In this document: piece by piece, positions 1 to 64,000 of the stretch
Position numbering within the stretch: position 1 is the stretch's first letter
How the letters are laid out: every line of letters begins with the position of its first letter
Assembly: GCF_034720595.1 (NCBI RefSeq)
Contig: NZ_JAYESJ010000001.1
Span: forward strand, 2,754,001-2,818,000
Length of the DNA: 64,000 nt
Direction of reading: 5' to 3'
Origin: Rhizobium sp. CC-YZS058
GTDB lineage: Bacteria > Pseudomonadota > Alphaproteobacteria > Rhizobiales > Rhizobiaceae
The notes under the pieces: generated by a model
What the model was told of the DNA's origin: nothing
Databases searched by the model: none
The model's input: only the letters and a program-made list of their open reading frames with translations
Translations under genes and position numbers: made by a program

Positions 1-390
1 TTGACGCTGAAGAGCCGCGGCCTGTCGAAAGGCGAGATTACCACCGCCGTGTCCGCCATTCTCGCCCGTTTCGACATTTCAGACCTCGCGCGCCGAAGGG
101 CGCACTCGTTGTCCGGTGGGCAAACCCAGCTTGTCGCCATGGCGAGCGTGCTCGTCGGCGCGCCGGATCTTCTGATCCTCGACGAGCCGACCAACCAGCT
201 CGACCTGCGCAACCGCGCCCGCGTCGTGCAAGCGATCGCCAGCCTGCCGGAAACGGTCATCGCCATCACCCACGACCTCGCCTTGCTCGACGGCTTCGAG
301 CGGGTCCTGCTCTTCCATGAGGGGCGGCTGGTGGCGGATGGCGGGGTGGAGGAGACGGTCCGCCGCTACGAGCGGATCGCGCTGTCATGA
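1..390 (+). CDS. bioM: Biotin ECF transporter ATPase BioM (3' part)
   Basis: C-terminal part of the ATP-binding subunit of an energy-coupling-factor importer. The 5' end lies outside the window, so the Walker A region is not visible. Seen here are the ABC signature SLSGGQ (about residue 36 of the visible part), Walker B LLILDEP with its D-loop, and the switch histidine in ITHD. The stop overlaps the bioN start by 4 nt (ATGA) and bioY follows, which gives the bioMNY order. In this family BioM hydrolyses ATP at the inner face of the membrane and drives BioN. The biotin assignment rests on the neighbouring bioY, because ATPase subunits of this group are not substrate-specific by themselves. Confidence 0.88.
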   Translation: MTLKSRGLSKGEITTAVSAILARFDISDLARRRAHSLSGGQTQLVAMASVLVGAPDLLILDEPTNQLDLRNRARVVQAIASLPETVIAITHDLALLDGFERVLLFHEGRLVADGGVEETVRRYERIALS

Positions 391-989
391 AGAGCCTCTA
401 TGTCGAAGGCCGGACGCCGCTGCACCGGGTCTCGATCCGGCTGAAGCTTGCCGGGCTGTTTCTCGGCAGCCTGCTCCTGTTTCTGTTTCCCTCTCCGATC
501 TTCCTTGCGGCCTGCCTCCTCGTCGCAGTCGCGCTGCTGGCGAGCCTGCGCCTGTCCTGGCGTGATCTTCTTGCGCGGCTCGGCTGGCTGGTCGTCTCCA
601 TTCTGCTCGTTGCCGCCTTCACCGCGGCATTCGAGGGCATCGAGGCGGGGGTCGTCTCGGCGCTGCGCTTCCTCACGCTCGTGGTTCTCGCCACGCTGGT
701 GACGGCCTCGACCGAGCTCGGCGATTTCATGGACGAGATCCTGCGCCTGCTGACCCCGCTGGAGCGGATCGGCCTTCTGAAGGCGCGCGATGTGGCGCTT
801 GCCTTCGGCCTGGTCCTGCGTTTCGTGCCGGACATCCTCACCCGCGCCTCTCAGATCCGCGAGGCTCATCGGGCGCGCGGGCTGAAGCCCGGGTTTTCGA
901 CGCTGATCGTGCCGCTGATCATCCTGACGCTCAAAGATGCGGATATGGTCGCGCTTGCCATTGACGCGCGCGCGCTGCGCCGCCAGTAA
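387..989 (+). CDS. bioN: Biotin ECF transporter transmembrane protein BioN
   Basis: A 200-residue integral membrane protein, the T component that links the ATPase to the substrate-binding BioY. It has several hydrophobic segments (about residues 20-60, 70-105 and a C-terminal one) and the family's cytoplasmic coupling helices near the end, including the short Ala-Arg-Gly motif in HRARGLKPG. It starts inside the bioM stop (ATGA overlap), so the two are translationally coupled. Its length fits BioN, which is shorter than the EcfT proteins of general ECF systems. There is little doubt about family; biotin specificity is inferred from bioY 36 nt downstream. Confidence 0.9.
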   Translation: MKSLYVEGRTPLHRVSIRLKLAGLFLGSLLLFLFPSPIFLAACLLVAVALLASLRLSWRDLLARLGWLVVSILLVAAFTAAFEGIEAGVVSALRFLTLVVLATLVTASTELGDFMDEILRLLTPLERIGLLKARDVALAFGLVLRFVPDILTRASQIREAHRARGLKPGFSTLIVPLIILTLKDADMVALAIDARALRRQ

Positions 990-1025
990 TCGCGCATCTG
1001 CTCATCTTCGTTTCGGAGCCCCGCC

Positions 1026-1589
1026 ATGTCGACCCGTGATCTGACGTTGATTGCCCTCTTTACCGCCATCATCGTGGCGCTCGGTGTGCTGCCGCCGATT
1101 TCGCTCGGATTCATTCCGGTGCCGATCACGGCGCAATCGATGGGCGTCATGCTGGCGGGCTGCATCATCGGCGCCAAGCGCGGCGCGCTCGCCTATCTGC
1201 TTCTGATCCTGCTGGTGGCTGTCGGGCTTCCCGTGCTCTCCGGCGGCCGCGGCGGCCTGGCCGTGCTCGTCGGCCCGACGGCCGGCTTCATCGCCGGCTG
1301 GGTGGTCGGCACCTTCCTGACCGGGCTGCTGGCCGAGACGCTGGTGCGCGAAAGCCAGACGGCACCCCGGCAGATGCTCGGCTTCTTCCTGGCCTCGATC
1401 GCCGGGGGCATCGGCCTCGTCTATCTGTTCGGCATCGTCTGGCTGGCCTTCTCGACCGGCATGGGCCTCGAAAAGGCGGCGCTCGGCTCGCTCGCCTTCA
1501 TCCCCGGCGATCTCGTCAAGGCTGTGGTCGCGACGCTTGCCGCCCGCGCCGTCATGGTCGGCTATCCGCTGCTGCCGCAGCGGGCGTGA
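1026..1589 (+). CDS. bioY: Biotin transporter substrate-binding protein BioY
   Basis: The S component of the biotin importer, 187 residues with about six membrane segments. It shows the BioY-type N-terminus with PPISLGFIPVPITAQSMGVM and the glycine-rich LLVAVGLPVLSGGRGG segment followed by GPTAGFIAGW, which in this family lies near the biotin pocket. It follows bioN with a 36-nt gap containing a Shine-Dalgarno-like TTTCGGAG. BioY alone can take up biotin weakly in some bacteria; with BioMN it becomes a high-affinity system. No biotin-dependent regulator (BioR) gene is visible in the window, and the operon promoter would lie upstream of position 1. Confidence 0.93.
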   Translation: MSTRDLTLIALFTAIIVALGVLPPISLGFIPVPITAQSMGVMLAGCIIGAKRGALAYLLLILLVAVGLPVLSGGRGGLAVLVGPTAGFIAGWVVGTFLTGLLAETLVRESQTAPRQMLGFFLASIAGGIGLVYLFGIVWLAFSTGMGLEKAALGSLAFIPGDLVKAVVATLAARAVMVGYPLLPQRA

Positions 1590-1629
1590 CAAGGCTGGAC
1601 GGGACCGGCAACCGCGTTAGATCAGCCGC

Positions 1630-2559
1630 ATGACCACGATCCTCTATGAAAACCCGATCTTTCTCGAGCACCAGGTGCCGGAGGGCCACCCCGAACGGCC
1701 GGACCGGCTGCGGGCGCTCAACCTTGCGCTCGAACACGAGCGCTTCGCGCCGCTGAAGCGGCTGAAGGCGCCGCAGGGCAATGAGGACCTCGTCCTGCTC
1801 GCCCATCCGGAGGAGCATCTGCGCGCCGTGATGGCGGTGATTCCCGAAGAGGGCATCAACTCCTTCGAGGCGGACACGCATGCGAGCCCCGCCAGCCTGC
1901 AGGCCGCGCTGACCGGGATCGGCGGCGCCGTGGCGGCTGTCGACGCGGTCTTTGCCGGCGAGGCGGACAATGTCTTCGTCGCCTCCCGCCCGCCCGGCCA
2001 CCATGCCGAGAAGACGAAGGCCATGGGCTTCTGCTTCTTCAACAATGCGGCCATTGCTGCCCGCCATGCCCAGCGCATCCACGGCGTCGAACGGGTGGCG
2101 ATCGTCGATTGGGACGTGCACCACGGCAATGGCACCCAGGACATTTTCTGGGACGACGCCTCGGTGCTGTTCTGCTCGACCCACCAGATGCCCCTCTACC
2201 CCGGCACGGGCGCCAAGGACGAGGACGGCCGCCACGGCACGATCGTCAACGCCCCGCTCTCGCCCGATACCGGCAGCGAGCATTTCCGCGAGGCCTTCAA
2301 GAGCCGCGTCCTGCCGGCGCTGGAGAACTTCCGGCCGGATCTCGTCATCATCTCCGCCGGCTTCGACGCCCACCACCGCGATCCGCTGGCCCAGATCAAC
2401 CTGACGGGCGAGGATTTCGACTGGGCCACCGGCAAGCTGCTGGACGTCGCCGGCCGCTACAGCGCCAACCGGGTGGTCAGCCTGCTCGAGGGCGGCTATG
2501 ACCTTGTGGGCCTTGCCGAGTCGGCCGGGCTTCATATCCAGCGCCTGATGAGGGGATGA
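1630..2559 (+). CDS. Histone deacetylase family (acetoin-utilisation-like) hydrolase
   Basis: A 309-residue zinc-dependent amidohydrolase of the arginase/deacetylase fold. Visible catalytic elements are [20 protein letters not shown] with the paired active-site histidines, [11 protein letters not shown] with zinc-binding Asp and His, and SAGFDAH with a further metal-ligand Asp. Bacterial members act on acetylated proteins, polyamines or small molecules; the substrate here cannot be told from sequence. Its last codons overlap the xseB start (ATGA at 2556-2559), so the two genes are probably co-transcribed. The overall N-terminus ([21 protein letters not shown]) is typical for class II HDAC-like proteins of rhizobia. 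Confidence 0.9.
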
Positions 2560-2822
2560 GCATGGCGACAGAGACGACACGCGCCGAGACCGATGTCCAG
2601 TCGCTCTCCTTCGAGAAGGCCGTCGAGGAACTTGAATCGATCGTGACGCGGCTGGAACGAGGCGACGTTCCGCTCGACCGATCGATCGAGATCTACGAGC
2701 GCGGCGAAGCGCTGAAGAAGCACTGCGAGGCGCTTCTCAATGCCGCCGAAAACCGGATCGAAAAGATCCGCCTCGACCGCGCCGGCAAGCCCCAAGGCGT
2801 CGAACCGCTCGACCCCGCCTGA
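2556..2822 (+). CDS. xseB: Exodeoxyribonuclease VII small subunit
   Basis: An 88-residue helical protein, the XseB subunit that binds in several copies to XseA and makes the single-strand DNA exonuclease. The hallmark is [20 protein letters not shown] followed by [20 protein letters not shown], matching the conserved two-helix region. The start at 2556 overlaps the preceding stop; a second ATG at 2562 is equally possible and would remove two residues. The large subunit xseA is not in this window, as is usual in rhizobia, where the two genes are apart. In related genomes xseB sits close to dxs, as it does here. Confidence 0.93.
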
Positions 2823-2862
2823 AGGCTCGACAGCATTAGCTGTATCTTGTAGACTGTCGCTC

Positions 2863-3171
2863 ATGACCAGAGACGACGTCATCGAGATGCTGCGCCGCAA
2901 CCGCGCCGTGCTAGAAGAAGCCGGTGCGGTGCACGTCTCCCTGTTCGGCTCCGTCGCCCGCGGGGAGGAAACGCCGGAGTCCGATCTCGACATCCTCGTG
3001 ACATTGTCCAAAGACCCCGAATTCCAGGGGCTCGGCTATTTCGGGGCGTTGGAGACGCTGCGCACGACGATCGAGTCCTTCACCGACAGGCCGGCTCACA
3101 TTACCGCAGAGCCGATCAAGAAGGATCGGCTGCGCGCCGAAATTGAGCGCGATCGCGTTTCTGCCTTTTGA
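2863..3171 (+). CDS. MNT-type nucleotidyltransferase (orphan MntA-like antitoxin)
   Basis: A 102-residue minimal nucleotidyltransferase. The motif LFGSVARGEETPESDLDILV carries the GS and DxD elements that bind nucleotide and metal, and the C-terminus (KDRLRAEIERDRVSAF) is typical of MntA antitoxins. MntA normally sits directly upstream of a HEPN ribonuclease (HepT, DUF86) and silences it by adding AMP. No HEPN reading frame follows here: the next gene is a DUF2268-like protein. The chosen ATG at 2863 is the one that gives the normal family length; longer in-frame extensions run into xseB. It may be a relic of a lost toxin-antitoxin pair or may act on another partner. Confidence 0.8.
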   Translation: MTRDDVIEMLRRNRAVLEEAGAVHVSLFGSVARGEETPESDLDILVTLSKDPEFQGLGYFGALETLRTTIESFTDRPAHITAEPIKKDRLRAEIERDRVSAF

Positions 3172-3210
3172 ATTTCAGAGCATTCCAAGTTGCGCTCGTT
3201 CGTTACTCGC

Positions 3211-3226
3211 AGAGTTGGGCAACTCT
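3211..3226. promoter_or_regulatory. Inverted repeat ahead of the DUF2268-like gene
   Basis: AGAGTTG-GG-CAACTCT: a perfect 7-bp inverted repeat with a 2-nt centre, 20 nt before the ATG at 3247. Its size and place fit an operator or a small hairpin over the translation start region. No regulator can be assigned. Confidence 0.3.
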
Positions 3227-3246
3227 CCCCGACAGGTTTTGTTCGA

Positions 3247-3921
3247 ATGGATCAGTGGACGCTTCATTGGTTAAGTGCCTCAGGGGATCTCGGAAACTTC
3301 CGCAGCGAGATCCTATCCAGTTTCGAGACAGCGTACCAAAAACTCTCCGAATTGCTCATGCCGCCGCGCCTTGACATTATCATCGAGCGGCGCCCAGGGG
3401 AGACGATCCCAGAAATGGGGATCGTCGGCTATACCCATCGCGAGACGTTGGTGGCGATGAGTCTCGACCCCGACAACCCGAACTTTGTTTCGAGCCTGGA
3501 GGATGGCGCGCTGTGCAGGCAGATCCTCCATGAAGTACACCACGCCATGCGCTGGGTGAGCCCGGGATACGGTCACACTCTGGGCGAGGCCTTGGTCAGC
3601 GAGGGGCTGGCGGGACAGTTCGTGGGCAAACTGCTCGGTACGGCTCCCGAGCCGTGGGAGAGAGCGCTTGAAGAAGAGGATTTGTTGAAATTGCCGGTCG
3701 ATCTCAACGATCTCTCATCGACAGACTATGAACATGCGGAGTGGTTCTACGGCAGCGGCTCGCTGCATCGCTGGACGGGCTATACACTGGGATATTACAT
3801 GGTCCATGCGTGGATGAGTGCTGCTGGCAAGGACGCGAGTTTGAAAGCTTTCATTACGGTTCCAGCATCAGAAATCATTTCAGCTGCCTTGAGCGCAGGG
3901 CTCATCAAGCACTATCGCTGA
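3247..3921 (+). CDS. DUF2268-like putative zinc metalloprotease
   Basis: A 224-residue soluble protein. The segment LHEVHHAMRW gives the zinc-binding HExxH motif and a downstream EALVSEGLAGQF region could supply the third ligand Glu, as in DUF2268 predicted Zn-dependent proteases. The start at 3247 (MDQWTLHW) is preferred because an upstream in-frame start at 3190 lies in sequence without family character. It follows the orphan MNT nucleotidyltransferase by 75 nt. Bases around here are less GC-rich than in neighbouring genes, which fits an acquired accessory patch. No substrate is known for this family; membership is a reading of the motif and general layout. Confidence 0.65.
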   Translation: MDQWTLHWLSASGDLGNFRSEILSSFETAYQKLSELLMPPRLDIIIERRPGETIPEMGIVGYTHRETLVAMSLDPDNPNFVSSLEDGALCRQILHEVHHAMRWVSPGYGHTLGEALVSEGLAGQFVGKLLGTAPEPWERALEEEDLLKLPVDLNDLSSTDYEHAEWFYGSGSLHRWTGYTLGYYMVHAWMSAAGKDASLKAFITVPASEIISAALSAGLIKHYR

Positions 3922-4106
3922 AGTCTGATTTCGTCGCAGTCTCTCGCTGCTCCAATCAACGGTAGCGCCGCTCTAGTGGCACCTTTGACGAACAATGCTG
4001 CATCCAGGGCAAGATGGCTATTCGCCGCCTCGTCCCCCACCTCATCTCTTCCCTTCCCTTTCCCTGCCACTAGTTATGGTTGACGAACCACACGGGGAGG
4101 ATGAGG

Positions 4107-5492
4107 ATGGCTGAGAGGCTGGATGGACCGGGCTTGCGCAGCGAGGCGACGGAAGCGGGCGGGACCGAGCTCAAGCAGGTCATGGGTCCCGGGCTGCTGC
4201 TGCTCTTCATTATCGGCGATATTCTGGGCACCGGCATCTATGCCCTGACCGGGCAGGTGGCGGGCAAGGTCGGCGGCATCGTCTGGGTGCCTTTTCTGGT
4301 CGCCTTTCTCGTCGCGCTGCTCACCGCCTTCAGCTATCTCGAACTGGTGACGAAATATCCGCGTGCGGCGGGCGCGGCACTCTACACGCACAAGGCCTTC
4401 GGCGTGCATTTCCTCACCTTCTTGGTTGCCTTCGCGGTCATGTCCTCCGGCATCACGTCAGCGGCGACCGCCTCGCGGGCCTTCTCCGCCAATTTCATGG
4501 CCTCGCTCGGCCTCGAGGCGGCAGATGGCATCGTGGTGCTGGTCGCGGTCGCATTCCTGGCGCTGGTCGCGGCGATCAATTTCCGCGGCGTCGGGGAAAG
4601 CGTGAAGCTGAATGTCGGGCTGACGCTGATCGAACTCAGCGGGTTGCTGATCATCATTGGCATCGGCTTCTATGCGCTCGGCAATGGCCAGGGCGACATC
4701 AACCGTGCCTTCGTCTTTACACCGGAGGGGGAAAGCGGCGTCTTCTGGTCGGTCGTGGCCGCCACGACACTCGCCTTCTTCGCGATGGTTGGTTTCGAGG
4801 ATTCGGTAAACATGGCCGAGGAGTGCAAGAATCCGAGCCGGATCTTTCCGAAGGTGCTGCTGGCCGGTCTCTGCATCACCGGCGTCATCTATGTCCTCGT
4901 CTCGATCGCCGCGATCACGCTGGTTCCGGCCGATCAGCTGAGCGAGGGCGAGACGCCGCTTCTCAAGGTGGTGGAAACCGGCGCCCCCTGGTTTCCGGTC
5001 AGCATCTTCGGCGTCATCACCATGCTCGCCGTCGCCAATTCCGCGCTGATCAACATGATGATGGCGAGCCGGCTGATCTATGGCATGGCGCGGGAGAAGG
5101 TGATCCCCGACCTGCTCGGCAAGGTGCATCCGACCCGGCGCACGCCCTATGTGGCGATCGTCTTCACCACCCTGCTCGCCATCGGCCTATTGGTTTTTGC
5201 AGGCGGCGTGCCGCAACTTGGCGGCACCACGGCGCTTCTGCTGCTCTGCGTCTTCTGCGTGGTCAACATTGCAGTGCTGGTGCTGCGGCGCGATCCGGTC
5301 TCGCACAAGCATTTCCGCACGCCGACCGTTCTCCCGATCTTCGGCGCCATCACCTGCGCCTTTCTGGCCGGTCCGTGGACGGGCCGCGATCCGGTGCAAT
5401 ATGTCATCGGCGGATGTCTGGTGGCGATCGGCCTGGTGCTGTGGGCGCTGACCGTCGGCCTGATGCGCCGTCTCGGCACGGCAGCCGGCTGA
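4107..5492 (+). CDS. APC-family amino acid permease
   Basis: A 461-residue inner-membrane transporter with about 12 to 14 hydrophobic helices. The first helix has the broken glycine motif GDILGTGIYALTGQVAGKVGG that forms part of the substrate site in the amino acid-polyamine-organocation superfamily; AMVGFEDSVNMAEECKNPSR is the conserved helix 6 to loop 6-7 region. It most resembles cationic/neutral amino acid permeases of the YfnA/CAT type, but the substrate is not readable. ATG at 4107 is chosen because GGGGAGG lies 6 nt before it; ATG at 4101 and TTG at 4080 are in frame. It stands alone between the accessory patch and dxs. Confidence 0.87.
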   Translation: MAERLDGPGLRSEATEAGGTELKQVMGPGLLLLFIIGDILGTGIYALTGQVAGKVGGIVWVPFLVAFLVALLTAFSYLELVTKYPRAAGAALYTHKAFGVHFLTFLVAFAVMSSGITSAATASRAFSANFMASLGLEAADGIVVLVAVAFLALVAAINFRGVGESVKLNVGLTLIELSGLLIIIGIGFYALGNGQGDINRAFVFTPEGESGVFWSVVAATTLAFFAMVGFEDSVNMAEECKNPSRIFPKVLLAGLCITGVIYVLVSIAAITLVPADQLSEGETPLLKVVETGAPWFPVSIFGVITMLAVANSALINMMMASRLIYGMAREKVIPDLLGKVHPTRRTPYVAIVFTTLLAIGLLVFAGGVPQLGGTTALLLLCVFCVVNIAVLVLRRDPVSHKHFRTPTVLPIFGAITCAFLAGPWTGRDPVQYVIGGCLVAIGLVLWALTVGLMRRLGTAAG

Positions 5493-5668
5493 GCTGCGCC
5501 ATCGACGCCCCTAGGCGGGCGGCGTGCGATCGGCTAGATTGAACGGCTTGAGCGCCCGCCGTAGCTGCGCCGCAATTTGCAATCACTGCGGGATTGCTGG
5601 CAGGACGCGAGTCTGAAACAGGAATGACGAGGGAGGCGCAGGAGCGCGCCGCCGAAAGAGGACTGAGC

Positions 5669-7609
5669 GTGACCCATCCGACATCTCCGCCGTCGACGCC
5701 GCTTCTCGACAGGGTGCACCTGCCGAGCGACCTGAAGGCGATCGACGACAAGGACCTGCCGCAGCTGGCGGCGGAGCTGCGCTCGGAGATGATCGACGCG
5801 GTCTCGCGCACCGGGGGGCATCTTGGTGCCGGCCTCGGCGTGGTCGAGCTCACCATCGCCATCCACAAGGTGTTCGAAACGCCGAACGACCGGCTGATCT
5901 TCGATGTCGGCCATCAGTGCTATCCGCACAAGATCCTGACCGGCCGGCGCGACCGCATCCGCACCCTGCGCCAGCAGGATGGCCTGTCGGGCTTCACCCG
6001 CCGTGCCGAAAGCCCCTACGATCCCTTCGGCGCCGCCCATTCCTCCACCTCGATCTCCGCCGGCCTCGGCATGGCGGTCGCCTCGGAGATGATCGGCGAG
6101 AAGCGCAACGTGATCGCGGTGATCGGCGATGGCGCCATGTCGGCCGGCATGGCCTTCGAGGCGCTGAACAATGCCGGCGCGCTGGATGCCCGCCTGATCG
6201 TCATTCTCAACGACAACGACATGTCGATCGCGCCGCCCACCGGCGCGATGAGCGCCTATCTTGCCCGTCTTGCCTCGGGCCGGACCTATATGGGCTTCCG
6301 CGAAATCGGCAAGAAGCTGACGGCCTATCTGGGCAAGTCGGTGGACCGGGCGATTACCCGCGCCGTCGAGCATGCCCGCGGCTATATGACCGGCGGCACC
6401 CTGTTCGAGGAACTGGGCTTCTACCATATCGGGCCGATCGACGGGCACTCCTTCGAGCATCTTCTTCCCGTGCTGCGCAATGTGCGCGACAATGCCCATG
6501 GTCCCGTGCTGATCCATGTCGTGACCCAGAAGGGCAAGGGCTACGCCCCGGCCGAAGCCGCAGCCGACAAGTATCACGGCGTCAACACCTTCGACGTGAT
6601 TACCGGCGCCCAGGCCAAGGCCAAGCCCAACGCCCCCTCCTACACCGCCGTCTTCGCCGAGGCGTTGGTCCAGGAAGCCGATCACGATGACAAGATCGTC
6701 GCGGTGACCGCAGCCATGCCCTCCGGCACCGGGCTCGACAAATTCGCGCTCGCCCACCCGTCGCGCTGCTTCGATGTCGGCATTGCCGAACAGCATGCGG
6801 TGACCTTTGCGGCGGGACTTGCAACGGAAGGGCTGAAGCCGTTCGCGGCGATCTATTCGACCTTCCTGCAGCGCGCCTATGACCAGGTGGTGCACGACGT
6901 GGCGATCCAGGGCCTGCCGGTGCGCTTTCCCATTGACCGCGCCGGCTTCGTCGGCGCCGATGGGCCGACCCATGCCGGCTCGTTCGACACGACCTATCTG
7001 GCGACGCTTCCCGGTTTCGTGGTGATGGCCGCGGCCGACGAGGCGGAACTCAAGCATATGGTGGCAACATCGGCGGCCTTCGATGAAGGCCCGATCTCCT
7101 TCCGCTACCCCCGCGGCGAAGGTGTTGGCGTCGACATGCCGGTGCGCGGCAAGATTCTGGAAATCGGCAAGGGCCGCGTGGTGAAGCAGGGCAGCAAGGT
7201 GGCCCTGCTCTCCTTCGGGACCCGCCTCGCCGACTGTCTGCTCGCAGCGGAAGATCTCGATGCGGCCGGACTGTCCACGACCGTCGCGGACGCCCGCTTC
7301 GCCAAGCCGCTGGATCATGACCTGATCCGCCAGCTCGCGCGCCATCACGAGGTGCTGATCACCATCGAGGAAGGCGCCGTCGGCGGCTTTGCCAGCCACG
7401 TGCTGCAGTTCCTCGCGCTCGAAGGTCTGCTCGACACCGGCCTGAAGGTGCGCCCGCTGGTTTTGCCGGATGTGTGGATGGAACAGGCCAAGCAGGAGGT
7501 CATGTATGCCCGCTCCGGTCTCGACCGGGCCGGCATCGTCTCCACCGTCTTCAAGGCGCTTGGTCAGGACCGGCTGAACGGGCGGGGCAGCCGCATCGCG
7601 GACCTCTGA
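5669..7609 (+). CDS. dxs: 1-deoxy-D-xylulose-5-phosphate synthase
   Basis: A 646-residue thiamine-diphosphate enzyme that condenses pyruvate and glyceraldehyde 3-phosphate to DXP, the first step of the MEP isoprenoid pathway. [18 protein letters not shown] is the ThDP/Mg site, [15 protein letters not shown] the conserved N-terminal region, and [15 protein letters not shown] the transketolase-type pyrimidine-domain signature. The GTG at 5669 (VTHPTSPP) is taken as start: it has an AAGAGGA Shine-Dalgarno 8 nt upstream and gives the usual length, whereas the upstream ATG at 5594 adds unconserved residues. ispE at 58.7 kb and ispB at 55.4 kb belong to the same supply line, with ubiA at 31.5 kb as a consumer. 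Confidence 0.96.
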
Positions 7610-7630
7610 CGAGCGGACGAGCAGGACCTC

Positions 7631-8743
7631 TCAAGCAGCGACGATGCCGGCGGAGCCTTCAAGGCTCTTGCGGTCGCTTGTGGATTTGCGCCTGTTTTCC
7701 AGGATCCGGGCGAGAGCGAGAAGCAGCCCGCAGCCGACGATCATCGACAGGATCTGCGGCGCAAGCGGCAGGTCCGGGTGAACCTTCATCACCGCGGCGC
7801 AGAGATTGGACAGCGCGATCCCGGTCGCAAAGACCGCCAGGCTGTGCCGGCCCGCATCCCGCAGCAGCGCGAAGGCGGGCGAATCGGCTGCTTTTTCCAC
7901 CCAGGAGAGGTTCCAGGCCACATAGAGGAGCGCCGCGACATTGATCAGCCGCAGCGGGCCGACATTCGTCTTCGACACGACCTGATGATAATGCGCGCCG
8001 AAGGGTGTCTCGATCATCTCGAAATAGGCGAGATAGGCGAAGGGCACGGCGACGATACAAAAGAGCGCCGCCGCCCAGAAGGCGATCGGGTGATAGGGCA
8101 GCATCGTCCTGCCCTCCTTCATGCGCAGGCCGAGCACGATGCCGATGACCAGCAGCACCTGCCAGGAGATCGGATCGAAGAACCACACGCCGAGCGCATT
8201 GGCGCTGTTCGGCAGGTTGAGATGCCCGACCCCGGCCATCAGCCAGAGCGCGGTCGACGCCACGGCCAGCGCGGAAGGAGATCGCATGGCAAGCCACATG
8301 GCAAAGGGTGCGACGAGCAGCAGCACCATGTACATGGGCAGGATATCGAGATTGTAGGGCAGATAGGACAGCGTAAGTACGCCGGGCAGATGGCCGAGCG
8401 GATCGGCCCAGAACCCATCCATATCCAGCGGCAGCGCATAGGGCGACGAGAGCGCGATCAGCGCGCCTGCCGCCAGCGCCTTGCAGGCGAACAGCAGCAT
8501 ATGGACGCTGTAGAGCCGTCCCGCCCGCCGCCATGGACGCAGGAAGCTTGGCCCCTCGCCCCGCCTGACATAGGCAAGCACTGCGGAAATGCCGGCCAGC
8601 ACGACGAAGATCTCCGACGCATCGGAAAAGCCGCGCGCGTTGCGGAAGCTTTCGGAAAAGCTGTACTCGGCATTGCCGATGAAGATGAGCAGAAGGCAGA
8701 GGCCCCGCAACAGATCGATCCGGTTCTCACGTCGTGCCTTCAT
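7631..8743 (-). CDS. OpgC-family membrane acyltransferase
   Basis: A 370-residue integral membrane protein with about ten hydrophobic segments. The start (RRENRIDLLRGLCLLLIFIGN) and the segments LTLSYLPYNLDILPMYMVLL and FFDPISWQVLLVIGIVLG are those of OpgC proteins, which in alphaproteobacteria decorate periplasmic or cell-surface glucans with succinyl or similar groups. It is convergent with dxs (21 nt apart). ATG at 8743 is preferred to the adjoining GTG at 8746. The acceptor is not known; cyclic beta-glucan modification is a reasonable guess for a rhizobial member, but no glucan synthase gene is nearby. Confidence 0.82.
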   Translation of the reverse strand: MKARRENRIDLLRGLCLLLIFIGNAEYSFSESFRNARGFSDASEIFVVLAGISAVLAYVRRGEGPSFLRPWRRAGRLYSVHMLLFACKALAAGALIALSSPYALPLDMDGFWADPLGHLPGVLTLSYLPYNLDILPMYMVLLLVAPFAMWLAMRSPSALAVASTALWLMAGVGHLNLPNSANALGVWFFDPISWQVLLVIGIVLGLRMKEGRTMLPYHPIAFWAAALFCIVAVPFAYLAYFEMIETPFGAHYHQVVSKTNVGPLRLINVAALLYVAWNLSWVEKAADSPAFALLRDAGRHSLAVFATGIALSNLCAAVMKVHPDLPLAPQILSMIVGCGLLLALARILENRRKSTSDRKSLEGSAGIVAA

Positions 8744-8952
8744 CACGGCCCCATGCCCTTTCTCTTTCGCGTCTGTGCGGCGACCAGACGCGAACAGGCT
8801 TCCCCTTGGCGAGGCAGACTAGCGGATAAGCATGAGAAGCCGGCTGACGGCATCCCTACAATTTGATGCATTTGCCGTTTTTTGGCGCGTTTTCCCGCGG
8901 CAAGATGGCGGAAAGGCTTGCCAGCCGGGCATGTGCGCGCGAAGAGGAGCCC

Positions 8953-9729
8953 ATGAGCCAGGACACCAAGACTTCCCTTCGCCTCGATCAGCTGCTGTTG
9001 ATGAAAGGCCTCGTCGCCAGCCGCGCCCGCGCGCGCGACGCCATTCAGCGCGGCACGGTCACGATCGACGGCCGCGTGGTCACCAAGCCAAGCGCCAGCG
9101 TCGCGGAAGATGCACGTATCGAGATCGACGATCCCGCCCAGCCCTATGTGTCCCGTGCGGCGCTGAAGCTCCGCGCCGGGCTCGACCATTTCGGCCTGTC
9201 CGCCGAGGGGCTGGATTGTCTCGACATCGGTGCCTCGACCGGCGGCTTTACCGAGGTGCTGCTGGAAGCCGGTGCTGCCCATGTGATCGCCATCGATGTC
9301 GGCCACGGCCAGTTCCACCCGCGCCTGGAGGCCGATCCGCGTGTGACGAGCCTCGAAGGCGTCAATGCCCGTGCGCTGGAGGAAGACCAGCTCGATGGCC
9401 GGTCGATCGGCATGATCGTCTCCGATGTCTCCTTCATTTCTCTGCGGCTGGCCCTGCCACCGGCGCTGGAAATGGCGGAGCCGGGCGCTCACTGCCTGCT
9501 GCTGGTCAAGCCGCAATTCGAGGCGGGCCGCGAGGCGATCAGCAAGGCCGGTCTTTTGAAGGCGCCGGAGACTGCGCCCGACGTGGCGCGCAGCCTTGAG
9601 ATCTGGCTGACAGAGGACATGGGCTGGAAAAGTCTCGGCCTCATCCCCTCCCCGATTGCCGGCGGCGACGGCAATGTCGAGTTCCTCCTCGCCGGCCGCA
9701 AACCCGAGATCGACGAGGACGCCGAATGA
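8953..9729 (+). CDS. tlyA: TlyA-family rRNA methyltransferase
   Basis: A 258-residue protein with an N-terminal S4 RNA-binding domain (RLDQLLLMKGLVASRARARD, about residues 9-70) and a Rossmann methyltransferase domain of the FtsJ type with the SAM loop LDIGASTGGFTEVLL. In mycobacteria TlyA 2'-O-methylates 16S and 23S rRNA; older annotations call it haemolysin A. The ATG at 8953 is chosen for its GAAGAGGAG ribosome site. The stop overlaps the next methyltransferase start by 4 nt (ATGA), so both RNA modifiers are translationally coupled. In many rhizobia this pair also lies downstream of dxs, as here. Confidence 0.92.
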   Translation: MSQDTKTSLRLDQLLLMKGLVASRARARDAIQRGTVTIDGRVVTKPSASVAEDARIEIDDPAQPYVSRAALKLRAGLDHFGLSAEGLDCLDIGASTGGFTEVLLEAGAAHVIAIDVGHGQFHPRLEADPRVTSLEGVNARALEEDQLDGRSIGMIVSDVSFISLRLALPPALEMAEPGAHCLLLVKPQFEAGREAISKAGLLKAPETAPDVARSLEIWLTEDMGWKSLGLIPSPIAGGDGNVEFLLAGRKPEIDEDAE

Positions 9730-10979
9730 GCGCCGAAACGCTGCGGATCGACCGCCTGGCGCCGCAGGGCGACGGCATGGTCGCAACGCCCGAAGGTCGG
9801 GTCTATGTGCCGTTCACGCTGCCTGGCGAGCTGGCGAGCCTCGCGGTGACCAAACAGCGTGGCACAGTGATGGCGCTGCTCGAAACCTCGCCGGACCGGG
9901 TCGAGCCGCCCTGCCGCCATTTCGGTCCGCACGGCGAAAACGGCACCTGCGGCGGCTGCAGCCTGCAGCATGCAGGCGATGCGCTCTATCATGGGTTCAA
10001 GCGGCAACTGGTCGTGGATGCGCTGGCGCAGCGCGGCATCGAGACGGAGGTCGCGCCCCTGGTCCTGGCCCGGCCCGGCGAACGCCGGCGGGTGACCATG
10101 ACGGCGCGACGCACCGAGAAGGCGATGCTGCTCGGCTATAACCAGGCGGAGAGCCACCACATCGTCTCGGTCGTCGAATGTCCGATCGCCAGCCCCGGCA
10201 TCGTGTCGAGGCTGAACGCGATCCGACGCATTGCGGCGGCGCTGTCGAGCGATGCCGACCCCTTTCGTATCACCATTCTGGAAACGGCGGTCGGTCTCGA
10301 TCTTTCGGTCGATGGGCTGAAACCCCTGTCCGACCGCCATCGGCGGCATGTGGTCGATACGGTGCTCGGCGTCCCCGGGCTCGCCCGGCTCGCCGTCGCC
10401 GGCGAAATCCTGGTCGAGCCGGTTCGCCCCGTCCTCGATTTCGGCGGCGTGGCGGTTTCGCCGCCGCCGGGCGGCTTTGCCCAGGCAAGCCGGATTGCCG
10501 AAGCGGCAATGGCGGATCTCGTTCTTGCCCATCTCGGCAAGGCCAAGCGCGTGGCCGATCTCTTCGCCGGCTCCGGCACCTTTTCCCTGCGGATTGCCCG
10601 CCAGGCGCGCGTGCACGCCGTGGAAGGCGACGCGAAGGCTTTGCAGGCGCTCGACAGCGCAGCACGGGCCATGCAGGGCCTGAAGCCGGTGACGGTGGAG
10701 AAGCGCGACCTTTTCCGACGCCCCCTGATGGTCTCCGAGCTCAAGGCCTTCGATGCCGTCGTCTTCGATCCGCCCCGCGCCGGTGCCGAGGCACAGTGCG
10801 AGGACCTTGCCCGCTCCGCCGTGCCGATCATTGCCGCCGTCTCCTGCAACCCGGTCACGCTCGCACGCGATCTTTCCGTCCTCATCAAGGGCGGCTACCG
10901 CGTCACCTCGGTCACGCCGATCGACCAGTTTCTCTGGTCCAGCCATGTCGAAGCCGTCGCCACGCTCGTGCGGGACTGA
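9726..10979 (+). CDS. TrmA/RlmD-type 5-methyluridine RNA methyltransferase
   Basis: A 417-residue class I SAM methyltransferase. It has an N-terminal TRAM-like part, an iron-sulphur cluster region with CRHFGPHGENGTCGGCSLQH (Cys-x10-CGGC), the SAM-binding segment DLFAGSGTFSLRIA, DPPRAGA, and the catalytic SCNP cysteine loop. These are the hallmarks of RumA/RlmD and RlmC enzymes that methylate U1939 or U747 of 23S rRNA through a covalent Cys-uracil intermediate; which uridine is modified cannot be told. It is coupled to tlyA by ATGA overlap. The intergenic region after it holds the first micropeptide element. Confidence 0.9.
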   Translation: MSAETLRIDRLAPQGDGMVATPEGRVYVPFTLPGELASLAVTKQRGTVMALLETSPDRVEPPCRHFGPHGENGTCGGCSLQHAGDALYHGFKRQLVVDALAQRGIETEVAPLVLARPGERRRVTMTARRTEKAMLLGYNQAESHHIVSVVECPIASPGIVSRLNAIRRIAAALSSDADPFRITILETAVGLDLSVDGLKPLSDRHRRHVVDTVLGVPGLARLAVAGEILVEPVRPVLDFGGVAVSPPPGGFAQASRIAEAAMADLVLAHLGKAKRVADLFAGSGTFSLRIARQARVHAVEGDAKALQALDSAARAMQGLKPVTVEKRDLFRRPLMVSELKAFDAVVFDPPRAGAEAQCEDLARSAVPIIAAVSCNPVTLARDLSVLIKGGYRVTSVTPIDQFLWSSHVEAVATLVRD

Positions 10980-11031
10980 CACCAGCGTTTCCTTTTATTA
11001 GGAATTTACGATAGACTCTCGGCGTGATCGT

Positions 11032-11248
11032 CAGAAGCAGCATGCGCTGTGCCAGCCGGCGCGTCGGGGAGGATAAGCCGCCCCGACCTCAGGCAAAGGC
11101 TTTGCCGGTCACCAGGAGTGGCGCCAATGGGTTTCTTTCCCATCAGCATCACGCTTCAGGTGAAGAAAACCCGCACGGGCTGGGTTGCCACCGTGCGGGT
11201 CACATTCTTCATCTAAGCGTCGGCGGCCGGAGTAGCCCCTCCGGCCGC
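11032..11248 (+). other. Structured micropeptide element, copy 1
   Basis: First of three related units of about 217 nt. In order: conserved head CAGAAGCAG; leader hairpin (arms 11063-11069 and 11081-11087, GTCGGGG/CCCCGAC); a small GGCAAA/TTTGCC hairpin; Shine-Dalgarno AGGAG; the 29-codon frame at 11127; an in-frame stem (ACCCGCACGG 11169-11178 with CCGTGCGGGT 11191-11200); and right after the stop a 10-bp hairpin (11223-11232 with 11239-11248) that could end transcription, although no T-run follows. An AT-rich stretch just upstream (about 10990-11020) could hold the promoter. I recognise no named RNA family. Confidence 0.7.
11127..11216 (+). CDS. 29-residue cationic micropeptide, copy 1
   Basis: Begins MGFFPISITL and ends TVRVTFFI. 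It shares 18 of 29 positions with both other copies: the first ten residues, KTRT, one Trp and VRV. All three have four basic and no acidic residues, exactly 29 codons and a TAA stop. Alternating hydrophobic and polar residues on both sides of KTRTGW suggest a two-stranded beta-hairpin. AGGAG lies 10 nt before the ATG. Between copies 1 and 3 the first ten codons differ only at silent positions (Gly2, Pro5, Leu10), which supports translation. Function unknown; a small toxin or membrane-active peptide is a guess from charge and size. It is too short for most gene callers. Confidence 0.65.
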   Translation: MGFFPISITLQVKKTRTGWVATVRVTFFI

Positions 11249-11426
11249 TGCTCGTGCAGACTAGCCGATCCAAAGCCACGAGACAAGACAGCGCATTCCT
11301 ATTCTCTAAATTAACAAGAGCGGCAAACACGAAGGATCGCGGTGTTACCGAGACGATCTTCCACGCCTACGATCAGTCAACACTTTTATTTTAGATGTTT
11401 CGCATTTACGGTCGCATGGTGGCAGG

Positions 11427-11646
11427 CAGAAGCAGCATGCGCTGTGCCAGCCGGCGCGTCGGGGAGGATAAGCCGCCCCGACCTCAGGCAAAGGCTTTGT
11501 CGGTCACCAGGAGTGGCGCCTATGGGCTTCTTTCCCATCAGCATCACGCTTCGGATTCAGAAAACCCGCACGAGCTGGATCATCACCGTGCGGGTCAACT
11601 TTCTGATCTAAGCGTCGCCGGCCGGAGTGAGCGCTCCGGTCGGCGA
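11427..11646 (+). other. Structured micropeptide element, copy 2
   Basis: A tandem copy exactly 395 nt after copy 1 with no insertions or deletions up to the stop. The 95-nt leader differs from copy 1 at only two positions, while the 90-nt frame differs at fifteen. The leader hairpin is identical. The terminal hairpin is longer than in copy 1 (arms 11615-11627 and 11634-11646, 13 bp with one G-U pair). The sequence ahead of it (about 11380-11410) is AT-rich, as before the other copies. Confidence 0.7.
11522..11611 (+). CDS. 29-residue cationic micropeptide, copy 2
   Basis: Same N-terminus MGFFPISITL as copies 1 and 3, then a diverged half ending TVRVNFLI. Compared with copy 1, Arg has moved from position 13 side to position 11 (QVKK versus RIQK), leaving the net charge of +4 unchanged. 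Eight of ten changed codons alter the residue, yet hydrophobic positions stay hydrophobic. The GGAG ribosome site and TAA stop are kept. An in-frame extension upstream exists but lacks a start with a ribosome site. Function unknown. Confidence 0.65.
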   Translation: MGFFPISITLRIQKTRTSWIITVRVNFLI

Positions 11647-11708
11647 GCCTGAAGAATAAGTTCATCGTCTGATGTTTGCAAGATCGTTTATCGGCACGCG
11701 CTGATGGA

Positions 11709-12626
11709 TCAATCGACGATGGGTTTGAGCGCGGCGGCGAGATGATCGAAAACGGCGCGCAGGCGGGCGCTGCGGGGAAGATCATCGTGGGCGACGAGCC
11801 AGAGCGGCAGGGTCGCGACGGTGATGTCCGGCAGGATCCGCACGAGGGTCTCATCCCGCTGCGCGAGATGAACCAGCATGGGTCCGATGCCGATGCCGGC
11901 GCGAATTGCGGCGCTCTGCGCCGGCAGCGAGGCGGAGCGGAACCCGACATCGGATTTGCGCAGCGGCACCTGATACTGCCGGCCGAAAGCGACCGCGCGG
12001 CTGCCCTCTTCCTCGCCGATGGCGCGGTGACCGAGAAGGTCGGCGGGGACGAGCGGAACACCGCGTCCAGTGCGCTCCAGATAGGCGCGGCTGGCATAAA
12101 GCCCGAGAGAGACCGCGCCGAGGCGGCGCGTGATCAGGTCCGGCTGATCGGGCGGGGCGAAGCGCACGGCAATATCGGCGTCCCGGCGCAAAAGGTTGTC
12201 GACCACGTCGCTGACGAGAAGCTCGATCTCCAGATCCGGATGAGTCGCCAGCAGCGGCGCGATGATGACCGGCAGGACATGGATGCCGAGGATCTGGCTT
12301 GCCGTGATCCGCACCGTGCCGCTGACGCCGGCCGGAGTGGCGCTCAGCGACGTCATGAACTGTGTCACCGCCCGATCGAGAGCCTCCGCCCGCTCGAACA
12401 GTGCCGCTGCCTGCGCGGTGGGGCGAAGGCCGCTGGCGGTCCGGTCGAAGAGCACCTCGCCAACGATGGCTTCCAGCCGCCTGATCTGACGACCGACGGT
12501 CGGCTGGGTCGTCCTGAGCAGGCCGGCGGCGCGGGTGAGATTGCCGGTCTGCATCACGGCCGTGAAGGCGCGGATCAGGTCCCAGTCGAGAGAACCGAGA
12601 TAATGGGGAAGATCAGTGCTTGTCAT
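11709..12626 (-). CDS. LysR-family transcriptional regulator
   Basis: A 305-residue regulator. The N-terminal winged helix-turn-helix is clear (LDWDLIRAFTAVMQTGNLTRAAGLLRTTQPTVGRQIRRLE, read in parts, about residues 10-60), followed by the LysR substrate-binding fold. ATG at 12626 is chosen; ATG at 12638 is in frame and lies within the inverted repeat described nearby. The gene is divergent from the ABA4-like gene 91 nt away, and LysR proteins often control the divergent neighbour, so that pair is a candidate target. No inducer can be named. Confidence 0.88.
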   Translation of the reverse strand: MTSTDLPHYLGSLDWDLIRAFTAVMQTGNLTRAAGLLRTTQPTVGRQIRRLEAIVGEVLFDRTASGLRPTAQAAALFERAEALDRAVTQFMTSLSATPAGVSGTVRITASQILGIHVLPVIIAPLLATHPDLEIELLVSDVVDNLLRRDADIAVRFAPPDQPDLITRRLGAVSLGLYASRAYLERTGRGVPLVPADLLGHRAIGEEEGSRAVAFGRQYQVPLRKSDVGFRSASLPAQSAAIRAGIGIGPMLVHLAQRDETLVRILPDITVATLPLWLVAHDDLPRSARLRAVFDHLAAALKPIVD

Positions 12627-12632
12627 GCGCTG

Positions 12633-12647
12633 ATGCATGGCCTGCAT
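12633..12647. promoter_or_regulatory. Inverted repeat in the LysR/ABA4-like intergenic region
   Basis: ATGCA-TGGCC-TGCAT, a 5-bp inverted repeat with T and A separated in the manner of LysR recognition sites, followed by a further GCAT. It lies just upstream of the LysR start in the divergent promoter region. It could be the autoregulatory site; this is inference from position and symmetry only. Confidence 0.3.
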
Positions 12648-12717
12648 GCATATTCTGTCAAGTGCCAAACGCTTTCGTCTAGGCTAGCCTGAAACACTTC
12701 TTTTCGATCGAGGGTTC

Positions 12718-13176
12718 ATGGTGGAGACGGAACGACTTTTCTCGGCGGCGAGCCTGCTCGCCCTGGCTGGCTGGATTACCCTGTCGATCGCCCTCTTTCT
12801 GCCCCGTTGGCGCAGGCAAATGATCGTGACGACCCGCTTTGCCGTGCCGCTGATGCTGGCTGTCCTCTATGCGGCACTGATAGCCGGATTTTACGGCTCG
12901 GCGGGCGGAGGATACGGGTCCCTGGCGGAGGTCCGAGCGCTGTTTGACACGCCGGAACTCCTGCTGGCCGGATGGGTCCACTATCTGGCCTTCGACCTCA
13001 TGGTCGGCACGCTGCTGGCCGAGGAGGCGCTTGCGCGCGGCGCGCCGCCTGTTCTCATCCTCCCCGCGCTGGCGTTGACCTTCCTTTTCGGCCCGCTCGG
13101 CCTCCTCGCGGCGGCAGCCCTTGCCGGCTTCGGCCGCCGGCCTCGTACGGGCATCGCAACGGGGGCGAGCGCGTGA
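12718..13176 (+). CDS. ABA4-like membrane protein (DUF4281)
   Basis: A 152-residue membrane protein with four hydrophobic segments. The segment LLAGWVHYLAFDLMVGTLLAEEA is the conserved core of the ABA4-like family, named after a plant protein needed for neoxanthin formation; bacterial members have no settled function. It starts at ATG 12718 and its stop overlaps the next membrane gene (GTGA at 13173-13176). Divergent LysR gene upstream suggests regulated expression. No carotenoid genes are visible, so a role in carotenoid chemistry is not supported by context. Confidence 0.75.
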   Translation: MVETERLFSAASLLALAGWITLSIALFLPRWRRQMIVTTRFAVPLMLAVLYAALIAGFYGSAGGGYGSLAEVRALFDTPELLLAGWVHYLAFDLMVGTLLAEEALARGAPPVLILPALALTFLFGPLGLLAAAALAGFGRRPRTGIATGASA

Positions 13177-13994
13177 CCGAAATCCTCCTCAAACCCCGCT
13201 CAGCTGTGGCGCGTGCGGAGCTCCATGCCGGTCTGCTGCAGACTGCCGCGCTCTTCCTCCTGCTTCTCCTTCCCTTCAGCCTGCTGATGGGCAGCGACAC
13301 CCGCACCGTCTTCGGGCTGTCTGCCTGGGTGAAGCCGATGAAGTTCGCGCTGTCGCTCGGCGTCCATCTCGCCACCCTCGCTCTCTTCTGGCGCTGGCTC
13401 CCGGCGACCCTGCGGGAAGGATGGCGTGGCCTGCTGCTGACGGCGCTCCTACTCGTCCCAAGCCTCTTCGAGATGACCTATATCGCAGCCCAGGCGGCAG
13501 CCGGGCAGGACTCGCATTTCAACCTGTCGACAGCCTATACGCGGGGGATGTTCGCGCTGATGGGTGTCTTCGCCGTCATCCTGACCCTCGCCACGTCCGC
13601 GTTCGGCGCCGCGATCCTCAAGGGCCGCACGACTAAGGAATCGGACCGGGAAACGACGATCCGTCTCTCGATCGGGCTGGGTTTGATGCTGTCCGGATTG
13701 CTCGGTCTGGTGACCGGCGCCGTCATCAGCGTTCATGGCGGTCATCTGGTTGGAGGGGTCGATGGGCAGCAGGTCGTGGTGCCGCTGTTCGGCTGGTCGC
13801 GGCAGGCGGGCGATCTGCGCATCAGCCATTTCCTCGGCCTGCATGCCGCGCAGGCCCTGCCGCTTGCCGGCTGGCTTGCCGCCCGGAGAATGCCGGCAGG
13901 GGGCCGAACGATGGTCTGGCTCTCGGCTGTCGCGCTCACTCTTCTGACGTTGGGCACCCTCGGCACCGCATTGGCCGGTCTGCCGATCCTTTAG
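13173..13994 (+). CDS. Membrane protein of unknown function, coupled to ABA4-like gene
   Basis: A 273-residue protein with about seven hydrophobic segments, starting at a GTG that overlaps the ABA4-like stop by 4 nt. Recognisable stretches are SAWVKPMKFALSLGVHLATL and FGWSRQAGDLRISHFLGLHA, which contain several His residues at membrane borders (GVHL, SVHGGHL, RISHFLGLHA) that could bind haem or metal. I know similar hypothetical proteins occur in bacteria but cannot name the family. Coupling to the ABA4-like gene suggests a joint membrane function. Confidence 0.75.
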   Translation: MTEILLKPRSAVARAELHAGLLQTAALFLLLLLPFSLLMGSDTRTVFGLSAWVKPMKFALSLGVHLATLALFWRWLPATLREGWRGLLLTALLLVPSLFEMTYIAAQAAAGQDSHFNLSTAYTRGMFALMGVFAVILTLATSAFGAAILKGRTTKESDRETTIRLSIGLGLMLSGLLGLVTGAVISVHGGHLVGGVDGQQVVVPLFGWSRQAGDLRISHFLGLHAAQALPLAGWLAARRMPAGGRTMVWLSAVALTLLTLGTLGTALAGLPIL

Positions 13995-14008
13995 AAGAGG
14001 TACTGCCG

Positions 14009-14761
14009 CTAGCGGGTGAGGAAGGCGCGGAAGGCGTCCTGGGCTTCCGCGCTCTGCAGCCGCTCGGCGAAAAGGCGGGCCTCCTCTTCGATCCGGGCGA
14101 CGAGCTCTGCCGTCTGCCCGCGCAGCAGGCTGCGCGAGAGACGCAACGCCTCGGGCGGTTTGGCGGCCAAGGCTGCGGCGAGAGCCAGCGTCTCGGCCTC
14201 GAGCGTATCGGAGGGAACCAGACGGGCGACGAGGCCGGCCTGGAGCGCCTCTGCCCCACTCATCGGCAGGCCGGCGCAGAGCATGGCAAAGGCGCGCTGG
14301 TGGCCGATCAACCGCGGAAGGAGCAGGCTCGAGCCGGCCTCCGGCACCAGGGCGAGATCGACAAAGGGTGTGCGGAAGAGCGCCCGCTCGGAGGCGATCG
14401 TCAGATCGCAATGGAGCGTCAGAGTCGTGCCGATGCCGATCGCCAATCCGTCCACCCCGCTCAAGAGCGGTTTGCGGCCGCGGACAAGCCGCTCGAGAAA
14501 CCCGAGGATCTCGCCTGCAACCGCGCCGCCTTTTGCCATGGCCGCGAAATCCGCCAGGTCATTGCCGGCGGAAAAACACCCCTCGCTGCCGAGGAACACG
14601 ATGGCGCGGACCGAATCCGAGGCCTCGGCCGCATCGAGTGCGGCGTTGAGCGTGCGGTACATGGCCTGCGTCAGCGCATTCTTCTTGCCCGGCCGGTCGA
14701 AGCGCAGCACGCAGACGCCGGGGTGGGTATCGGGATGCTCGACCTTGATCTCGTCCGTCAT
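14009..14761 (-). CDS. Enoyl-CoA hydratase/isomerase family protein
   Basis: A 250-residue crotonase-fold protein. The oxyanion-hole regions are FSAGNDLADF and the helix VDGLAIGIGTTLTLHCDLTIASE; FVDLALVPEAGSS carries the position where true hydratases have a catalytic Glu (PEAGSS is the family form). The ATG at 14761 has AAGGAG 8 nt upstream. It lies 37 nt downstream of the acyl-CoA dehydrogenase gene on the same strand, so both probably form a small acyl-CoA degradation operon. The exact substrate is unknown. It is convergent with the preceding membrane gene. Confidence 0.88.
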   Translation of the reverse strand: MTDEIKVEHPDTHPGVCVLRFDRPGKKNALTQAMYRTLNAALDAAEASDSVRAIVFLGSEGCFSAGNDLADFAAMAKGGAVAGEILGFLERLVRGRKPLLSGVDGLAIGIGTTLTLHCDLTIASERALFRTPFVDLALVPEAGSSLLLPRLIGHQRAFAMLCAGLPMSGAEALQAGLVARLVPSDTLEAETLALAAALAAKPPEALRLSRSLLRGQTAELVARIEEEARLFAERLQSAEAQDAFRAFLTR

Positions 14762-14798
14762 TGCCTTGCTCCTTGCAGGTCCCGGTCTGGCCGCGCCA

Positions 14799-16535
14799 TC
14801 AGGCAAGCACGGTCCGCGCCGCGTGCAGACTGTCGCTGCCCTCGCAGATGGCGCGGGAGAGCGAGCAGGTTTCGCCGAGCAGCTGATCGGCGAAGAAGCG
14901 GCAGAGCGCCACGCGTCGCTCGTCCCCCGCCAGCGCCATGCGCGCGAGCAGGCTGCCGCACAGCACCAGACCGAAGAGGCGCTGATAGGCCGTGGCGCTG
15001 GCAAGCGCGGCAGCCTGGTCGCCGGCGGACAGTCGGGCCAGCAGCCATTCTGTTGCCGTGCTCAGGGCATCCAGCGCCTGCTCCAGCCGGACGGCGCTGA
15101 GGCCGAAGGGCTGCGGCGACAGGGCGACGGTCGCGGAGATGCGGCGCAGTTCGTCGATCAAGCCGCGAACATGGCCGCCGTCGTCGATCGGCAGCTTGCG
15201 CGTGACGAGATCGATCGCCTGGATGCCGTTCGTGCCCTCATAGATCGGCGCGATGCGGGCGTCGCGCAGAAGGCGGGCGGCACCGGTTTCTTCGACATAG
15301 CCCATGCCGCCATGCACCTGAATGCCGAGCGAGGCGACCTCGACGCCGATATCGGTCGGAAAGGACTTGGCGATCGGCGTCAGAACGGCCGCGCGGTCGC
15401 GCCAGTGGCCGGATGCCTCCCCGCCATGGGCGCGATCCACGGCTTCCGCGCAGAGATAGGTGATGGCGCGCGCCCCTTGCGTCAGCGCCGTCATGATCAG
15501 GAGAGTGCGGGCGATATCGGGATGGTCGAGGATCGGACCGGCGGCGGCGGCACCCGGTGCGCGGCCCTGCTCCCGCGCCTTGGCATAGGCGAGCGCCTTC
15601 TGCGTGGCGGCTTCGGCGATCGCCACCCCCTGCGCGCCCACCGCCAGCCGGGCATTGTTCATCATGGTGAACATGCAGGCGAGACCCCGGTTCTCCTCGC
15701 CGATGAGATAGCCGACCGCGCCGGGTTCGCTGCCGAAGCGGCCGTCGCCGAAAATCATCGTGCAGGTGGGGGAAGCATGGATGCCGAGCTTCTCCTCGAT
15801 CGAATGGCAGATGAGATCGTTTCGCGCGCCCGGCCGCCCTTCGGCATCCGGCAGGAATTTCGGCACCAGAAAGAGCGAGATGCCCCGCGTCCCCGACGGC
15901 GCATCGGCAAGCCGGGCCAGCACGAGATGGACGATGTTCTCGCTGAGATCATGCTCCCCCCAGGTGATGTAGATTTTCTGGCCGAAGATCCGGTAGCTGC
16001 CGTCGTCGCGGCGCTCGGCCCGGGTGCGCAGGGTGGAGAGATCCGAACCCGCCTGCGGTTCGGTGAGGTTCATCGTTCCCGTCCACGCCCCGGAGACCAT
16101 CCTGGGCAGGTAGAGCGCCTTCAGCGGCTCCGACCCATGGGCCGCAAGCGCCTCGATGGCACCGGCGGTGAGCATGGGGGCGAGCGCGAAGGCCATGGAT
16201 CCGGCGTTCCAGATCTCCATGGCGGCGATATGCAGCCGATGCGGCAGCGCCTGTCCGCCATAGGCTTCCGGTGCCGAGAGCCCGTTCCAGCCGCCTTCGG
16301 CCCAGGCGCGGTAAAGCGCCGGCCAGCCGGGCGGCGCGGCGACGGCGCCGTCCTTCAGGGTGGCACCGATGCGGTCGCCGACGGAGGCGAGCGGCGCGAT
16401 TGCCTCGTCGCAGAAGCGACCCGCCTCGCGGACGACCGCTTCGGCGAGATCGGGTTCCACCGCCCCCTCGCCGTCTGAAAGATTGGCGACGACGGAGAGC
16501 GTGAAGAGGATCTCCTCCACCGGTGTCTGGAACAT
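14799..16535 (-). CDS. Acyl-CoA dehydrogenase (DmdC-like, long form)
   Basis: A 578-residue FAD enzyme that introduces a double bond next to the CoA thioester. MNLTEPQAGSDLSTLRT and KIYITWGEHDLSENIVHLVLAR are the FAD/substrate segments, and YEGTNGIQAIDLVTRKL holds the catalytic-base Glu of this subgroup. At nearly 600 residues it belongs with the long, extra-C-terminal-domain form that includes 3-methylmercaptopropionyl-CoA dehydrogenases (DmdC) and AcdB-like enzymes; the real substrate may be a medium or branched acyl-CoA. It is first in an operon with an enoyl-CoA hydratase. A LiuR-like palindrome lies about 50 nt before its start. Confidence 0.9.
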   Translation of the reverse strand: MFQTPVEEILFTLSVVANLSDGEGAVEPDLAEAVVREAGRFCDEAIAPLASVGDRIGATLKDGAVAAPPGWPALYRAWAEGGWNGLSAPEAYGGQALPHRLHIAAMEIWNAGSMAFALAPMLTAGAIEALAAHGSEPLKALYLPRMVSGAWTGTMNLTEPQAGSDLSTLRTRAERRDDGSYRIFGQKIYITWGEHDLSENIVHLVLARLADAPSGTRGISLFLVPKFLPDAEGRPGARNDLICHSIEEKLGIHASPTCTMIFGDGRFGSEPGAVGYLIGEENRGLACMFTMMNNARLAVGAQGVAIAEAATQKALAYAKAREQGRAPGAAAAGPILDHPDIARTLLIMTALTQGARAITYLCAEAVDRAHGGEASGHWRDRAAVLTPIAKSFPTDIGVEVASLGIQVHGGMGYVEETGAARLLRDARIAPIYEGTNGIQAIDLVTRKLPIDDGGHVRGLIDELRRISATVALSPQPFGLSAVRLEQALDALSTATEWLLARLSAGDQAAALASATAYQRLFGLVLCGSLLARMALAGDERRVALCRFFADQLLGETCSLSRAICEGSDSLHAARTVLA

Positions 16536-16839
16536 GGTCTCTCTCCTCCGCCGTCTCGACCTCGGGCGAAAACCTATTGATTTTTACGTAAACGTCAACA
16601 CCGCGGGGCGCGCGTCGAGAGCGGCCTGTGAAGCGTCGGATCCGTCTGCAACCGTCCTGTCGCAAAACTTCGCTATGGCCGATGCTTCCGCCGCTGATGC
16701 TTCGGCGCTACGGTAACCCGATGACGGCAGCTGACGGCTGGGCCGACGGCCTTGGCACGCGGCTGCACCTCCGGCACGGGGCCAGCCTGGAATGGGCTGC
16801 TGCGTGAGGAGAGCAGAGCGTGCAGGAAGAAGAGCGCCG
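16536..16839. other. Divergent intergenic region with LiuR-like operator
   Basis: 304 nt between the divergent acyl-CoA dehydrogenase and CorA-type genes. Apart from the operator at 16583-16598 and the ribosome site AGGAAGAAG before 16840, I see no gene or hairpin in it. Confidence 0.6.
16583..16598. promoter_or_regulatory. LiuR/FadR-like operator (TTTACGT-AA-ACGTCAA)
   Basis: A near-perfect inverted repeat of TTTACGT and ACGTCAA around AA, 48-63 nt upstream of the acyl-CoA dehydrogenase start. From memory this matches the 16-bp site of LiuR, a MerR-family repressor of branched-chain amino acid and acyl-CoA degradation genes in proteobacteria. The match with the function of the downstream genes strengthens the reading. 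The regulator gene itself is not in the window. Confidence 0.5.
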
Positions 16840-17829
16840 ATGAACCTTGTCTCTCCGGATATCCCCGGCCTCGTCTGGGCCTACCGCTTCCGTCCGGGCG
16901 AAGGCGCGACGCGAATCCCCTCCGACGCACCGATCTCGGCGATTGCGCCCGGCGAGGGCTGGGTCTGGGTGCATCTGGCGCTCAGCGATTCCCGCACGCC
17001 GACCCTGCTCGAACGGGTCTGCGACATCCCGCGCCCGGCCTTGACGACGCTGGTCAGCGCCGACACGCAGGCCTCGATCCTGGCGGAGGACGGGGTGGTG
17101 TTCGGGACGCTGGTGGATTTCGAACGGACCTTCGACGAACTGACGAAGACGATCGGCTGGCTGCACTTCGCCGTCAGCGAGCGGATGATCGTCACCACCC
17201 GTCTGCATCCGCTGCGCAGCATCGACCGCGTCAAGGCGCTCATCGAAAAGAACCCGCGTTGCGCCCGGCCGATCGATCTCTTCGAGATGATCGTGACCGA
17301 ATTCCAGCGCACGCTGATCGGCCTCGTGCTCGAATTGACCGAGGATCTCAATATCATCGAGGACGATGTCTACGGGGGCGCCGGGCACAACAGCCAGCCG
17401 AAGCTGGCGCCGCTGCGCCGCACGGCGGTGCGGCTGCATCGGCATCTGCGCACCGTGCTCGCCCTCCTGCGCCGCGCTTCCACCGCCGAGGAAGACGAGG
17501 TGCCGCCAGATTTCCTCGATGTGGCGGAACGTCTCTGCGACCGGCTGGAGGCAGTGGACCGCGATGTCTTCGCGCTGCAGGAGCGGGCGCGGCTGCTGCA
17601 TGAAGAGATCGACAGCAAGCTCTCCTCGGAAACCAACCGGCATCTCTACATCCTGTCGCTGATGACCGCCTTCCTGCTGCCGCCGACGCTGGTCACCGGC
17701 TTCTTCGGCATGAACACCAGCGACCTGCCGCTGGCAGGCGGGGTGCACGGCACGCTGATCGCCGGGCTCTTCATCCTCGCCTCCATGGGCTTTGCCTGGA
17801 CGATCCTCAAGCGCATCGGCATTCTGTGA
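16840..17829 (+). CDS. CorA/ZntB-type divalent cation transporter
   Basis: A 329-residue 2-TM-GxN transporter. The long N-terminal soluble part forms the cytoplasmic funnel; the two membrane helices are at the C-terminus (LYILSLMTAFLLPPTLVTGF and GTLIAGLFILASMGFAWTIL), and the signature GFFGMNTSD follows the first. Lack of the MPEL loop of classical CorA and the sequence MNLVSPDIPGLVWAYRF at the start place it with the ZntB-like group, which moves zinc or other divalent ions. The ATG at 16840 has AGGAAGAAG upstream. It ends 10 nt before the convergent HxlR gene. Confidence 0.88.
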   Translation: MNLVSPDIPGLVWAYRFRPGEGATRIPSDAPISAIAPGEGWVWVHLALSDSRTPTLLERVCDIPRPALTTLVSADTQASILAEDGVVFGTLVDFERTFDELTKTIGWLHFAVSERMIVTTRLHPLRSIDRVKALIEKNPRCARPIDLFEMIVTEFQRTLIGLVLELTEDLNIIEDDVYGGAGHNSQPKLAPLRRTAVRLHRHLRTVLALLRRASTAEEDEVPPDFLDVAERLCDRLEAVDRDVFALQERARLLHEEIDSKLSSETNRHLYILSLMTAFLLPPTLVTGFFGMNTSDLPLAGGVHGTLIAGLFILASMGFAWTILKRIGIL

Positions 17830-17839
17830 CGATGCGCGG

Positions 17840-18205
17840 TCAGGCGGCCGCCTTTGTGCCGGCGCCTTTGAAGAGATGCATGTTGCTCTCCCCCCACGTC
17901 TGAAGCGCCACCAGCACCGGCTGCAGGCTGCGGCCGAGCGGCGAGAGGGAGTATTCGACCTTGGGCGGCACCTGCGGATAAACCTGCCGCTCGATCAGCC
18001 CGTCCGCCTCGAGCTCGCGCAGCTGGTTGGTCAGCATGCGCTGCGTGACGCCCGGTATGGCGCGCCGCAGTTCGTTGAAGCGCAGCGTCCCATCGGAGAG
18101 GTGGAACAGGATGACGCTCTTCCACTTGCCGTCGATAAGGGCCATCGCCGCCTCCACGGCGCATCCCGGCGAACAATCGAAGCGGTTGTGGCGCGGCTTG
18201 GCCAT
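17840..18205 (-). CDS. HxlR-family transcriptional regulator
   Basis: A 121-residue winged helix-turn-helix regulator. It shows the family's N-terminal cysteines (CSPGCAVEAAM), the core IDGKWKSVILFHLSDGTLRF and the recognition helix area PGVTQRMLTNQLRELEADGL. HxlR proteins often sense reactive electrophiles through the N-terminal Cys and control a divergent oxidoreductase. That is the layout here: the divergent alcohol dehydrogenase-like gene starts 136 nt away. AAGGA lies 7 nt before the ATG at 18205. Regulation of the neighbour is inference. Confidence 0.9.
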   Translation of the reverse strand: MAKPRHNRFDCSPGCAVEAAMALIDGKWKSVILFHLSDGTLRFNELRRAIPGVTQRMLTNQLRELEADGLIERQVYPQVPPKVEYSLSPLGRSLQPVLVALQTWGESNMHLFKGAGTKAAA

Positions 18206-18341
18206 GACGGTATCCTTTTCGACACTAGGGGCGATCGTTGTGCGTATTGGCCTTTGGCGGGCCTATGCCCAATATTGTCCCATGCCGGCGCGCTTGCCAA
18301 GTTGGGCAGGCGCGAGGCCGAGCAGTTGAAGGAGCTCTATG

Positions 18342-19355
18342 ATGAAAGCCGTAGCCTACCAGACCGCCGGAGCGATCGACCGCGCCGATGCCTTGCGTGA
18401 CATCACCCTCGACCGGCCGGACCCCGGCCCGCGCGATCTGCGCGTGCGGATTGCCGCCATTTCCGTCAATCCCGTCGATACGAAGGTGCGCGCCTCGTCC
18501 GATGCCGAGCCCGGCGGCTGGAAGGTGCTTGGCTGGGACGCGTCCGGCATCGTGGATGCCGTGGGTGCCGAGGTCACGCGCTTTCGCCCGGGCGACGCCG
18601 TATTCTACGCCGGCGCGCTGACGCGGCCGGGCACCAACGCAGAGTATCACCTGGTCGACGAGCGGATCGTCGGGCGCAAGCCTGCGACGCTGTCGGATGC
18701 CGATGCGGCGGCTCTGCCGCTGACGGCGATCACCGCCTGGGAAATGCTGTTCGACCGGCTGGATGTCCGCCGCAGCGTGCCGGGTGCGGCCAACGCCATT
18801 CTGATCATCGGCGGCGCCGGCGGGGTGGGCTCGATCGCCATCCAGCTTGCGCGCGCGCTGACGGACCTGACGGTGATCGCCACGGCCTCGCGTGCGGAAA
18901 CCCGCGACTTCGTGAAAAGCCTCGGCGCGCATCACGTCATCGATCACAGCAAGCCGCTTGATGAAGAGGTGGCGGCGCTTGGGCTCGGCGATCCGGCCTT
19001 CATCTTCTCCACCACCGCCACCGACACGCATCTCGCCGTGCTGCCGAAGATCATCGCGCCGCAGGGCCGCTTCGGGCTGATCGACGATCCCAAGGTGCTC
19101 GATATCGTCGGTTTCAAGCGCAAGGCCGTGTCGGTGCACTGGGAGCTGATGTTTACCCGCCCGCTGTTTGAAACGGCTGACATGGCCGAGCAGGGCCGGC
19201 TGCTTGACGCGGTGGCCGACCTGGTCGACGCAGGCAGACTGCGCAGCACCCGCACGGAAACGCTTTCGCCGATCAACGCGGCGAACCTGATCGAGGCCCA
19301 CCGCCGGCTGGAAAGCGGACGGTCGATCGGCAAGCTGGTTTTGGAAGGTTTTTAA
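18342..19355 (+). CDS. Zinc-type alcohol dehydrogenase-like / quinone oxidoreductase
   Basis: A 337-residue medium-chain reductase of the zinc-less quinone oxidoreductase branch. ISVNPVDTKVR, the GWDASGIVDAVG catalytic-domain segment and the NADP-binding loop ILIIGGAGGVGSIAIQLAR are typical. There are no structural-zinc cysteines. Such enzymes reduce quinones or activated alkenes with NADPH and are commonly paired with a divergent HxlR regulator, as here. Of the two adjacent ATGs, 18342 is preferred because AAGGAG lies 8 nt upstream and MKAVAYQ is the standard N-terminus. It is convergent with the BA14K gene, with two strong hairpins between. Confidence 0.9.
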   Translation: MKAVAYQTAGAIDRADALRDITLDRPDPGPRDLRVRIAAISVNPVDTKVRASSDAEPGGWKVLGWDASGIVDAVGAEVTRFRPGDAVFYAGALTRPGTNAEYHLVDERIVGRKPATLSDADAAALPLTAITAWEMLFDRLDVRRSVPGAANAILIIGGAGGVGSIAIQLARALTDLTVIATASRAETRDFVKSLGAHHVIDHSKPLDEEVAALGLGDPAFIFSTTATDTHLAVLPKIIAPQGRFGLIDDPKVLDIVGFKRKAVSVHWELMFTRPLFETADMAEQGRLLDAVADLVDAGRLRSTRTETLSPINAANLIEAHRRLESGRSIGKLVLEGF

Positions 19356-19366
19356 GACGTGAGAGC

Positions 19367-19388
19367 GGAGGCTGCGACGGCAGCCTCC
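19367..19388. terminator. Hairpin after the oxidoreductase gene
   Basis: GGAGGCTGC and GCAGCCTCC, a perfect 9-bp stem with a 4-nt loop, 11 nt after the stop at 19355. No clear T-run follows; it may work together with the larger hairpin 32 nt on. Confidence 0.45.
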
Positions 19389-19419
19389 ACCTTTGAGAAT
19401 CCGAGGGACGCTGAAAACG

Positions 19420-19456
19420 CGAAAGGCCGACCTGGCAAGTGCCGGTCGGCCTTTCG
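19420..19456. terminator. Bidirectional terminator-like hairpin
   Basis: A perfect 13-bp stem, CGAAAGGCCGACC with GGTCGGCCTTTCG, 11-nt loop, between the convergent oxidoreductase and BA14K genes. Read on the minus strand it is followed by GCGTTTTC, so it probably ends the BA14K transcript and blocks read-through in the other direction. Confidence 0.6.
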
Positions 19457-19521
19457 AGGTGATCGGTTCAGCCGATCAGGCGTGATCGAGGGGATCGACC
19501 AAACGCTTTATGCAGGACGCC

Positions 19522-19974
19522 TCAATAGGGCGAATTGCACTGGCGGCGCGGGCCATTGTTCGGCTGGAAGGTGTTGTCCGACACGCGGTAGGAGCGATAC
19601 CGGTTCTGGCACCATTCGACATGGCTGCCGCCGTAGCGGACGGTGTTGTTGTTGGAGATCGCACCGCCGACGATTGCGCCGGTGGCGAAGGCGGCCAGCG
19701 GGAACCAGACGCCATTGTGGCGGCGATAGCCCGGGCGGTATTCGCGGTAGCCGCGGTGGCCGTTATAATAGGAATAGCCGTTGCGGCGATGATAGCCACG
19801 GCGCCAGTCGGCGCGACGGTCACGATACTGAACGGTCTCGACATTGGTGGTGGTGGCCTGGACCGGCTTTTGAACGGGAATCGGCACCATGGCTTCTGCC
19901 GGCATCAGCGAGGTGACAAAGACTGCGGCGGACAGACCGACCGCGGACAAGAAGCGGGTGTTGAGCAAACGCAT
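19522..19974 (-). CDS. BA14K-family secreted protein
   Basis: A 150-residue exported protein with signal peptide (MRLLNTRFLSAVGLSAAVFV, cleavage after PAEA). A basic, Tyr-rich and Arg-rich middle is followed by a hydrophobic GAIVGGAI segment and the conserved C-terminal BA14K motif HVEWCQNRYRSY through CNSPY with two cysteines. The family was named after an immunoreactive Brucella 14-kDa antigen and is common in Rhizobiales envelopes; it has lectin-like activity in Brucella. ATG at 19974 with a GGAGA ribosome site gives the signal peptide; the upstream in-frame extension is not conserved-looking. Divergent from the GH25 gene. Confidence 0.87.
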   Translation of the reverse strand: MRLLNTRFLSAVGLSAAVFVTSLMPAEAMVPIPVQKPVQATTTNVETVQYRDRRADWRRGYHRRNGYSYYNGHRGYREYRPGYRRHNGVWFPLAAFATGAIVGGAISNNNTVRYGGSHVEWCQNRYRSYRVSDNTFQPNNGPRRQCNSPY

Positions 19975-20151
19975 GGCAATTCTCCGTTCAAAAGCAAAGG
20001 ACTGGCGGATCAGTCTCTCGGGTGCAGTAACGGTCGTTTCTTCCGTTTGTTCCGCCACCCTGCCTCTGTGCGGAGGCGTACAGGGCACTTCGGTAACCGA
20101 TAAATTACGGCTGTTAAGCTTCGGTTAACCATAGGGGCGCAGCATCCTCCG

Positions 20152-21153
20152 ATGCGAACCTTCGGAAGCGCCCGTTCCCGCCCTTGGTTTCGCCTGGCCA
20201 TGCAGCTGGGCGCGCTGGCTCTTGCGCTCGGAGCCGCGCCCGATCTCAACGCCCGCGAGCTGCAGCCCTGGAAGTCGAAAGATCACGCCCTTGTCATCGA
20301 CGCCTACGAGCTGAACACGATCGACTGGGAAGCGCTGGTGACGGACAAGCGCATTGCCGGCTTCATCTCCAAGGCCTCCGACGGGCTGCCGGAAAGCTAT
20401 AGCTGCGTGGGCGACCATGGCGGCGACACGGTGGCGCATTGCAGGACGATGTGGCGCAAATATGCGGTCAGCCGCGAGCTCTACCAGACACGGCGCATGG
20501 TCGCCAAAGCCCATGGCCTGCTCTGGGGCGCCTATCACCTCGCCCGGCCGGGCAACCCGATCGACCAGGCCAACCATTTCCTCGATTATGCCGAGCCGAG
20601 GGCGGACGAGCTGATGGTGCTCGATCTCGAAGGCATGGATGCGGAAAAATACATGTCGCTCGAGGATGCAGCGATCTTCGCCGGCCATATCAAGACGCGC
20701 ACCGGCCGCTATCCGATGCTCTACACCAATCACTCGACGGCGAAATATATTGCCGAGCACCGGGCCAAGCACCCGATCCTATCCCGCCTGCCGCTCTGGT
20801 ATGCCCGCTATCAGCCGGGCATCCGCAACGTCTTTCCCATGGGCAATTGGGAGAGCTACGCGCTCTGGCAGTTCTCCGCCTCCGCCAATTGCGGCAAGCG
20901 CCGCTGCCCCTACCGCGTCGCCGGCACGCTGTCCGATATCGACGTGAATGTCGCCCCCGGCAATGCCGAGGCCCTGAAGGCCGCCTGGGCGACAGGCACC
21001 CTGCTTCCCGCCAAGCCGTTGCCGCTCGAAAGTGACGCCACGGCCACCGCGCAAGCCGGCCTCAAAGCCAAGCCCCCGACAGCCACCCCTCTCCTCCCCC
21101 CGGACCCGATCCCCACAGCCTCCATCCCCAACCCGCATCTGGCGCTGCGGTAG
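20152..21153 (+). CDS. GH25-family muramidase (lysozyme-like), exported
   Basis: A 333-residue protein with an N-terminal signal or anchor (residues about 10-33) and a glycoside hydrolase 25 domain (about 45-280). The domain shows FISKASDG, GAYHLARPGNPIDQANHFLD, the catalytic acid stretch MVLDLEGMD and YPMLYTNHSTAKYI, then WYARYQPG and LWQFSAS. These fit bacterial peptidoglycan muramidases that cleave the MurNAc-GlcNAc bond. The C-terminal tail (about 60 residues) is rich in Pro, Ala and Thr and is probably disordered. The gene is single and divergent from the BA14K gene; a role in cell-wall turnover is inferred. Confidence 0.88.
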   Translation: MRTFGSARSRPWFRLAMQLGALALALGAAPDLNARELQPWKSKDHALVIDAYELNTIDWEALVTDKRIAGFISKASDGLPESYSCVGDHGGDTVAHCRTMWRKYAVSRELYQTRRMVAKAHGLLWGAYHLARPGNPIDQANHFLDYAEPRADELMVLDLEGMDAEKYMSLEDAAIFAGHIKTRTGRYPMLYTNHSTAKYIAEHRAKHPILSRLPLWYARYQPGIRNVFPMGNWESYALWQFSASANCGKRRCPYRVAGTLSDIDVNVAPGNAEALKAAWATGTLLPAKPLPLESDATATAQAGLKAKPPTATPLLPPDPIPTASIPNPHLALR

Positions 21154-21206
21154 AGGGAGGACACGGTTTGGCCGGAACCTCGCCGGTCAAGCACGCAAGA
21201 AGACGA

Positions 21207-22307
21207 TTACGCCTCGATCTGCACGTTCCCCAGCGGCCGGGAGCAGCAGGCGAGGATGTAGCCTTCCTCGATTTCCTCGTCGAGAATGCCGCCATTGTGC
21301 TGCATGTCGACCTCTCCGGAGAGCTTCATGACGCGGCAGGTGCCGCAGAGACCGCCTTCGCAGGCGGCGCCGATGCGCACGCCCGCAGCGCGCGCGGTCT
21401 GCAGGATCGTGCGGCCAGGCAGGCAGTCGGCCTGCTTGCCGGCCATGGTGAAGGTGACGGTGTGGCTGGCCGGCGCTTCGGCGCCCTCGGCCTGGCCGCC
21501 ACGGATTGCCAGTTCCTCCTCCGCCGGGGCTGCGGCCGGCTGGAAGCTTTCCTCGTGATAGCGCGCCATGTCGAAGCCGGCCTCCGCGAGCAGGCCGCGC
21601 ACGCCGCGCATGAAGGGTTCCGGACCGCAGCAGAACACGGTGCGGTCCATGAAATCCGGGGAGAGAAGCGCGAGCTTGGCGGCGTCGATACGGCCGCGCA
21701 GGCCATGCCAGCCATCCTTCGGTGCATGACCTTCCACCACGAAGCCGAGCGCGAGGTTCGGCATCTGCGCGGCGAGCGTTTCCAGCTCGCTGCGGAACAG
21801 GAGATCGCCGGGGCGGCGGGCGCAGGAAAGGAAGGCGACATCGGTCTGCGGCGCGCAATCGGCAAACCAGCGGGTCATCGACATCATCGGCGTGATGCCG
21901 GAGCCGGCCGAGATGAACAGGTAGCGCTCGCCCGGATGGCGGACGAAGGAGAAATCGCCGAGCGGGCCGAAGGCTTTCAGCCGCATGCCGGGCCTGAGCT
22001 GCTCGAGCATCCAGCGCGTGCCGACCGAGCCCGCCTGCGCCTTGACCGTCACCGACACGGAGAAGGGCCGCGAGGGAGTGGAGGACAGCGTGTAGGTGCG
22101 CATCACCGGCTCGTCCGGCGTCACCGGCAGCTCCAGCGTCACGAACTGCCCGGGCAGATAGCGAAACCAGCCGTCCCGATCGGACTTGAAGACGAAGGTC
22201 ATGACATCGGGCGCCTCTTCGGTGGCGGCGATGCATTCGAGCAGATGCTGCCGGTCGTTGAAGGGCTGCAGCTCGTCGAAATGGCGGAACGGGGTCAGGG
22301 CGGTCAT
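21207..22307 (-). CDS. gbcB: Rieske-oxygenase reductase (GbcB-like, FAD/NAD/2Fe-2S)
   Basis: A 366-residue hybrid reductase that passes electrons from NAD(P)H to the Rieske oxygenase encoded just upstream. Domain order: FAD-binding (MRTYTLSSTPSRPFSVSV, about residues 90-110), NAD-binding (LFISAGSGITPMMSM and FCCGPEPFM) and a C-terminal plant-type 2Fe-2S ferredoxin with CEGGLCGTC and a final Cys pair in ILACCSRP. Its start follows the oxygenase stop by a single base, so the two are one operon. The order and domains fit the glycine betaine (GbcAB) or stachydrine demethylase systems. Confidence 0.88.
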   Translation of the reverse strand: MTALTPFRHFDELQPFNDRQHLLECIAATEEAPDVMTFVFKSDRDGWFRYLPGQFVTLELPVTPDEPVMRTYTLSSTPSRPFSVSVTVKAQAGSVGTRWMLEQLRPGMRLKAFGPLGDFSFVRHPGERYLFISAGSGITPMMSMTRWFADCAPQTDVAFLSCARRPGDLLFRSELETLAAQMPNLALGFVVEGHAPKDGWHGLRGRIDAAKLALLSPDFMDRTVFCCGPEPFMRGVRGLLAEAGFDMARYHEESFQPAAAPAEEELAIRGGQAEGAEAPASHTVTFTMAGKQADCLPGRTILQTARAAGVRIGAACEGGLCGTCRVMKLSGEVDMQHNGGILDEEIEEGYILACCSRPLGNVQIEA

Positions 22308-22308
22308 G

Positions 22309-23553
22309 TCAGGCCACGCGGATCAGGGGTTTGGACACGCCCTTCAGGCGCGTCTGCAGGAAATTCGTGTACCACTCGACGAACTGCATGACGCCGCCTT
22401 CATGCTCGGGCGAATAGGGCCCGGGCTGGTAGGCCGGCGAGCGGATGCCGAAGGCGTTTTCCTCGACGATCTGCCGGTCCTGGTCGTTGGTCTCGGTCCA
22501 GACATGGGTCAGTTCCTCGAGCGTGTAATCCACGCCCTCTACCGCATCCTTGTGGACCAGCCATTTGGTGGTCACCTGCGTCAGTTCGGGCCCCAGCGGC
22601 AGGACGCGGAAGGTGATGGCGTGGTCGGCCAGCACATGGTTCCAGGTGGTCGGATAGTGGAAGAAGAGCAGCGTGCCGATCTGGCTCTGGCGGACCTCGT
22701 CGGACAGCGGACGGCGGACGGCGCGCTTGCCCGACATGGTGTAGCTTTCGGCATCGTCGACCAGCGGCATGCGGGCGATGCGGTATTGTCCGCTGTCATG
22801 CATGCGGAACTCGCTCGGCAGGCCGGCGGCCTCGCAGCGCGCCCAGTGCTCGGCAATCACCGGATCGTCCTTGGCGCCCTGCACGCCGGTGGCGCTCGGC
22901 GCCTCCGGATAGGTTCGGCAGAGTTCAGGGTGGTTGGCGGCGCAATGGTAGCACTCGCGGTTGTTTTCCCAGACGAGCTTCCAGTTGCCCTTTTCGACGA
23001 TCGTGCTCTCGAAGGCGACCTTGGTGTTTTCCAGACGATGCGGGGCGAGATAGCGCGTCACCATCTCGCGCACGGGCTCGAAGCTCATCGGCTCATCGGC
23101 GAGCGACAGGAAGATATAGCCGGCGACACTCTGGCAGGCGATCGGCTTCAGGCCATGGGCAGCCTTGTCGAAGTCCTCGCCCATCTGCCGGGCGAAGATC
23201 AGCGAGCCATCCAGCTCGTAGGTCCACTGGTGGTAGGGGCAGACGAGCTTGGCCGAAGCGCCCTTGGCGCCGCTGCAGACGCGCGAGCCGCGATGGCGGC
23301 AGGAATTGTGCAGCGCCCGGATGGTGCCCTGGCGGTCCCGCGTCACGACGACCGGATAATCGCCGACCTGCAGGGTGAAGTAATTGCCGGCGCGCGGGAT
23401 CTCGCAATCATGGCCGACGAACAGCCAGTCCTTGTACCAGATCTCCTGCAGGTCGAGCTTGTAGAGCTCGGGATCGGTGTAGAAGGCCTGCTCCAGGCTG
23501 TGATCGACACGCCGGTTGGCAAGCTTGCGGAGCACTTCGCTGGTCAGGTCCAT
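22309..23553 (-). CDS. gbcA: Rieske-type quaternary-amine demethylase (GbcA/Stc2-like)
   Basis: A 414-residue oxygenase alpha subunit. The Rieske centre is CRHRGSRVC...CPYHQWTYELDG (two Cys, two His), and the mononuclear iron site lies around NNRECYHCAANHPELC. N-terminus LTSEVLRKLANRR and SLEQAFYTDP resemble both rhizobial glycine betaine monooxygenase and the stachydrine demethylase Stc2, which remove a methyl group oxidatively as formaldehyde. ATG at 23553 is used; a longer frame adds unconserved residues. Betaine use as carbon, nitrogen or osmolyte source is likely, but the choice between betaine and proline betaine is open. No GbdR-type regulator is adjacent. Confidence 0.87.
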   Translation of the reverse strand: MDLTSEVLRKLANRRVDHSLEQAFYTDPELYKLDLQEIWYKDWLFVGHDCEIPRAGNYFTLQVGDYPVVVTRDRQGTIRALHNSCRHRGSRVCSGAKGASAKLVCPYHQWTYELDGSLIFARQMGEDFDKAAHGLKPIACQSVAGYIFLSLADEPMSFEPVREMVTRYLAPHRLENTKVAFESTIVEKGNWKLVWENNRECYHCAANHPELCRTYPEAPSATGVQGAKDDPVIAEHWARCEAAGLPSEFRMHDSGQYRIARMPLVDDAESYTMSGKRAVRRPLSDEVRQSQIGTLLFFHYPTTWNHVLADHAITFRVLPLGPELTQVTTKWLVHKDAVEGVDYTLEELTHVWTETNDQDRQIVEENAFGIRSPAYQPGPYSPEHEGGVMQFVEWYTNFLQTRLKGVSKPLIRVA

Positions 23554-24105
23554 CGGCCTCGTCCTTGGTCCGCGGGTCGCTTGAGCGCAGGCACGGGCGC
23601 GCACCCCGCGGCGGCGCAGGGGCTCCGGCCGGCGCTGATCGGCGCGGCGTCATTGCAAGAAAACAGTGTCCCGGGGGTCTCCGCGCCCGCCCGGCCGCCA
23701 CAGCGGCCGCACCGGCCAGAGCGACTGCGGCAGCAGGCCCCGATGCGCTGCACCATAGACGCGGAGCGGGGCGCCGGAGACGCCAGATCGCGACACGGCC
23801 TGAGGTTTTGGCGACAAGCCACAGGCAGCGCCGGCAGAGGCGTGCGGCGGGCATTCGGGTAGTGAAAACAGGGCGATGCGCAAAAACGCGGCAACTGTCC
23901 TTTTTTCGTTCAGGCGCGGGCGGCGTCGCCCCGGGACAGCATGTTTGCGACATCGGGTTCGCGCGCAAGCCCGGCCGCAGCGCAAGCTTCGCACCATGGG
24001 CGGCCGATAGGTCTCTACACGCGGAAGCAGGAGGGACGCGTCACCACGATGCGGCACTGCTTTCAAGGCCTTGCAGCCCCGTCCCTTTTGCAACGGATGA
24101 GAGCC
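23554..24105. other. Long intergenic region upstream of the demethylase operon
   Basis: 552 nt between divergent genes. I see no convincing coding frame (frames here lack a ribosome site and family character), no strong hairpin and no repeat. A T-rich patch (about 23898-23910) and the length suggest promoters for both sides and perhaps binding sites of a distant betaine regulator. Confidence 0.5.
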
Positions 24106-24705
24106 ATGTCGAAGCTGAGATATTTCGCCGCCGGACCGGAAAAGAAAGACACGGGCTTGAAGGCTGCGATCTATGTCGACTTCCTGCGCACGGGGCGCAT
24201 CAGCCGGCCATCCAACGAGAACCGCCAGCCCAAGCGCTATCTGTCCTATGACGAAGTGGCCGCCCGCACGGGCCGGAAGCTCGAGGCGGCCGGCACGCAG
24301 GCCTATGAGAAGATCAACGGCTTCCACGCCTCGATCCGCTTTCCGAAGATGATCTTTCACCGCACGATCGAGGGGAGCCCGCATCTCGGCTATTGCCATG
24401 TGACGGCGGCGCGCACCAAATTCGCCGAGTTCGACGAGGTGCGCTGGTCCTTCTACATGGCCAATTTCTATTCCGAGATCGGCAAGGACGGCGCCTTCTT
24501 CGACGATGTGAAGCGCGGCTATTCGCGCATGTATTTCGCCGTTGCCACCGATGTCGACAAGGAGGCCGGCAAGCTCGTCATCAACCGCACGATCCGCGAT
24601 GGCGGGCTCCTGTTCCGCACGCAGGACCCGAAGACGGCGCTGAAGAACGTGCTGATGCTCGGCGCCAAGAACGACGCCTTGCGCGCGATCATCAAGGCGC
24701 TCTAG
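24106..24705 (+). CDS. DUF6656-like conserved hypothetical protein
   Basis: A 199-residue soluble protein with no recognised catalytic motif. It begins MSKLRYFAAGPEKKDTGLKA and contains conserved-looking aromatic segments (RWSFYMANFYSEIG, RMYFAVATDV) and a C-terminal helix LKNVLMLGAKNDALRAIIKAL. From memory, very similar proteins are annotated as DUF6656 in Rhizobiaceae. ATG at 24106 is taken as start (GGATGAGAG upstream); an ATG at 24097 is also in frame. Its neighbours give no hint: it sits between a betaine demethylase and tsaC. Confidence 0.65.
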   Translation: MSKLRYFAAGPEKKDTGLKAAIYVDFLRTGRISRPSNENRQPKRYLSYDEVAARTGRKLEAAGTQAYEKINGFHASIRFPKMIFHRTIEGSPHLGYCHVTAARTKFAEFDEVRWSFYMANFYSEIGKDGAFFDDVKRGYSRMYFAVATDVDKEAGKLVINRTIRDGGLLFRTQDPKTALKNVLMLGAKNDALRAIIKAL

Positions 24706-24772
24706 CCCGCGCCAGAAAATCGTTCAGTTTCGCACCCCGATCCGCTAAGAGGCGGACAAAGGAAGGTGCGAG

Positions 24773-25786
24773 ATGACGAAGGACGGCGCGCCGCGGGAGG
24801 CACCGCGGCTTTTGGCGGAAACGGTGGATGCGCTGGCCGCACCGGATGCAGCGCTGGCCCGCGCGGTCGCGGTGCTCGCCGAGGGACTGCCGGTCGCGAT
24901 CCCGACCGAAACCGTCTATGGTCTCGCCGCAGACGCCACCCGCGCCGAGGCGATCGCCCGGATCTACGAGGTCAAGGGCCGCCCGCGCTTCAATCCGCTG
25001 ATCTCGCATGTAAGCAGCATGGCGATGGCGGAGCGCCACGGTGTCTTCGATCCCCTCTCCCGCGCTCTTGCCGAGGCCTTCTGGCCGGGGCCGCTGACAC
25101 TCGTCCTGCCGCGGGCCGACACCAGCACGGTGCATGATCTGGCCACGGCCGGCCTGTCGACCCTGGGGCTGCGCATGCCGGACGGCATTGCCCGCGCCAT
25201 CATCGACGGCGTCGGCCGCCCCCTGGCCGCGCCCAGCGCCAACACGTCCGGCGGCGTCAGCCCGACGGAAGCCGGCCATGTGGCCGCCGATCTCGGCCGT
25301 CGCATCCCCCTGATCGTCGATGCAGGCCCCTGCGCAGTCGGACTCGAATCGACCATCGTCAAGGTGGAGGGCGATGCGATCCGGCTCCTGCGGCCCGGCG
25401 GGCTGGAGGCGGCGGCGATCGAGGCCGTGGCCGGCCGCCCGCTGCAGCGCCCCGCCCAGGCGGGTGCCGCCATCGAAGCGCCGGGCATGCTGGCCTCGCA
25501 TTACGCGCCCGACGCCACGCTGCGGCTCGATGCCGAGGATGTCCGGCCGGGCGAGGCGCTGATCCGCTTTGGCGGCAGGCGGCTTCCCGGCGAAGCGCAG
25601 GCGCGGCTGGTGCTCGACCTCAGCCCGGCCGGCAGCCTGCGCGAAGCGGCCGCCCATCTCTTTGCCTACCTCAAGCGCGCCGATGCGAGCGGAGCCGGGC
25701 GCATCGCCGTCGGCCCCATTCCGCAGGATGGCCTGGGCGAGGCGATCCGCGACCGGCTGAAGCGCGCCGCCGCGCCCCGCCCCTGA
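24773..25786 (+). CDS. tsaC: L-threonylcarbamoyladenylate synthase (Sua5 type)
   Basis: A 337-residue enzyme making threonylcarbamoyl-AMP from Thr, bicarbonate and ATP, the first step of t6A modification of tRNAs reading ANN codons. The N-terminal YrdC/Sua5 domain shows PTETVYGLAADAT, KGRPRFNPL and the SANTSGGVSPT loop; a linker and a C-terminal Sua5 domain follow (GMLASHYAPDA). The length marks it as the long Sua5 form, not short TsaC. An AGGTGCGAG ribosome site precedes ATG 24773. It is followed 26 nt later by the FAD oxidoreductase, so the two may be co-transcribed. Confidence 0.93.
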   Translation: MTKDGAPREAPRLLAETVDALAAPDAALARAVAVLAEGLPVAIPTETVYGLAADATRAEAIARIYEVKGRPRFNPLISHVSSMAMAERHGVFDPLSRALAEAFWPGPLTLVLPRADTSTVHDLATAGLSTLGLRMPDGIARAIIDGVGRPLAAPSANTSGGVSPTEAGHVAADLGRRIPLIVDAGPCAVGLESTIVKVEGDAIRLLRPGGLEAAAIEAVAGRPLQRPAQAGAAIEAPGMLASHYAPDATLRLDAEDVRPGEALIRFGGRRLPGEAQARLVLDLSPAGSLREAAAHLFAYLKRADASGAGRIAVGPIPQDGLGEAIRDRLKRAAAPRP

Positions 25787-25812
25787 CCAGGCCCTCAGCG
25801 AAAGCCTTTGCC

Positions 25813-27249
25813 ATGACCAGCACCATCCCCTCCCCCGACCTGATCGACCGCTTCATCGCCCTCGTGGGCGCGGACCATGCCGTGGCCGGGCAGGACGCCG
25901 GGCGGCGCTACCTCGCCGATACGCGCGGTCTCTATTATGGCAGCACGCCTGTGGTGCTGAAGCCGGACAGCGTCGAGGAGGTCTCCGCCATCCTGCGCCT
26001 CGCCAGCGAAACGGGCGTCGCGATCGTGCCGCAGGGCGGCAATACCGGCCATGTGGCGGGGCAGATCCCGCGAGAGGGCCGCGCCGACATCGTGCTGTCC
26101 CTGGAACGGATGACGCGCATTCGCGACGTCGATCCGGTCGGCAACGTGCTGGTGGCCGAAGCCGGCTGCATCCTTGCCGACATCCAGGCGGCGGCGGAGG
26201 CAGCCGGGCGGCTTTTTCCCCTCTCGCTCGGCTCGGAAGGATCCTGCCGGATCGGCGGCAATCTTTCCACCAATGCGGGGGGAACAGCGGTGCTCGCCTA
26301 TGGCAATATGCGCCAGCTCTGCCTCGGCCTTGAGGTCGTCCTGCCGACGGGCGAGATCTGGAACGGCCTGCGGCGGCTGAAGAAGGACAATACCGGCTTC
26401 GATCTGCGCGATCTCTTCATTGGTGCGGAGGGGACGCTCGGGGTCATCACCGCCGCGGTGCTGAAGCTCTTTCCCCGCCCGCTCGGCCACCAGGTGGCCT
26501 TCGCAGGCGTGAAAAGCGTCGAGGATGCGCTGACGCTGTTCGAGCGGGCGGCGACCCGCTGCGGCCCGGCGCTGACCGGCTTCGAACTGATGCCGCGCAT
26601 CGGGGTCGAATTCACCGCCCGCCATATTCCGGGCGTGCGCGACCCGATGGACACGGTTCATCCCTGGTATACGCTGATCGACATCTCGACCGCCGACAGC
26701 GCGGAGGGGGCCGAGCGGCTGATGCAGGATCTCTTGGAGCAGGCGATCGCCGATGGCCTCGTCGAAAACGCCGTGCTGGCGGCCAGCGAGACGCAGCGCA
26801 AGGCGCTCTGGCACATGCGCGAGAGCATGTCGCCCGCACAGAAGCCGGAAGGCGGCTCGATCAAGCACGATATCTCGGTGCCCGTGGCCGCCATCCCCGC
26901 CTTCATGGCGCAGGCGGATGCGGCGGTGCTGGCGGCGATTCCCGGCGCCCGGCTCTGCTCCTTCGGCCATATGGGCGACGGCAACATCCACTACAACATT
27001 TCGCAACCCGTCGGCGCGGACACGCAGGCCTTTCTCGACCGGTGGCGCGAGATCAACGATCTCGTCCACGGCATCGCGCTTGCGCATGGCGGCTCGATCT
27101 CAGCGGAACATGGGATCGGCCAGCTCAAACGCGACGAACTCGCCGCCATCCGAAGCCCGATCGAAATCGACCTCATGCACCGCATCAAGTCCGCCTTCGA
27201 CCCGGCGGGCATCATGAACCCGGACAAGGTGCTGCGGGCGGCAGAATAA
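25813..27249 (+). CDS. FAD-linked D-2-hydroxyacid dehydrogenase (D2HGDH/GlcD-like)
   Basis: A 478-residue flavoprotein of the PCMH-type FAD fold with an FAD-oxidase C-terminal domain. PQGGNTGHVAGQIPR and FPLSLGSEGSCRIGGNLSTNAGG form the FAD pyrophosphate/isoalloxazine site; metal-site histidines appear in SFGHMGDGNIHYN and the end motif SAEHGIGQLKR. This set is typical for D-2-hydroxyglutarate or D-lactate dehydrogenases. The exact substrate needs assay. It lies 26 nt after tsaC on the same strand. No glcE/glcF subunit genes are nearby, so it probably acts as a single-subunit enzyme donating electrons to a flavoprotein or quinone. Confidence 0.9.
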   Translation: MTSTIPSPDLIDRFIALVGADHAVAGQDAGRRYLADTRGLYYGSTPVVLKPDSVEEVSAILRLASETGVAIVPQGGNTGHVAGQIPREGRADIVLSLERMTRIRDVDPVGNVLVAEAGCILADIQAAAEAAGRLFPLSLGSEGSCRIGGNLSTNAGGTAVLAYGNMRQLCLGLEVVLPTGEIWNGLRRLKKDNTGFDLRDLFIGAEGTLGVITAAVLKLFPRPLGHQVAFAGVKSVEDALTLFERAATRCGPALTGFELMPRIGVEFTARHIPGVRDPMDTVHPWYTLIDISTADSAEGAERLMQDLLEQAIADGLVENAVLAASETQRKALWHMRESMSPAQKPEGGSIKHDISVPVAAIPAFMAQADAAVLAAIPGARLCSFGHMGDGNIHYNISQPVGADTQAFLDRWREINDLVHGIALAHGGSISAEHGIGQLKRDELAAIRSPIEIDLMHRIKSAFDPAGIMNPDKVLRAAE

Positions 27250-27329
27250 ACTCCCGGCCCGACGCTTGTCTGTCAGGCCAGAACGTTAGAAAACCTTGAT
27301 GGACGGAGTTCGGCGGGGTCACGGCGGCA

Positions 27330-27677
27330 ATGGTCAAGCGCAAGGTCACCTATGTGAACGGCGCAGCGCTGGAGTCGCTCAAGGATCTGCCACGCGAGAT
27401 CCAGCTCCAATTCGCTACCGACCTGCAGCGTGTCCAGCACGGGCAAACGCCGCTCTCCGATTTCAAGATTCTGAAAGGCCTTGGTGCCGGGATTGTCGAG
27501 CTCATCGAGAACGGTGGGCGAGGACCAGGATACAGGCTGGTCTACTGCGCCAAATACAAGGACACGGTCTTCGTTCTCCATGCATTCGCCAAAACGACGA
27601 ATGGTGTCGACCGCGCTGCCATGGAGACGGTGAAAGGTCGGATCAAGCTGATGAAGGCGATGATCGGGGACGCTTGA
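27330..27677 (+). CDS. Gp49-like (RelE/HigB-superfamily) toxin
   Basis: A 115-residue protein of the phage-derived Gp49/HigB group. Diagnostic features are LKDLPREIQLQFATDLQRVQ, the basic GYRLVYCAKYKD strand and VFVLHAFAKTT, the usual FxKxT motif at the end of the RelE-type fold. Members cleave ribosome-bound mRNA and are held in check by an HTH antitoxin. Normally toxin and antitoxin share a transcript; here the HTH gene lies tail-to-tail 28 nt downstream on the other strand. Length and motifs are complete, so the toxin looks intact. Confidence 0.85.
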   Translation: MVKRKVTYVNGAALESLKDLPREIQLQFATDLQRVQHGQTPLSDFKILKGLGAGIVELIENGGRGPGYRLVYCAKYKDTVFVLHAFAKTTNGVDRAAMETVKGRIKLMKAMIGDA

Positions 27678-27705
27678 ACCCCGCAAAAGGTCCCCGCCTC
27701 GCGTG

Positions 27706-28023
27706 TCAGGCCGCCGGATATGTTTCGACGACGCAAAGAAATTGCGAGCCGCTGAACGAGGGCCGCAGCCTCACGCCCAAGCGACTGAGGAAACCGATCA
27801 GCCGATCCGCAGAAAACAAGTGAACCTTTCCCCGCATCAGCTCACTGACACGGGGTTGTGGAATACCAAGAACCGCACCGATCTCCGCCTGACTCCAGCC
27901 TCGCTCCCGGCAGCACTCCACCAGCGCGGAGATCAGATCGGCGCGAAAACTCAGGTCGGCAGCCTCATCGACATCATCGACCAGCGATTCGAAGACGTTG
28001 TCATATATGAGCGTCTCACTCAT
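27706..28023 (-). CDS. XRE-family HTH antitoxin (HigA-like, HTH_37 type)
   Basis: A 105-residue DNA-binding protein. The helix-turn-helix is GWSQAEIGAVLGIPQPRVSE with LMRGKVHLFSADRLIGFLSRLG after it, the pattern of HTH_37 antitoxins that accompany Gp49-like toxins. ATG at 28023 has AAGGA 9 nt upstream; longer in-frame starts lie within the operator. It is convergent with the toxin rather than co-directional, an unusual layout that would separate the promoters of the two genes. An inverted repeat directly upstream (28036-28055) is a likely autorepression site. Confidence 0.82.
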   Translation of the reverse strand: MSETLIYDNVFESLVDDVDEAADLSFRADLISALVECCRERGWSQAEIGAVLGIPQPRVSELMRGKVHLFSADRLIGFLSRLGVRLRPSFSGSQFLCVVETYPAA

Positions 28024-28035
28024 CCCGATGTCCTT

Positions 28036-28055
28036 ATACATATTTCTGTATGTAT
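28036..28055. promoter_or_regulatory. Operator-like inverted repeat for the XRE gene
   Basis: ATACATA-TTTCTG-TATGTAT, a perfect 7-bp inverted repeat with 6-nt spacer, 13 nt upstream of the antitoxin start. Its AT-rich core could also contain the -10 region. Symmetry, spacing and place fit binding of a dimeric XRE repressor. Confidence 0.55.
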
Positions 28056-28101
28056 TGCGGATCGCGCGCCGAATCAAGCGCAGCACCCCCGGATGCTCGT
28101 C

Positions 28102-30399
28102 CTACCCCCCCTTGCGCAGGCTCATCAGCGTGTAGAGCGCATCCGCGCTGATGCCGCCGCCCTGGCCGGAGAGGATGAGGCCGGCGGCGGAGGTGTCGAC
28201 ATTGTTGTCGACATCGTAGAGCGCAGTGAAGCGCTTGAGCAGTTTCTCGACCTCGGCCGGATCCTGCAGCGTTTTGATGTCCATCACGCGGTTGATATAG
28301 GCATATTGCTTGTCGATGTCAGCGCTCGACAGGCCTTCCGGGATCTGGAAGGCGGTGCGCACCACCTGCATGAGGGCGGTATCGGCCAGCAGATCGTAGG
28401 CCGAGCCGATGTCGGATGCCTTGCGGCGGAAATAGAGTGCCAGGCGGACGCCTGCATTGTCCTCGCCCTGCGTCTCTTCGAGCGTCTGATTGTAGTAGAG
28501 CTCTTCGGTTTCCAGCTTGCCGCGCCGGGTCTGAATGCCGAGGCTGTCCTGGCGGGCGACCTTGCCGTTCTTGTCGAAATTGAAGGAGGCGACGATCTCG
28601 CGGAAGCGGGGGTCAGCCTCCGTGTTCACATAGCTCTTCGGATCCTCGAGATCGGACTTGAAGATCTTCTTCAGCTGGTCGTCCGTCACCGAGTCCGGAT
28701 CGATATGGTTGGCGACAAGCACGAACTCGACCAGCCGCTTGTTTTTCAGGAAGCTGTCGAGCGAGCCGATCTTTTCCATCTGCGCATTGTAGTAGCTCGC
28801 CTCTTCCTTCGCCTTCTTCTTCTCATCCTCGGTGCCGAACTGCGACTTGTTGATGACGTAGTTCTTGGCGGTCAGCATGATTTCGGACTGCGATTGCGGC
28901 AGGACCGGCGGGCCGATCGTTCCATCGGCCTTGAAGTTGAAGGCCTTCACCATGTCGGTGTAGCGGCTGTCCTTCAGCGAATTGGCGTAGCTCTTCGGAT
29001 CGGCGAGGTCGCTGGTCAGCACCTGTTTGAGCTTGCGGCGACTGTCACCCGCGTCCTGCAGGTCGAAGGCGTTCAGCACCAACCGCATCATCTTCATGTC
29101 GTCCAGCAGGTCGTCGACCGAACTGACCGTACCGATCAGCTGCTTGAACTGTTTGACGAGCGTTTCGTCGGCCGCGTCGTCGGCATCGTTGTAGCGCGAC
29201 ATATAGACATCGCCCGTCGTCCCCGTCTGCGTCGCCGTCTGGATCGGGGTGCCGGTGTTGAGCGTCCCGGAGGAATTAAAATTGAAGGCCTTGGCGAGCT
29301 CCTTGTAGTTCGCGTTGAACTCGCCGCCATTCTTGTTGGCGTAGCTGTTCGCGTCGTTCGGATCGCTCTTCAGGATCTTGTCGAGCGTGTCCGTCGCCGT
29401 CGACTTCGGCAGGCCGAAAGCGGTGATGATGAAGGAGCGCATGCGGCTGTTGGCCAGGAGATCGGTCGTGGTCGTGAAGGTCCCGACATGCGCTTCGAAA
29501 TAGGAGCGGTTGATCAGCGCGGCCGAGGCCGTGACGCGCGGCTGCGAAAGAATATAGGCCTCGTTCAGGCTGGCCTTGTTGCTGGCATCCATGGCCATCT
29601 TGCCCGAGACGACCTTCCCGTCGGTTCCGAAATTGAAGACCGCGGCGAGCGGCTTGTAGTCCGGAACGCTGTCGATCTGTGCCTGGTAGCCGGCGATCGC
29701 AATCGACGCAGCGCTGTTCGGGTTCTTCAGATCCTCCGGCTTAGCTGACGCCTTGATCGCATCGATCTTGGCCTGGAAACCGGCCTTGTAGTCATTGGTG
29801 ACCGTGTTGGCGTAGCTTTGCGGATCGTTGAGGTCGCTCGTCACCACCGCCTTGAAGTGCTGGTAGGACATGCTGGTGTCGTAGCGCAGACTGGTCAGCA
29901 CATAGGTGCGCAGGCGCTCGTTGCCCCAGAGATCGTCGACGCTCTTCACCAGGTCCATCGCGGCATTGAAATAGCTCGTATCGGCCTTGACCCGGTCGTC
30001 CAGGCGCGCGCTCGTCTGGTTGTAAAGGCCGATGACCGCATCTTCCTGGGCGGTGGTCTGCACCACGGCCTTGCCCTGCGAGAAGCTGTAGGCCATCGCG
30101 AAGTTGCGGTAGCGCTCGTCGGTCAGGCGGTTGGCATAGCTGTTGTCGTCGTTGAGATCGCTTTCCAGCACCTTCTTCATGAAGGCCTTGGCATAGGTCA
30201 TGTCCTCAAGACCATGCGCCTTCATGGCATAGGAGTAGAGACGGTAGTCGTCGAGGAACTCGTCGATCGTCGTGACCTTGCCGATGTTCTCCTTGTAGTA
30301 GGCCGTATCGCGGGCAACCTGCGTCTGCTCCGCGGTGCGGTTCAGGCTGGTCTTCATGTCCCGTGTCAGGAGATTGTACTGGAGATAGGTCGAGACCAT
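28102..30399 (-). CDS. DUF1217 protein with five tandem repeats (flagella-associated family)
   Basis: A 765-residue, mostly helical protein made of repeated DUF1217 units. The marker (S/T)-D-x-x-D-x-x-S-Y-x-N occurs five times (ESDLNDDNSYAN, TSDLNDPQSYAN, KSDPNDANSYAN, TSDLADPKSYAN, KSDLEDPKSYVN), each followed by a region ending near A-(F/Y)-x-F. It begins MVSTYLQYNLLTRDMKTSL. In rhizobia DUF1217 genes occur in flagellar clusters, and the N-terminus recalls flagellar axial proteins, but no motility gene is in this window. No signal peptide is seen. ATG at 30399 has CGGAG upstream. A role in flagellar assembly or as a secreted axial protein is inference. Confidence 0.8.
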   Translation of the reverse strand: MVSTYLQYNLLTRDMKTSLNRTAEQTQVARDTAYYKENIGKVTTIDEFLDDYRLYSYAMKAHGLEDMTYAKAFMKKVLESDLNDDNSYANRLTDERYRNFAMAYSFSQGKAVVQTTAQEDAVIGLYNQTSARLDDRVKADTSYFNAAMDLVKSVDDLWGNERLRTYVLTSLRYDTSMSYQHFKAVVTSDLNDPQSYANTVTNDYKAGFQAKIDAIKASAKPEDLKNPNSAASIAIAGYQAQIDSVPDYKPLAAVFNFGTDGKVVSGKMAMDASNKASLNEAYILSQPRVTASAALINRSYFEAHVGTFTTTTDLLANSRMRSFIITAFGLPKSTATDTLDKILKSDPNDANSYANKNGGEFNANYKELAKAFNFNSSGTLNTGTPIQTATQTGTTGDVYMSRYNDADDAADETLVKQFKQLIGTVSSVDDLLDDMKMMRLVLNAFDLQDAGDSRRKLKQVLTSDLADPKSYANSLKDSRYTDMVKAFNFKADGTIGPPVLPQSQSEIMLTAKNYVINKSQFGTEDEKKKAKEEASYYNAQMEKIGSLDSFLKNKRLVEFVLVANHIDPDSVTDDQLKKIFKSDLEDPKSYVNTEADPRFREIVASFNFDKNGKVARQDSLGIQTRRGKLETEELYYNQTLEETQGEDNAGVRLALYFRRKASDIGSAYDLLADTALMQVVRTAFQIPEGLSSADIDKQYAYINRVMDIKTLQDPAEVEKLLKRFTALYDVDNNVDTSAAGLILSGQGGGISADALYTLMSLRKGG

Positions 30400-30741
30400 G
30401 TGCCGCTCCGGTGCGCAGGCCAGCCCGGGAACCGGGCGGCGTGAAGGGGTGGTGGCGAGAAGAAACTGCGTCAGCGTCTCATGGCGGCGCTTGCCCGCCC
30501 GTGCGCGCGACCTTGGCAATGCGGGCTTGCGCGAGCCTTTAGCGCCGAGACGTCGCCAGCCTTCATTCCTTCTAAACCCTGTGGCGTGCCATTTTGCTAA
30601 CCATCGGAAAGCGCGAAGTTTTTTAACCGCGATTTTTAAGCTGCGACAAAGACCCCCGGCGTAGTCTCACCCTCACAGAAGGCGAATGCCTCGCGAAGAA
30701 GACCGGAAAACCGGCTCTCAAGGAAAACAAGGGCGAATGAC
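30400..30741. other. Divergent intergenic region, no gene seen
   Basis: 342 nt between the DUF1217 and DUF6101 genes. The middle (about 30590-30645) is AT-rich with T-runs and probably holds promoters. I see no RNA gene or repeat in it. Confidence 0.5.
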
Positions 30742-31305
30742 ATGTTGAAGACCGTTTCCCAACCCGCCTGGGCCGAAACCACGCTCAGACTCGATCCGAA
30801 ACGCTTCCCGCAGCAGGCAAGCTTCGTCCCCGCCGGGACGATAAGCGATGTCAGCATCAGCCTGGACGAGCGCGGTGCGGTGATGCGCAAGATCCTGCCC
30901 ACCAGCGGCCTGCCGTTGTCCATCGCCCTTCCGGCCCGCGCCTTCCGCGGCGTGGCCGCCCGTGCCATCGACCACGGCGACGGCGAGGTGACCGTGACGC
31001 TCGAGCTGCACCATGACGACATCGAGCTCTGCATTCCGCTGCTCGTTGCCCATGACCTCTCCGACATCGCCGCCGACTGGCGTGCCTGGTCGGAAGCCTA
31101 CAAGATCCCGATGCTGATGATCGAGGCCGATGGCGTGGCCCGCCCGCTCGAGGAGCATCTGGGCGAGGTCAAGACCCGCCAGATCACGCCGCGCCGGCGC
31201 CACCAGTTGCACCGCCGCCGTCCGCGCTTTCTCATGCGCCGCGCCACGACCAGCCTCGGCGTCGCCATGAAGATCGACGGCTGCGAGATCATCGCCCGCC
31301 GCTGA
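30742..31305 (+). CDS. DUF6101-like conserved protein
   Basis: A 187-residue soluble protein, recalled as DUF6101 in rhizobial annotation. The first part is beta-rich (LDERGAVMRKILPTSGLPLS), the middle acidic, and the C-terminal third has a striking basic stretch (TPRRRHQLHRRRPRFLMRR) that could bind nucleic acid or phospholipid head groups. No catalytic motif is visible. It is followed by a good terminator and then, on the other strand, by ubiA. The gene order DUF6101-ubiA is, as far as I recall, common in related genomes, with no known functional link. Confidence 0.7.
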   Translation: MLKTVSQPAWAETTLRLDPKRFPQQASFVPAGTISDVSISLDERGAVMRKILPTSGLPLSIALPARAFRGVAARAIDHGDGEVTVTLELHHDDIELCIPLLVAHDLSDIAADWRAWSEAYKIPMLMIEADGVARPLEEHLGEVKTRQITPRRRHQLHRRRPRFLMRRATTSLGVAMKIDGCEIIARR

Positions 31306-31332
31306 ACGCCTTCATCCTCTCCAGTGCAAAAG

Positions 31333-31361
31333 GCCGGCCGTCCCTGCGGTCGGTTTTTTGT
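31333..31361 (+). terminator. Rho-independent terminator after the DUF6101-like gene
   Basis: A stem of CCGGCCG with CGGTCGG (one wobble) and a 6-nt loop followed by TTTTTTG, about 28 nt after the stop of the upstream gene. Confidence 0.75.
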
Positions 31362-31528
31362 TTGCGCTGTTTCCTGAGGAACGCCGAGCACGCTTCCGCC
31401 ATGCGAGATCGCCTGCGTCATCAACGACCGGGAAACGCCGCATGCTCGCCTTCGCCATCTTCGCCGTTCTTCAGGCGCTGCTCGCCCTCACCCGGCGTGG
31501 CCGAAGACGCTGAGCCGCGCCGCCGTCT

Positions 31529-32488
31529 CTAAAGCAGGGCGACGGCGAGATCGGCGAGAAGGCCGAGAAACAGGATCAGCCCGATCGTGCCGTTCATGCG
31601 GAACAGCGCCAGGCATTGGGCCTGGTCGTGAATGTCGAGCACGAGGATCTGCCAGCCTAGAAGGAGAAGCGCGAGCAGCAGGGCCAGGAAGGCGAGCAGG
31701 CCGGCGCCGGCCAGGAGGAAGGACGACGCCAGCAGGAGAACCGTCAGCCCGTAGAGCGCGATCAGCCACGGGCGCGGATTTTCGCCGAAGCGACGCGCCG
31801 TGGAGCGCACGCCGACCAGCGCATCGTCCTCGCGGTCCTGATAGGCGTAGATCGTGTCATAGCCGACGGTCCAGGCAATGGCCGCGAGATAGAGCACCAG
31901 CGGCGCCGCCGAAAGCCTCCCGAACTCTGCGGCCCATCCCATGATCGCGCCCCATGAAAAGGCAAGACCGAGAAAGAACTGCGGCCAGTCGGTGAAGCGC
32001 TTGGCGAAGGGGTAGATGGCGACGAACCCGAGCGAGGCGATGCCGAGGAGAATGGCGACGCCGTTGAACTGCAGGAGCACGACGAGGCCGACCAGCGCCT
32101 GGGCGACCATGAACAGCTTTGCCGCCCGCCGCGAGACGCGCCCCGAGGGCAGCGGGCGCGAGCGCGTGCGCGCCACCGCCTCGTCGATCCTGTGGTCGAC
32201 GATGTCGTTATAGGTGCAGCCTGCGCCGCGCATGGCAACGGAGCCGATGAAGAACAGGAGGAGATGGCCGATGAAGCGCGCTGGCGAGAGCGAGCCCTGC
32301 CCGGCCGCCGCAATCGCTGCAAGCGTTGCCGACCAGAAGCAGGGCCACATGAGCAGCTGCCAGCCGATCGGCCGGTCCCACCGCGCCAATTGGGCATAGG
32401 GCCAGAGGCCGCGCGGCAGGGCGCGATAGACCCAGTTCTGCGAAGGCGCGTCCGAAACGCGCCCGGTGTCGGTGTCGGGAATCTGCAT
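31529..32488 (-). CDS. ubiA: 4-hydroxybenzoate polyprenyltransferase
   Basis: A 319-residue inner-membrane prenyltransferase that attaches the polyprenyl chain to 4-hydroxybenzoate in ubiquinone synthesis. The two Asp-rich substrate motifs are CTYNDIVDHRID (NDxxDxxxD) and DTIYAYQDREDD (DxxYxxxDxxxD), with about eight membrane helices around them. Its prenyl donor would come from the synthase encoded at 55.4 kb (ispB). It is convergent with the DUF6101-like gene and divergent from the binding-protein/GGDEF-EAL operon. Confidence 0.94.
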   Translation of the reverse strand: MQIPDTDTGRVSDAPSQNWVYRALPRGLWPYAQLARWDRPIGWQLLMWPCFWSATLAAIAAAGQGSLSPARFIGHLLLFFIGSVAMRGAGCTYNDIVDHRIDEAVARTRSRPLPSGRVSRRAAKLFMVAQALVGLVVLLQFNGVAILLGIASLGFVAIYPFAKRFTDWPQFFLGLAFSWGAIMGWAAEFGRLSAAPLVLYLAAIAWTVGYDTIYAYQDREDDALVGVRSTARRFGENPRPWLIALYGLTVLLLASSFLLAGAGLLAFLALLLALLLLGWQILVLDIHDQAQCLALFRMNGTIGLILFLGLLADLAVALL

Positions 32489-32651
32489 GACCTTCTGTGC
32501 CGCGCCGCCGCGACCCGGTCAAGCGGATCGCAGGCCGGCCGTCCGGCCGCGCGATGGCTCATTTTACGCGAGGCACCACAACTTCCTGCATCATCAGGTA
32601 GAAAATCGTCAAGATTTGTATCGTAAACTCCCACTAACAAAGCGGGAGATC

Positions 32652-33701
32652 ATGCCGATGTGTCTTCTGAAGATGAGCGCCCTTCTGGCGGCCTTTCTCT
32701 GTGGTGCAGGGACTGCGGCCGAGGCGCGGCCGCTTAATCTCCTGATCTGGGAAAGCTATATCGACCCGGCGATCCTCGCCGATTTCACCGCCGAGACCGG
32801 CATCGCCGTCAACCAGGTCCTGTACGACAGCGGCGATGCGCGCGACGAGATCATGGCCGATCCGCGCAGCAATATCGACGTCTCGGTCGTGGGAGAGAAC
32901 GCGGCCGCGCTGTTCGGCACGCGCGGTGTGCTGGCGCCGATCGATACGGCGGCAATTCCCTCGCTTTCCGATTACGACACGCGCTGGAGCGCGCGCTGCG
33001 CCGGCTACGGCGTGCCCTATCTCTGGGGCACGATGGGCATCCTCTATCGCACGGACAAGGTGACGACGGCTCCCACCTCCTGGAACGACCTGATGAAGCC
33101 GGCAGAGAGCCTGCGCCGGCACATCGCCATGTATGACGACCACAACGAGGCCTTCATCGCGCCGCTGGTGCTGCTCGGCAAATCGATCAACGCCAATGAT
33201 ACGGAAAGCCTGAAGGCCGCCTTCGCGCTGATGAAGGCACAGGCCCCCTACGTGCTGACCTACGACTATGTGGTGACGGCCGTCCAGGACCCGGCGATCG
33301 GCAAGGAGATCTATATGGCACTCGGCTATAGCGGCGATCAGCGGGCCTTGAACGAGAAGGTGGGGAAGAGCGACCTCTGGCGCTACGCCGTGCCGAAGGA
33401 AGGCACCCTGTCCTGGCTCGACTGCATCTCGGTCATGGCGGCCTCGCCGCAGAAGGCCGTTGCGCTGGCGCTGGTCGAGCATATCGTCTCGGCCAGGAAT
33501 GCCGCGCGCAACGCGCAGACGCTCGACATGCCGACCGCAAGCCTCAAGGCCCTGCCGCTCATTCCGCCGGCCATGCGACAGGATGCCTCCGTCTACATTC
33601 CGGACGCCGTGCTCTCGCGCAGCCAGTACCAGATCCCGCTGTCCGTCCAGTCGGTGCAGACGCGCCGGCGGATCATCTCATCCATGGCGAACTATCAGTG
33701 A
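32652..33701 (+). CDS. PotD/NspS-like periplasmic polyamine-binding protein
   Basis: A 349-residue exported solute-binding protein with a signal peptide (KMSALLAAFLCGAGTAAEA). The mature part starts PLNLLIWESYIDPAILADF and has GYGVPYLWGTMGILYRTDKV with SWNDLMKP, the marks of spermidine/putrescine-binding proteins. No ABC permease or ATPase gene lies nearby. Instead its stop overlaps the start of a GGDEF/EAL membrane protein (GTGA at 33698-33701). This is the layout of NspS-MbaA of Vibrio cholerae, where the binding protein carries polyamine information to a c-di-GMP enzyme. The ligand here is inferred, not shown. Confidence 0.8.
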   Translation: MPMCLLKMSALLAAFLCGAGTAAEARPLNLLIWESYIDPAILADFTAETGIAVNQVLYDSGDARDEIMADPRSNIDVSVVGENAAALFGTRGVLAPIDTAAIPSLSDYDTRWSARCAGYGVPYLWGTMGILYRTDKVTTAPTSWNDLMKPAESLRRHIAMYDDHNEAFIAPLVLLGKSINANDTESLKAAFALMKAQAPYVLTYDYVVTAVQDPAIGKEIYMALGYSGDQRALNEKVGKSDLWRYAVPKEGTLSWLDCISVMAASPQKAVALALVEHIVSARNAARNAQTLDMPTASLKALPLIPPAMRQDASVYIPDAVLSRSQYQIPLSVQSVQTRRRIISSMANYQ

Positions 33702-36067
33702 CCCTCGCTCATCGCGCCACCTTCCTCATCCTGCCGATCGTCATCGCCGGCTATGTGACGGCCGCAGCGCTCGTCTATTGGGCGCAGAGCGGCGCCATGC
33801 TTTCGCTGGAGCGTGCCCGGCTTTCCCAGCAGCTGGCGCATACCGAATCTCTGTTTCGCGCGGATGTGGCGCAAGCGCGCGGCTTCCTCTTCTCCCTGCT
33901 CGAAGGCGATGCGATCCGCAGCTTCATGCAGGAGACCGACGAGACCTACCGCTACAACGCGTTGTCGCTGCGCCTGCAGCAATCGATCCGCTCGCTGTCC
34001 GACGATCCGGCCAAGTTCATCTCCTTCTCGATCACCGGCCCCGACCGCTCCACCCGCTACTATTTCGAAAACAGCGCCGATCCCTTTGCGGAGATCAGCA
34101 GCGCGCAGACAGCGCTTGCCGGGCGCCTGATCGCCGGTACGCAGCTGCACGACTGGAGCTACCTCTATGACGGGACCGAGCGGCCGCTCATCGTGCAGTC
34201 GGAGTTCATCGATCCCGTCACGCTCAACCGCGCGCTGACCGCCAACAAGGAGCGCGCCCTCCTGCTGCAGGTGGCGATCCAGCCGGATCAGTTCATCGGC
34301 ATGAAGAACGCACTGCAGGCCGAATATGGAACCGAGGCGACCATCACCTCCCGGCCGGTGGAGGAGGATGCGCGGGTTGCCGCCAGCGTCCGGCTGGCCC
34401 CCTCGCTGTTCCTGACGCTTACCGTTCCGCAGGCTCATGTGTCCGCAAGCCTGCTGCAGCTGAAGATCCTGCTGTCGATCGGCACGCTGGCCATGAGCGT
34501 GCTGACCATCGTGACGATGACGACGCTGATCCGCCGCTTCATCTGCGACCCGATCGCCGTCCTTGACCGCAACGTGACGGCAGTCATGACTGGCAGGGCC
34601 AGCCGGATCGCTCCCGAGATCACCGACGGCGAAATCGGGCGGCTCTCCGCCAATATCGAAACCCTGCATGATCAGTCGATGCGGGCTCTGGACCTGGTGC
34701 GCACCGCGTCCTGGGCCGACCCGCTGACCGGCCTTGCCAACCGTGCCCGCTTCCAGGCGCTTGCCACCGATGCGCTCGCCGGTGCGGCGCGCGAGGGGCA
34801 ACAGGTGGCGCTGCTCTTCCTCGACATCGACAACTTCAAGTTCGTCAACGACAAGCATGGCCATGTTGTGGGCGACGAACTGCTGCAGGCTCTCGCCAGC
34901 CGCCTGCGTGCCTGCGTGACCCATGCAACCGAAGCCGATGCCCTTCCACCCGCGGTTCTCGCCCGCCTGTCCGGCGATGAGTTCGCCGTGCTGCTGACCG
35001 TCCCGAAGGACCATGGCGCCGTCGACAGGATCGCCGACGCCATCCTGTCGCTCTTTGAGGGCGGCTTCGCGGTGGCGGGCACCGCCTATCCGGTGACGGC
35101 GAGCATCGGGGTGGCGCTCTTCCCAGACGACGCCGCCGACGAGGTGACGCTGGTCATCAATGCCGATGCTGCCATGTATCAGGCAAAGACCGAGGGGAAG
35201 AACCGCGTCTCTCGCTTCTCCCGGACCCTGAAGGCTCGGCGCGACCGGCTACGTCAGATCCAGGACGAGCTGCGCAGTCTTGATCCGGATGAGGAGTTCC
35301 ACCTGGTCTATATGCCGATCGTCGATCGCCGCGGCCGGGTGACCGGCTGCGAGGCGCTGCTGCGCTGGGCCTCGCCGACGCTTGGTCGGATCGGTCCGGA
35401 CGAGTTCGTGCCGATCGCCGAGAGCTCGGGCCTGTTCGGCAAGATCGATTGGTGGGTGGTGCGCCGCGCCATGAGCGACTACCGCCGGCTGGAAGCGATG
35501 TTCGGGCAGGATACGGTTCTGGCGATCAACGTCTCGTCGGCGGAGCTGCATTCGCGCGCGATCGGCCAGCATCTCAGCGACCAGTCCGATAGGCTGGGGC
35601 TTAAACCCGGCGCGATCGAGATCGAGCTGACGGAAACCTATGCGGTCGAGGCCGGCGCTGCCCTGCGCGATGCGATCAACGGTCTGCGCGCCCGCGGCTT
35701 CCGCCTGTCGATCGACGATTTCGGCGCCGGCTACACCTCCGTGCAGCAACTGATCGAATATCCCGCCGATACCTTGAAGCTCGACCGGGGCATGGTGGAC
35801 GTGATGGCCAAGCCGCAGATGCTGCCCGCGCTGCAGGCGATGATCGCGCTGTGCCATGCGCGCGGCATGTCGGTGGTGGCGGAGGGTGTGGAGACGCAGG
35901 AGACGATGGACCTGCTGATCACCGCCGGCTGCGATCTGTTCCAGGGCTATCTGATCTCGCGCCCCCTCCCCCTCGAGGAGCTCGGCCTCTGGGCCCTGCA
36001 GCGCCTGGCGGAGACGAAGGCCGAGGCGCGGCAGGCTCTTCCCGGCCCGGCAGCCCGGCGCCCCTGA
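33698..36067 (+). CDS. MbaA-like membrane GGDEF/EAL c-di-GMP enzyme
   Basis: A 789-residue inner-membrane signalling protein. TM helix 1 (about 8-30), a periplasmic sensor region (about 31-250), TM helix 2 (about 252-280), a HAMP-like linker, a GGDEF domain (about 335-510) and an EAL domain (about 520-775). The GGDEF active loop reads SGDEF (425-429). The EAL domain keeps CEALLRW (552-554), NVSS, ELTE, IDDFGAGYTS, LKLDR and AEGVET, so phosphodiesterase activity is expected; cyclase activity with SGDEF is uncertain. It starts at a GTG overlapping the binding-protein stop, so the two are translationally coupled. Probably a polyamine-modulated c-di-GMP switch. Confidence 0.87.
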   Translation: MTLAHRATFLILPIVIAGYVTAAALVYWAQSGAMLSLERARLSQQLAHTESLFRADVAQARGFLFSLLEGDAIRSFMQETDETYRYNALSLRLQQSIRSLSDDPAKFISFSITGPDRSTRYYFENSADPFAEISSAQTALAGRLIAGTQLHDWSYLYDGTERPLIVQSEFIDPVTLNRALTANKERALLLQVAIQPDQFIGMKNALQAEYGTEATITSRPVEEDARVAASVRLAPSLFLTLTVPQAHVSASLLQLKILLSIGTLAMSVLTIVTMTTLIRRFICDPIAVLDRNVTAVMTGRASRIAPEITDGEIGRLSANIETLHDQSMRALDLVRTASWADPLTGLANRARFQALATDALAGAAREGQQVALLFLDIDNFKFVNDKHGHVVGDELLQALASRLRACVTHATEADALPPAVLARLSGDEFAVLLTVPKDHGAVDRIADAILSLFEGGFAVAGTAYPVTASIGVALFPDDAADEVTLVINADAAMYQAKTEGKNRVSRFSRTLKARRDRLRQIQDELRSLDPDEEFHLVYMPIVDRRGRVTGCEALLRWASPTLGRIGPDEFVPIAESSGLFGKIDWWVVRRAMSDYRRLEAMFGQDTVLAINVSSAELHSRAIGQHLSDQSDRLGLKPGAIEIELTETYAVEAGAALRDAINGLRARGFRLSIDDFGAGYTSVQQLIEYPADTLKLDRGMVDVMAKPQMLPALQAMIALCHARGMSVVAEGVETQETMDLLITAGCDLFQGYLISRPLPLEELGLWALQRLAETKAEARQALPGPAARRP

Positions 36068-36079
36068 CCGGCGGACGCG

Positions 36080-37342
36080 TCACTTGGTCCAGTCCGGGCG
36101 CCCCCATTCCAGCCGGCCGTGCCGCGAAAGGCTACAGAGCCGCGCAAAGGCCAGGAGAAACGACACGGCCTGGATGAAGCCCGAGACGATCGGCTCGATC
36201 AGGACAGGGAGCCAATCGGACGGCGGCAGGCCGAGCAGGAGGGTGGCGAGCAGACGCTGGCCGTAGACCAGACCGGTCGAGATCAGGAAGGCTGCCGGCA
36301 GGGTCAAGTGAAAGACCGGCGTCGTCCCCGCCAAGACGAGCAGCAACAGCGCCAGCGGCATCAGAACCGGGGCGACCGTCGACAAGGCGAAGTTCGGAAG
36401 GGTGAGCCACCGGAAGCGCCACGCCCCTTGGCTCTGCAGGGTGTGGAGAAGGCAGCATTGCAGATGGCCGAGCGTCCACCGGCATCGCTGCCGCAGAAGG
36501 CTCCTGATCGTGGATGGCGCGATCGTCCGCGCGCGGGCAGCGGGACACAGGACCAGATGGCGTGCTTTGGCCATCATCTGAAGCGTCAGATCCGCATCTT
36601 CGGTCGAGGTGCGGGCACTGAACGGACCTGTGGGCAGTGCCGACGCCCGGAACAGAGTGGCGGCGCCAGGCATGACGGAGATCGAGCCCATCCAGGATTG
36701 CGCCGCGCGCTCGAAATTCATCGTCGTCGCATACTCGATGAATTGCAGCCGCGCGAGCCAGCCGGCTTGATCGCGATCGACGTCGATCCAGAAAGAGACC
36801 GCATCCGCCCCGCTCTCTTCCGCCAGAGCCAGCGCCGCAGAGACCGAGGCGCGATCCGTGACCGTGTCTGCGTCGACCGTCAGGAGAAAGGACTCGCTCA
36901 GCGCCCTCACCCCGGCATTCAGGGCCGCTGCCTTGCCACGGTTCTGCGGCAGGCGCATGAGCCGCATGGCGGGATCGTGCATCGCCGCCTCTGCGCGCGC
37001 CGCGGTCTGGTCGCGCGAGCCGTCATCGATGACCAGCAGCCGACACCCGGCGCCGAGCGCGGCACCAAGGCGCGACACCGTCTTTTCGATGGACCGCTCC
37101 TCATTATAGGCGGGGACGATCGCGCCCATCCGCCCCGCAACCGCCGCATCTTCCCAACCCGCGACCGTGCCGCCGCGCGGTCGCGCGAGAAAGAGGCAGC
37201 CAAGCACCGTGGCGGCAAGGGAGCGCCCCCACAGGGCGATCAGGCACAGGTCCGCGGCACCGCCGCAGAGCAGTGAAGCCAGGGTCATGAGAGCGATCCT
37301 CAGCAGGACTCCGCCGCGAAGCATTGGCGAAGAACAAGACAC
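36080..37342 (-). CDS. Processive family 2 glycosyltransferase, membrane-bound
   Basis: A 420-residue GT2 enzyme of the PgaC/BcsA type. Two N-terminal membrane segments precede the GT-A domain with IVPAYNEERSIEKTV, IDDGSRDQT, TVDADT, the acceptor motif TSTEDADL and the product-binding RQRCRWTLG (QxxRW), followed by three or four C-terminal membrane helices. It most likely polymerises a surface polysaccharide. It is convergent with the GGDEF/EAL gene (12 nt apart), which hints at c-di-GMP-controlled exopolysaccharide, though no deacetylase or export partner is present. Start is uncertain: GTG 37342 or ATG 37324. Confidence 0.83.
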   Translation of the reverse strand: MSCSSPMLRGGVLLRIALMTLASLLCGGAADLCLIALWGRSLAATVLGCLFLARPRGGTVAGWEDAAVAGRMGAIVPAYNEERSIEKTVSRLGAALGAGCRLLVIDDGSRDQTAARAEAAMHDPAMRLMRLPQNRGKAAALNAGVRALSESFLLTVDADTVTDRASVSAALALAEESGADAVSFWIDVDRDQAGWLARLQFIEYATTMNFERAAQSWMGSISVMPGAATLFRASALPTGPFSARTSTEDADLTLQMMAKARHLVLCPAARARTIAPSTIRSLLRQRCRWTLGHLQCCLLHTLQSQGAWRFRWLTLPNFALSTVAPVLMPLALLLLVLAGTTPVFHLTLPAAFLISTGLVYGQRLLATLLLGLPPSDWLPVLIEPIVSGFIQAVSFLLAFARLCSLSRHGRLEWGRPDWTK

Positions 37343-37706
37343 ATCTCCGCCGCACCCCGCCTCGGGACGTAGCAGTTTCTGGATGGAATCATCGTTACAA
37401 CCCGCCGTATATTCAGGGTTGTCGAAGACAAAAAGTCTGTTTTACATGCTGATCAATTCAATTAATTCTTCATAGATCAAGATTTACTTATATAAATTCC
37501 TGGAGTGTCGTCAAGTTCACAGACTCCTCTTTTCGAGGTGGGCCGTTTTCTTTTTGCAATGCGGGTCCATCCGCGTCGAGCGGCAGGCGGCTGCGCGACC
37601 GCAGTGCCTTGAGGTACGCGTCCTCGCCCGTCCCAGCCGCATTTCGGCTTGACCCTGTGCCTCCCTCGCTCTAGGCGCTCAGCAGCAGCTTTTCCGGGGG
37701 TCGGCG
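37343..37706. other. AT-rich intergenic region between glycosyltransferase and purD
   Basis: 364 nt with a distinctly AT-rich core (about 37420-37560) in an otherwise GC-rich window. It must hold the divergent promoters of the glycosyltransferase and purD. I found no frame with a ribosome site and no strong hairpin with T-run; a small RNA cannot be excluded. Confidence 0.5.
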
Positions 37707-38972
37707 ATGAAGGTTCTTTTGATTGGATCGGGTGGACGCGAGCACGCCTTGGCTTGGAAGATCGCCCAGTCGCCCCAGCTCACCCGCCTGTACGTTGCAC
37801 CGGGCAATCCCGGCATGGCCGATGTCGCCGAGTTGGTGGCGCTCGACAGCACCGACCATGCGGCGGTTGTAACCTTCTGCCGCGAGACGGGGATCGAGTT
37901 CGTGGTCGTCGGCCCCGAGGCGCCGCTGGTCGCCGGGCTGGCGGATGATCTGCGCGCGGCCGGCCTCGCCGTTTTCGGTCCCTCCGCCGCCGCTGCCCAG
38001 TTGGAAGGATCGAAAGGCTTTACCAAGGATCTCTGCGCCCGCCACGGCATCCCGACCGGCGCCTATCGCCGCTTTACGACGGAAGCGCCGGCGCTTGCCT
38101 ATCTTGCCGAGGTCGGCGCGCCGATCGTCGTCAAGGCGGACGGGCTGGCGGCCGGCAAGGGCGTCACCGTGGCGATGACGCGCGAGGAGGCCGAGGCAGC
38201 CGTGCGCGACTGCTTCTCCGGCTCCTTCGGCGCTGCCGGCGCGGAGGTGGTGATCGAGGCGTTTCTCGACGGCGAGGAGGCGAGCTTCTTCTGCCTCTGC
38301 GACGGCCGGACGGCGCTGGCCCTCGGTTCGGCGCAGGACCACAAGCGGGTCGGAGACGGCGATACCGGCCCGAACACGGGTGGCATGGGCGCCTATTCCC
38401 CCGCGCCGGTGATGAGCGAGGCGATGGTGGCGCGGACGATGGACGAGATCATTCTCCCCACCATCCGCGGCATGGCCGCCGACGGCCACCCCTTCACCGG
38501 CGTGCTCTTTGCCGGGCTGATGATCACGGCCAAGGGCCCTGAACTGATCGAATACAATGTCCGCTTCGGCGACCCGGAATGCCAGGTGCTGATGATGCGC
38601 CTGGACAGCGATCTGCTGCCCATCCTGCTTGCCGCCGCCACCGGAAGGCTCGATCAGGTGGAGGCGGTCTGGCGCGACGAGACCGCCCTGACGGTGGTCC
38701 TCGCTTCGAAGGGCTATCCCGGTGCCTATGCCAAGTCGACGCCGATCCGCGCGCTTCCCGCCAACGACACGACCACCCGCGTCTTCCAGGCGGGAACGGC
38801 CTTGGAGGAAGATCAACTCGTTGCGGTCGGCGGACGGGTTCTCAATGTCACCGCCATCGGTCCCGATGTCGCCACGGCGCGCGCGCGGGCTTACGAGGCG
38901 GTGGACAAGGTCGACTGGGAAAACGGGTTCTGCCGGCGGGATATCGGCTGGCGGGCGCTCACCCGCGGCTGA
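37707..38972 (+). CDS. purD: Phosphoribosylamine-glycine ligase
   Basis: A 421-residue ATP-grasp enzyme making glycinamide ribonucleotide in purine synthesis. It begins [18 protein letters not shown] and contains [28 protein letters not shown] and the signature RFGDPECQ. All parts are present and the length is normal. Purine genes are usually scattered in rhizobia, and none other is visible here. It is preceded by an AT-rich promoter region and followed by the HPE1-like gene 151 nt downstream. Confidence 0.96.
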
Positions 38973-39123
38973 CACGCTTCAGTCAATATTTACCCTTTCT
39001 CCTGACGGCTCGGTAAGAGCGCCTTGATAGAGTCCGGTCGATGAGCGCTGGGCTTTTTCCGTCCGGCGCGGGACCGGGCCTGCGGCACACTCGCCTTGCG
39101 CCCGTTGCGTGAGGAGACAGACA

Positions 39124-39654
39124 ATGCGCAGCTCGGCGTTTCCCCTTCTCGGCATCCTGCTCGCCGCTCCGGCAGCCGCTTCGTCGATCGAAGTGCCGAA
39201 GGAGATCGGCGATGCGAACAGCATCACGGTGCTGGCCTGCACCGCCTGCCCGCCGCTGATCGAGACGCAGCGCAGAACCTATGTGGTTCCCGAAATCGCC
39301 CCGAACACCGACCGGACGGAGGTCAAGGACATTGGCGGGCGCATGAAGATCGTTCGGACCGAGGCCTGGCTCGGCGGCTCTCCCGTCCGCTTCGTGACGA
39401 CACCGAGCGACTCACAGCTGGCCGCACTCAAAGCCCCTGCCTCGCTCGCCGGCCTGGACCAGATGCCGAATGCGGCCCTGCCCGCCACGACCGAAACCAA
39501 GGCGCAGACGGCGCAGGCCGCGCATGCCGACGGGCAGGACCGCATGACAACCGCAGCATTGGACGCAACGACCACCGGCCCCAAGGCCGCAGCGATGATC
39601 GAATCGCCGTCACGGAATTTTGATGGCAAAGCGTTCCAACTTCGGCTAGATTGA
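39124..39654 (+). CDS. HPE1-like secreted protein
   Basis: A 176-residue exported protein with a short signal peptide (RSSAFPLLGILLAAPAAAS). The mature start has a Cys pair in LACTACPPL, then ETQRRTYVVPEI and GRMKIVRTEAWLGGSPVRFVT, after which comes an Ala/Thr-rich tail. From memory, Rhizobiaceae proteins of this type are annotated as plant virulence effector HPE1-like; the name does not prove a role in plants. ATG at 39124 has GAGGAG upstream and is preferred to GTG 39109. A strong terminator follows at 39731. Confidence 0.65.
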   Translation: MRSSAFPLLGILLAAPAAASSIEVPKEIGDANSITVLACTACPPLIETQRRTYVVPEIAPNTDRTEVKDIGGRMKIVRTEAWLGGSPVRFVTTPSDSQLAALKAPASLAGLDQMPNAALPATTETKAQTAQAAHADGQDRMTTAALDATTTGPKAAAMIESPSRNFDGKAFQLRLD

Positions 39655-39730
39655 TTTTTAACCTTCGGTCCCTGCCCTCGACGGCCACCCAGTAACGGCC
39701 GCATCGGGCATTCGCTGTAAAAGGCGAAGA

Positions 39731-39767
39731 ATTGCGCCCCTGAGAGAAGCAGGGGCGCAATTTTTTT
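39731..39767 (+). terminator. Strong rho-independent terminator
   Basis: Perfect 11-bp stem ATTGCGCCCCT with AGGGGCGCAAT, 9-nt loop, followed by a run of seven T. It ends the HPE1-like transcript, 76 nt after its stop, and insulates the micropeptide element that follows. Confidence 0.9.
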
Positions 39768-39954
39768 GTGCCTACGAAACGTCCTGCGGCCTGAAAGGAC
39801 GATGCAGCGCGCTGCTGCGCCCCGTGCGCGTCAGGCCAGCCGCGCCCATGCCGCCGGCTCTCCCGGCACATGGAAGATGATCGAGATCGTCCGGCCGCTC
39901 GACAGTCTCTTCCAATATATTCGTTTTTTCTGATATGATAAGCCTGTCGTGGGG
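39768..39954. other. Intergenic stretch before micropeptide copy 3
   Basis: About 190 nt without a gene that I can support. Its end (39912-39942) is AT-rich with TCGTTTTTTC and TGATATGATA, which could be the promoter of the micropeptide element. Confidence 0.45.
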
Positions 39955-40171
39955 CGGAAGCAGATGCGCCGCGCCGGCCGGCGTCTCGGGGATGATCAGC
40001 CTCCCCGACCTCGGCGAGGGCTTTGCTCTCGATCCGGAGTGACGCGGATGGGATTCTTTCCAATCAGCATCACGCTGACGATCAGGAAAACCCGCACGGG
40101 CTGGTATCTCGCCGTGCGGGTAACAGTCCTGGTCTAAGCGAAGGGCAATCGGGGCGAGCACCCCGGTTGCC
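39955..40171 (+). other. Structured micropeptide element, copy 3
   Basis: Third, more diverged copy, 28.9 kb from the first two. It has the same order: head CGGAAGCAG, leader hairpin (TCGGGGA 39986-39992 with TCCCCGA 40002-40008), CCGGAG ribosome site, 29-codon frame, in-frame stem (40090-40099 with 40112-40121), and a terminal hairpin of wholly different sequence but the same shape (GGCAATCGGGG 40144-40154 with CCCCGGTTGCC 40161-40171). Kept pairing with changed bases argues for selection on RNA structure. The leader is 2 nt shorter than in copies 1 and 2. Confidence 0.7.
40048..40137 (+). CDS. 29-residue cationic micropeptide, copy 3
   Basis: Starts MGFFPISITL like the other two and ends AVRVTVLV. 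Compared with copy 1, the first ten codons carry three silent changes and no replacement. It has four basic and no acidic residues (Arg13, Lys14, Arg16, Arg24). CCGGAG lies 9 nt before the ATG and TAA closes the frame at the same length. In this copy an upstream ATG (39964) is in frame and would give a 57-codon peptide fusion, but that is not so in copies 1 and 2. Function unknown. Confidence 0.65.
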   Translation: MGFFPISITLTIRKTRTGWYLAVRVTVLV

Positions 40172-40204
40172 ACTCTGGGAGCGTACATCGGCAAGCGGTA
40201 AAAT

Positions 40205-40765
40205 TCAAGACGGGAGGCCGGAGAGCCCTTCGGCGCCGTCCCCCGCGCCCGGTTCTCCATCGATCTGCCGCGCCAGCCTGTCGATCTGCCGCGCCAGAAT
40301 GTCGATCTGATGGTCGGCGAAGACCTCGATCCCGTGGCGGCGCAGGAGAGCTGCCGTCACACCCTCGCCGCTGCGCCTCAGGCCGGCAAACTGGCCATCA
40401 TAGATCCGGGTCGAGCCGCAGGAGGGGCTGCCATCGATCAAGAGCGCGAACCGGCACCCGCTGCGTTGCGCCTCCGCCAGAGCATTCTGCGCAGCGCGCA
40501 GGAACAGGTCGGTGACGTCCCTGCCGCCCGCCTCGAAAACCTGCGCCGATTGGCGCAGCACATCGGCTCCGCTCGCCGCCGCGATCTCCGCCGGCGGGCG
40601 CGGCACCGGCATGCCGGCCGAGCATTCCGGACAGAAGGGCACCAGACGTCCCTCCTCCAGCCAGCGCGCCAGCAGCGGATGATCCAGCGGCTTGGCGCGC
40701 CCGTCATAGCGCACGGCCGCCCCCATCAGGCAGGCGCTGACGAGGATCCGGTCGCCGGCGCCCAT
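40205..40765 (-). CDS. DUF523 family protein
   Basis: A 186-residue protein beginning with RILVSACLMGAAVRYDG and containing FCPECSAGMPVPRPPAEI and LIDGSPSCGSTRIYDG, the three Cys-bearing motifs of DUF523 (YbbK-like). The cysteines could bind an iron-sulphur cluster or metal; function unproven. It ends with a repeated IDILARQIDRLARQID segment, a short tandem repeat that extends the normal length. It starts 6 nt after the glyS stop on the same strand, so it is the last gene of the glyQ-glyS run. Confidence 0.85.
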   Translation of the reverse strand: MGAGDRILVSACLMGAAVRYDGRAKPLDHPLLARWLEEGRLVPFCPECSAGMPVPRPPAEIAAASGADVLRQSAQVFEAGGRDVTDLFLRAAQNALAEAQRSGCRFALLIDGSPSCGSTRIYDGQFAGLRRSGEGVTAALLRRHGIEVFADHQIDILARQIDRLARQIDGEPGAGDGAEGLSGLPS

Positions 40766-40771
40766 CCGACC

Positions 40772-42883
40772 TTATCCGGAGATCTTGGAGAAGTCGGCGA
40801 CGGTGCCGGTTGCCGTGCGGATGGCCGAGAGGAGCGCCAGGCGGTTCGCGCGGATGGCCGGGTTCTCGTCATTCACCAGGACGTCGGCGAAGAACTGATC
40901 GACCGGACCGCGCAGCGTCGACAGCGCCTCCATGGCCGAGCGGAAATCTTCCCTGGCAACGGCGTCCGCCGCAGCCTTGGACGCGGACTGCACGGCCTCA
41001 TAGAGCGCGCGCTCCGCATCGAGCGTGAAGAGCGCCGGATCGATCGAGGCGGCGACGACGGTGCCCTTCTTCTCCTCGGCGCTCAGCAACTGCGTGGCGC
41101 GCTTGGTTCCGGCGAGCAGGTTCAGCCCCTCTTCGGCGGTGATGAAGGCGGTCAGCGCCTCGACACGGCGGGCCACCATCAACAGATCGTCCGCCCCCGG
41201 CGTCAGCACGGCGTCGATCAGATCATGCCGGGCGCCGAGCTCGCGCAGATAGACCTTCAGGCGGTCGTGGAAGAAGGCGAGCAGATCGGTATCGACGACG
41301 CTGGAGAGCGGCAGGCGGATGTTGCGCTCCAGAAGCATGCGCACGACGCCGAGCGCGGCGCGGCGCAGCGCATAAGGGTCCTTGGAGCCGGTCGGCTTCT
41401 CGTCGATCGACCAGAAGCCGGTCAGCGTGTCGAGCTTGTCGGCCAGCGCCACGGTCAGGCCGACCGCGTCCTGCGGCAGGCGGTCGGAGGGGCCGTTCGG
41501 CTTCCAGTGATCCTCGATGGCCGCGGCAACGCATGGATCTTCACCCTGGAGCAGCGCATATTTGCGGCCCATCAGCCCCTGCAGCTCGGGAAACTCGCCG
41601 ACGGCCTCGGTGCGCAGATCCGCCTTGGCGAGCACGACGGCCCGGTCCACCAGCGCCGGATCGGCGCCGGTGATCGGCGCAAGGCGGGCGGCGAGCGTGC
41701 GAATGCGGGCGACGCGGGCGCCCTGCGTGCCGAGCTTGGCCTGGAAGGTGACGTTCAGCGTGTCGAGCTTGGCCATGCGCTGGTCGAGCGGCTTGGCGAG
41801 ATCGAGGCCGAAGCGTTCGGCCGAAGGCTTCAACGTCTCGAGATCCGGCAGATTGCCCTGGTCGCGCGTCCAGAAGTGGCGGGCGTCGGACAGGCGGGCG
41901 CGTACCACCTTGCCATTGCCGTGGATGATCTCCGCGCCCCCGTCCTTCGCCTCGATGTTGGACACGAGGATGAAGCTGTTCGACAGCGCCTCCTCGCCCG
42001 CCTTGCGGGTGACGAAGCACTTCTGGTTGGTCTTGATGGTCAGGCGGATGATTTCGCCGGGAATGGCGAGGTAATCCTCCTCGAACCGGCCCATGAGCAC
42101 GACCGGCCATTCGACGAGGCCGGAGACCTCCTCGAGCAGGCCTTCATCCTCCACCAGGTCGAGGCCGCTGGCAAAGGCCAGGTTGCGGGCATCCGTCTCG
42201 ATAATCTGCTTGCGCCGCTCGGCATCGAGCACCACCTTGGCGCGCTCGAGCTTGTCCACATAATCGGCGAAGCGGCGCACGGTGATCTCCCCCGGCGCAT
42301 GAAAGCGGTGGCCATAGGTGACATTGCCTGCGCGAATGCCATCGACCTCGAAATCGACGATCTGCGTTTCCTCGTTTTCCGGCCCGAAGGTGCAGAGAAT
42401 GGACTGCAGCGGGCGCACCCAGCGCAGCGCGCCGGGGCGAGCCGAGGCCGCGCCCGAGCGCATGGGCTTCGGCCAGGGGAAGTTGCGGATGATGCCGGGC
42501 ATCACCTCGGCGATGATTTCTTCCGCAGGCCGGCCCGGCTTCAGCAGATGGGCGACGTAGAACTCGCCTTTCTTCGGATCGCTGTGGACATGGGCCTCGC
42601 TGATCGAGGACAGCCCGGCCGACCGCAGGAAGCCTTCGATCGCCTTCTCGTTGGCATCGGTGCGCGGGCCCTTCTTCTCCTCGCGCTGATCGGCGGAGCG
42701 GGCCGTGACGCCGCGAATATCGAGCGTCAGGCGGCGCGGCGTCCAGTATTCGCGCGCGCCTTCATAGGTGAGGCCCGCCTCCACCATGGCATCCGTCAAC
42801 AGCTTCCTCAAATCGCCGGCCGCCTTGCGCTGCAGGCGGGCGGGAATTTCCTCGGAGCGGAGTTCTAGCAGAAGATCGGGCAT
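40772..42883 (-). CDS. glyS: Glycyl-tRNA synthetase beta subunit
   Basis: A 703-residue protein, the beta chain of the alpha2beta2 glycyl-tRNA synthetase; it carries tRNA recognition and editing-like domains while GlyQ has the catalytic core. It starts [21 protein letters not shown] and shows [10 protein letters not shown] and an HD-type core ([30 protein letters not shown] in parts), then a C-terminal DALR-like anticodon domain. glyQ lies 4.6 kb upstream on the same strand with lemA, aroA and a DUF2207 gene between. Full length and normal motifs. Confidence 0.95.
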
Positions 42884-42993
42884 GGACGGGCTCGTGGCTG
42901 GACGACGGGCAGGCCCAGGCAGGGCCGGAGTGCCGTCGCTCTACCAAGCCGGCCGCCTCTTGTCACGCCAAAGCATGTGGAAAGGCGCGGGCC

Positions 42994-44967
42994 CTACCAG
43001 CCCCCGCCACCGCCGCCGCCGCCACCACCGCCGGAGAAGCCACCGCCCGTGGAAAAGCCGGAGGAGGAGCTCTTGGGCGGCGGCGGCAGGGAGGACTGCA
43101 TGGTGCTGGCCATGGAGCCGGCAAAGCCACCCATCCGGTCTGCGAAGCCGCCGTCGAAGCCCTGCCCGTGATACCAGACCGGCGAATAGGCCGCCGCCCC
43201 AGCTGCAGCCGTCGCCAGCCAGGTCTCGAAGGTGCGCGACCAGGGCTCCTCCACGCCGAGCGCGACCGCATAAGGCAGCAGCGTCTCGTAATGACTTGGC
43301 GACATGCTGGGCGCGCCGGCCATGTTCATCCGCTCTGCCTCGGCCAGCGTCAGATATTGCCGGAGGCCGGCGATCTCGGTGGACAGCGTGGCGCCGAGCG
43401 GCGTCGGGGCGCCCATGAGGAAGTAGAACAGCCCGTTGACGAGCACGATGCCGCCGACGCAGACGAGCAAGGGCAGCTGGTGCGTTTCCACCGCTTCGAG
43501 GGCGATCATGGAAAACAGGCCGCCGAAAATGGTGAGCGCGACGAGGGCGAAGAAGGCCAGCACCACGACCGAAAGGATGCGCCGCGCCAGCCCCACCCGT
43601 CGGCGCACCGACTTGACGAGGCCGCCAAGCATGAGGGTGACGAAGCCGGCAGCAAAGACCGGGATGATGACGATGCCGATGCCTTCTTCGCTGAGATTGC
43701 CGAACAGCACGATCGCCGCGAGAATGGCGGCCGACAGCGCGACACCGAGGAGGATCAGCCCCCAGTTCGCGCTGTAATATTTGCCGCGATGTTCGCTCTC
43801 GATCGCCGCCCGGAAGGCCGTGCCGAGGCGCTGGACGGCCGGACCGTTGGCCCTGTCGATCACCAGCGTGCCACCGGCCCGGTCGATGGCGGACAGCAGA
43901 CTCGTCTCGCCGACCGCGCTGCCGGCGTCGGCGGCGGTTCGCCTTGCCGCCCTCCATGGTCCGCCCTCCGGCACGCCGCTCTCGTTTGCGACCCGCTTCA
44001 GCGTCAGCGAGGATTTGAAATCCTCCAGCACCAGCCGGCCGGAGACGGCAAGATTGAGGGCGGCAGCGGAGAGCGCCGTCCAGCCGCCATCGGCAAAGCC
44101 GCGGTTGTCGACATAATTGACCAGCGCCGGAGAAAGCCCGGCCGGCGGCTCCCAGCGCGGCACGACGACGCCGCGCTGCGGATCGCGCCCCGCCCGGAAC
44201 CAGACGAAGAGATAAGAGAGGCCGACGACCCCAAGCCCCGGCGCGGCGATCAGCAAAGCGAGATTGTCCCGCATCCACCAGAGCCGCTCCTGGCTCGCAT
44301 CCGGCGCAGCGACGGCCCCCTTCGGCAGCTTGACGAGGATCGTCAGCCCCTCTTCGGCCGCAAGCAGGCGGGTGGTGCGGAACAGGGCGCCATCGGGGGT
44401 GGTTTCGCCTCGCGCGTCGCGCGCCATCGACCCGCGTGGTCCGGTGTAGGCGGCGAGCTCTTCCGCCCGGACGCCGTCTGGCACGGTCACGCGGGCCGAG
44501 GCCGTGTCGATCGGAAAGATCCAGCCATTGCCTGTGACGTTCCAGTAGAGCTCGTCATAGCTGTCGAAAAAGCGGATTTGCCGGTCGGTTTCGTAGGTCA
44601 GCTCGAACACGTGCTCGCCATGCGGCAGGATCACATCCTTTTCGCCGGTGTAGATCCGGATGCCGCCGTCGATCGTCTCCGTGCGATACGGCTCCTCCTT
44701 TCCATCGCGACGAACCGAAAGGAGCGTGAAGCCGACGCGATGCGTGCGCCCCTCCGCATCTTGCATCAGCAGCGGAAAGTCGCGATAGATGCCGCGCTGG
44801 ATCCGCTCGCCCTCCACCGTCGCGCGGATGCGCTCGGTCACCGTCAGGCGACCGTCGGCCGAAAGCGCGATCGCCGCGTCATAGGCGCGGATGCGCTCCG
44901 CCGCCGCGGCGAGGCCGGCGGAGAGGAGGAGGAAGACAATGCCGAGACCTGCCAGGAACCGCGTCAT
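42994..44967 (-). CDS. DUF2207 membrane protein
   Basis: A 657-residue protein with signal peptide ([20 protein letters not shown]), an extracytoplasmic beta domain ([20 protein letters not shown], then [21 protein letters not shown] motif in [14 protein letters not shown]), a first membrane segment, a cytoplasmic region, two further hydrophobic pairs, and a Ser/Gly-rich end with a run of eleven Gly before the final Trp. That glycine tail is normal for DUF2207 proteins. Such genes usually sit with lemA, and lemA is indeed close by (46.3 kb), with aroA inserted between. Role in the envelope is inferred; biochemical function unknown. Confidence 0.87.
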
Positions 44968-45005
44968 GCACCCCTTCCCTCCGGAATTTGAAACCCGTGC
45001 TACGT

Positions 45006-46271
45006 TCAGTCCTTCACGGCCATGCCGACGCCGAGCGAGGCCAGCGCATCCCAATAGCCCGGATAGGTCTTGCCGACGCAATCCGGATCGCGAATGGTGA
45101 TGCCGCCGATCTTCAGCCCCGCCAGCGCAAAGCTCATGGCGATGCGGTGATCGGCGAAGGTGTCGATCTCGGCCGGCAGAACCGCGCCGACAAGGGCAGG
45201 ATCGGACGCGACCAGCAGATCGTCGCCCTCTTCGACCCCGAGCCCCGGCCGGATCGCCGTAAGCCCGGTCGAGAGCGCCCGCACCCGGTCGCATTCCTTG
45301 ACGCGCAGATTGGCCAGCCCGGTAAAGCGCACCGGTGTCTCGTTGAAGGCGGCGAGCACGGCGAGCGTCGGCACGGCATCCTGCATCTGCGAGCCATCGA
45401 TGACGGCGGGGAGATGGGGAAAGGCGGAGATGACCGCATGTGCCCGCGCATCGGGCTGGGAGAAATCCTCTGCCGCAACCCCGAGATCGATCCGCCCACC
45501 CGTCAGCACCTCCGCCGCCCAGAGGTAGGTCGCGGCCGAGGCATCCGGCTCGACGGCGAAATCGGTCGCCATATAGCCGGTCGGCTGGACGATCCAGAGC
45601 GCCGCGCCCGGCTGCTGCACATCGGCCCCGAAGGCGCGCATGGCGGCAAGCGTCAGGTCGATATAGCCGCGCGCGCCGATCTCTTCGCCCTTCAGCGCGA
45701 TCTCGACCGGGGCCGAACCGCCGGCCGCTGCCATCAGCAGGGCGGAAACATATTGGCTGGACAGGCCGGCATCGATCTCGACCCGCGTGCCCGGAATGGT
45801 GCCGGTGCCCGAAACCGTAACCGGCGGGCAGCCGCTCGGCGCGTCCACGGCCACGCCCAGGCGGGTCAATGCCTCGACCAGCGGCGCGATCGGCCGCTTG
45901 CGCATATGCTGGTCGCCATCGACCACCACCCGACCATCAACAAGGGCAGCGGCGGCCGTGAGGAAGCGCGTGGCGGTGCCGGCATTGCCGAGAAAGAGCG
46001 GCCCCGAGGGCGCCGCGAGCTTGCCTGAGCCGGTGACGACGAAGGTGGTGGCATCCGGCTCCTCGACGCCGACGCCCATGGCGCGCAGGGCATCGGCCAT
46101 ATAGCGGGTGTCGTCGCTCTTCAGCGCGCCGGTGAGCCGGCTGGTGCCGCGGGCAAGGCCGGCCAGCAGCAGAGCGCGGTTGGTGATCGACTTGGAGCCT
46201 GGCGGACGCACGGCGCCGACAAGCGGTCCGGTGGCGGGCTCGAGCGTCAGTTTCTTCTCGGTCATGGTCAT
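45006..46271 (-). CDS. aroA: 3-phosphoshikimate 1-carboxyvinyltransferase (EPSP synthase)
   Basis: A 421-residue shikimate-pathway enzyme joining PEP and shikimate 3-phosphate. Motifs: [72 protein letters not shown] and [12 protein letters not shown]. The catalytic Lys, Arg and Glu positions are present. The residue matching Pro101 of the E. coli enzyme is Phe (GTATRFL against GTAMRPL). The gene is inside the glyQ-lemA-DUF2207-glyS run. In many rhizobia aroA is next to cmk and rpsA, so a second copy elsewhere is possible. ATG at 46271 or 46265. Confidence 0.9.
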
Positions 46272-46310
46272 GCTGTCTGTCTCTCGTCCGCGCCGCGCGG
46301 GGGCGCGCAA

Positions 46311-46862
46311 TCAGAATTTGACGGTGGGAACGGCGCGGTCGGCCTCGTTGGTGATCTCGAAATAGGGCGCCTTGGAAAAGCCGAACGATCCCGCGACGAG
46401 ATTGGCCGGGAAGCTTTCGACGCGAACGTTCAGGTCGCGCGCCGCGCCGTTATAGTAGCGCCGCGCCATCTGGATCTCGTTTTCGGTCTTTTCCAGCGAG
46501 GCCTGCAGATCGGCATAGTTCTGGTTGGCCTTCAGGTCCGGATAGGCTTCGGCCAGCGCGAACAGCCGGCCGAGCGCCTGGGAGAGCATGCCTTCCGCGG
46601 CGGCGCGCCCTGCCACATCGCCGGAGGGCACGGCCTGCGCCTTGTTGCGCAGCGCCACGATCTCCTCCAGCGTCCCGCGCTCATGCGCGGCATAGCCCTT
46701 CACGGTTTCCACGAGATTGTGAATGAGATCGGCGCGGCGCTTCAGCTGCACGTCGATGCCCGACCAGGCCTCCTCCTTGACCTGCCGCGCCTTGACCAGC
46801 CCGTTGTAGAGCAGGATGAGAGCGACCGCCGCGACGGCCAGAATGATCAGCCCGATAATCAT
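46311..46862 (-). CDS. lemA: LemA family protein
   Basis: A 183-residue protein with an N-terminal membrane anchor (IIGLIILAVAAVALILLYNGLV), followed by a helical coiled domain: EEAWSGIDVQLKRRADLIHNLVETVKGYA and the C-terminal ARRYYNGAARDLNVRVESFPANLVAGSFGF, all typical for LemA. Usually encoded with DUF2207-type or TPM-domain proteins. Here the DUF2207 gene lies 1.3 kb downstream after aroA. LemA topology places the bulk outside or inside the membrane depending on species; the role is unclear, likely in envelope maintenance. Confidence 0.9.
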   Translation of the reverse strand: MIIGLIILAVAAVALILLYNGLVKARQVKEEAWSGIDVQLKRRADLIHNLVETVKGYAAHERGTLEEIVALRNKAQAVPSGDVAGRAAAEGMLSQALGRLFALAEAYPDLKANQNYADLQASLEKTENEIQMARRYYNGAARDLNVRVESFPANLVAGSFGFSKAPYFEITNEADRAVPTVKF

Positions 46863-47294
46863 GCCCGTTCCCCTTCTCGTCTCTCCCCGGCATCACGCCC
46901 CGCCGGGTTTTTCCGTCTCATAGCGCCCTTTTTCGCCGCCGGCCACTTCAAAGCGTGCGGTGCCCCGTCCGGCCGTCCAGCAGCCGCGCGAGCCCTCAGC
47001 CGCTTCGTGCCGTGCTGCGAACCGATGCGCGGCGTATCGTCAGGTTTCGCGATAGAAACAAGTTTCGCACCGGCTTACCATGCTATCCAGTTTCTCGTTC
47101 CGGTGTCATCGCTCCTGGCCGATGCCGGCTTACGATCTGCCATGAGGCAGAGCCGAACCGGGCAGCGTGCGTCGTCCGGCGGGTAATCCATATTCCTTGC
47201 GTTTCAGACCCGGTCGATGGTGCGCTTTCTGCGCGGCCATCCTCCGGACCGGCTTCCTGCGCCCGTTGCGCCGCACCCTTCGTGAAAGGTTCCC

Positions 47295-47441
47295 ATGACG
47301 CTCCTCGCCATCATCACCCTCTCCGCCGTGCTGCTGATGGGCATCAGCCATCTCGTGGCGCTGCGCACCGAACGCCCGCGCGGACTGCATGCCCCGCTCG
47401 AAAGCGCGCCGCTGCACATTCACCGCCCGAAGCGCGGGTAA
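47295..47441 (+). CDS. Small membrane protein, 48 residues
   Basis: Begins MTLLAIITLSAVLLMGISHL, a single hydrophobic helix, and continues with a basic, Pro-containing tail (ERPRGL, HRPKRG). AAAGG lies 5 nt before the ATG at 47295. It runs between the divergent lemA and convergent glyQ genes, ending 7 nt before the glyQ stop. No family is recognised. The clear ribosome site and the membrane-helix-plus-basic-tail layout favour a real small protein, but there is no comparative evidence. Confidence 0.5.
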   Translation: MTLLAIITLSAVLLMGISHLVALRTERPRGLHAPLESAPLHIHRPKRG

Positions 47442-47448
47442 AGCTCTT

Positions 47449-48399
47449 TCACGCGGCGGTCAGCGACATTCCGCCGGCGTCCGTCAGCAGGAATGCTTCG
47501 CCACAGGCCTTGGCCAGCGTGCGGACGCGCAGGATATAGCCCTGACGCTCCGTGACCGAGATCACGCCGCGGGCATCGAGAAGATTGAAGACGTGGCTCG
47601 CCTTGATGCATTGGTCATAGGCCGGAAACACGCATTTGTGCAGCTGGGAATTGGCGCTGCCGTCCGCCGCCCCGGCCTGGAGAAGCGCCAGGCACTCGCG
47701 CTCGGCATCGATGAAGTGCTGATGCAGCATGGCCGTATCGGCATATTCGAAATTGTAGCGCGAATATTCCTGCTCGGCCTGCAGGAACACATCCCCGTAG
47801 CTGATCTTCTCCGCACCCTCGCGGCCGTTGAAGTTCAGGTCATAGACATTGTCGACGCCCTGCACATACATGGCCAGCCGCTCCAGCCCGTAGGTCAGTT
47901 CGCCTGAAACGGGCGCGCATTCGATGCCGCAGACCTGCTGGAAATAGGTGAACTGCGAGACCTCCATGCCATCGCACCAGCATTCCCAGCCAAGCCCCCA
48001 GGCGCCGAGCGTCGGGCTTTCCCAGTCGTCCTCGACGAAGCGGATATCATGGAGCAGCGGATCGAGCCCGATGGCCTCCAGCGAGCCGAGATAAAGCTCC
48101 TGTAGGTTCGACGGGTTCGGCTTCAGGATCACCTGATACTGGTAGTAATGCTGCAGGCGGTTGGGGTTCTCGCCATAGCGGCCATCGGTCGGCCGGCGCG
48201 AGGGCTGCACATAGGCCGCGCGCCAGGGCTTCGGCCCCAGAGCCCGCAGCGTGGTGGCCGGATGAAACGTCCCGGCGCCGACCTCCATGTCATAAGGCTG
48301 CAGCACGGCACAGCCCTTGTCGGCCCAATAGGCATGGAGCGTGAGGATCAGCGCCTGGAAGGAACGCTTCGGATTCATATGGTCGGGTACGATCGTCAT
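47449..48399 (-). CDS. glyQ: Glycyl-tRNA synthetase alpha subunit
   Basis: A 316-residue class II aminoacyl-tRNA synthetase subunit holding the active site. It starts near [20 protein letters not shown], with [41 protein letters not shown] and the ATP-site [21 protein letters not shown]. The ATG at 48399 has AAGAGA upstream and gives normal length. It works with GlyS encoded at 40.8-42.9 kb. Promoter probably in the region 48400-48740. Confidence 0.95.
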
Positions 48400-48786
48400 G
48401 GTCTCTTGCCGTTCTGCTGGCGCCCTTGGTCTTGACGTGCCGGACGAGTGCCACGCGGAGGGCCGAGGGTCAATGCGCTGTTGCATCCGAGAGACCCTCG
48501 CGCCCACGACGAACCGACCAGTTACCCGGCCGTGTGAAACGTCAGAGAGGTGCAGCTCTCGATAAAGGCGACGTCGCAGCCATCCACGCCCGGGATTCGC
48601 TCAAATTTTAGACGCCCCCGCGATGTGCCGCAGATCTATGCAAGTTGCTCGGCGCAGTCCGCAATATGAGTAGTTTAATATGTTCTAACTGCCATTTTTC
48701 TTATGGATATCGTGAGGTCTGATCATTAGAGTGCGCGCATATTGAACGCTTTCTCGTTTCCGTATCCATTTTCTGAAGGCCTTTCC
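48400..48786. other. Intergenic region upstream of glyQ and the DUF5818-like gene
   Basis: 387 nt. The right half (about 48655-48770) is clearly AT-rich compared with the surroundings and probably holds the promoter of the DUF5818-like gene. No RNA gene or repeat was found. Confidence 0.5.
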
Positions 48787-49188
48787 GTGACGCGTCTTCC
48801 AAGGCCCTTTGCCGATCCAAACTCCCACCGCGTGAACGGGGCACCGGTCATCCACGGTGAGGCGGCCAGCAGGCATCAGGCGCTTCATCGCGGTCGCACC
48901 CTGCGTGGCGTCATCTTTTCGGCTGCTGTCATGATCTCTGTTGGGATGACGAGCGGTCCGGCGTCGGGCGAGCTCTCTTCGGGCAGGATACTCGTCGTCC
49001 AGGGGGTCGTGATCGAGGGCGGCATCGAGTGTCCGCTGCTGCAGACCGAGGGTGGCCGCGCGCTCACCCTCCAAGGGTTTCAACCGCATCCGCCGCCCGG
49101 TACGCGTCTACGGCTGCGGGGAACGGTGCTGTCAAAAAGTTTTTGTCGCCAGGGCGTCTCCTTCGAGACGATCGAACGCCTCGAATAA
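48787..49188 (+). CDS. Secreted DUF5818-like (OB-fold) protein
   Basis: About 133 residues from the GTG at 48787, which has GAAGG 7 nt upstream; a TTG at 48742 is also in frame and the real start could be later. A hydrophobic export segment (RGVIFSAAVMISVGMTSGPA) precedes a small beta-rich domain with VVQGVVIEGGIECPLLQ, ALTLQG, PPGTRLRLRGTV and SFCRQGVSFETIERLE. Two conserved-looking Cys could form a disulphide. This matches my memory of the DUF5818 domain. It lies 83 nt before the RTX protease gene on the same strand, so a role beside that protease, such as chaperone or inhibitor, is possible but unproven. Confidence 0.6.
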   Translation: MTRLPRPFADPNSHRVNGAPVIHGEAASRHQALHRGRTLRGVIFSAAVMISVGMTSGPASGELSSGRILVVQGVVIEGGIECPLLQTEGGRALTLQGFQPHPPPGTRLRLRGTVLSKSFCRQGVSFETIERLE

Positions 49189-49271
49189 GCATCCGGCGAA
49201 CCGGTCGCGCCTCGCGATGATCCTGCACAGTCCGGGCCGACCAAGCGAAAATCAAAAAAGGGGAACGACGC

Positions 49272-52200
49272 ATGAAACCGAACGATCCGTTCTACGACAG
49301 ACAATGGCACCTCAAGCAGATGGGTGATCTGGAAACCGTCTGGAACGACTATACAGGCAAGGGCGTCAAGGTCGGGATCTACGACAACGGCGTCAACTCG
49401 GACCACCCGGACCTCATCGACAATTATAACGTCAAGGGAGAGCTGTCCTACGAGGGCGAGTGGCAGAACGGCTCGATCGTCGATGCGCTCGATCCGCATG
49501 GAACACACGTTGCCGGCCTGATCGGCGCCACCGGCAACAATGGCATCGGCATGACCGGCGTGTCCTGGGGCGCGTCGCTGAGCAGCGTCAACGTCTTCTA
49601 CTCGGAATCGCCATTCTACTTCGAGAATGAAGGGTTCTACGACTGCATTCGCCAAATGGCGAGCTTCGACGTGACCAACAACAGCTGGGGGAACGAACCG
49701 GCCTTCATTGACGAAGATCCGGAACTTGAATCCGCCATCGCCTATGCGATCGATCATGGCCGTAGCGGATTGGGCACCAACATCGTTCAGTCAAGCGGAA
49801 ACGACTACTCGGACATGAGTGGAGAGTCCCTTGCCTCTTCGCGTTATTCGATCACGGTCGGAGCCGTCGGAAAGAACGGCTTCGTTGCGACCTACAGCAA
49901 CTTCGGCAGCGGAGTGCTGGTTACCGCGCCGAGCAACGGCGATTCCGATGACCCGGACTGGCTAAACACGCTGGACGAGACCGGGGATGCCGGCGACACG
50001 GAGAGCGGCGACGACGGTTTCGACGGCAGCGGTGACTATTCCTACAAGATGGGCGGGACCTCCGGTGCCGCGCCTCTCGTGACGGGAACGGTCGCGCTGA
50101 TGCTCCAGGCAAACAAGGAGCTCGGCTGGCGCGATGTTCAGAACATCCTGAGTCTGACCGCCGTGCATACGGGAAGCGCCATCGGGGCGCAGGACTTCGG
50201 CAAGAACGAGAACGCGCTTTGGGGCTTCACCCAGGCCAACGACTGGAACGGCGGCGGCCGCCACTTCAACATCGACTACGGCTTCGGCAAAGTAGACGCT
50301 TTCAGCGCCGTTCGCATGGCGGAAGCCTATTCCTATTTCACGCCGGAGGCCCAGACCTCCTTCAACGAGCAGACGATCGGCAAATCCATGGCGATCGACC
50401 AGCCGCTCACGTCGAAAGGCTCGGTCAGCTATTCCTTCACGATCAGCAAGGACATTGCGCTCGAGCATGTCGATCTCGTGCTTCGCATGCGCTTCAGCGA
50501 CTTCCGGAACATCCGCATCGTCCTGACCGACCCGAGCGGCAACCAGACCGCTGTGAGGACGACATCGAACAATCCCTATGACGACGTCTTCGATGACGGG
50601 CATGCCCATCCCTTCGGGCTGGACAATCTGCGCGGCGAACACTCAAAGGGCACGTGGACTATTACGTTCGAGAATCTCGGCGACACGCCGCTGGAGTTCG
50701 GTGACGTCATTTCCGCCAAGTTCCTGGCTTATGGATCGCGGGCGACGAACTACAATGTCTATCACTACACGGACGAGTTTTCCGACATGGCCGCCCTGTC
50801 GGGCCAGTCGCAGCGCATGAAGCTCGTGGACAAGAACGGCGGCGTCGATTGGATCGATGCGGCAGCCGTCACCCATGATTCACACATCAATCTGACCACG
50901 GGCAAGGCCTGGATCGACGGCGTGCAGATGACCGTCACAGGGATCGAAGACGTCGTCACCGGCGATGGCAACGATACGATCACGGGCAGCAGCGGGCGAA
51001 ACCATCTGGTGGGAATGCGGGGCAACGACACATTGACCGGCGGCGCCGGCGGCGACCGCCTGGATGGCGGCGCTGGAACGGATACGGCGAGCTATCTGAA
51101 ATCGAAGACAGCGATCGTCGCCAGCCTCGTGGACCGGTCGGCCAACACCGGCGATGCGCGCGGCGATGTCTATATCTCGATCGAGAACCTGATCGGTTCA
51201 AAGTTCAAGGACCGCTTGACGGGCGACGACGGCGCAAACCGGATCGAGGGCGGAGGCGGCGACGATCGCCTGTGCGGCCGCGGCGGAGACGATGTCTTGA
51301 TCGGCGGAAGCGGCAAGGACACCGCCGCCTATGCGCGTGGGTTCTCCGACTATCAGATCGGTCATGACGGAGCGAATGTGACGGTGACCGGAGACGGAAC
51401 GGACACGCTCTCGGGCGTGGAAACGCTCCGTTTCAAGAACGGCATCTATGACGTGAAGACCGGAATATTCACGCCCTTCCTGCACATCGCGCCGAGCAGT
51501 TCGATACCAGTCTTGGAAACCGGCGCTGCCGGCATGGTGATCGACCGGTCAGATTTGCTCGCCAAGGGCAGCGACAGGGTAACCTACACCGTCAAGAAGC
51601 TCCCTGTCGGCACGCTGCTCATCAATGGCCAGATTGCCAAGGTCGGCGCCACATTCACGCAGGCCGACATCGATGCCGGGCGGGTTACGCTGCTGGCCGG
51701 CGCGGTCGAAGGCGGTGGCGGTTCGGTGGGTCCTGGCGACAGCTTCGGCTACGTCGCTGATGATGGTTACGGCGGGAAGATCGCCGGAACGTTCACGGCC
51801 TTCTATACCGCTTACGATACGATCCAGACGGAGGCTGCCTCCGGCGTCTATTCCGGTGGGCTGGGCGACGATTTCCAGAAGGGCTCAATCGCGGCCGATC
51901 ACATGTCAGGGGGCGATGGCAACGACATGATGCTCGGCCAAGGCGGCCGAGACACCTTGTCGGGCGGCCTGGGCAATGACCGGATGTTCGGCGGTGCTGG
52001 CAGCGACAGCGTCAACGGCGGTGGCGGGGACGATCTCTTGGACGGTGGTGCAGGCGATGACACCCTGTCCGGCGGTGCCGGCTCCAACATCCTCCTCGGC
52101 GGAACGGGCAATGACAGGCTGACGGCCGAAGGGGGCAATGATTTGCTCTATGGCGGCGCGGGCGACGATACGATCATCGCCGGCGACGGCAAGAACCTGA

Positions 52201-52811
52201 TCGACGCTGGCGCGGGTGACGACAGAGTTCTGACCGGCTCGGGAAGTGACCTGATCTTTCTCGGCGCGGGCGATGACCGGGTTCGCGATGCTGGCGGCAA
52301 CAACATCATCCAGCTCGGCGGGCTGACCGGCCTGGCGTCGGACGGCGATGATGTGCTGACGATGGGCAACGGCGCCGATACCTTCCTGCTCCTCACGCGC
52401 GATGAGCATGGCAAGGCGGCCGGCTTCGGGCATGATACGATCAAGGACTTCAGCCTGGCCGATGGCGATCAGCTGTTCATCTTCGCGGATGCGCACGAAG
52501 CCGGCCACAGCTGGATCAAGGACGAGATCAAGGATGGCGCGATCAGCGGCAGACGCTCGGCCGATGGCGACGACCTCAAACTGATCTTCAAGGATGGCGG
52601 TGTCACCTCGACCCTGACGCTTCAGGACTTCTTCAAGGCCAATGGCGATGTCCTTACTGCCAGCCAGAAGAACAGCGCCTTCGGCAAGATGCTGAGCGAC
52701 AAGGACCTCGCCGCAATCCTGCACGAGATCATGCATGTCAGCGACCGGGACGCCTTCGCGATGATCGACACCTTGCACCTCCACTGGTCGGATGGCCTGT
52801 TCGCCGCTTGA
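49272..52811 (+). CDS. Kexin-like subtilisin protease with P domain and RTX repeats
   Basis: A 1179-residue S8 peptidase. Catalytic triad: Asp38 in VGIYDNGVNSDHPDL, His76 in DPHGTHVAGLIG, Ser264 in GGTSGAAPLVTG; oxyanion Asn177 in SSGND. A P/Homo-B domain follows (about 383-488, with FRNIRIVLTDPSGN and TWTITFENLGDTPLEFG). Then RTX calcium-binding repeats in three blocks (about 563-605, 655-690, 865-1000; for example GGAGDDTLSGGAGSN), with a cadherin-like segment between. There is no signal peptide or propeptide and the C-terminus is typical for type I secretion. No HlyB/D-type exporter is in the window. Target and role unknown. Confidence 0.88.
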   Translation: MKPNDPFYDRQWHLKQMGDLETVWNDYTGKGVKVGIYDNGVNSDHPDLIDNYNVKGELSYEGEWQNGSIVDALDPHGTHVAGLIGATGNNGIGMTGVSWGASLSSVNVFYSESPFYFENEGFYDCIRQMASFDVTNNSWGNEPAFIDEDPELESAIAYAIDHGRSGLGTNIVQSSGNDYSDMSGESLASSRYSITVGAVGKNGFVATYSNFGSGVLVTAPSNGDSDDPDWLNTLDETGDAGDTESGDDGFDGSGDYSYKMGGTSGAAPLVTGTVALMLQANKELGWRDVQNILSLTAVHTGSAIGAQDFGKNENALWGFTQANDWNGGGRHFNIDYGFGKVDAFSAVRMAEAYSYFTPEAQTSFNEQTIGKSMAIDQPLTSKGSVSYSFTISKDIALEHVDLVLRMRFSDFRNIRIVLTDPSGNQTAVRTTSNNPYDDVFDDGHAHPFGLDNLRGEHSKGTWTITFENLGDTPLEFGDVISAKFLAYGSRATNYNVYHYTDEFSDMAALSGQSQRMKLVDKNGGVDWIDAAAVTHDSHINLTTGKAWIDGVQMTVTGIEDVVTGDGNDTITGSSGRNHLVGMRGNDTLTGGAGGDRLDGGAGTDTASYLKSKTAIVASLVDRSANTGDARGDVYISIENLIGSKFKDRLTGDDGANRIEGGGGDDRLCGRGGDDVLIGGSGKDTAAYARGFSDYQIGHDGANVTVTGDGTDTLSGVETLRFKNGIYDVKTGIFTPFLHIAPSSSIPVLETGAAGMVIDRSDLLAKGSDRVTYTVKKLPVGTLLINGQIAKVGATFTQADIDAGRVTLLAGAVEGGGGSVGPGDSFGYVADDGYGGKIAGTFTAFYTAYDTIQTEAASGVYSGGLGDDFQKGSIAADHMSGGDGNDMMLGQGGRDTLSGGLGNDRMFGGAGSDSVNGGGGDDLLDGGAGDDTLSGGAGSNILLGGTGNDRLTAEGGNDLLYGGAGDDTIIAGDGKNLIDAGAGDDRVLTGSGSDLIFLGAGDDRVRDAGGNNIIQLGGLTGLASDGDDVLTMGNGADTFLLLTRDEHGKAAGFGHDTIKDFSLADGDQLFIFADAHEAGHSWIKDEIKDGAISGRRSADGDDLKLIFKDGGVTSTLTLQDFFKANGDVLTASQKNSAFGKMLSDKDLAAILHEIMHVSDRDAFAMIDTLHLHWSDGLFAA

Positions 52812-52836
52812 CGGCGTCGGATCATCCCCCATGGAC

Positions 52837-52869
52837 GAAGCCGGGCAGGTGAGCCTCCTGCCCGGCTTC
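52837..52869 (+). terminator. Terminator hairpin after the RTX protease
   Basis: Perfect 13-bp stem GAAGCCGGGCAGG with CCTGCCCGGCTTC, 7-nt loop, then GCGCTGTTTTC. It lies 26 nt after the protease stop. Confidence 0.75.
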
Positions 52870-52948
52870 GCGCTGTTTTCGGCGTCGCTCGTCGTGGCGC
52901 GCTTGGAAGACATCCCCGATCAAAGCGCGGCGTTCGTCAGGCGGATCG

Positions 52949-53134
52949 TCAATCCCGCTTCAGCCGATATTCGCCAGTCGTCGGATCCTTCACCAGCGTG
53001 CCCTGCGAGCCGGTTTCCTTCTGGCGTCGCAGTTGCTCGCGCTGGCGGGCCAGCCGCTCGGCGTCCATGACGAACTTGCGGTAGCCGAACCAGGCAATGA
53101 AGGCGACGATGAGGAAGAGGATCAGTTGCGGCAT
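52949..53134 (-). CDS. Small single-helix membrane protein, 61 residues
   Basis: Starts MPQLILFLIVAFIAWFGYRKF: one membrane helix, then a charged helix (DAERLARQREQLRRQKE) and a C-terminal KDPTTGEYRLKRD motif. ATG at 53134 is chosen; a longer frame upstream lacks conserved character. It lies 141 nt downstream of the SppA-like gene on the same strand. I recall similar small hypothetical proteins in rhizobia but no function. Confidence 0.65.
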   Translation of the reverse strand: MPQLILFLIVAFIAWFGYRKFVMDAERLARQREQLRRQKETGSQGTLVKDPTTGEYRLKRD

Positions 53135-53275
53135 GGTTCGGGTCCGAAGGGCTGGGCGGGCGGAAAGACAGGCAGCGATGTCACGAGACGGCCGGGCGCG
53201 GGAGGCCGCGCCCGCCATGGCCGGGCCGCGTTGCGCGCTGTCCGACGGAGAAAGCCCGCGCGCGCCGCATCGCCT

Positions 53276-54142
53276 CTAGAGACCGTAGCGGGCCCATAAT
53301 GCCTTTTCCTGCGCGAGATCCGCAAGCCCTGAAACGGCACCGGCGCCGAGATGCGCTGCGGCATTTTCACCGATCGAGACGCCCGGCTGCTTGCGGCCGA
53401 ACAGGGAGCGCCCGGCGGAGATCAGCGCCATCTCGGCATCGGCGCCATAGCGCCGCTTGATCTCGCTGCGCATGTCGCCGAGTCCATCGACAAGGCCGAG
53501 CGAGAGCGAGCGTCCGCCGGTCCAGAACAGGCCGGAGAAGAGATCGCCATCATCGGCCAGCTTCGCGCCACGCCGGCTCTTCACCATGTCGATGAAGGTG
53601 GCGTGGATCTCCTGCTGCAGCGTCTTGAGATAGGCGATGTCGTCCTGCTTTTCCGGCTGGAACGGGTCGAGCATGACCTTGTTCTCCCCCGAGGTATAGA
53701 CGCGCCGCTCGACCCCGATCTTGTCGAGCAGCTCGGGAAAGCCGAAGCCGCCGGAGACGACGCCGATCGACCCGACGATCGAGCTCGGATCGACGAAGAT
53801 CTCGTCGCCGGCAATCGCGATCATGTAGCCGCCCGAGGCCGCGACATCCTCCACGAACACCAGCACGCGCTTGTTCTTCTCCTCCGCCAGGTCGCGGATG
53901 CGGCGGAAGATCAGCCGCGACTGCACCGGCGAGCCGCCGGGCGAATTGACGGACAACGCCACGGCGGGCGCCTCCTTCATGGCGAAGGCCTTGTCGAGCA
54001 GCGGCGCGACCGTGGCGAGGTTGAGCATGGGTCGAAAGCTGCCGCCGCCGCTCATGATCGTGCCGTGCAGGCGCACGACGGGGATCGTGATGCCCTCCTT
54101 GCGAAAGCGCTTCGGAAGCAGCTTCTTGAGCTTCAGTCCCAT
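53276..54142 (-). CDS. sppA: S49 family signal-peptide peptidase (SppA/SohB-like)
   Basis: A 288-residue serine peptidase of the short S49 form. The Ser nucleophile is Ser103 in VAASGGYMIA and the general-base Lys is Lys155 in TSGENKVML, 52 residues apart as in the Ser-Lys dyad of B. subtilis SppA. SVNSPGGSPVQSRLIFRRI and SIVGSIGVVSGGFGFPELLD are family motifs. An N-terminal hydrophobic anchor is weak, so its location is uncertain; related enzymes degrade signal peptides or membrane peptides. ATG at 54142. Followed by the small membrane gene and preceded by a methyltransferase gene on the same strand. Confidence 0.9.
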   Translation of the reverse strand: MGLKLKKLLPKRFRKEGITIPVVRLHGTIMSGGGSFRPMLNLATVAPLLDKAFAMKEAPAVALSVNSPGGSPVQSRLIFRRIRDLAEEKNKRVLVFVEDVAASGGYMIAIAGDEIFVDPSSIVGSIGVVSGGFGFPELLDKIGVERRVYTSGENKVMLDPFQPEKQDDIAYLKTLQQEIHATFIDMVKSRRGAKLADDGDLFSGLFWTGGRSLSLGLVDGLGDMRSEIKRRYGADAEMALISAGRSLFGRKQPGVSIGENAAAHLGAGAVSGLADLAQEKALWARYGL

Positions 54143-54251
54143 GGTCGAGCGTCCTTTGATCCATAAAGTGTCCGTCCGCCATGTAGGAACTGCGCATCGC
54201 AACGCAATGGCCGCCCGTGGGCCTCGTCCCTCCCCCGCAATGACATTTCCG

Positions 54252-55055
54252 TCAGCGCCGTGTCAGGCTTCGACGCTCATAGGCAGCGCGGCCATTGTTC
54301 AGCGCATCGACGGTCGGGGTGAAGCGATGCGATCCGGCCTCATGCATGATCAGCGGCGCGCGAAGCCGCAGCCGGGCGCGCGACTGCTTGATGGCGGTGA
54401 CGAGAATGCGCACCGCATCCTCGCCCGCCCGCGGCAGCAGCGCGGTGATTTCGATCCCGCCGAAGCGCCGCCCGCAGGCAAGGATGATCTCGGCGATCGA
54501 TTCCGGCCGGGCGATCAGCGAGAGCTGGCCGCCGGGTCGCAGAAGCGCACCGGCCGTGCGGATCCAGGCCTCGAACAGGTCGTCGCTCATCGCATGGGCC
54601 GCTGCCTTGAGCGGATCCGGCGTCTGCCGGTCGGCGGCATTGTTGAAGGGCGGGTTCATGATGGCATGGTCGAAGGCATCGTCCAAAAGCCCCGCCGCCT
54701 GGCGCGCGCGGCCGGCGAGCGTCACATCCGCTTCGAGCACCTGGCAGCGGGCTGAAAGATGCGCGTTTTCGGCAAGCATCAGGCTGCGCCGGGCAAACTG
54801 CGCCATGTCGGGCGCCCGTTCGACCAAGAGAACGTTCGCCGCTTCGAGGCGGGCGGCCACCGCCAGGCCCGCCGCGCCGGCACCGGCGCCGAGATCGACG
54901 ACCCGGCCGGGCGTCGAAACGAGGGAGGCGAGCAGCATCGCATCCATGCCGGAGCGATGGCCGCGCCCGAGCGGCTGGATGAGGTGGAAACCGCCACGGT
55001 GGAAGCTGTCGATCGTCTCCGTCGGCGCAGGCTTCTCCTGCCAGTCGGGCGTCAC
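54252..55055 (-). CDS. TrmN6-like class I SAM methyltransferase
   Basis: A 267-residue methyltransferase. The SAM loop is VVDLGAGAGAAGLAVAAR and the adenine N6 type catalytic motif is NPPF (HAIMNPPFNNAAD). The N-terminal FHLIQPLGRGHRSGMDAMLLA with the GxRxGxDAxLLA pattern is that of tRNA1(Val) A37 N6-methyltransferases. It starts at a GTG (55055) overlapping the stop of the DUF2007 gene by 4 nt (GTGA), so the pair is coupled. The tRNA target is inferred from family. Confidence 0.87.
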   Translation of the reverse strand: MTPDWQEKPAPTETIDSFHRGGFHLIQPLGRGHRSGMDAMLLASLVSTPGRVVDLGAGAGAAGLAVAARLEAANVLLVERAPDMAQFARRSLMLAENAHLSARCQVLEADVTLAGRARQAAGLLDDAFDHAIMNPPFNNAADRQTPDPLKAAAHAMSDDLFEAWIRTAGALLRPGGQLSLIARPESIAEIILACGRRFGGIEITALLPRAGEDAVRILVTAIKQSRARLRLRAPLIMHEAGSHRFTPTVDALNNGRAAYERRSLTRR

Positions 55056-55276
55056 CCGCGGAGTTCCTTCTCAAGGCCCGCATCGCGCAGGATGCGGCGC
55101 GCCTGGTCGGCCCGGTCGCCCTCCACCATCAGCCGGCGCGGCAGAAGGCCGAGCGAGCCCTCCAGAATGCTCATTCCCTGGTCCGCGATGAAGCAGAGGA
55201 TGCCGGCCTCGCGCAGCAGGGTTTCGGCGAAAGAGAGCGTCACGGCATCATTGGTTCGGATGAGTTCCTGCATCAT
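55052..55276 (-). CDS. DUF2007 protein (putative signal-transducing protein)
   Basis: A 74-residue protein starting MMQELIRTNDAVTLSFAETLL with a second part FIADQGMSILEGSLGLLPRRLMVE, matching the small DUF2007 domain that resembles PII-like or ACT-like folds by name only. Its role is unknown. ATG at 55276 or 55273. It overlaps the downstream methyltransferase and is divergent from ispB, sharing a 119-nt promoter region. The gene order DUF2007-methyltransferase-S49 peptidase opposite a polyprenyl synthase is, as I recall, conserved in rhizobia. Confidence 0.85.
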   Translation of the reverse strand: MMQELIRTNDAVTLSFAETLLREAGILCFIADQGMSILEGSLGLLPRRLMVEGDRADQARRILRDAGLEKELRG

Positions 55277-55395
55277 ATCCTTGGAAAAACGAGGGCTGCG
55301 ACAGTTGGCGTCCGGCGGAGCGCGCAAATGCCCCTTGCCGCCAAAGCCCCCCCTTTCTATTCTCCGTCAATGAGATTGAACAGGAGTGGCTCGTT

Positions 55396-56412
55396 TTGGG
55401 CGTCGTAATACCGCTGGATGACGGCAAGAACAAACTGGCTTCCGTGAAGCCGCTGGTCGATCTGACCAAGGCCGACATGGAGCGGGTGAACCAGCTCATC
55501 CTGTCCAAGGCCGGTTCGGACGTGCAGATGATTCCGGAAGTGGCCAATCATCTGATCTCCTCCGGCGGCAAGCGGCTGCGGCCGATGCTCACCCTCTCCT
55601 CCGCCGTCCTGTTCGGCTATAGCGGCGACCATCACATCAAGCTCGCGACCAGCGTCGAGTTCATGCACACCGCCACGCTCCTGCATGACGACGTGGTCGA
55701 CGAAAGCGATCTGCGACGCGGCAAATCGACGGCGCGGATGATCTGGGGCAACCAGGCGAGCGTGCTCGTCGGCGATTTCCTGCTCGGCCAGGCCTTCCGC
55801 ATGATGGTCGATGTCGGCTCGCTGGAAGCGCTCGACGTTCTGTCCACCGCTGCATCGGTGATCGCCGAGGGCGAGGTGCTGCAGCTCTCCGTCGCCAAGC
55901 ACCTGAACACGACCGAAGACGATTATCTCTCCGTCATCCGCGCCAAGACGGCCGCGCTCTTCGCCGCAGCGGCGGAGGTGGGCCCGATCGTCGCCAAGGC
56001 CGACCGCGCCAGCCGCAATGCGCTGAAATCCTACGGCATGAATCTGGGCCTCGCCTTCCAGCTGGTCGACGACGTGCTCGATTATGGCGGCTCGGCTGCC
56101 GACCTCGGCAAGAATGTCGGCGACGACTTCCGCGAGGGCAAGATCACCCTGCCGATCATCCTCTCCTATCGCCGCGGCACGGCGGAGGATCGGGAGTTCT
56201 GGCGGCGCGCCATCGAAGAGGGCGAAAGCAGCGACGCCAATCTGGAGCGGGCGCTCGGCCTCATCACCCGCTATGGCGGACTGACCGACACCATTGCCCG
56301 TGCCCAGCATTACGGAACGATCGCGCGCGATGCGCTGGCGCCGCTGCCGGCCTCGCCGCACAAGGCGGCGCTGCTCGAGGTGATCGATTTCTGCATCGAC
56401 CGGGTAAGCTGA
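55396..56412 (+). CDS. ispB: Long-chain polyprenyl diphosphate synthase (octa/decaprenyl)
   Basis: A 338-residue trans-prenyltransferase supplying the ubiquinone side chain. The first Asp-rich motif is LLHDDVVDESDLRRG (Asp98-Asp102) and the second LVDDVLDYGG; the GGKRLRPML substrate motif is present. It starts at a TTG (LGVVIPLDD), the form known to me in rhizobia, with AGGAG about 10 nt upstream; no better start exists. Small residues before the first Asp motif suggest a long product; chain length (decaprenyl in rhizobia) is inferred. It feeds ubiA (31.5 kb) and depends on dxs and ispE. Confidence 0.92.
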   Translation: MGVVIPLDDGKNKLASVKPLVDLTKADMERVNQLILSKAGSDVQMIPEVANHLISSGGKRLRPMLTLSSAVLFGYSGDHHIKLATSVEFMHTATLLHDDVVDESDLRRGKSTARMIWGNQASVLVGDFLLGQAFRMMVDVGSLEALDVLSTAASVIAEGEVLQLSVAKHLNTTEDDYLSVIRAKTAALFAAAAEVGPIVAKADRASRNALKSYGMNLGLAFQLVDDVLDYGGSAADLGKNVGDDFREGKITLPIILSYRRGTAEDREFWRRAIEEGESSDANLERALGLITRYGGLTDTIARAQHYGTIARDALAPLPASPHKAALLEVIDFCIDRVS

Positions 56413-56491
56413 CAACAACGGTCATCGCTCCGTTTCCGAGGCGGTCAGCCCAAAAAAGCCGTTCTTTGCTGGCACAGGCGCGGAAAGGGCG

Positions 56492-56511
56492 CATCCTCCG
56501 ATCGGAGGATG
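56492..56511. repeat. Perfect 20-bp palindrome
   Basis: CATCCTCCGA followed by its exact complement TCGGAGGATG, between ispB and the TPR gene. It may form a tight hairpin at the end of the ispB transcript or be a dimeric protein site 86 nt before the TPR start. No T-run follows. Confidence 0.5.
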
Positions 56512-56596
56512 ATTCCGCTTCGGCCAGCGATGCGCTACATCATAGAGAACTGATTCCGGGCGGCGCCGGGGGCGCCATCCTCACGAAAGGCTTGTC

Positions 56597-58426
56597 ATGC
56601 GGCAGAAAAGAACAGTGCGGATGCTCTCGGGCGTGGCCTTCCTCACACTGGCCATGGTGTCCGGTGCGGGCCTCTGCCAGGCGGAGGCGGAGAAGCCGGC
56701 GACCGAGCAGACGGCAGGCAAGCCCTTCGACGTCAATTCCGTCAACACCTTCTCCGGCGCATTCCTTGCGGCGCGGACCGCCGATGTCGACCATGACCTC
56801 GATACCGCCACCCGGCTCTACCGCACGGCACTCGAATTCGAGCCGACCAATGTGGATGTGAAGCAGCGGCTGATGGTGACGCTGCTGATGAACGGCGAGT
56901 TCGACAAGGGCGCGGCCCTTGCCAAGGAGCTGAAGGACGACGCCTCGGTCGAGCGGATCACCACCGTGGTGCGCGGCGTCGATGCGATCCGCAAGAAGGA
57001 ATATCGCAACGCCGAGAAGATCCTGAACTATTCCGGCCCGAACGATCTGGACCGGATGATGAACTCGCTGCTGCTCGCCTGGGCCAAGGCCGGCCAGGGC
57101 AAGCCGAAGGAGGCGATCGCCCTCATCGACAAGATGGATGGGCCGGACTGGTTCGCCATCTTCAAGAACTACCAGGCCGGCGCCATCGCGCTCGCCGCCG
57201 GCGACAAGACGCGGGCCCGCGCCAAGCTGACCGACGCCATTTCCGACAAGAACGGCGCTGCCGCCGCACCCGACACCTTCCTGCGCGCCATCACCGCGCT
57301 CGCCCGCCTGGAAGCGCGCGATGGCAACAAGCAGAAGGCGCTGGACGCCATCTCCGTCGGCCAGAACTTCGTCAGCAACTATGCGCCGCTCGATGCGCTG
57401 CGCAAGAGCGTCGAGGATGGCAAGCCGCAGGAGCAGCAGGTGCGCAACGCCGCCCAGGGTGCGGCTGCCGTGCTCTTCTCCGTCGGTGCGGCCTTGAACC
57501 GCGAGGGTGCCGAAGACATCGTTTCGCTCTATCTGCAGGTGGCCCGCGCGCTCGATCCGGACAGCGCCGATATTCTCGTCATGCTGGGCGGGATCGCCGA
57601 AACGCTGAAACAGCCGGAGCGCGCCATCGCGCTCTACCGCGCGGTGCCCGAGGGGTCGCCCATGCGCCGCCTCTCGGAAATGCAGCTCGGCCTGGCGCTG
57701 GCCGAAGTCGGCGACAAGGACGAGGCCAAGAAGCACCTTCGCGGGCTGATCGAGCTCGACCCGAAGGATATCCGCAGCTATCTCGCCTATGGCAGCGTTC
57801 TGTCCGACAACAAGGACTACAAGGAGATGGCCGAGATCTACGATCGGGCCGTCGCCGAAATCGGCCCGGTGCCCAAGCGCGGCGACTGGACAGTCTTCTT
57901 CCAGCGCGGCATCGCCTATGAGCGGCTGAAGATCTGGGACAAGGCGGAGCCGAGCTTCAAGAAGGCGCTGGAGCTCAACCCCGACCAGCCGCAGGTGCTG
58001 AACTATCTCGGCTATTCCTGGGTGGACATGAACATGAATCTCGACGAGGGGCTGAGCATGATCCGCCGCGCCGTCGAGCTCAAGCCGGATGACGGCTATA
58101 TCGTCGATTCGCTCGGCTGGGCCTATTTCCGCTTGAACCGCTTCGACGAGGCGGTGGCGGAGCTGGAGCGGGCGGCCGAGCTGAAGGCCGGCGATCCGAC
58201 GATCAACGACCATCTGGGCGATGCCTACTGGCGCGTCGGCCGGCAGCTCGAAGCCGTGTTCCAGTGGAACCAGGCTCTGGAGCTGAAGCCGGAAGAGGCG
58301 GAGATCCCGAAGATCAAGGACAAGATCGCCAACGGCCTGCCCCCGCTCACGCCCAAGGTCCCTGCCGCGGCCGACGCCAAGCCGGAAAAGCCGGCGGTGA
58401 CCGAGACGCCGGACAAGAAGTCCTGA
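56597..58426 (+). CDS. Exported tetratricopeptide repeat protein
   Basis: A 609-residue protein with signal peptide (VRMLSGVAFLTLAMVSGAGLCQAEA, cleaved near residue 30; a Cys in LCQA could also make it a lipoprotein) and about ten TPR or TPR-like helical pairs, clear in the C-terminal half: YLAYGSVLSDNKDYKEMAEIYDRA, AEPSFKKALELNPDQPQVLNYLGYS, and DGYIVDSLGWAYFRLNRFDEAVAELERA. Such periplasmic TPR proteins serve as scaffolds, for instance in outer-membrane or secretion complexes. It ends with a Pro/Lys/Ala tail. It stands alone between ispB and ispE. Confidence 0.87.
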   Translation: MRQKRTVRMLSGVAFLTLAMVSGAGLCQAEAEKPATEQTAGKPFDVNSVNTFSGAFLAARTADVDHDLDTATRLYRTALEFEPTNVDVKQRLMVTLLMNGEFDKGAALAKELKDDASVERITTVVRGVDAIRKKEYRNAEKILNYSGPNDLDRMMNSLLLAWAKAGQGKPKEAIALIDKMDGPDWFAIFKNYQAGAIALAAGDKTRARAKLTDAISDKNGAAAAPDTFLRAITALARLEARDGNKQKALDAISVGQNFVSNYAPLDALRKSVEDGKPQEQQVRNAAQGAAAVLFSVGAALNREGAEDIVSLYLQVARALDPDSADILVMLGGIAETLKQPERAIALYRAVPEGSPMRRLSEMQLGLALAEVGDKDEAKKHLRGLIELDPKDIRSYLAYGSVLSDNKDYKEMAEIYDRAVAEIGPVPKRGDWTVFFQRGIAYERLKIWDKAEPSFKKALELNPDQPQVLNYLGYSWVDMNMNLDEGLSMIRRAVELKPDDGYIVDSLGWAYFRLNRFDEAVAELERAAELKAGDPTINDHLGDAYWRVGRQLEAVFQWNQALELKPEEAEIPKIKDKIANGLPPLTPKVPAAADAKPEKPAVTETPDKKS

Positions 58427-58535
58427 CCCGACGGGCGATGATCCCGCGGCGTGCACCACACGGTCCTGTCACGCCGGCGGCGGTCTCCGCCGATCCGGCG
58501 CTCTCACCCCGAGCGCCGCATCCAGCCGCACGCAA

Positions 58536-58587
58536 GACCCCCTCTGGCCTGCCGGCCATCTCCCCCCCCCACGAGGGGGGAGACCCG
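58536..58587. repeat. RIME-like intergenic palindromic repeat A
   Basis: Sequence of the type CCTCTGGCCTGCCGGCCAT followed by CTCC(C)n and GGGGGGAGAC, which can fold as two hairpins. The same unit occurs at 63147-63195 and, reversed, at 63281-63330. It fits the dispersed intergenic mosaic elements known from Rhizobium. Confidence 0.7.
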
Positions 58588-58668
58588 GAGGTCGCGCCGT
58601 GCCTACTCTCCAATGTCCCTCCCTGCCTCCTCCTCTCAGCCGCGCAATGCTGGGCAAAGGTCCCACGC

Positions 58669-58699
58669 CACGGTCTCTCCTCTACAAGGGGGGAGACCT
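58669..58699. repeat. RIME-like repeat B (partial)
   Basis: GGTCTCTCCTCTACAAGGGG with GGAGACC: the GGTCTC/GAGACC hairpin half of the same element, without the CCTGCCGGCC half. Confidence 0.6.
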
Positions 58700-58748
58700 G
58701 GATGCAGCGCCGTGCCCTCTTTCAGACCGTTGAACGAAAGTGTCTCTC

Positions 58749-59651
58749 ATGACTGACTCCGAGACCGGGCTGGATATGGCGTTGGTGGTGCATGCGCCGG
58801 CGAAGATCAATCTTGCGCTGCATGTGGTCGGCCAACGGACCGATGGGCATCATCTGCTGGAAAGCGTGGTGACCTTTGCCGATCGCGGCGACCGGGTGAT
58901 GATGGCGCCGGCCGAGGAGGATCGGTTCACGCTTTCCGGCCCCTTTGCCGACCAGCTGCCGCGCGAGGCTGGGGACGGCAATCTGGTGCTTTCGGCCCGC
59001 GACCTGCTGCGCGACACGCTGCAGGCGGAAGGCTATGCCACCGGGCCCGTTCACCTGCATCTGGAGAAGAACCTTCCGATCGCCTCCGGAATCGGTGGCG
59101 GATCGGCCGATGCGGCGGCGACCTTGAAGGGGCTTTCGACGCTTTGGCAGGCCGAAGGCGCCGCGCGGGCGCTGCCGGCGCTCGGGCTTGCTCTCGGCGC
59201 CGACGTGCCGATGTGCCTGGAGGGCAGGCCGCTGATTGCGCGCGGCATTGGCGAAGAGATCACCCCGCTCCCCATGCCCACCTTCCACGCCCTGCTCGTC
59301 AATCCGCTGGTGGGGGTTTCGACGCCCTCCGTCTTCCGCGCGCTGATCCAGAAGACCAACAGCCCGCTCGCCCTGCCCGAGAACCTGACGGAAGGATCCG
59401 ACTGGTTTTCGGCTCTCGATGAACTGCGCAATGACTTGCAGCCGCCGGCGCTCTCGCTTCAGCCGGCAATCGGCGCCGTTCTGGAAGCGCTGGAACTGAC
59501 CGAGGCTGCGGTTCTGCGCATGTCCGGCTCGGGCGCCACCTGTTTTGCGCTCTATGAAAGTGCCGAGCTGCGCAACCATGCCGCTGCCGCCCTCAGCCAG
59601 TCTAGGCCGGACTGGTTCGTGATGGCTTGCGAAACCGTGGCTGCGGCGTGA
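58749..59651 (+). CDS. ispE: 4-diphosphocytidyl-2-C-methyl-D-erythritol kinase
   Basis: A 300-residue GHMP kinase of the MEP pathway. HAPAKINLALHVVGQRTDGHH is the N-terminal signature, NLPIASGIGGGSADAAATL the ATP-binding glycine loop with catalytic Asp later in LGADVPMCL, and RMSGSGATCFALY the third GHMP motif. ATG at 58749 preferred over the GTG at 58740. Works downstream of dxs (5.7 kb) to supply isoprenoid precursors. Confidence 0.94.
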   Translation: MTDSETGLDMALVVHAPAKINLALHVVGQRTDGHHLLESVVTFADRGDRVMMAPAEEDRFTLSGPFADQLPREAGDGNLVLSARDLLRDTLQAEGYATGPVHLHLEKNLPIASGIGGGSADAAATLKGLSTLWQAEGAARALPALGLALGADVPMCLEGRPLIARGIGEEITPLPMPTFHALLVNPLVGVSTPSVFRALIQKTNSPLALPENLTEGSDWFSALDELRNDLQPPALSLQPAIGAVLEALELTEAAVLRMSGSGATCFALYESAELRNHAAAALSQSRPDWFVMACETVAAA

Positions 59652-59750
59652 TGCTGCGCGCAGGGTCTTGCAGACCCATTACTCGCCGCTTTTATCGATC
59701 ATCTCTCGCCACCCGCAGCGTTGCGGCCTCCGCCTCAAAGGATCTTCGCC

Positions 59751-60296
59751 ATGGCTGACCAGACCCCCGCACCGGAGCGGCCGTTCATTCCGGTGACCGT
59801 CGCGGTGCTGACCGTCTCCGACACGCGCATGCGGGCCGACGACCGGTCCGGCGATACGCTGGAGGCGCGTATTCTCGAAGCAGGGCACCGGCTTGCGGCG
59901 CGCGCGATCGTTGCGGACGAGCGCTCGGCCATTGCCGCGCAGGTGCAAGCCTGGAGCGACGATCCGGAGATCGATGTGGTGATCACCACGGGCGGAACCG
60001 GATTTACCGGGCGCGACGTGACGCCGGAGGCGCTGGAACCGCTGTTCGAGAAGCGGATGGACGGGTTCTCCGTTCTGTTTCACCAGCTTTCGGCGGCCAA
60101 GATTGGCACCTCCACCATCCAGTCCCGTGCCACGGCAGGGGTGCTGAACGCGACCTTCGTCTTCGTGCTGCCGGGCTCGCCCGGCGCCTGCCGCGATGCA
60201 TGGGACGGCATTCTGCGTCAGCAGCTCGATTATCGCCACCGGCCCTGCAATTTCGTCGAGATCATGCCTCGGCTGGATGAACATTTGCGGCGGTGA
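59751..60296 (+). CDS. moaB: MoaB/MogA-family molybdopterin biosynthesis protein
   Basis: A 181-residue protein of the MoCF-binding fold. [18 protein letters not shown] is the family's GGTG motif with the Asp and Glu that adenylate molybdopterin; TVSDTR at the start and [15 protein letters not shown] near the end also match. It activates molybdopterin for metal insertion. ATG at 59751 has an AAAGGA site 10 nt upstream. It follows ispE by 99 nt and is convergent with the next gene. No other moa/moe genes are in view. Confidence 0.9.
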
Positions 60297-60329
60297 CTTT
60301 GGCCTTCCCCGGCTGAAGCGGTCGGCAGG

Positions 60330-60866
60330 CTACGCCCGCTCGGAGGGCGCCCCTTCGGGCGCCGCGGCCCAGGCCGGCATCAGCTCGCTCGGCAGGCGAT
60401 GCACGGACCGTTTTCGAACGAGATCGATGAGCCCCATGCCGGGACGGGCGAGCGCCGCGGCCTCGCTGCGTCGGACGAGGTAACCCTGTTCCAGCAGGCC
60501 CGCCCGTGTGAAGAGCCGGGCCGGAAAGGGCCGGCGATGCCGCTGCGAGGCCGAGAACCGCGCCGGCGAGCGGCCGACGGCCATATGTTCGGCAACCTCG
60601 TTCACCCAGTTGCCGAGCGGACGGGCGCCGGGTTCCAGCAGGAGCAGCCAGCTGCCGCGCGCCGCGGTGAGAGCCTCCGACAGCGTGCCCTCTTTCAGAA
60701 ACCGGGCGCCGGCGGCATCCGCCACGGCGCCGGAGGCATCGCTGGAACCGCGGTCGAGGATCAGCACATCGCTGACCAGCCCTTCCACCGCCCCCGGCAC
60801 CAAAGCCGCCAGCGTTTGAGCCAGGCGGGCCTCATGGTTCCGGGTTTCGAGAAGAATGGTCAACAT
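60330..60866 (-). CDS. Glycosyltransferase family 2-like protein (short)
   Basis: A 178-residue protein. MLTILLETRNHEARLAQTL and VLILDRGSSDASGAVADAAG resemble the N-terminal nucleotide-binding half of GT2 enzymes (ILDRGSSD in place of the usual DDGSxD). The second catalytic DxD is not obvious: the matching region reads LLLLEPGARPL. It may therefore be inactive or diverged. Start at ATG 60866 fits the family; longer in-frame starts (60941, 61088) overlap the promoter of the divergent radical SAM gene. Function unknown. Confidence 0.65.
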   Translation of the reverse strand: MLTILLETRNHEARLAQTLAALVPGAVEGLVSDVLILDRGSSDASGAVADAAGARFLKEGTLSEALTAARGSWLLLLEPGARPLGNWVNEVAEHMAVGRSPARFSASQRHRRPFPARLFTRAGLLEQGYLVRRSEAAALARPGMGLIDLVRKRSVHRLPSELMPAWAAAPEGAPSERA

Positions 60867-61086
60867 AAGCTTCAGGCTACCGCAGCGCAGCAGAAAGCAC
60901 CACCGAGAGACGGCCCCGAAGCGCTTTAAAACAATGTTCATCATGAATCCGGGTTGCGGCCGGTTGATCTCCATGGGTTTGTTCTTGCAATGTTCCATCC
61001 ATCGCGGTATCACTGCGCTATCGGGACCGGGGAGGCCGACTCGTGCTGCATCGCGCGTCTCCCCGTTGCCCCAGCCGGAGTATCCC

Positions 61087-62244
61087 ATGACCGATCTGTC
61101 TCATGTCAGGCAGGGCGCCTTTGCGCCCGGCAACGGGGCCGACATGGCCGAAGCGATGCTGGCCGAGAGCGGCCTGCGCATCGAGAGCGAGCGTCGGCGC
61201 GGGCGCGGTGCGGCGCTGAACACGGCAGGCCGCTTCGAGCCGGTGAGCCGCACGATCGAGGATGACGGCTGGCACTCGCTCGAGGATCTGCCGCCCTTCA
61301 AGACCGAGGTGCAGATCGAGAAGCCACGCAGCGTCATCACCCGCAACGATTCGCCGGATCTCAATTTCGACCGGTCGGTGAACCCGTATCGTGGCTGCGA
61401 GCATGGCTGCATCTATTGCTTCGCGCGGCCGAGCCACGCCTATGTCGGGCTGTCCGCCGGGCTCGATTTCGAGACCAAGCTCTTTGCCAAGCCGGATGCC
61501 GCACGGCTCTTGGAGCGCGAGCTGGCAAAGCCGGGATACAAGGTGAAGCCGCTGGCGCTCGGCACCAACACCGACCCCTACCAGCCGATCGAGAAGGAAT
61601 GGCGGATCACCCGCCAGATCATCGAGGTGCTGAAGGCGGCCGATCATCCGGTGATGATCGTCACCAAATCGGCCCTGGTTACGCGGGATATCGATCTTCT
61701 GGCGCCGATGGCCGAAAAGGGCCTGGTGCGCGTGGCGCTCTCGGTCACCACGCTCGACCGCAAGCTGGCCCGCGCCATGGAGCCGCGCTGCTCGACGCCG
61801 CCGAAGCGGCTGGAGGCGATCCGGGCGCTGTCCGACGCCGGCATCCCGACCAGCATCCTGATGTCGCCGATCATTCCGGCGCTCAACGACCATGAGATCG
61901 AACGCGTGCTGGACAGCGGCAAGGCAGCCGGTGCCGCGGAGGCCAGCTATGTGCTGCTGCGCCTGCCGCTGGAGGTGAGCCCGCTGTTTCGCGACTGGTT
62001 GCTGCGCCATTATCCGGATCGCTACCGCCACGTCATGTCGCTGGTTCGCTCCATGCGCGGCGGCAAGGATTACGACGCCGAGTTCGGCAAGCGGATGAAG
62101 GGGACCGGCCCCTACGCATGGCAGATCGGCCGCCGCTTCGATCTCGCAGCCAAGCGGCTGGAGCTCAACACCACGCGCCGTACCCTCAACAGCGATCTTT
62201 TCACGCCACCGCTCGGCGCCGGCGTGCAGCTCGCGCTATTTTAG
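61087..62244 (+). CDS. PA0069-family radical SAM protein (SPL-like)
   Basis: A 385-residue protein whose cluster motif is NPYRGCEHGCIYCFARPSH (CxxxCxxC) followed by GTNTDPYQPIEKEWRITRQI. The whole matches the PA0069/COG1533 group related to spore photoproduct lyase; no activity is established for it. It begins MTDLSHVRQGAF at ATG 61087 and ends with a short hydrophobic VQLALF. It is divergent from the GT2-like gene and precedes rnhB on the same strand. Confidence 0.88.
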   Translation: MTDLSHVRQGAFAPGNGADMAEAMLAESGLRIESERRRGRGAALNTAGRFEPVSRTIEDDGWHSLEDLPPFKTEVQIEKPRSVITRNDSPDLNFDRSVNPYRGCEHGCIYCFARPSHAYVGLSAGLDFETKLFAKPDAARLLERELAKPGYKVKPLALGTNTDPYQPIEKEWRITRQIIEVLKAADHPVMIVTKSALVTRDIDLLAPMAEKGLVRVALSVTTLDRKLARAMEPRCSTPPKRLEAIRALSDAGIPTSILMSPIIPALNDHEIERVLDSGKAAGAAEASYVLLRLPLEVSPLFRDWLLRHYPDRYRHVMSLVRSMRGGKDYDAEFGKRMKGTGPYAWQIGRRFDLAAKRLELNTTRRTLNSDLFTPPLGAGVQLALF

Positions 62245-62403
62245 AGCCTCCTGTAATCCGGTTGTCCGCTGGCAGCGTAGACAGGGTGAAGCAACGACAT
62301 TTGTGGCCTGTCCTCCTCGTGGACCGGCCACATTTCCCCCCGGCGCCGCCGCCATGGCAAGGGGGGCTTGAAGGGAATCGGGAGACTGTGCTCCTCTGTG
62401 CCC

Positions 62404-63114
62404 ATGGCGCGACGCACATCTCCCGATTCTCCTTCACTGTTTGCGGCAGCAAAGGCCGTGCTGCCCGTCACTGACGGACCCGACTTTTCGCTGGAGGATG
62501 CTGCCTTGCGTGAAGGGCTCTGGCCGGTGGCCGGGACCGACGAGGCGGGCCGAGGCCCCCTGGCTGGCCCGGTCGTTGCAGCGGCCGTGATCCTTGATCC
62601 CACCCGCATCCCTGGGGGGCTGAACGACAGCAAGCAGCTAACGGCAGCGCGTCGCGAGGCGCTGTTTGCCGAGATCCTTTCCAGCAGCATCGTCTCCATC
62701 GCCTCCTCGGCGGCTGGACGGATCGACGAGACCGACATCCGCAAGGCAAGCCTCGATGCCATGCGCCGCGCCGTGCTCGGCCTTCATCGCCGCCCTGCCC
62801 TTGTGATTGCCGATGGGCGCGATGTGCCGCCCGGACTGCCATGCCTCGGCCGCGCCGTCGTCAAGGGTGATGCGCGTTCGCTCTCCATCGCCGCCGCCTC
62901 GATCGTCGCCAAGGTTGCCCGCGACCGGATGATGGCCCGCGCCGACACGCGCTTCCCCTCCTATGGCTTCGCCGTTCACGCGGGCTACGCCACACTGCGC
63001 CACCGCTCCGCCATCACGCTCCACGGCCCCTGCCCCCTCCACCGCATGACCTTCCGGCCGCTAAGAAGCGAGGGCGAAGAGGGTCTTGAGCCGGACTTGC
63101 TGGCGGGGGAGTAG
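62404..63114 (+). CDS. rnhB: Ribonuclease HII
   Basis: A 236-residue endonuclease that removes ribonucleotides from DNA. Catalytic carboxylates lie in [19 protein letters not shown] (Asp, Glu) and IADGRD (Asp); LNDSKQL and [14 protein letters not shown] complete the family set. ATG at 62404 ([10 protein letters not shown]) is chosen as the common rhizobial form; TTG 62368 is in frame. Convergent with the atp operon, separated by repeat elements. Confidence 0.94.
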
Positions 63115-63146
63115 AGCGCCGTTCCTGCGGGTGAAATGGGAGGCAA

Positions 63147-63195
63147 GTCCCTCTCTGGCCTGCCGGCCATCTCCTCCACAAGGGGGTAGAGACCC
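63147..63195. repeat. RIME-like repeat C
   Basis: CCCTCTCTGGCCTGCCGGCC, then ATCTCCTCCACAAGGGGG and TAGAGACCC. Same family as 58536-58587, forward orientation, directly after rnhB. Confidence 0.7.
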
Positions 63196-63280
63196 AAAGG
63201 CGAGCGCTCACTCCGCCGTGACGTCTTCAACGCGTAGGCTTTCAGCGCCAGGGCCATCGTGATGGGCGGGACGATTTCCC

Positions 63281-63330
63281 ACGGTCTCTCCCCCCTTGTG
63301 GAGGAGATGGCCGGCAGGCCAGAGGGGGTT
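63281..63330. repeat. RIME-like repeat D (inverted)
   Basis: The reverse complement of repeat C with few changes (GGTCTCTCCCCCCTTGTGGA, then GGAGATGGCCGGCAGGCCAG). Together C and D form a large inverted repeat about 185 nt across with 85 nt between. Confidence 0.7.
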
Positions 63331-63360
63331 TTTCCGACGTTTCTCGTCGTGCAAACGAAG

Positions 63361-63384
63361 AAGGCCGGCGCAGAGGCCGGCCTT
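63361..63384 (-). terminator. Terminator hairpin of the atp operon
   Basis: 9-bp stem AAGGCCGGC with GCCGGCCTT and a 6-nt loop, followed on the minus strand by CTTCGTTTG. It lies 29 nt after the atpF stop. Confidence 0.6.
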
Positions 63385-63412
63385 TGAACGTGATGGAGGA
63401 AAAACCGCAGCT

Positions 63413-63904
63413 TCAGTTGAGGCGGGTCTTCACTTCGCTGATCGACTTGGCGAACAGCGCCTGCTGGCTCTGGCCATCGGCACGAGCGGCGATGACGCGT
63501 TCGGCAGCCGAGATGGCGATGTCGACGGCGGTGGCGCGCACGGCGTTGATGGCGTCGGTTTCGGCCTGGCGGATCTTCTGCTCGGAAAGCTGGGTGCGGC
63601 GGGCGACGAATTCGTCGGTCTTCTGCTTGGCTTCCGCGGTCAGGGCTGCGGCCTCGCGCTGGGCGGCGGCCACGATGTTGGCGGCTTCCGCTTCGGCATC
63701 CTTACGCTTCTTCTGGTACTCGGCGAGCAGGGCCTGGGCTTCTTCGCGCAGACGCTTGGCCTCATCCAGGTCGTTGCGGATGCGGGCAGCGCGCTCGTCG
63801 AGCGACTTGCCCATCATGCCCGGCACCTTGAGATAGGCAATCAGCACGAGGAAGAGGACGAGGCCGACGGTGGCCCAGACTGTTGCCTGTGAGGTCAAAT
63901 CCAT
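63413..63904 (-). CDS. atpF: ATP synthase F0 subunit b
   Basis: A 163-residue stalk protein: N-terminal membrane anchor (TVWATVGLVLFLVLIAYLKVPG), then a long charged helix (DLDEAKRLREEAQALLAEYQKKRKDAEAEA in parts) and a C-terminal F1-contact region (ISAAERVIAARADGQ). It is the last gene of the F0 operon; b' lies directly upstream (18 nt). This arrangement of b' and b is normal in alphaproteobacteria, where the stator is a heterodimer. Confidence 0.95.
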   Translation of the reverse strand: MDLTSQATVWATVGLVLFLVLIAYLKVPGMMGKSLDERAARIRNDLDEAKRLREEAQALLAEYQKKRKDAEAEAANIVAAAQREAAALTAEAKQKTDEFVARRTQLSEQKIRQAETDAINAVRATAVDIAISAAERVIAARADGQSQQALFAKSISEVKTRLN

Positions 63905-63922
63905 GGGTCTGCTCCTTCGTCC

Positions 63923-64000
63923 TTAGTTCGCTTGCGCCTTGACGGCCGAGGCGATCTCGGCGCGCGGCACGTCCGAGCCGGTCAGCTGCTCGACCACCGC
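63923..64000 (-). CDS. atpG: ATP synthase F0 subunit b' (C-terminal end only)
   Basis: The last 25 codons of a gene cut by the window edge: VVEQLTGSDVPRAEIASAV and a short tail, then TAA. The place directly upstream of atpF and the sequence type (b-family C-terminus) suggest the b' subunit. Too little is visible for full certainty. Confidence 0.75.
   Translation of the reverse strand, partial: AVVEQLTGSDVPRAEIASAVKAQAN

Follow-up and report, generated by a model that had tools for sequence, protein, structure and literature searches.

The window analysed here, a 64,000-nucleotide stretch of Rhizobium sp. CC-YZS058 DNA, carries three open reading frames that each encode a 29-residue peptide starting with MGFFPISITL and that each have AGGAG or GGAG, a Shine-Dalgarno sequence, 5' of the ATG. 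The three peptides share 18 of 29 positions, and each contains four Lys or Arg residues and no Asp or Glu. Over the first ten codons, copies 1 and 3 differ only by silent changes (GGT/GGA, CCC/CCA and CTT/CTG). These properties had been reported in an initial annotation of the window and were all confirmed. Alignment of the copies showed that the similar DNA begins about 100 nt 5' of the ORF and ends about 60 nt 3' of it, spanning a hairpin after the stop codon; the unit is therefore an element of about 250 nt and not the ORF alone. The parts of each element are listed in Table 1. Pfam assigned the neighboring genes to a uracil-5 methyltransferase, a LysR-type regulator, a phosphoribosylglycinamide synthetase and a 2-thiouracil desulfurase family (window 9726-10979, 11709-12668, 37707-38972 and 40205-40765). 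Since these are chromosomal genes, the window copies occupy ordinary intergenic gaps. The genes that follow copy 2 (LysR-type regulator) and copy 3 (2-thiouracil desulfurase-family protein) both lie on the strand opposite to the element.

Table 1. Observed and predicted features of the three elements, in window coordinates.
Feature	Position	Strand	Basis or remarks
Copy 1 pseudoknotted 5' leader (predicted 5' UTR, to the base before ATG)	11023..11126	+	R1 97.9 bits, E 8.5e-21 (own genome); family covariation
Copy 1 Shine-Dalgarno AGGAG	11114-11118	+	sequence
Copy 1 29-aa peptide ORF, candidate toxin, including stop	11127..11216	+
Copy 1 in-ORF hairpin, candidate antisense terminator	11169..11200	-	U tract opposite A11165-A11168
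Copy 1 hairpin 3' of stop (mRNA 3' stem-loop; complement = antisense RNA 5' stem-loop)	11221..11250	+
Copy 1 predicted antisense promoter	11258..11286	-	-10 TAGTCT (11258-11263), -35 TTGTCT (11281-11286), spacer 17; weak by consensus (7/12)
Copy 1 predicted antisense RNA (candidate antitoxin), ~90 nt	11162..11251	-	ends placed from promoter and terminator
Copy 2 structured 5' leader	11418..11521	+	R1 97.6 bits; AGGAG at 11509-11513
Copy 2 29-aa peptide ORF, including stop	11522..11611	+
Copy 2 in-ORF hairpin (candidate antisense terminator)	11564..11595	-
Copy 2 hairpin 3' of stop	11615..11646	+
Copy 2 predicted antisense promoter	11653..11681	-	-10 TATTCT (11653-11658), -35 TTGCAA (11676-11681), spacer 17 (8/12)
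Copy 3 structured 5' leader	39945..40047	+	R1 83.8 bits; CCGGAGTG = Shine-Dalgarno region at 40034-40041
Copy 3 29-aa peptide ORF, including stop	40048..40137	+
Copy 3 in-ORF hairpin (candidate antisense terminator)	40090..40121	-
Copy 3 hairpin 3' of stop	40144..40171	+
Copy 3 3' tail CACTCTGG	40171..40178	+	8-base complement (one G-U) of CCGGAGTG; paired in minimum-energy fold; duplex -14.1 kcal/mol, strongest 5% of 102 elements
Copy 3 predicted antisense promoter	40180..40208	-	-10 TACGCT (40180-40185), -35 TTGAAT (40203-40208), spacer 17 (7/12)

In a search of the whole genome, copies 2 and 3 matched copy 1 at E = 4.7e-10 and 3.9e-9, a likeness that exceeds chance. Five intact copies were identified in the genome, at C1 2765127, 2765522 and 2794048 (the window copies), 1574942 and 2334766. 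A broken sixth copy (L006, C1:728639-728707) retains a recognisable start and SITL, after which the frame diverges and has no stop; the covariance model described below finds no leader there. Using a single peptide as query, 12 of 61 relatives, including the genome itself, matched at E <=0.01. A 25-row profile gave matches at E <=0.001 in 93 of 394 family genomes, which represent 32 of 109 genera, with up to 13 matches in one genome. At the level of the order, 20 of 397 genomes (14 of 142 genera) matched at E <=1e-4, a set that includes the genome itself and some members of its family, and a class-wide sample of 337 genomes gave no match beyond the genome itself. A DNA-pattern scan of named genomes returned at least 119 stretches, mostly from Rhizobiaceae and their relatives among the matches listed.

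The element is also carried by mobile replicons. Matches were found in 36 of 72,556 plasmid records, with hosts that include Sinorhizobium, Roseibium/Labrenzia, Agrobacterium, Microvirga, Rhizobium, Shinella, Ensifer and Ancylobacter, and annotation was absent at all 36 places in a plasmid gene table that is incomplete by its own description. Thirteen of 50,697 phage records matched, 12 at places that carry no annotation and one at a 'hypothetical protein', and 25 stretches in IMG/VR fit a degenerate pattern. Copies are often arranged in tandem with a spacing of about 306-403 bp. Four-copy arrays occur in L085 (306 bp spacing) and L269 (about 367 bp), with N-termini that are near-identical and C-termini that diverge. 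On a freshwater phage contig (MW462191, L035), where tblastn gives three places, the usual hairpins of the leader by the first copy are replaced by a different insert. In phage POI1126 (L033, 3882-3995), annotated gene 29 covers the noncoding leader and the adjoining real peptide ORF is unannotated; the 37-codon ORF annotated over the leader is probably spurious. Together these searches define a family that is large and essentially unannotated.

For comparisons across the family, 188 elements were extracted and 35 were dropped because the start was not ATG, GTG or TTG, the flank was short or the stop was misplaced, which left 153 elements and a nonredundant set of 102. The DNA pattern, which supplied 119 of 178 loci, covers codons 14-25 and fixes part of a stem within the ORF. 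Thus, where this is critical, statements about the stem use 50 pattern-independent elements (37 nonredundant).

The three window frames appear to be genuine coding sequences of one family, as judged by their pattern of substitution. Between 42 pairs of 80-95% identity, pN/pS over codons 2-14 was 0.24 in frame and 1.14 and 1.77 in frames +1 and +2. Fifty-seven more distant pairs gave 0.45, 0.92 and 1.31 over the same codons. In the same 42 pairs, the hairpin codons 15-25 gave 0.57 in frame and 1.18 and 1.35 in the shifted frames. At codons 26-29 the values were 1.0 in frame and 0.76 and 0.90 shifted, with no sign of in-frame constraint on the C-terminus. Additionally, the 50 pattern-independent elements end in any of the three stop codons (TAA 23, TAG 16, TGA 11), the position of which is nearly constant, and Pro5 is encoded by all four Pro codons. 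Codons 15-25 also hold a near-invariant RNA stem, and part of the identity at 18 of 29 positions therefore reflects constraint on RNA and not on the peptide. Frameshifts or stop codons in homologues, which the initial annotation had named as evidence against a peptide, were found in a minority only. Besides the decayed copies L006 and L028, at least 5 of the 88 leaders checked precede a visibly broken frame.

The predicted peptides of the 102 nonredundant elements are 28-33 residues long, well within the limit of 60 residues for type I toxins, with the codon test pointing to their translation, and have a net charge of +2 to +8. In the 83 peptides of 29 residues, hydrophobic residues occupy positions 6, 8, 10, 12 and 21, 23, 25, 27 on either side of a basic KTR turn. 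An AlphaFold2 model of a 30-residue relative (37 rows) placed strands at residues 6-14 and 19-27 with a mean pLDDT of 73.4 and a pTM of 0.24. This period-2 hydrophobicity and the model support the amphipathic beta-hairpin suggested in the initial annotation. No hydrophobic alpha-helical transmembrane segment was predicted, given the alternating hydrophobicity and the model of the relative, and we did not file the peptide under the membrane-associated (helical) type I toxins. Five peptides searched against Pfam, NCBIfam and PHROGs, and three against PADLOC, gave no match above cut-off; the best matches below cut-off were to POTRA (E 0.053, 14.1 bits against a cut-off of 26) and to one PHROG (E 0.56). 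No family member was found in the PDB. Membership in a known protein family was rejected on the results from these profile libraries and the PDB.

Upstream of the peptide lies a conserved RNA structure. We aligned 54 of 61 selected leaders by sequence with MAFFT, and one-base slips are visible in the first columns of this alignment. The leaders form two hairpins that are closed by pairing between the 5' end and the bases just before the Shine-Dalgarno sequence, and a pseudoknot arises from pairing between the second hairpin's loop and a GGCCU located downstream. Standard pairs make up 88.2% of cells, and 189 changes on both sides of a pair were counted versus 60.0 in shuffled alignments (sd 7.9; 0/500). 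Double changes occur in 21 of 25 pairs, for example at the pseudoknot pair 61-95, which is GC in 32 leaders and AU in 18, and slid controls fall to 38-50% paired. RNAalifold alone recovered 18 leader pairs, 15 of them with compensatory changes, and missed the 5'-end helix. This helix is the least paired part of the leader (77%), partly as a result of the one-base slips. An alignment-independent comparison, which took in the 96 of 102 elements with the needed 5' motif, gave -16.47 kcal/mol for the 5' end with its own pre-Shine-Dalgarno bases versus -11.09 kcal/mol with those of other elements (sd 0.29; 0/2000). The upstream control of this comparison was not significant.

A covariance model of the leader recovered the five intact copies in the genome at E <=3.2e-17 and nothing else below E 1.9. 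Across 151 genomes of the family it identified 90 places in 32 genomes. The peptide follows the leader at 84 of the 88 places checked, and the two remaining places are L018 and L019, which were already known to carry the peptide. At the other four, L273 is damaged, L277 has lost the peptide, and L278 and L280 are weak matches (36.0 and 31.5 bits). A free-standing riboswitch was rejected on this association of leader and peptide. Rfam gave no match at gathering scores over the whole window and none at E <=1 over 10900-11750, and a known RNA family was rejected accordingly. A conserved upstream frame such as mok was also rejected, since the upstream frames differ between copies. The leader segment GGC(C/U)UUGC, present for instance within window 11090-11113, has three possible partners, namely the 5' end, the P3 loop and a GGCAA immediately 5' of it, and these alternative pairings suggest that the leader may switch between exclusive structures.

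The Shine-Dalgarno sequence has a second potential partner at the other end of the element. In most elements CACTCC is found right after the 3' hairpin, with flanks that match those of the Shine-Dalgarno sequence, as in the pairs AAGGAGTG/CACTCCTT of L007 and ATGGAGTG/CACTCCAT of L019. The predicted duplex energy was -9.54 kcal/mol for native combinations versus -8.07 kcal/mol for swapped ones (sd 0.16; 0/2000 permutations), and -5.34 kcal/mol for control 11-mers further downstream. Masking of the ribosome-binding site, a trait of type I systems, is thus predicted by pairing beyond that of swapped controls. Within the genome, copies 3 (-14.1) and 4 (-16.2) show strong pairing and copy 5 (-8.8) is intermediate, whereas copy 1 (-7.6, weaker than 78% of the set) and copy 2 (-6.4, weaker than 91%) pair weakly.

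On the minus strand, a promoter-like signal follows the 3' hairpin. A -35/-10 score of at least 9 of 12 was found in 61% of the 102 elements versus 4.6% of dinucleotide shuffles. The spacer is 17 in 65 of 102 elements, the commonest -10 sequence is TATATT (39 of 102), and the motif WATA-N18-24-CAA is present in 73 of 102 elements versus 2.5% of shuffles. The window copies themselves score 7, 8 and 7, all with a spacer of 17, versus a shuffle mean of 6.7; single copies are therefore unconvincing alone and the case rests on the family. A generic promoter and terminator scan of both strands of 10900-11750 called none. Sense promoters were barely enriched (at least 9 of 12 in 14% of elements versus 6% of shuffles), a weak enrichment on which a classical sense promoter was rejected, and no mRNA terminator was identified when one was looked for.

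Transcription from the minus-strand signal would run into the ORF, where a stem of 6-11 bp, present in 46 of 50 pattern-independent elements, is followed on the minus strand by U residues. The third base of the R16 codon and the third base of codon 23 form C-G in 51 elements and G-C in 49, and are unpaired in one (n = 101). The DNA pattern did not force this complementarity, and the pair is formed in 48 of 49 pattern-independent elements. At R16 the substitution is synonymous, and on the other side of the pair codon 23 encodes V, I or L in the 29-residue set. The U tract comprises only about four U. The Lys of KTRT is encoded by AAA and AAG in a ratio of 76:14 versus 35:30 for other Lys residues of the same peptides (P = 5e-5), and the ratio in long ORFs of the window is 90:465. 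This preference for AAA keeps the U tract on the minus strand.

The direction of mismatches gives some indication of which transcript each stem serves. Departures from Watson-Crick pairing in the core stem of 37 elements comprise 11 A.C, no G.T and one other, and the downstream hairpin shows the opposite, with 97 G.T versus 4 A.C, though the finder used for this hairpin allowed G.T. An A.C mismatch is a wobble on the minus-strand RNA and G.T a wobble on the mRNA. Since 8 of the 11 A.C mismatches occur at one pair (17.2-23.1), where the direction is forced by coding, their excess is suggestive. These data therefore suggest that selection acts on the in-ORF stem through the antisense RNA and on the 3' stem through the mRNA. 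The antisense RNA is predicted from conserved minus-strand signals that resemble a promoter and a terminator.

Each of the copies is, in our view, likely to be a type I toxin-antitoxin-like module. The parts computed for such a module are a coding frame, a covarying leader, Shine-Dalgarno/3' complementarity, a minus-strand promoter-like signal and an in-ORF stem. From these we infer the making of an antisense RNA, the order of events, the processing of the message and the toxicity of the peptide. In our model, the plus strand would yield an mRNA of about 240 nt for a cationic peptide of 28-33 residues, predicted to form an amphipathic beta-hairpin. In the full-length mRNA, base pairing between the 5' end and the pre-Shine-Dalgarno bases would close the pseudoknotted leader and the CACTCC-like 3' tail would pair with the Shine-Dalgarno sequence, and the message is proposed to be silent for these reasons. 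If the 3' tail were trimmed as far as the strong 3' stem-loop, CACTCC would be removed, the Shine-Dalgarno sequence opened and translation of the message allowed. This translatable form would in turn be bound and silenced by an antisense RNA of about 90 nt that starts at the promoter 3' of the ORF and terminates inside the ORF. If the antisense RNA were lost or out-titrated, the peptide would be made and the cell harmed, probably at the membrane.

The initial annotation had offered a type I toxin, a membrane-active peptide or a regulatory small protein as possible roles. Its interpretation is partly supported here. The type I toxin fits best as a candidate, and it is the antisense promoter, the in-ORF antisense terminator, the structured leader and the Shine-Dalgarno/3' pairing, all absent from that annotation, that lead to the toxin-antitoxin reading. 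The same annotation had set conservation of the peptide against conservation of RNA structure alone. Both are conserved in this element, so that choice falls away.

Several known systems share parts of this architecture. In hok/sok, which is plasmid-borne, the 3' end of the mRNA folds back and blocks translation until it is processed, and an antisense RNA serves as the antitoxin. The Ldr/Rdl and Ibs/Sib systems of Escherichia coli encode short peptides in intergenic tandem direct repeats, each with its own antisense RNA. SymE and RalR are larger than 28-33 residues. The rhizobial element resembles hok/sok in its presence on plasmids, in a 3'-end fold-back block and in an antisense antitoxin, the latter two proposed here, and differs in the size and fold of the peptide and in having no conserved overlapping upstream frame. 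With Ldr/Rdl and Ibs/Sib it shares intergenic tandem repeats of a short-peptide gene with a predicted antisense RNA for each; however, those toxins are alpha-helical according to PMC8309996, and their sequence and leader are unrelated within the libraries searched. The same review lists SymE and RalR as type I toxins other than membrane helices, as the rhizobial peptide would be, yet describes them as nucleases of RNA or DNA, whereas the rhizobial peptide has only 28-33 residues.

By architecture, the closest parallel that we drew is to AapA/IsoA, and by this analogy the element probably works in a similar manner. As described in PMC6733600, AapA3/IsoA3 of Helicobacter pylori comprises a 30-residue peptide and an 80-nt antisense RNA; the full-length AapA3 mRNA of 225 nt is silent, a form without the last 35 nt is translated, and the -10 box of the IsoA3 promoter lies within the AapA3 ORF. 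On that account, the two systems have in common a cationic peptide of about 30 residues encoded at several loci per genome, an antisense RNA of about 80-90 nt over the ORF and a full-length mRNA of about 225-240 nt that is predicted to be silent through folding, the two RNAs being predictions in the rhizobial case. In contrast to IsoA3 as described there, the predicted rhizobial antisense promoter is located 3' of the stop codon and not in the ORF, and it is the terminator that lies inside the ORF. Furthermore, AapA1 is helical according to PMC8309996 and the rhizobial peptide is predicted to be beta, the rhizobial leader is pseudoknotted, and the hosts belong to a different class of bacteria. 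Because of the differing promoter and terminator layout, the predicted beta fold and the pseudoknotted leader, we did not file the element as a member of AapA/IsoA. According to PMC12390103, Proteobacteria, Firmicutes and Tenericutes have known type I systems, and that paper adds Cyanobacteria. Among the openly accessible journal articles listed on type I systems in rhizobia or Alphaproteobacteria, we recognised none that describes the element. A paper on the Sinorhizobium small proteome (PMC10117765) does not use the word toxin in its main text and speaks neither for nor against our reading.

Other explanations account for some of these observations. The peptide might be a small protein that is translated but harmless, such as one acting at the membrane or in regulation, with an amount determined by an antisense RNA and the structured leader and with a gene multiplied for dose and not for addiction. 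Such a role would suit a peptide that is conserved together with its leader and predicted to contain no transmembrane helix, and the toxicity of the peptide is something that we infer. We nevertheless regard it as unlikely: occurrence on plasmids and phages, a patchy distribution (93 of 394 genomes in the family), expansion in tandem, copies in decay and two layers of silencing signals are all traits of addiction modules and would be costly for a housekeeping peptide. It is very improbable that the leader is a riboswitch-like element or attenuator, with the peptide as a leader peptide that controls a downstream gene. The covarying pseudoknotted RNA does end at the Shine-Dalgarno sequence, and GGCCUUGC can pair in three alternative ways (with the 5' end, the P3 loop or in a local hairpin), but the same peptide follows 84 of the 88 leaders checked, the window genes after the elements are on the opposite strand, and downstream genes are unrelated among the inspected plasmid and phage copies.

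The strong RNA structure in the leader, the ORF and the 3' region, together with a reduced synonymous rate in codons 15-25, might instead reflect a noncoding repeat or small-RNA family in which the frame is incidental. We give this reading hardly any credence, because the in-frame pN/pS of 0.24 versus 1.14 and 1.77 concerns codons 2-14, which lie outside the stem, and because three stop codons swap at a near-fixed position and four Pro codons are used at position 5. An element that is noncoding RNA only was rejected on the in-frame pN/pS. Cationic amphipathic beta-hairpins occur among some antimicrobial peptides, and a predicted hairpin of this kind with a net charge of +2 to +8 could in principle be a secreted, bacteriocin-like peptide directed against competitors. 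However, the peptide lacks both a signal peptide and a leader peptide, neither a transporter nor an immunity gene is named beside the inspected plasmid and phage copies, and to our knowledge cis-antisense silencing is not usual for bacteriocins, so that this possibility is scarcely believable.

Returning to the toxin-antitoxin reading, we favor, with moderate confidence, the view that the elements form an undescribed type I toxin-antitoxin superfamily of Hyphomicrobiales, resident on chromosomes, plasmids and phages. Such a superfamily would combine a beta-hairpin toxin, an antisense terminator embedded in the toxin codons (KTRT...VRV) and a pseudoknotted leader that, jointly with a 3' anti-Shine-Dalgarno tail, locks translation and releases it. 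If this is true, annotation has overlooked a small gene that is common in rhizobia and in their plasmids and phages. The element would also be a clear example of a single DNA segment whose strands specify different products, one a peptide and the other an RNA terminator, through coordinated synonymous changes (100 of 101 pairs). The Alphaproteobacteria would possess a large type I family whose toxin has a fold that is absent from the membrane-associated toxins covered in the consulted passages of PMC8309996. The stability of plasmids and symbiotic replicons in rhizobia would then become directly testable.
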